Part shown: positions 1 to 10,722 of the stretch, piece after piece | Layout: each line of letters starts with the position of its first letter | Position numbering within the stretch: the first letter of the stretch is position 1 | Assembly: GCA_021731205.1 (NCBI GenBank) | Contig: JAKFXV010000170.1 | Coordinates: 1 to 10,722, forward strand | From: Nocardioides sp. | GTDB taxonomy: Bacteria; Actinomycetota; Actinomycetes; Propionibacteriales; Nocardioidaceae | Direction of reading: 5' to 3' | DNA length: 10,722 bases | Position numbers and translations under genes: made by a program | Notes under the pieces: model-generated | What the model saw: only the letters and a program-made list of their open reading frames with translations | Told to the model about the DNA's origin: nothing | The model's database searches: none

Positions 1-1
1 C

Positions 2-481
2 GACGTCGAGGAGCTCGACATCGTCACGGACTTCGACGGCGACTCGATCCGGATTCAGCCCCGGGTGGTCGAATTGGGCCACCATCGGCGCGAGCTCCAG
101 GGACTCACCGGACTCGCCGTCGAGGACAACCAGGCCAGACGGCTGCTCAACGACATCGCCTCGTTCGCGGCTTCGCACGATTTGGGACGTGAGGACCGGA
201 TGCTCGTCGCCGCTCGGTGGATGAACGACGTCTATGAACCGATCATGGCGATGGTTCCCTCGGACATCCGCGGCAAGCTCGAGCAGGCCGAGATCTTCCA
301 CGAGATCCTGGTACACCGGTGGTATCTCTCCGAGGCAGCAGGCTACGAGGTCGGCATCTTCGACGCCGCCCGGGATTTCATTGCCAACCAACTCCCGAGG
401 CGCCGCGACGAGGCGATCGCATCGATTCCCCACGATCCCGAGGACACGGCCACCGACGGTATCGCCGTCGTTGAAACGTGA
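2..481 (+). CDS. DUF4032 family protein, C-terminal part (5' end cut by window)
   Basis: The reading frame is open from base 2 with no start in view, so this is the last 159 residues of a longer protein. The segment with VELGHHRRELQGLTGL, then NDVYEPIMAMVP, EIFHEILVHRWYLSE and a closing FDAARDFIANQLP resembles the C-terminal domain of actinobacterial DUF4032 proteins. Some of these carry an N-terminal kinase-like (lipopolysaccharide kinase/WaaP-type) fold; the biochemical role is unknown and the N-terminal domain cannot be seen here. The frame ends at TGA 479-481, which is itself part of the first copy of a 21-bp tandem repeat. The next three copies place further TGA codons in the same frame at 500, 521 and 542. 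The gene runs toward rlmB on the opposite strand. The family call is from memory of the motif pattern. Confidence 0.75.
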   Translation, partial: DVEELDIVTDFDGDSIRIQPRVVELGHHRRELQGLTGLAVEDNQARRLLNDIASFAASHDLGREDRMLVAARWMNDVYEPIMAMVPSDIRGKLEQAEIFHEILVHRWYLSEAAGYEVGIFDAARDFIANQLPRRRDEAIASIPHDPEDTATDGIAVVET

Positions 482-561
482 CGCCTCGCGGAGATTTGGT
501 GACGCCTCGACGCGTGTTTGTGACGCCTCGCGGGGATTAAGTGACGCCTCGGCGGGTTTGG
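478..561. repeat. Four-copy 21-bp tandem repeat between convergent genes
   Basis: The 11-base core GTGACGCCTCG occurs at 478, 499, 520 and 541, exactly 21 bases apart. Each copy is followed by 10 variable bases, mostly T-rich near their end (ATTTG, GTTT, ATTAA, TTTGG). The first copy contains the DUF4032 stop (TGA 479-481) and the third contains the rlmB stop (TAA on the minus strand, 537-539); the fourth copy encodes the last residues of RlmB. No clear hairpin is formed by the core, so a classical intrinsic terminator is not evident. Confidence 0.9.
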
Positions 562-1490
562 GAGATCGCGTAGAGCGCGACGGAGGCGGCGACGCCGGCG
601 TTCAGCGATTCGACCTGGTTGACCATCGGGATCGACACCAGCAGATCGCACGTCTCGGCGACCAGCCGGGCCAGGCCCTTGTCCTCCGACCCCACGACCA
701 CGACCAGCGGCCCGTCGGCCAGGTCGAGGTCGGGCAGGGCGACCGTCCCCGCGGCATCGAGTCCGATCACCATGCAGCCCGCGGACTGGTAGCTCTTCAG
801 CTCGCGCACCAGGTTGACCGTCTGCGCCACCGGGATCCGCGCGGCCGCACCGGCGGAGGTCTTCCAGGCGGCTGCGGTCATCCCCGCGGCACGCCGCTCG
901 GGTACGACCACTCCGTGTGCACCGAAGGCAGCAGCGGACCGGACCACCGCGCCGAGGTTGCGTGGGTCGGTCACCGAGTCGAGGGCGACGATCAGTGGCG
1001 GCTCGCCGAGTTCGGCGGCCCGGTCCAAGAGGTCGGCCGCATGGGCATAGTCGTACGACGGCAGCCGGGCGGCGAGTCCTTGGTGTACGGCGCCCGCAGT
1101 CATCCGGTCCAGCTCACCCCGGGTCACTTCGAGCAGCGAGATCCCCGACTCGGCCGCGAGCTGGAAGGCCTCACGCAGCCGCCCGTCGCGCTCGGCCCCC
1201 TCGGCGACGTAGACCCCGGTGACGGGGATGCCGGCGCGCAGCACCTCCACCACGGAGTTGCGGCCGGCCACCCACTCGGCCTCGCTCGATGTCGTACGAC
1301 GACGGGGACGGGCCTGCGAGGCCCGCTCGGCGCGGGCCCGGTCCTTGTGCGCCTTGTGATAGGGCCGGTCCTCGGCCTTGGGAGTCGGGCCGCGGCCCTC
1401 GAGCCCGCGCTTGACGCGGCCACCCGAGCCGGCGGACGGCTTCTTGCTGGTCTTGCGGATCGCGCCCTTGCGCTGGGAGTTGCCGGCCAT
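537..1490 (-). CDS. rlmB: 23S rRNA (guanosine-2'-O)-methyltransferase RlmB (SPOUT/TrmH family)
   Basis: 317 residues. RlmB 2'-O-methylates a conserved guanosine (G2251, E. coli numbering) in the ribosomal peptidyl-transferase P-loop using S-adenosylmethionine. Visible parts: a basic, Lys/Arg-rich N-terminal tail (about 1-68), typical of actinobacterial members; an L30e-like substrate-binding domain starting at [16 protein letters not shown]; then the SPOUT knot with motif 1 [15 protein letters not shown] (171-185), motif 2 [11 protein letters not shown] (263-273) and motif 3 [16 protein letters not shown] (from 287). The start MAGNSQRKG at 1490 is preferred over an in-frame ATG four codons upstream (1502). 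It has a GGAG six bases upstream, and its ATG overlaps the cysS stop as TGATG, which indicates translational coupling. The last codons and the stop lie in the 21-bp tandem repeat. The TrmH-like paralogue alternative is less likely given the cysS linkage. Confidence 0.95.
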
Positions 1491-2899
1491 CACAGGCTCC
1501 ATCTCGGGCCGTCAGGGGTGTCCTCGATCTCGACCCCGGCCGCGGCCAGCTGATCTCGGATCGCGTCGGCGCGAGCGAAGTCCTTGGCGGCGCGGGCTTC
1601 GGTCCGTTGGGCCAACAACCCCCGCACCAAGGCATCCACGGCGGCGCTCAGCCGGGCATCGCTGCCGGTTTCCCCCCACGCCGGATCGGCCGGGTCGAGC
1701 CCGAGAACACCCAACATCGCCCGGACCGAGGCGACCGCACCACGTGCTGCCACCAGGTTGCCCTCGGCCAGGTGCTTGTTGCCCTCGCGCACCAGGTCGT
1801 AGATGGCGCCTACGGCGGCCGGCGTCCCGAGGTCGTCGTCCAGTGCCTCCACGAACTCCGCGCACAGCACCGGCGTGACCGCCCCGGCCACGTCGGAGGT
1901 GGCTGCGTCGGCGCGATCGAGGAACCCCTCGATCCGTCGGAATCCCGCGGCGGCGTCGTCGAGCGCCTCGAAGGAGAACTCGACCTGTGAGCGATAGTGC
2001 GCGGCGACCATGTAGAACCGCAGCTCGATGCCCCGCACCCGCTTGAGCACCTCGGGGATGAGCAGTGAGTTGCCCAGCGACTTCGACATCTTCTCGCCGG
2101 CGGTCGTGATCCACGCGTTGTGCATCCAGTACGACGCGAACCCGTGCCCCGCCGCGCGTGACTGGGCCTGCTCGTTCTCGTGGTGCGGGAACCGCAGGTC
2201 CACCCCGCCACCGTGGATGTCGAACGCCGAACCGAGGTATTTCCCGGCCATCGCGGAGCACTCGATGTGCCAGCCCGGCCGCCCCGCGCCGTACGGCGAG
2301 GGCCAGGAGGCGGTCTCCGGCTCGGAGGGCTTGCGGCCCTTCCACAGCGCGAAGTCGCGCGGGTCCCGCTTGCCGCGGGGGTCGGCGTCTCCGGCGGGCT
2401 CCATATCGTCGACCGCCTGCCGGGTGAGCTCGCCGTACGCCGGCCAGGCGCGGACGTCGAAGTAGACGTCACCGGAGCCGTCGGCTGCCGGATAGGCATA
2501 GCCGCGCTCGATCAGCACTCGGATCAGGTCCAAGATCTCGGGCACGTGCCCGGTCGCAGCCGGCTCGTAGGTCGGGCGCATCACATTGATCGCCGCGAGC
2601 GCCTCGCCGAGCCGGTGGTGCATCTCGTAGGCGAGGTTGAACCACGGCCGCCCCTGGTCGGCGGCCTTGGTCAGGATCTTGTCGTCGATGTCGGTGACGT
2701 TGCGGATGAACGTGACGTCATAGCCCGAATGAAGCAGCCAGCGCCGAAGCACGTCGAAGTTGACCGCCGAGCGCACGTGCCCGACGTGCGGCTCGGACTG
2801 GACGGTGAGCCCGCAGACATAGATCCCGGCGCTCCCGGCCACCAGCGGCACGAAGTCGCGAACCTCGCGCGCCGCGGTGTCGTAGAGCCGGAGAGTCAC
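1490..2899 (-). CDS. cysS: Cysteinyl-tRNA synthetase
   Basis: 469 residues, the normal length for CysRS. This class I synthetase charges tRNA-Cys with cysteine in the cytoplasm. Seen: N-terminal [15 protein letters not shown], with the HIGH signature as PHVGH (37-41); zinc ligands C29, C214 (WHIECSAM), H239 and E243 (HHENE); KMSKS at 270-274 followed by LGN; and a C-terminal helical DALR-type region ending in a DGPRWSL tail. The length and this C-terminal domain argue against the mycothiol ligase MshC, which shares the core. The start is GTG 2899-2897. No usable Shine-Dalgarno precedes it, but TAGACT lies six bases upstream, the geometry of a leaderless actinobacterial transcript. The stop TGA overlaps the rlmB ATG by one base, so the two genes form an operon, as in mycobacteria. 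Confidence 0.96.
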
Positions 2900-2905
2900 C
2901 CGCCA

Positions 2906-2911
2906 AGTCTA
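2906..2911 (-). promoter_or_regulatory. Probable -10 element for leaderless cysS-rlmB mRNA
   Basis: On the minus strand TAGACT (TANNNT type) is followed by six bases, TGGCGG, and then the cysS GTG. This is the spacing at which sigma-A type promoters start transcription at the first base of the start codon. No good -35 hexamer is seen about 17 bases upstream. Inference from geometry only. Confidence 0.5.
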
Positions 2912-2959
2912 GGGAGTCTCAGCGCCCCGACCCGCATCCCTGCGGCCCGGGCCGGCGGG

Positions 2960-4528
2960 TCACGCGGCGGTGAACGGGATCGAGTGCCAGCCCGTCGCCC
3001 CATCGGGTACGACGTCGCGCTCGACGCTGGTCTGCACGAGCCCGGTCTTGTCGGTGGCCCGGACCGCGACCCGGTGCTCGCCCGGTTCGACCTCGACGGA
3101 CGCGGCCCACTGGACCCAGGTGTCGTCGTGCGGCACCTCGCCGAGGTCGGCCGCGACCCATGGTCCGCCGTCGACGGACACGTCGACCGCCGAGATTCCG
3201 GTGTGTTGGGCCCAGGCGGAGCCCCCGATCCGCACCCGCCCGGCCGCTACCCGCGCGCCGCTGTCCGGCACGTCGATCCGCGACGCCATCTTCACCGGCG
3301 CCTGCTCGGACCAGCCGCGGGAGGTCCAGTAGGCCTCGAAGTCGTCGAAGTTGGTCACCTCGAGGTCGACCAGCCACTTGGTCGCCGACACGAAGCCGTA
3401 GAGCCCGGGCACGATCATCCGGACTGGGAAGCCGTGTTCGACGGGCAGCGGGTCGCCGTTCATGCCCAGCGCGAGCATCGCGCTGCGCTCGTCGGTGAGC
3501 GCGGCCAACGGCGTACCGCACGTCCAGCCGTCCGCCGAGGTCTGCAAGACGGCGTTCGCCCCCGGTCGTACGCCGGCCTCGGCGAGCAGGTCGGAGATCT
3601 TCACACCACTCCACCAGGCGTTGCCGATCAGGTCTCCACCCACTTCGTTCGACACGCAGTTCAGCGTGATCCAGGCCTCGGTGAGCTCGCGGTCGACCAG
3701 GTCCTGATAGCTCAGGTTCAGCTCGCGCTCGACCGCGCCGTGAATCCGCAGTGCATAGTCGTCCGGTGCGATCACGGGCACGGCGATGGCGGTGTGGATG
3801 AGGTAGAACTTCTCGTTCGACGTGCGCCACGGTGCGATGCCATCGACGCCGATCTTGGTGCCATCGGGCTGCACCGGCGGCGTGATCGGCAACTTGAGCA
3901 TCTCGCGAGCGGCCTGGACCCGGCCCCGGTCGCGGCTCAGCAACCCGCCCAGGCCGGTGGCCACCAGCGTGATTGCGCCGATCGCCCCGATCCGCACCAG
4001 GAAGCCCCGCCGGTTGAGGTCGCGGGTCGTCGCCAGCAGCGCGCTGGCCTCGGGGATGGCCTCGGCTCGTTCGACCGGGAGCTCATTGAGAGCGGCGGTA
4101 CGCCGCAGCGGCTCGGTCAGCACGTTGAGGGCGAGGATCCAGGTCACGAAGCCTGCGGCCACCGGCATCGAGCCGGTCGTCATGGTCGTGCCCGAGGTCA
4201 GCAGCGCAGCCAGTGCGGCGCCGCCCAGGGCCACGAAGATCGCCGCTGGTAGCCACGTCGATCGCCGCGCCAGCAGGCCGGCCGCCACGAACGACGCCAG
4301 CAGCCCGATCACCACCAGCGCCAGCAGCACCGTCTTGTTCCAGGAGCCCAACAGTCGGATCGCCGGTTCGACGACCGAACCTGGTGTAGCCCTGATGATG
4401 CTCTCCGACACCGCGACGATGGGCGACTCCCGGATGTTGAGCCCCGACGCGACCGCGTGGCTCACGGCCAGGCCGGCAAGGCCGGTCAGGACGCCTGCCG
4501 AGGCCCAGGCTCCGTGAGTCGTGCGCAT
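2960..4528 (-). CDS. Membrane-anchored molybdopterin-dependent oxidoreductase (sulfite oxidase family)
   Basis: 522 residues from the chosen ATG. The N-terminal part has four hydrophobic segments (about 8-26, 64-86, 92-111, 120-137). A twin-arginine RRGFL (Arg 173-174) then leads a fifth hydrophobic stretch (177-197), suggesting that the catalytic part is exported in folded form by Tat while the N-terminus stays in the membrane. The oxidoreductase molybdopterin-binding domain spans about 230-400, with the cofactor-ligand cysteine in TLNCVSNEVGG (C291) and GFPVRMIVPGLYG. A beta-rich Mo-co dimerisation domain follows (about 410-520). The substrate is unknown; sulfite or a sulfoxide is typical of the family. 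An upstream in-frame ATG at 4606 would add 26 polar residues and is less likely. TACATT six bases before 4528 suggests a leaderless start. The gene ends 61 bases before cysS and is divergent from ispF. Confidence 0.9.
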   Translation of the reverse strand: MRTTHGAWASAGVLTGLAGLAVSHAVASGLNIRESPIVAVSESIIRATPGSVVEPAIRLLGSWNKTVLLALVVIGLLASFVAAGLLARRSTWLPAAIFVALGGAALAALLTSGTTMTTGSMPVAAGFVTWILALNVLTEPLRRTAALNELPVERAEAIPEASALLATTRDLNRRGFLVRIGAIGAITLVATGLGGLLSRDRGRVQAAREMLKLPITPPVQPDGTKIGVDGIAPWRTSNEKFYLIHTAIAVPVIAPDDYALRIHGAVERELNLSYQDLVDRELTEAWITLNCVSNEVGGDLIGNAWWSGVKISDLLAEAGVRPGANAVLQTSADGWTCGTPLAALTDERSAMLALGMNGDPLPVEHGFPVRMIVPGLYGFVSATKWLVDLEVTNFDDFEAYWTSRGWSEQAPVKMASRIDVPDSGARVAAGRVRIGGSAWAQHTGISAVDVSVDGGPWVAADLGEVPHDDTWVQWAASVEVEPGEHRVAVRATDKTGLVQTSVERDVVPDGATGWHSIPFTAA

Positions 4529-4534
4529 CTTTCC

Positions 4535-4540
4535 AATGTA
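4535..4540 (-). promoter_or_regulatory. Probable -10 element for leaderless oxidoreductase mRNA
   Basis: On the minus strand TACATT is followed by GGAAAG and then ATG at 4528. The six-base gap matches the cysS promoter geometry. GGAAAG could also be read as a Shine-Dalgarno, but it abuts the ATG with no spacer and so would work poorly. The -35 region is weak (GTTCCG at about 17 bases). Confidence 0.45.
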
Positions 4541-4670
4541 CCCGCGCCGGTCCGCCTCGGAACCCGGCGCCGCTGCCGTCAGCAGTCCGTAAGGTCTGCC
4601 GCGCACGGCGCCCGCCGCCGGAGAGGCCTTGAGGTGCGCGTCGACACCCGATGTCGGGCATCATGAGGCC

Positions 4671-5159
4671 GTGACCGCGACCCCGATGCCCCGCGTCGGC
4701 CTCGGTGTCGACGTGCATCGACTCGAGATGGGGGTGCCCCTCCACCTGGCGGGCCTCGCCTGGCCCGACGAGCCGATGGGGCTGGTGGGGCACTCCGACG
4801 GAGATGTCGCTGCTCACGCGGCGGTCGACGCCTTGCTGTGCGCCGCAGGGCTGGGCGACATCGGGAGCACCTTCGGGACCGCGGATCCCACTCGGGCCGG
4901 GGCCTCGGGAGTGGACTTCCTGGCCGAGACGGCCGCGCTGGTGCGGCGGGCCGGCTATGAGATCGGCAACGTGACCATCACCGTGGTCGGCAACTCCCCC
5001 CGGATCGCTGCCCGCCGAGCGGAGGCGGAGGCGGTGCTGTCCGCCGCGATCGGCGCGCCCGTCACTCTCGCGGCCACCACCACCGACGGGCTAGGCCTGA
5101 CCGGCCGTGGCGAAGGCATCGCCGCGACCTCCGTGGCCGTGATCCTGCAACGCGACTGA
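4671..5159 (+). CDS. ispF: 2-C-methyl-D-erythritol 2,4-cyclodiphosphate synthase
   Basis: 162 residues from GTG 4671. IspF cyclises CDP-methylerythritol 2-phosphate, releasing CMP, in the MEP isoprenoid pathway; it is a trimer with a divalent metal. Seen: metal ligands D14 and H16 in GVDVH, and H49 in HSDGDVAAH; the substrate loop HSDGD (41-45); [13 protein letters not shown]; and the closing [15 protein letters not shown] signature. The start is uncertain. GTG 4671 has GAGG only two bases away and a weak CATCAT six bases upstream, while ATG 4686 (157 residues, [11 protein letters not shown]) has no ribosome binding site. A TANNNT word (TAAGGT, 4590-4595) is another possible promoter. The gene normally follows ispD downstream of carD; here ispD is absent and ispF faces the other way. 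Its last 69 bases overlap the antisense 3' end of the chelatase gene. Confidence 0.95.
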
Positions 5160-5819
5160 CTCGGCGTAGCGCGCCACCACGAGGTCGACGACGTGTCGGT
5201 GCACCCCGAGGACGTCAGCCACGACGGACGCGCCCGCCGCCCTCGCCTCGGCATGCGCACGCCGGGCGAAGTGTCCGGGCGCCAAGAGGTACGGCACCAC
5301 TGCCACCCGGCCGTCGCGCCGAGCCTGACCGACCTGCTCGACCACACCGGGTCCCGGTCCGGACAGCGTGGCCAACCGGACCGGCCCGCCCCACTCCCGG
5401 TCCAGCAGCGCGCACGCTTGCCTGAGATCCTCGGCTCCGACCGGGTCACGGGTGCCGGCCGCCAACACCACCACCGGATCACCCAACTCGGCGCCGGCCT
5501 CGAAGAGCCGGGTTCGCAACGCCCGCGCCAGGGCGGGGTCCGGGCCGAGCGGAGGCGCGAGCCGGGCCGAACCCGACGCGAGCGCGACGGCGGCCGGCAG
5601 ATCTTGGCGCACGTGGAATCCGGTCGAGAGCAGCAGCGGCACGACCACGCTCGGGCGGTCGTCCAGCCGCAGTTGGTCCGCGAGCAGCGGTTCGCTGAGT
5701 TCGACGTACGTCGTGACGGCCGGCACGCCCAGCGCCTCCCCTGCTGCCCGAGTGATGTCCGTCGCCACGCCTGTGCCCGACTGGTCCCTGGTGCCGTGGG
5801 CCACGGTCACGAGCACCAT
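5091..5819 (-). CDS. Sirohydrochlorin chelatase (CbiX/SirB family)
   Basis: 242 residues with two CbiX repeats. The family inserts Fe2+ (siroheme) or Co2+ (cobalamin) into sirohydrochlorin; Fe is inferred here from the nitrite-reductase context. The first repeat has the metal-binding pair, H8 in VTVAHGTRD and H69 in [11 protein letters not shown]. In the second repeat the first histidine is replaced (LAAGTRDP, A121), while [13 protein letters not shown] is kept, so it is partly degenerate as is usual in two-domain members. The ATG overlaps the upstream stop as TAATG, giving translational coupling with no clear Shine-Dalgarno. The recognisable domain ends near VARYAE (about 220). Residues 221-242 and the stop are read entirely from the antisense of the ispF 3' end, a tail that looks acquired by running past the ancestral stop. 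Confidence 0.9.
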
Positions 5820-6991
5820 TAGAGGCTCAACCGGTAGCCACGCTTCACCACCGTCTGCACCAGCCGGGTGCCGATCGCGGCGCGAAGGCGGGCCACGGCC
5901 ATCTCGACGGCGTGCTCGGAGCCGGCCGTCCCACTGGGCAACGCCCCGAGGAGCTCCTTGCGCGAGACCACATGTCCGGGATTCACCGCGAGCGCATGCA
6001 GGACCGCCAGCGGCGCCGGCGAGAGCGCCACCTCTGCCCCGTCGACCAGCACCGAGTCGCCGTGCAGGACCACCCGGTGACCGGCCGTCTCGATGACCAC
6101 CCCACGGCGGCGTGAGGGCAGCTCGGTCTCGAGTTGCTTGACCATGGCAGCAAGTCGCGACCGCTCGGGCTGCATGGTCGGCACGCCCCACATCTCGAAG
6201 GCCGCAGCGGTCACCGGTCCGACACACGAGGCGACCACGTCAGCCTGGAACGCCGAGATCACCTCGTCGCGGCGTCCGGCCACGGCGGCGGCCTCCATCA
6301 GGGCGGCGACCGCAGGGGCGGCGGTGAACGTCACCGCGTCGAGCTCGCGCTTCGCGATCAGCTCGACCATCCGGAACAACGGCTCGGGGTCGTCGGCACC
6401 CGCAATGCGATACACCGTCACGACGGACACGTCCGCCCCCTGGCGGCGCAACGCGTGGGCGACCATCGACAGCGACTGCCCGTGTTCTTGCACGACCACG
6501 CGTACGCCGTGCAGGTCGCGGCCGCGCAGGTAGGCCAGCACGTCCTCGAAGCACTCCGACTCCGCCGACCACAGTTCGCGCAGGCCACGTCGACGCAGCG
6601 CACCCACCGACTTGGGCCCGCGAGCCAGGATCTCCGAACCGGCCAGCACCTCCAGCAACCGGTCCAGCAACCCCCAGCCCTCGGCCGCCGCGAACCACGA
6701 CTTGATCCCGATCCCCGTCGTGGCCACGAAGATGTCGATCGGAGCGGTGAGCAAGCGCTCGGTCTCGGCGCGCAGCGCCGCCTCGTCGATCTGGCGCGGG
6801 TCGACCGACAGTGCGGGCGCCCACTCGACCTCGGCACCACGGCGGACCAGCAGACCCACCTGCTCGGTGACCTTGCGCGCTGCGGTGACCCCGATCCGGA
6901 AGCCGGTCAGCGGCCCCGGCTCGGTCGAGAGCTGGTCGGACGCGGCGGGCGAGTCGATCGGCCGGGCGATGTCGACCGTCACTCCCGTCAT
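5819..6991 (-). CDS. Uroporphyrinogen-III synthase fused to a winged-helix DNA-binding domain
   Basis: 390 residues. Residues about 28-285 have the HemD two-lobe fold pattern (GFRIGVTAARK; FVATTGIGIKSWF; GPKSVGALRRRG; VVVQEHGQSLSMV; AVTFTAAPAVAALMEAA; VASCVGPVTAAAFEMWG). Residues about 300-390 form an OmpR/PhoB-type winged helix (LSPAPLAVLHALAVNPGHVVSRKELLGALP, then VEMAVARLRAAIG and VVKRGYRLSL). This fusion is known in actinobacteria, for example next to siroheme and nitrate genes in mycobacteria. It is thought to regulate nitrite/siroheme genes; whether it also closes uroporphyrinogen III is uncertain. The ATG at 6991 overlaps the nirD stop as ATGA. The frame is open upstream to 7321, but that part is a shadow of nirD. 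Ends in TAATG with the chelatase gene. Confidence 0.9.
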   Translation of the reverse strand: MTGVTVDIARPIDSPAASDQLSTEPGPLTGFRIGVTAARKVTEQVGLLVRRGAEVEWAPALSVDPRQIDEAALRAETERLLTAPIDIFVATTGIGIKSWFAAAEGWGLLDRLLEVLAGSEILARGPKSVGALRRRGLRELWSAESECFEDVLAYLRGRDLHGVRVVVQEHGQSLSMVAHALRRQGADVSVVTVYRIAGADDPEPLFRMVELIAKRELDAVTFTAAPAVAALMEAAAVAGRRDEVISAFQADVVASCVGPVTAAAFEMWGVPTMQPERSRLAAMVKQLETELPSRRRGVVIETAGHRVVLHGDSVLVDGAEVALSPAPLAVLHALAVNPGHVVSRKELLGALPSGTAGSEHAVEMAVARLRAAIGTRLVQTVVKRGYRLSL

Positions 6992-7353
6992 GTCGCGACG
7001 CCTCGCTTGCGGCCCACCTCGATGATCCCGTCCGTCACCCGGACGTCGTACGACGGCACCCGGACCTGCTTGTCGTCCAGGCACTGTCCGGTGCGCAGAT
7101 CGAAGGCCTGCTTGTGCATCGGCGAGGCCACGAACGGAGCGCCACCCCGGGTGCCGACGATGCCGCGAGCCAGCACCGACGCCCGCGCGAACGGATCGTG
7201 GTTCCCGAGTGCGTAGACCTGGCCGTCCTCGGTGCGGAAGATCGCGATCGCGCGCCCATGGACCAGCGCCGCGACCCCGCGCTCGACCTCGACGGCGTCC
7301 AGCGGACACACCGCCTCCCACTCAGCACTGCTCGACTGCGCGCGTTCGGTCAC
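6988..7353 (-). CDS. nirD: Nitrite reductase (NAD(P)H) small subunit NirD
   Basis: 121 residues, usual NirD length. NirD has a Rieske-like fold and partners NirB in assimilatory reduction of nitrite to ammonia in the cytoplasm. Seen: AIFRTEDGQVYALGNHDPF, GIVGTRGGAPFVASPMHKQAFDL, TGQCLDD and VRVPSYDVRVTDGIIEV. Where true Rieske proteins have CxH and CxxH, this has NH (N51-H52) and SPMH (77-80). No [2Fe-2S] cluster is therefore expected, as in other NirD subunits. The start is GTG 7353, overlapping the upstream TGA as GTGA, with a G-rich tract (GGGGG) four bases before it. Its natural partner NirB is only a fragment here, so NirD may be without a function or may serve a NirB encoded elsewhere. 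Confidence 0.93.
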   Translation of the reverse strand: MTERAQSSSAEWEAVCPLDAVEVERGVAALVHGRAIAIFRTEDGQVYALGNHDPFARASVLARGIVGTRGGAPFVASPMHKQAFDLRTGQCLDDKQVRVPSYDVRVTDGIIEVGRKRGVAT

Positions 7354-7865
7354 GGCGCCCCCACGGGGATCGAAAGGCCGAGCTGCCCCAGGGTCGGCGT
7401 CACTCCGAGCACGGCGGGCTCCGCGGACACCTCGGGTGCGATCTGGCCGCGCTCGTCGACCACGAACCGGATGTTGGGATCCGGCACACCGGGCGCGTTG
7501 ACGAACGACACGAAACGACCGAGCTTCTCCGGGTCATCGAGGGTCGCGCGCCACTCGTCGAAGTACCCACCCACGTGCCGCGCCATCTCGGCTTCGAGCT
7601 CCGCGCCCAGGCCGAGCGCATCGTCCACGACCACCTCACGCACCCGCTCCAGGCCGCCCCACATCGCCCGGGTCTCCTGACCCAGCACGTGCCCGTTGTG
7701 GAGGCTGGCGAGGATCGAGGCGATCTCAGGCTTGCAGTTGTCGCAGCCGCGGCCGTGGCTCTCGACGATCTCATCGAACCGGCGGTAGCCGTGGACCGCG
7801 ACGACCTCGAACAGCTCTTGCCGGGAGAGCGCACCTCGGTGCCTGGCGTGGGAAGCCTCGATCAT
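7350..7865 (-). CDS. NirB remnant: N-terminally truncated and internally deleted nitrite reductase large subunit
   Basis: 171 residues against about 800-850 for NirB. Residues 13-63 match the second [2Fe-2S]/BFD-like region of actinobacterial NirB (LSRQELFEVV, then GRGCDNCKPEIASILASL with C41 and C44). Residues about 69-150 match its extreme C-terminus (GGLERVREVVVDDALGLGAE, EWRATLDDPEKLGRFVSFVN, ERGQIAP). The FAD/NAD part and first cluster domain are missing. So is the whole siroheme/[4Fe-4S] catalytic region that should lie between these blocks; the join is near residues 64-70 and keeps the frame. The start ATG 7865 has a strong Shine-Dalgarno (AAAGGA, six bases away), and the stop overlaps the nirD GTG, so translation is likely. 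It cannot reduce nitrite. Could be a decaying pseudogene or a retained small NirD-binding or Fe-S protein. Confidence 0.8.
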   Translation of the reverse strand: MIEASHARHRGALSRQELFEVVAVHGYRRFDEIVESHGRGCDNCKPEIASILASLHNGHVLGQETRAMWGGLERVREVVVDDALGLGAELEAEMARHVGGYFDEWRATLDDPEKLGRFVSFVNAPGVPDPNIRFVVDERGQIAPEVSAEPAVLGVTPTLGQLGLSIPVGAP

Positions 7866-7871
7866 CTGATG

Positions 7872-7877
7872 TCCTTT
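7872..7877 (-). promoter_or_regulatory. Shine-Dalgarno of the NirB remnant
   Basis: AAAGGA on the minus strand, six bases before ATG 7865. It fixes the start of the shortened NirB product and shows that the truncation did not remove the translation signal. Confidence 0.75.
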
Positions 7878-7887
7878 CGGTGGGCCG

Positions 7888-7893
7888 AACCTA
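7888..7893 (-). promoter_or_regulatory. Possible -10 element of the nir operon
   Basis: TAGGTT (TANNNT) on the minus strand, 22 bases upstream of ATG 7865, leaving a leader of about 16 bases that holds the Shine-Dalgarno. No -35 hexamer is seen at 16-18 bases, which would suit an activator-dependent promoter. Pattern-only evidence. Confidence 0.35.
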
Positions 7894-7914
7894 GGCCGGT
7901 CGTGTTGAGCGGGC

Positions 7915-7946
7915 GTTTCGGCATGTAACAGCCGTGCTAACGGCTG
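7915..7946 (-). promoter_or_regulatory. Candidate operator: GlnR-like words and a 7-bp perfect dyad
   Basis: Read on the minus strand, GTTAG, GTTAC and GAAAC (forward 7937-7941, 7925-7929, 7915-7919) are spaced 12 and 10 bases. That is close to, but not exactly, the 11-base period of GlnR boxes (GTnAC-n6-GnAAC). Overlapping them, CAGCCGT-GCTA-ACGGCTG (7929-7946) is a perfect inverted repeat with a 7-bp arm. The position just upstream of the putative nir -10 suits an activator or repressor of nitrite genes. The regulator is inferred, not shown. Confidence 0.35.
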
Positions 7947-8055
7947 CTCACGGGTTGCTGGGGTGCCGGCGCGGCACCACCAGGTCGGCTCCAGCACGAG
8001 GCCGTGGTCGAGCCGGGGCCGCGCCCGTAAAGGCGAACGGCCCGGACGCCGGTGT

Positions 8056-8115
8056 CGAAAAGACCCGAACCACCCGACCCGGCTCGAAAACACACAGAAC
8101 CACCCCGACCCGGCT
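8056..8115. repeat. Two degenerate tandem units of 29 and 31 bp
   Basis: CGAAAAGACCCGAACCACCC continuing to CGACCCGGCT (8056-8084) is followed at once by a second unit beginning CGAAAACACACAGAACC and ending CGACCCGGCT (8085-8115). A partial third unit (TGAATGCACAG) follows. The shared word GACCCGGCT reappears inverted at 8199-8206 and 8230-8237 near the carD stop. No gene is seen in 7947-8241. Confidence 0.75.
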
Positions 8116-8206
8116 TGAATGCACAGGGGCGATCTTCGAGAACGGTGCCGAAATGACGTACCCGCAGCCTCAACAAGGCTGCGGGTACGTCATTTCAAGC
8201 CGGGTC
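8107..8206. repeat. Outer 13-bp inverted repeat enclosing the hairpin
   Basis: GACCCGGCTTGAA at 8107-8119 is perfectly complementary to TTCAAGCCGGGTC at 8194-8206. Its right arm overlaps the last three bases of the 21-bp hairpin arm, so the two stems are mutually exclusive at that end. This could be an alternative fold or the result of repeat insertion. Confidence 0.8.
8150..8196. terminator. Perfect 21-bp hairpin downstream of carD
   Basis: The left arm 8150-8170 (GAAATGACGTACCCGC...) is exactly complementary to the right arm 8176-8196 around a five-base loop, CAACA. It lies 46 bases past the carD stop and upstream of the nir operon, which runs in the same direction. Neither strand has a long T-run after the stem, so this would be a U-tract-poor terminator of the sort proposed for actinobacteria. 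Alternatively it may be a protein-binding palindrome or a small mobile or REP-like element. Confidence 0.6.
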
Positions 8207-8242
8207 AGCGCGAAACTTTGTGTCTTCGCGCCGGGTCAGCGC
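8199..8242. repeat. Direct repeat GCCGGGTCAGCGC abutting the carD stop
   Basis: The 13-mer occurs at 8199-8211 and 8230-8242, 31 bases apart, which is the unit length seen at 8085-8115. The second copy runs into the carD stop codon (8242-8244). Read in the carD direction, TAG is followed by CGCTGACCCGGC, giving a second in-frame stop, TGA, two codons on. Confidence 0.85.
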
Positions 8243-8727
8243 TAGGAGGCGAGCACCTCGTCGAGGATGGCTTCGGCCTTCTCCTCCTCGGTGTGCTCGG
8301 CCAGGGCCAGCTCGGAGACCAGGATCTGCCGGGCCTTGGCCAGCATCCTCTTCTCGCCGGCGGACAGGCCGCGATCGCGCTCACGGCGCCACAGATCGCG
8401 CACGACCTCGGCCACCTTCATCACGTCGCCGCTGTGCAGTTTCTCAAGGTTGGCCTTGTATCGGCGCGACCAGTTCGTGGGCTCCTCGACGTGCGCCGCG
8501 CGGAGTACGTCGAAGACCCGGTCGAGGCCGGCCTTGTCCACGACATCGCGCACGCCGACCAGGTCGAGGTTGCACGAAGGGACCCGCACGACCAGGTCCT
8601 GTTGGGAGACGATGCGCAAGACGAGGTATTCACGGTCCTCACCTTTGATGGTCCGCATCTCGATCTCTTCGATGACAGCAGCCCCGTGATTTGGGTAGAC
8701 AACCGTTTCGCCGACGGTAAAGCTCAT
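8242..8727 (-). CDS. carD: CarD family transcriptional regulator
   Basis: 161 residues, full length. CarD binds RNA polymerase beta subunit and the upstream edge of the -10 region, stabilising open complexes, chiefly at rRNA and housekeeping promoters. Residues 1-55 form the RNA-polymerase-interaction domain ([35 protein letters not shown]). The helical DNA-binding domain follows, with the highly conserved [17 protein letters not shown], including the wedge tryptophan (W86), then [22 protein letters not shown] and a C-terminal LDEVLAS. The ATG at 8727 is preceded by AAGGGG ten bases upstream, and by a strong extended -10 box. It is divergent from the lipoprotein gene, as with lpqE/carD in mycobacteria. 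The usual downstream neighbour ispD is not present; repeats and the nir operon follow. Confidence 0.97.
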
Positions 8728-8754
8728 GTGTGAGGTACCCCTTCCTAGGCCACT

Positions 8755-8763
8755 ATTCTAACA
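8755..8763 (-). promoter_or_regulatory. Extended -10 promoter of carD
   Basis: On the minus strand TGTTAGAAT combines a TGn extension with TAGAAT, five of six bases matching the TATAAT consensus. Transcription would begin near 8748, leaving a leader of about 20 bases that contains the GGAAGGGG ribosome binding site. The -35 region is poor (TTCTGA at 18 bases), as often tolerated with an extended -10. Confidence 0.6.
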
Positions 8764-8982
8764 CGGTCCGGGCCGGGTTCAGAATGCGTTTTCGCAGGTC
8801 AGAGGCATATTTCGGGGTTGACAGAAGCTTCCACCTGTGCTTTCCCGGGCTGCCGCGGCCCGTTGCCGGCCGACTCGACCCGTCCCCGGGGCCGCCGCGA
8901 GGGGACTCTCGCAGCGGGTGGGGCCGGGCCTCCTCAGCAGTGTCATCGCCAGTAGGCTGAGCGCCGACCAGCGCTTCGACCT

Positions 8983-8986
8983 GAGG
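8983..8986 (+). promoter_or_regulatory. Shine-Dalgarno that sets the lipoprotein start
   Basis: GAGG ends five bases before ATG 8992. An in-frame GTG at 8986 uses the last G of this motif and so has no ribosome binding site of its own. ATG 8992 is therefore chosen. Confidence 0.6.
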
Positions 8987-8991
8987 TGACC

Positions 8992-9546
8992 ATGCCAGCC
9001 AGACCGACCCCCGTGCCCCGCAGGCGACGCCAGCACGCGGCCGCGTTCGCCGTCGCCGTACTCTGCGCCGGTCTGCTCGGCGGGTGCGGGTTCACCGATG
9101 CGACCGAGCGGGTCTACACCCCCGCCAACGGCGCCAACGAGAACCCCGCCGAGACCGAGGTCGCCGTGCTGGGCGCGGTCATCGTGTCGACGACACCGGG
9201 GTCGGGCTCGTTCGTCGCCACCATCTCCAACAAGTCGACCGAGGAGCCCGTATCGCTCAACGCCGTCGCCGGCACGGACGAGGACGCGAGTGTGGCGGCC
9301 GGGCAGTTCGTCGCACTACCGGTGGCGCCCACCGCCTTCATCAACCTCGCCGACACCGGTGGGATCCCGGTCACCGGGGACTTGGCCGCAGGCGACTTCG
9401 TGCGACTCAACCTCGGCTTCGACAACGGCGACAGGATCACGATCAACGTCCCGGTGGTCGCCAACGCCGGTGACTTCGCCGGGCTCGACGGCCCGGCACC
9501 CGCGACCGAGTCGGCCCACGAAGAGTCCGACGAATCCGGCCACTAG
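8992..9546 (+). CDS. LpqE-like secreted lipoprotein
   Basis: 184 residues. The N-terminus has a basic run (RRRR), a hydrophobic core ([14 protein letters not shown]) and a lipobox LLGGC with the modified cysteine at about residue 30. The mature protein should therefore be lipid-anchored outside the membrane. The rest is beta-rich, without cysteine or histidine clusters until the tail ([54 protein letters not shown]). The tail after about 165 is acidic and His-rich ([12 protein letters not shown]). Mycobacterial LpqE occupies the same place, divergent from carD, and has the same size; the family resembles PCuAC/DUF461 copper-chaperone folds. Metal binding here is unproven. The end His/Glu tail could bind metal. 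A TANNNT word (TAGGCT, 8953-8958) is a weak promoter candidate, and TTGACA at 8818-8823 lacks a matching -10. Confidence 0.85.
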
Positions 9547-9599
9547 GCCGTCCCAACACCCGCCACGACCTCAAGAGCCCTCCCAACGAAGGAACCGCA

Positions 9600-10343
9600 A
9601 TGACGCACACCTTGATCCTGCTGCGACACGGCGAGAGCGAGTGGAACGCCAAGAACCTCTTCACCGGCTGGGTCGACGTCGCCCTGACCGACAAAGGGCG
9701 TACCGAGGCGGTGCGCGGCGGCGAACAGCTGAAGGCGGCGGGCATCCTCCCGGACGTCGTACACACCTCGCTGCAGCGTCGCGCGATCAACACCGCGGCA
9801 TTGGCCTTGGATGCCGCCGACCGGCACTGGATCCCGGTGCGTCGGTCGTGGCGGCTCAACGAGCGTCACTACGGCGCGCTGCAGGGCAAGGACAAGAAGC
9901 AGACCCTCGAGGCATACGGCGAGGAGCAGTTCATGCTGTGGCGGCGGAGCTTCGATGTGCCTCCGCCCCCGATCGACGACGGCGACGAGTTCTCACAGGT
10001 GGGCGATCCGCGGTATGCCGACCTCGGCCCCGAGCTGCCGCGCACCGAGTGCCTCAAGGACGTCATCGCGCGGATGCTCCCCTATTGGGACTCGGCGATC
10101 ACGGCTGATCTGCGGGCCGGCCACACGACCCTGATCGCCGCACACGGCAACAGCCTGCGCGCGATCGTCAAACATCTCGACGGGATCAACGACGACGACA
10201 TCGCTGGTCTCAACATCCCGACCGGGATGCCGCTCGTCTACCGCCTCGACTCAGCCCTCCGGCCCGAAGTCGCCGGCGGTGAGTACCTCGACCCCGAGGC
10301 CGCCGCCGCCGCTGCCGCCGCTGTCGCCAACCAAGGCCGCTAA
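9600..10343 (+). CDS. gpmA: 2,3-bisphosphoglycerate-dependent phosphoglycerate mutase
   Basis: 247 residues, the usual length. The enzyme interconverts 3- and 2-phosphoglycerate in glycolysis and gluconeogenesis through a phosphohistidine. Seen: RHGESEWN (R9, catalytic H10), [23 protein letters not shown] (R61), [14 protein letters not shown] with acid/base E88, and second histidine H182 in [18 protein letters not shown]; then [13 protein letters not shown]. The C-terminus is an alanine run (AAAAAAAA) from GCC/GCT codons before VANQGR. The ATG has AAGGA six bases upstream. It lies 53 bases after the lipoprotein gene on the same strand, so co-transcription is possible. Its TAA stop begins the conserved word TAACCGCCGACCCG, also found (one mismatch) at the stop of the convergent phoU. 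Confidence 0.97.
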
Positions 10344-10527
10344 CCGCCGACCCGTCACTCATGTGGCCAAACGGCCGGCGTGTCGACACGTCATTGACGG
10401 GTCACCAGAGGAACAGGCCAGGGCAGACGTCACCAACCCAACGCTCGGGGTGACTCCGAACTTCGCTGACCCGTCAATCGATGCTCGACACGCCGTCGAT
10501 GTGGGCACATGAGTGACGGGTCGGCGG
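10344..10527. repeat. 184-bp imperfect palindrome between gpmA and phoU
   Basis: Three collinear paired blocks share one centre (10435.5): 10344-10365 with 10506-10527 (22 bp, perfect), 10376-10386 with 10485-10495 (11 bp), and 10393-10404 with 10467-10478 (12 bp). The central 62 bases are unpaired. The nonamer TGACGGGTC or its complement occurs four times (10349, 10395, 10468, 10514) as two inverted pairs each 46 bases apart, so two side hairpins are an alternative to one long stem. A small open frame through this DNA looks non-coding. It may act as a bidirectional terminator or be a MITE-like insertion, though no target duplication is seen. Confidence 0.85.
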
Positions 10528-10629
10528 CTTGGGCGTCAGCGCAAGCCGGCGGGTCGGCGGCTGGGGCGTCAGCGCAAGCCGGCGGGTCGGCGGCTGGGGC
10601 GTCAGCGCAAGCCGGCGGGTTGGCGGTTA
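10518..10629. repeat. 33-bp tandem repeat, three full copies plus a diverged partial
   Basis: Copies at 10518-10550, 10551-10583 and 10584-10616 begin GGGTCGGCGGCT and end GCGCAAGCCGGC. The first differs from the others by one base (CTTGGG versus CTGGGG). A diverged fourth (from 10617, GGGTTGGCGGTTA) contains the phoU stop. The first ten bases of copy one are also the outer end of the palindrome's right arm. In copy one CGGCTTG (10525-10531) can pair with CAAGCCG (10542-10548). Confidence 0.92.
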
Positions 10630-10722
10630 GGCGCCGACGGCGACGGGGTTCTCACCGGTGACGATGAAGACGACCCGGTTGGCGATCGAGACGGCGTGGT
10701 CGGCGATCCGCTCGTAGTAGCG
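10627..10722 (-). CDS. phoU: Phosphate transport system regulator PhoU, C-terminal end (cut by window)
   Basis: The last 31 residues are visible. RYYERIADHAVSIANRVVFI is the highly conserved end of the second PhoU three-helix-bundle repeat, with the E/D-rich metal-binding ERxxDH pattern, followed by a short VTGENPVAVGA tail. PhoU restrains phosphate uptake and signalling through the Pst transporter and the PhoR/SenX3-type kinase. The stop TAA (10629-10627) lies in the diverged last 33-bp repeat. It is convergent with gpmA. Confidence 0.93.
   Translation of the reverse strand, partial: RYYERIADHAVSIANRVVFIVTGENPVAVGA

Follow-up and report, generated by a model that had tools for sequence, protein, structure and literature searches.

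The locus described here raises the question of how two distant parts of the nitrite reductase NirB came to be joined in a single reading frame, and what, if anything, keeps that frame open. The window, that is the whole stretch of DNA analysed, is an entire contig of 10,722 bases (C33) from a Nocardioides genome of 2.09 Mb that is 84% complete and divided over 350 contigs. Translation of minus-strand positions 7865-7350 yields 171 residues and a stop, without an internal stop (Table 1), and the product represents the second Fe-S half-module of NirB fused in frame to the C-terminal segment, with approximately 490 N-terminal and approximately 210 internal (siroheme) residues being absent. The joining of two NirB blocks at this position, which had been predicted from the DNA alone, was thus borne out, as both blocks were matched in 11 of 11 relatives, residues ~12-68 at 52-78% identity and residues ~67-171 at 65-72%. 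The best match of the relic other than itself in the protein database had an E value of 1.3e-38, and chance resemblance to NirB is excluded. In the NirB proteins of the 11 relatives the two retained blocks lie 207-216 residues apart (residues 526-580 and 791-883 in that of locus L042), while the predicted loss of the N-terminal FAD/NAD part amounts to 484-506 residues, measured in 10 relatives from the N-terminal FAD motif to the first retained block. Alignment to full-length NirB placed the two junctions at residues 1-11 and 65-69. The original prediction of an excised siroheme domain held insofar as that region is gone, but was too narrow: the NirB N-terminus with its first Fe-S motif has been lost too, and from the rest of the locus narK, nasC and the greater part of the FAD reductase gene.

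Table 1. Positions of the nirB relic, its parts and its neighbours in the window.
Feature	Position	Strand	Basis or remark
carD, upstream neighbour	8242..8727	-	ORF position and synteny of relatives
31-bp-spaced repeat copies between carD and scrap, inverted around a perfect 21-bp hairpin (8150-8170/8176-8196)	8073..8245		
FAD-dependent reductase scrap, frameshifted; gene upstream of nirB in syntenic relatives	7965..8058	-	DNA match
Native nirB leader	7866..7955	-	Aligned with nirB leaders of relatives
Leader elements	GTGAG 7951-7947; GTTAGC..GTTAC..GAAAC box 7941-7915; CAACA; TAGGTT 7893-7888		
Shine-Dalgarno GAAAGGAC	7878-7871	-	5 nt upstream of relic ATG
nirB relic, 171 codons and stop	7350..7865	-	Translation, alignment, profile search
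Relic residues 1-11 (junction 1), position of nirB start codon	7833..7865	-	No counterpart in relatives
Relic residues 12-64, second Fe-S half-module with GCDNC, 2 residues deleted	7674..7832	-	Alignment
Junction 2, residues 65-69 TRAMW, ~210 NirB residues missing	7659..7673	-	Alignment
Relic residues 70-171, NirB C-terminal segment	7353..7658	-	Alignment
nirD, intact; start inside relic stop (GTGA)	6988..7353	-	Profile search, overlap
nnaR-type HemD and winged-helix regulator, intact; ATGA overlap with nirD	5819..6991	-	Profile search
cbiX/sirB-like sirohydrochlorin chelatase; TAATG overlap with nnaR	5091..5819	-	Matches below cut-off

The retained parts of NirB are not those that would make an enzyme. 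The N-terminal FAD/NAD domain and the first Fe-S motif are absent, and so are, from all 171 residues, the cysteines of SCVG..WC and GCARECAE in the relatives, which we take to be the siroheme/[4Fe-4S] cysteines; the protein is no nitrite reductase, and any catalytic role is improbable. Within the HG[xG]RGCDxCKP motif two residues are deleted, Asn and Glu stand where 39 aligned relatives have I/V/L and A/V/T (the motif alignment comprises 39 of 40 loci, the pattern being absent from L093), the cysteine of the C[EQ]HF motif is lost, and the entire relic contains 2 Cys. Owing to the presence of just two cysteines and the absence of a catalytic domain, an enzyme or a self-contained Fe-S carrier is unlikely, and the Fe-S carrier originally put forward as one option is disfavoured, the motif being damaged as well. 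An AlphaFold2 model built with 15 sequences was mainly helical, with a long helix at residues 87-110, and its poor scores (mean pLDDT 57, pTM 0.31) lead us to draw no claim of a stable or independent fold. Among solved structures the relic had two weak matches, with E values of 0.068 and 0.88; a full-length NirB was absent from the best 60 of 156 solved-structure matches. The tail of the relic (7353-7430) carries approximately 9 extra in-frame residues, in the TLGQLGLS region, that are absent from the 39 aligned relatives.

In syntenic relatives the gene order is carD-narK-nasC-FAD reductase-nirB-nirD-nnaR, followed by ispF on the opposite strand, with complete synteny through ispF read in L079, L089, L091 and L093, and lost genes apart the window has the same order. 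Only 376 bases separate carD from the relic, and the locus has neither narK nor nasC; of the FAD reductase gene it retains no more than a frameshifted scrap, and nirB is short of two large parts. The scrap is 72-74% identical to the FAD reductase gene over 87-88 nt (L078, L086 and L089; best E 2e-6). nirB is not at the carD locus in every relative, as ispF and cysS adjoin it in 4 of 11 relative loci (L042, L047, L049 and L052) and not in the other 7. A gene at 2960-4606, related to SorA/SoxC-like molybdenum sulfite dehydrogenases with a score below the cut-off, adjoins ispF in relatives too. A complete nirB or nasC was also sought in the remainder of the 84%-complete genome; no match there exceeded the TIGR02374 cut-off, and the best nasC match, a NasC-like gene on contig C136, was rejected as an orthologue, its identity being only 33% as compared to 73-89% between relatives. 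For narK no match was obtained in the genome, in a search without a control whose empty answer alone proves little. One gene of the genome scored over the NIR_SIR cut-off, a Sir-like gene on contig C100 that is cut by the contig end. Since this gene was present in each of the 17 relatives tested, with an identity of 71-80%, and 4 of these have no nirB, it looks like a core gene and not a replacement, and a substitute nitrite reductase elsewhere in the genome was discarded on this account.

The region upstream of the relic (7866-7955) could be aligned to the nirB leaders of 11 relatives, over almost its entire length in the case of L094, and because the alignment takes in a -10-like box and extends to the Shine-Dalgarno sequence and the ATG, the start of the relic is that of nirB itself; no other gene from which the start could have been borrowed was found. 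Among 20 scanned loci a nirB start was located in 17, 5 of which (L044, L045, L046, L048 and L050) have no such leader because nirB closely trails the upstream gene, while the similar leader of L051 falls outside the alignment of 11. The Shine-Dalgarno comparison draws on 7 of these 11 leaders, as in L076, L077, L086 and L097 the start lies directly behind the -10-like box. A sigma-70 scan of 7866-7955 gave no match, and it is the conservation of the leader that suggests a nirB promoter has been retained ahead of the relic. Binding of GlnR/NnaR may be proposed from the likeness to relatives and from the GTGAG half-site, which resembles the NnaR motif given in PMC6277429. At the other end, nirB', nirD, nnaR and cbiX overlap at 3 of 3 junctions; a 4-nt nirB/nirD overlap was found in 8 of 15 relatives, the start pattern not being found in 5 and 2 having no entry. 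The predicted Shine-Dalgarno sequence and GTGA overlap are both present, as is, judged by conservation, the promoter, and by its sequence the relic combines an upstream promoter with an overlap of the downstream start, as a coupling cistron should.

We lean towards the view that the relic was left behind when the nitrate/nitrite assimilation block as a whole was lost step by step, and that it was passively kept as a promoter-proximal translation-coupling cistron. Among the options first suggested, a coupling cistron through which expression of nirD and of the regulator is maintained would fit best, because the leader appears to be the native nirB promoter and all three downstream junctions overlap; judged from this arrangement of the DNA, a coupling role is likely, and a recent double deletion, also suggested at the outset, fits too. 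The missing narK and nasC, the greater part of the FAD reductase gene and two parts of nirB would have gone in steps from an otherwise syntenic locus, leaving the relic to be transcribed from the old nitrogen-regulated nirB promoter, and ribosomes translating it would hand translation on to nirD, nnaR and cbiX. The chain would be useful mainly through cbiX/sirB, which would make siroheme for the remaining sulfite reductase; loss of the nirB leader or frame would starve nnaR and cbiX, assuming that cbiX depends on the nirB promoter, and frame-keeping deletions would be tolerated. In favour of this explanation, the Shine-Dalgarno sequence, start, stop and nirD overlap of nirB are kept, as is, judged by conservation, its promoter, and nirD, nnaR and cbiX are intact. 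In Mycobacterium abscessus, according to PMC11162112, narK3-nirBD-nnaR-sirB forms a single transcript with overlapping frames and SirB serves both nitrite and sulfite reductases with siroheme; the same text reports that deletion of nnaR raises sirB expression, which, in the view of its authors, does not agree with the shared transcript being the sole source of expression, and sirB may there be under further control. PMC6277429 describes binding of M. smegmatis NnaR to the nirB and narK promoters.

Several points speak against a passively kept coupling cistron. The in-frame survival of two large deletions and of small indels could be due to luck and to ascertainment, an open frame having been picked. 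Furthermore, a cbiX gene behind nnaR was present in just 4 of the 15 relatives inspected, and the C half of the relic, with 0 of 86 invariant positions changed, is more conserved than a pure leader cistron would need. In favour of the coupling cistron, a shifted reading would terminate at nt 92-329 in one alternative frame and at nt 463 or 541 in the second, and in neither case at the start of nirD (512); against it, a shift into the former frame beyond nt 329 would meet no stop in the 875 nt read, such that some frameshifts would not terminate early.

Decay and constraint were compared at codon positions 1 and 2 that are invariant among 14 relatives, those covering more than 80% of a gene numbering 14, 14, 10, 14, 9 and 8 of the 14; for the scrap 13 relatives were used, L097 having been left out as it matched a paralogous NirB domain. 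The Fe-S half had 6 of 73 such positions changed, and the own-genome baseline of nirD, nnaR, cysS and carD had 45 of 1498. In the scrap, 38 sites were invariant in the 13 relatives, of which 2 were gapped and 7 of the remaining 36 changed, as compared to 0-2 changed sites when each of those 13 relatives was left out singly. Fisher's tests, several in number and all on small counts, returned P 0.008 for the Fe-S half versus the C half, P 0.03 for the Fe-S half above the baseline, P ~0.08 for the C half below the baseline and P 0.0001 for the scrap versus the C half. The excess in the Fe-S half would be expected of a plain early pseudogene, hit by recent deletions, without function and open merely for lack of time, as would the two-residue deletion and the I to N and A to E type changes in its motif, a third-position GC of 0.89 that is like that of the neighbours (0.85-0.90), and the occurrence in a single genome among the matches listed. 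The claim of a relaxed Fe-S half is, however, weakened by the finding that ispF and carD diverge as much from kin (excess divergence ratios, among relatives covering at least 85%, of 1.81 for ispF, 1.77 for carD and 1.77 for the Fe-S half); for single relatives left out in turn the changed fraction goes up to 0.064 (Fe-S half) and 0.102 (nnaR), such that the 0.082 of the Fe-S half of the relic is high but not unique. We regard such a pseudogene as unlikely, as the scrap has acquired several frameshifting indels in approximately 100 nt where the 513-nt relic, in one alignment, has none, and as the Shine-Dalgarno sequence and overlap are kept and, judged by conservation, the promoter as well. 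The relic shows no frameshift or premature stop, and the dN/dS of its C half, in which time before the deletion is included, is not near 1.

A further possibility, which we consider rather doubtful, is that a small protein has been retained, selection acting on the C-terminal segment and perhaps also on the Fe-S half-module, for example as a NirD-binding or assembly partner. In agreement with this, NirD is intact, and the count of changed positions in the C half lies below those of the baseline, the Fe-S half and the scrap. Pairwise comparison of the C half to 7 relatives, which includes the time before the deletion, gave dN 0.09-0.15, dS 0.87-1.29 and dN/dS ~0.09-0.17, the dN being within the range between relatives (dN 0.03-0.16, dS 0.26-1.01). 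The lineage has a long synonymous branch without extra amino-acid change in the C half, which renders a long-dead C half unlikely. However, should the deletion be recent, constraint that predates it would account for these figures equally, and the C-half values are consistent with recent deletion and continued selection alike; the NirD partner originally suggested keeps a small likelihood in that the C half shows no loss of constraint. Moreover, just two cysteines are left, the poor structural model lends no support to an independent fold, and the joined form was found in no other genome or protein among the matches listed. Decidedly doubtful in our view is the more specific proposal of a C-terminal NirB mini-subunit, without a redox centre of its own, selected as a NirD partner in a lineage that has given up nitrite reduction, NirD then having a second role independent of that reaction; selection of the C half as a protein, if true, would show NirD use outside nitrite reduction. 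A NirD-like gene between carD and ispF, with no nirB or nnaR beside it, was observed in 6 of 6 loci chosen for a NirD match near carD (L080-L085, of genomes G050, G002, G029, G036, G010 and G025), and for three of these genomes (G002, G029 and G036) the search for NirB gave no match. In the two of these loci that were read (L081 and L082) a gene that is presumably ispD-like lies between the NirD-like gene and carD. The stand-alone NirD-like genes hint at a NirD-type role outside nitrite reduction.

That an intact nirB was collapsed or chimerically joined during assembly or binning, for which the fragmentation of the genome into 350 contigs and the single instance in the database might speak, is very improbable, as the longest exact repeats flanking the junctions, measured in 10 stand-in relatives, span 6-9 nt at junction 1 and 6-11 nt at junction 2, too short for k-mer collapse, the extra changes in the Fe-S motif and the decayed scrap alongside argue for real deletions, and gene order is otherwise that of syntenic relatives. 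A repeat with the core TTTCGCGCCGGGTCAGCGC and a 31-bp spacing, some clusters of which face each other around a hairpin (window 8073-8245; L129-L136), may have helped the deletion, because it abuts the carD stop and adjoins the scrap. Its 18 matches are spread over 9 contigs of this genome; among the candidates scored in each of 57 other genomes, none reached E<=0.001.

The relic query was matched in 70 of 96 genomes and in 157 of 215 genomes of the genus, its own counted in both. Among the matches listed for the 215 genus genomes, residues 1-171 were covered in one piece only by the genome itself, and the joined form occurred in none of 119 other proteins among the matches listed (120 of 161); the same 171-residue form, which had been looked for in relatives, was therefore not encountered there. 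Other listed proteins covered at most 61% of the relic, with the exception of P0090 (74%), which is without the Fe-S half. The closest NirB found, that of L096, is 83% identical in the C half and keeps the catalytic residues from approximately residue 663, where its contig starts. No genome of the same species was found; the best 10 of 18 papers on Nocardioides nirB, nitrate assimilation and gene loss included none on this subject by title, and for truncated, disrupted or deleted nirB one paper was retrieved (PMC12688703). In a Nocardioides MAG, a contig of 11,499 bases carries a NirB C-terminus of 126 residues (P0008) with another internal gap (GGNGG near RLQRT), which is possibly a second decaying nirB. 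The locus represents a real, if rather ordinary, operon relic in which everything between the promoter and the overlap is neatly preserved, and offers a clear snapshot of the decay of a coupled operon: the upstream gene dies by frameshifts, whereas the leading gene of the coupled chain undergoes in-frame shortening and retains its promoter, start and overlap. Counts of nirB by its C-terminus would score the relic as a nitrite reductase, which it cannot be.

When compared with known systems, the relic resembles NirB (TIGR02374, NF011565) in that residues 12-68 and 70-171 are homologous and that operon position and leader are those of nirB, but it differs by the absence of the FAD/NAD domain, the first Fe-S motif and the siroheme/[4Fe-4S] domain, and it scores below both cut-offs (57.4 bits against 578 for TIGR02374 and 89.9 bits against 883 for PRK14989, NF011565). 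BFD-like [2Fe-2S] proteins have four cysteines; residues 27-53 of the relic match the corresponding Pfam family (Fer2_BFD, PF04324) weakly, at 13.4 bits against a cut-off of 26, and the relic has two cysteines. Partial nirB frames in other Nocardioides assemblies, such as the 126-residue P0008, are similar in having a shortened C-terminus and an internal gap, but the break points of the relic differ and P0008 is without the Fe-S half. Finally, the order nirB-nirD-nnaR-sirB and the overlapping frames are those of the actinobacterial narK-nirBD-nnaR-sirB operon, as described in PMC11162112 and PMC6277429, from which the present locus differs in having neither narK nor the catalytic parts of nirB, with a 171-codon relic standing in the place of nirB.
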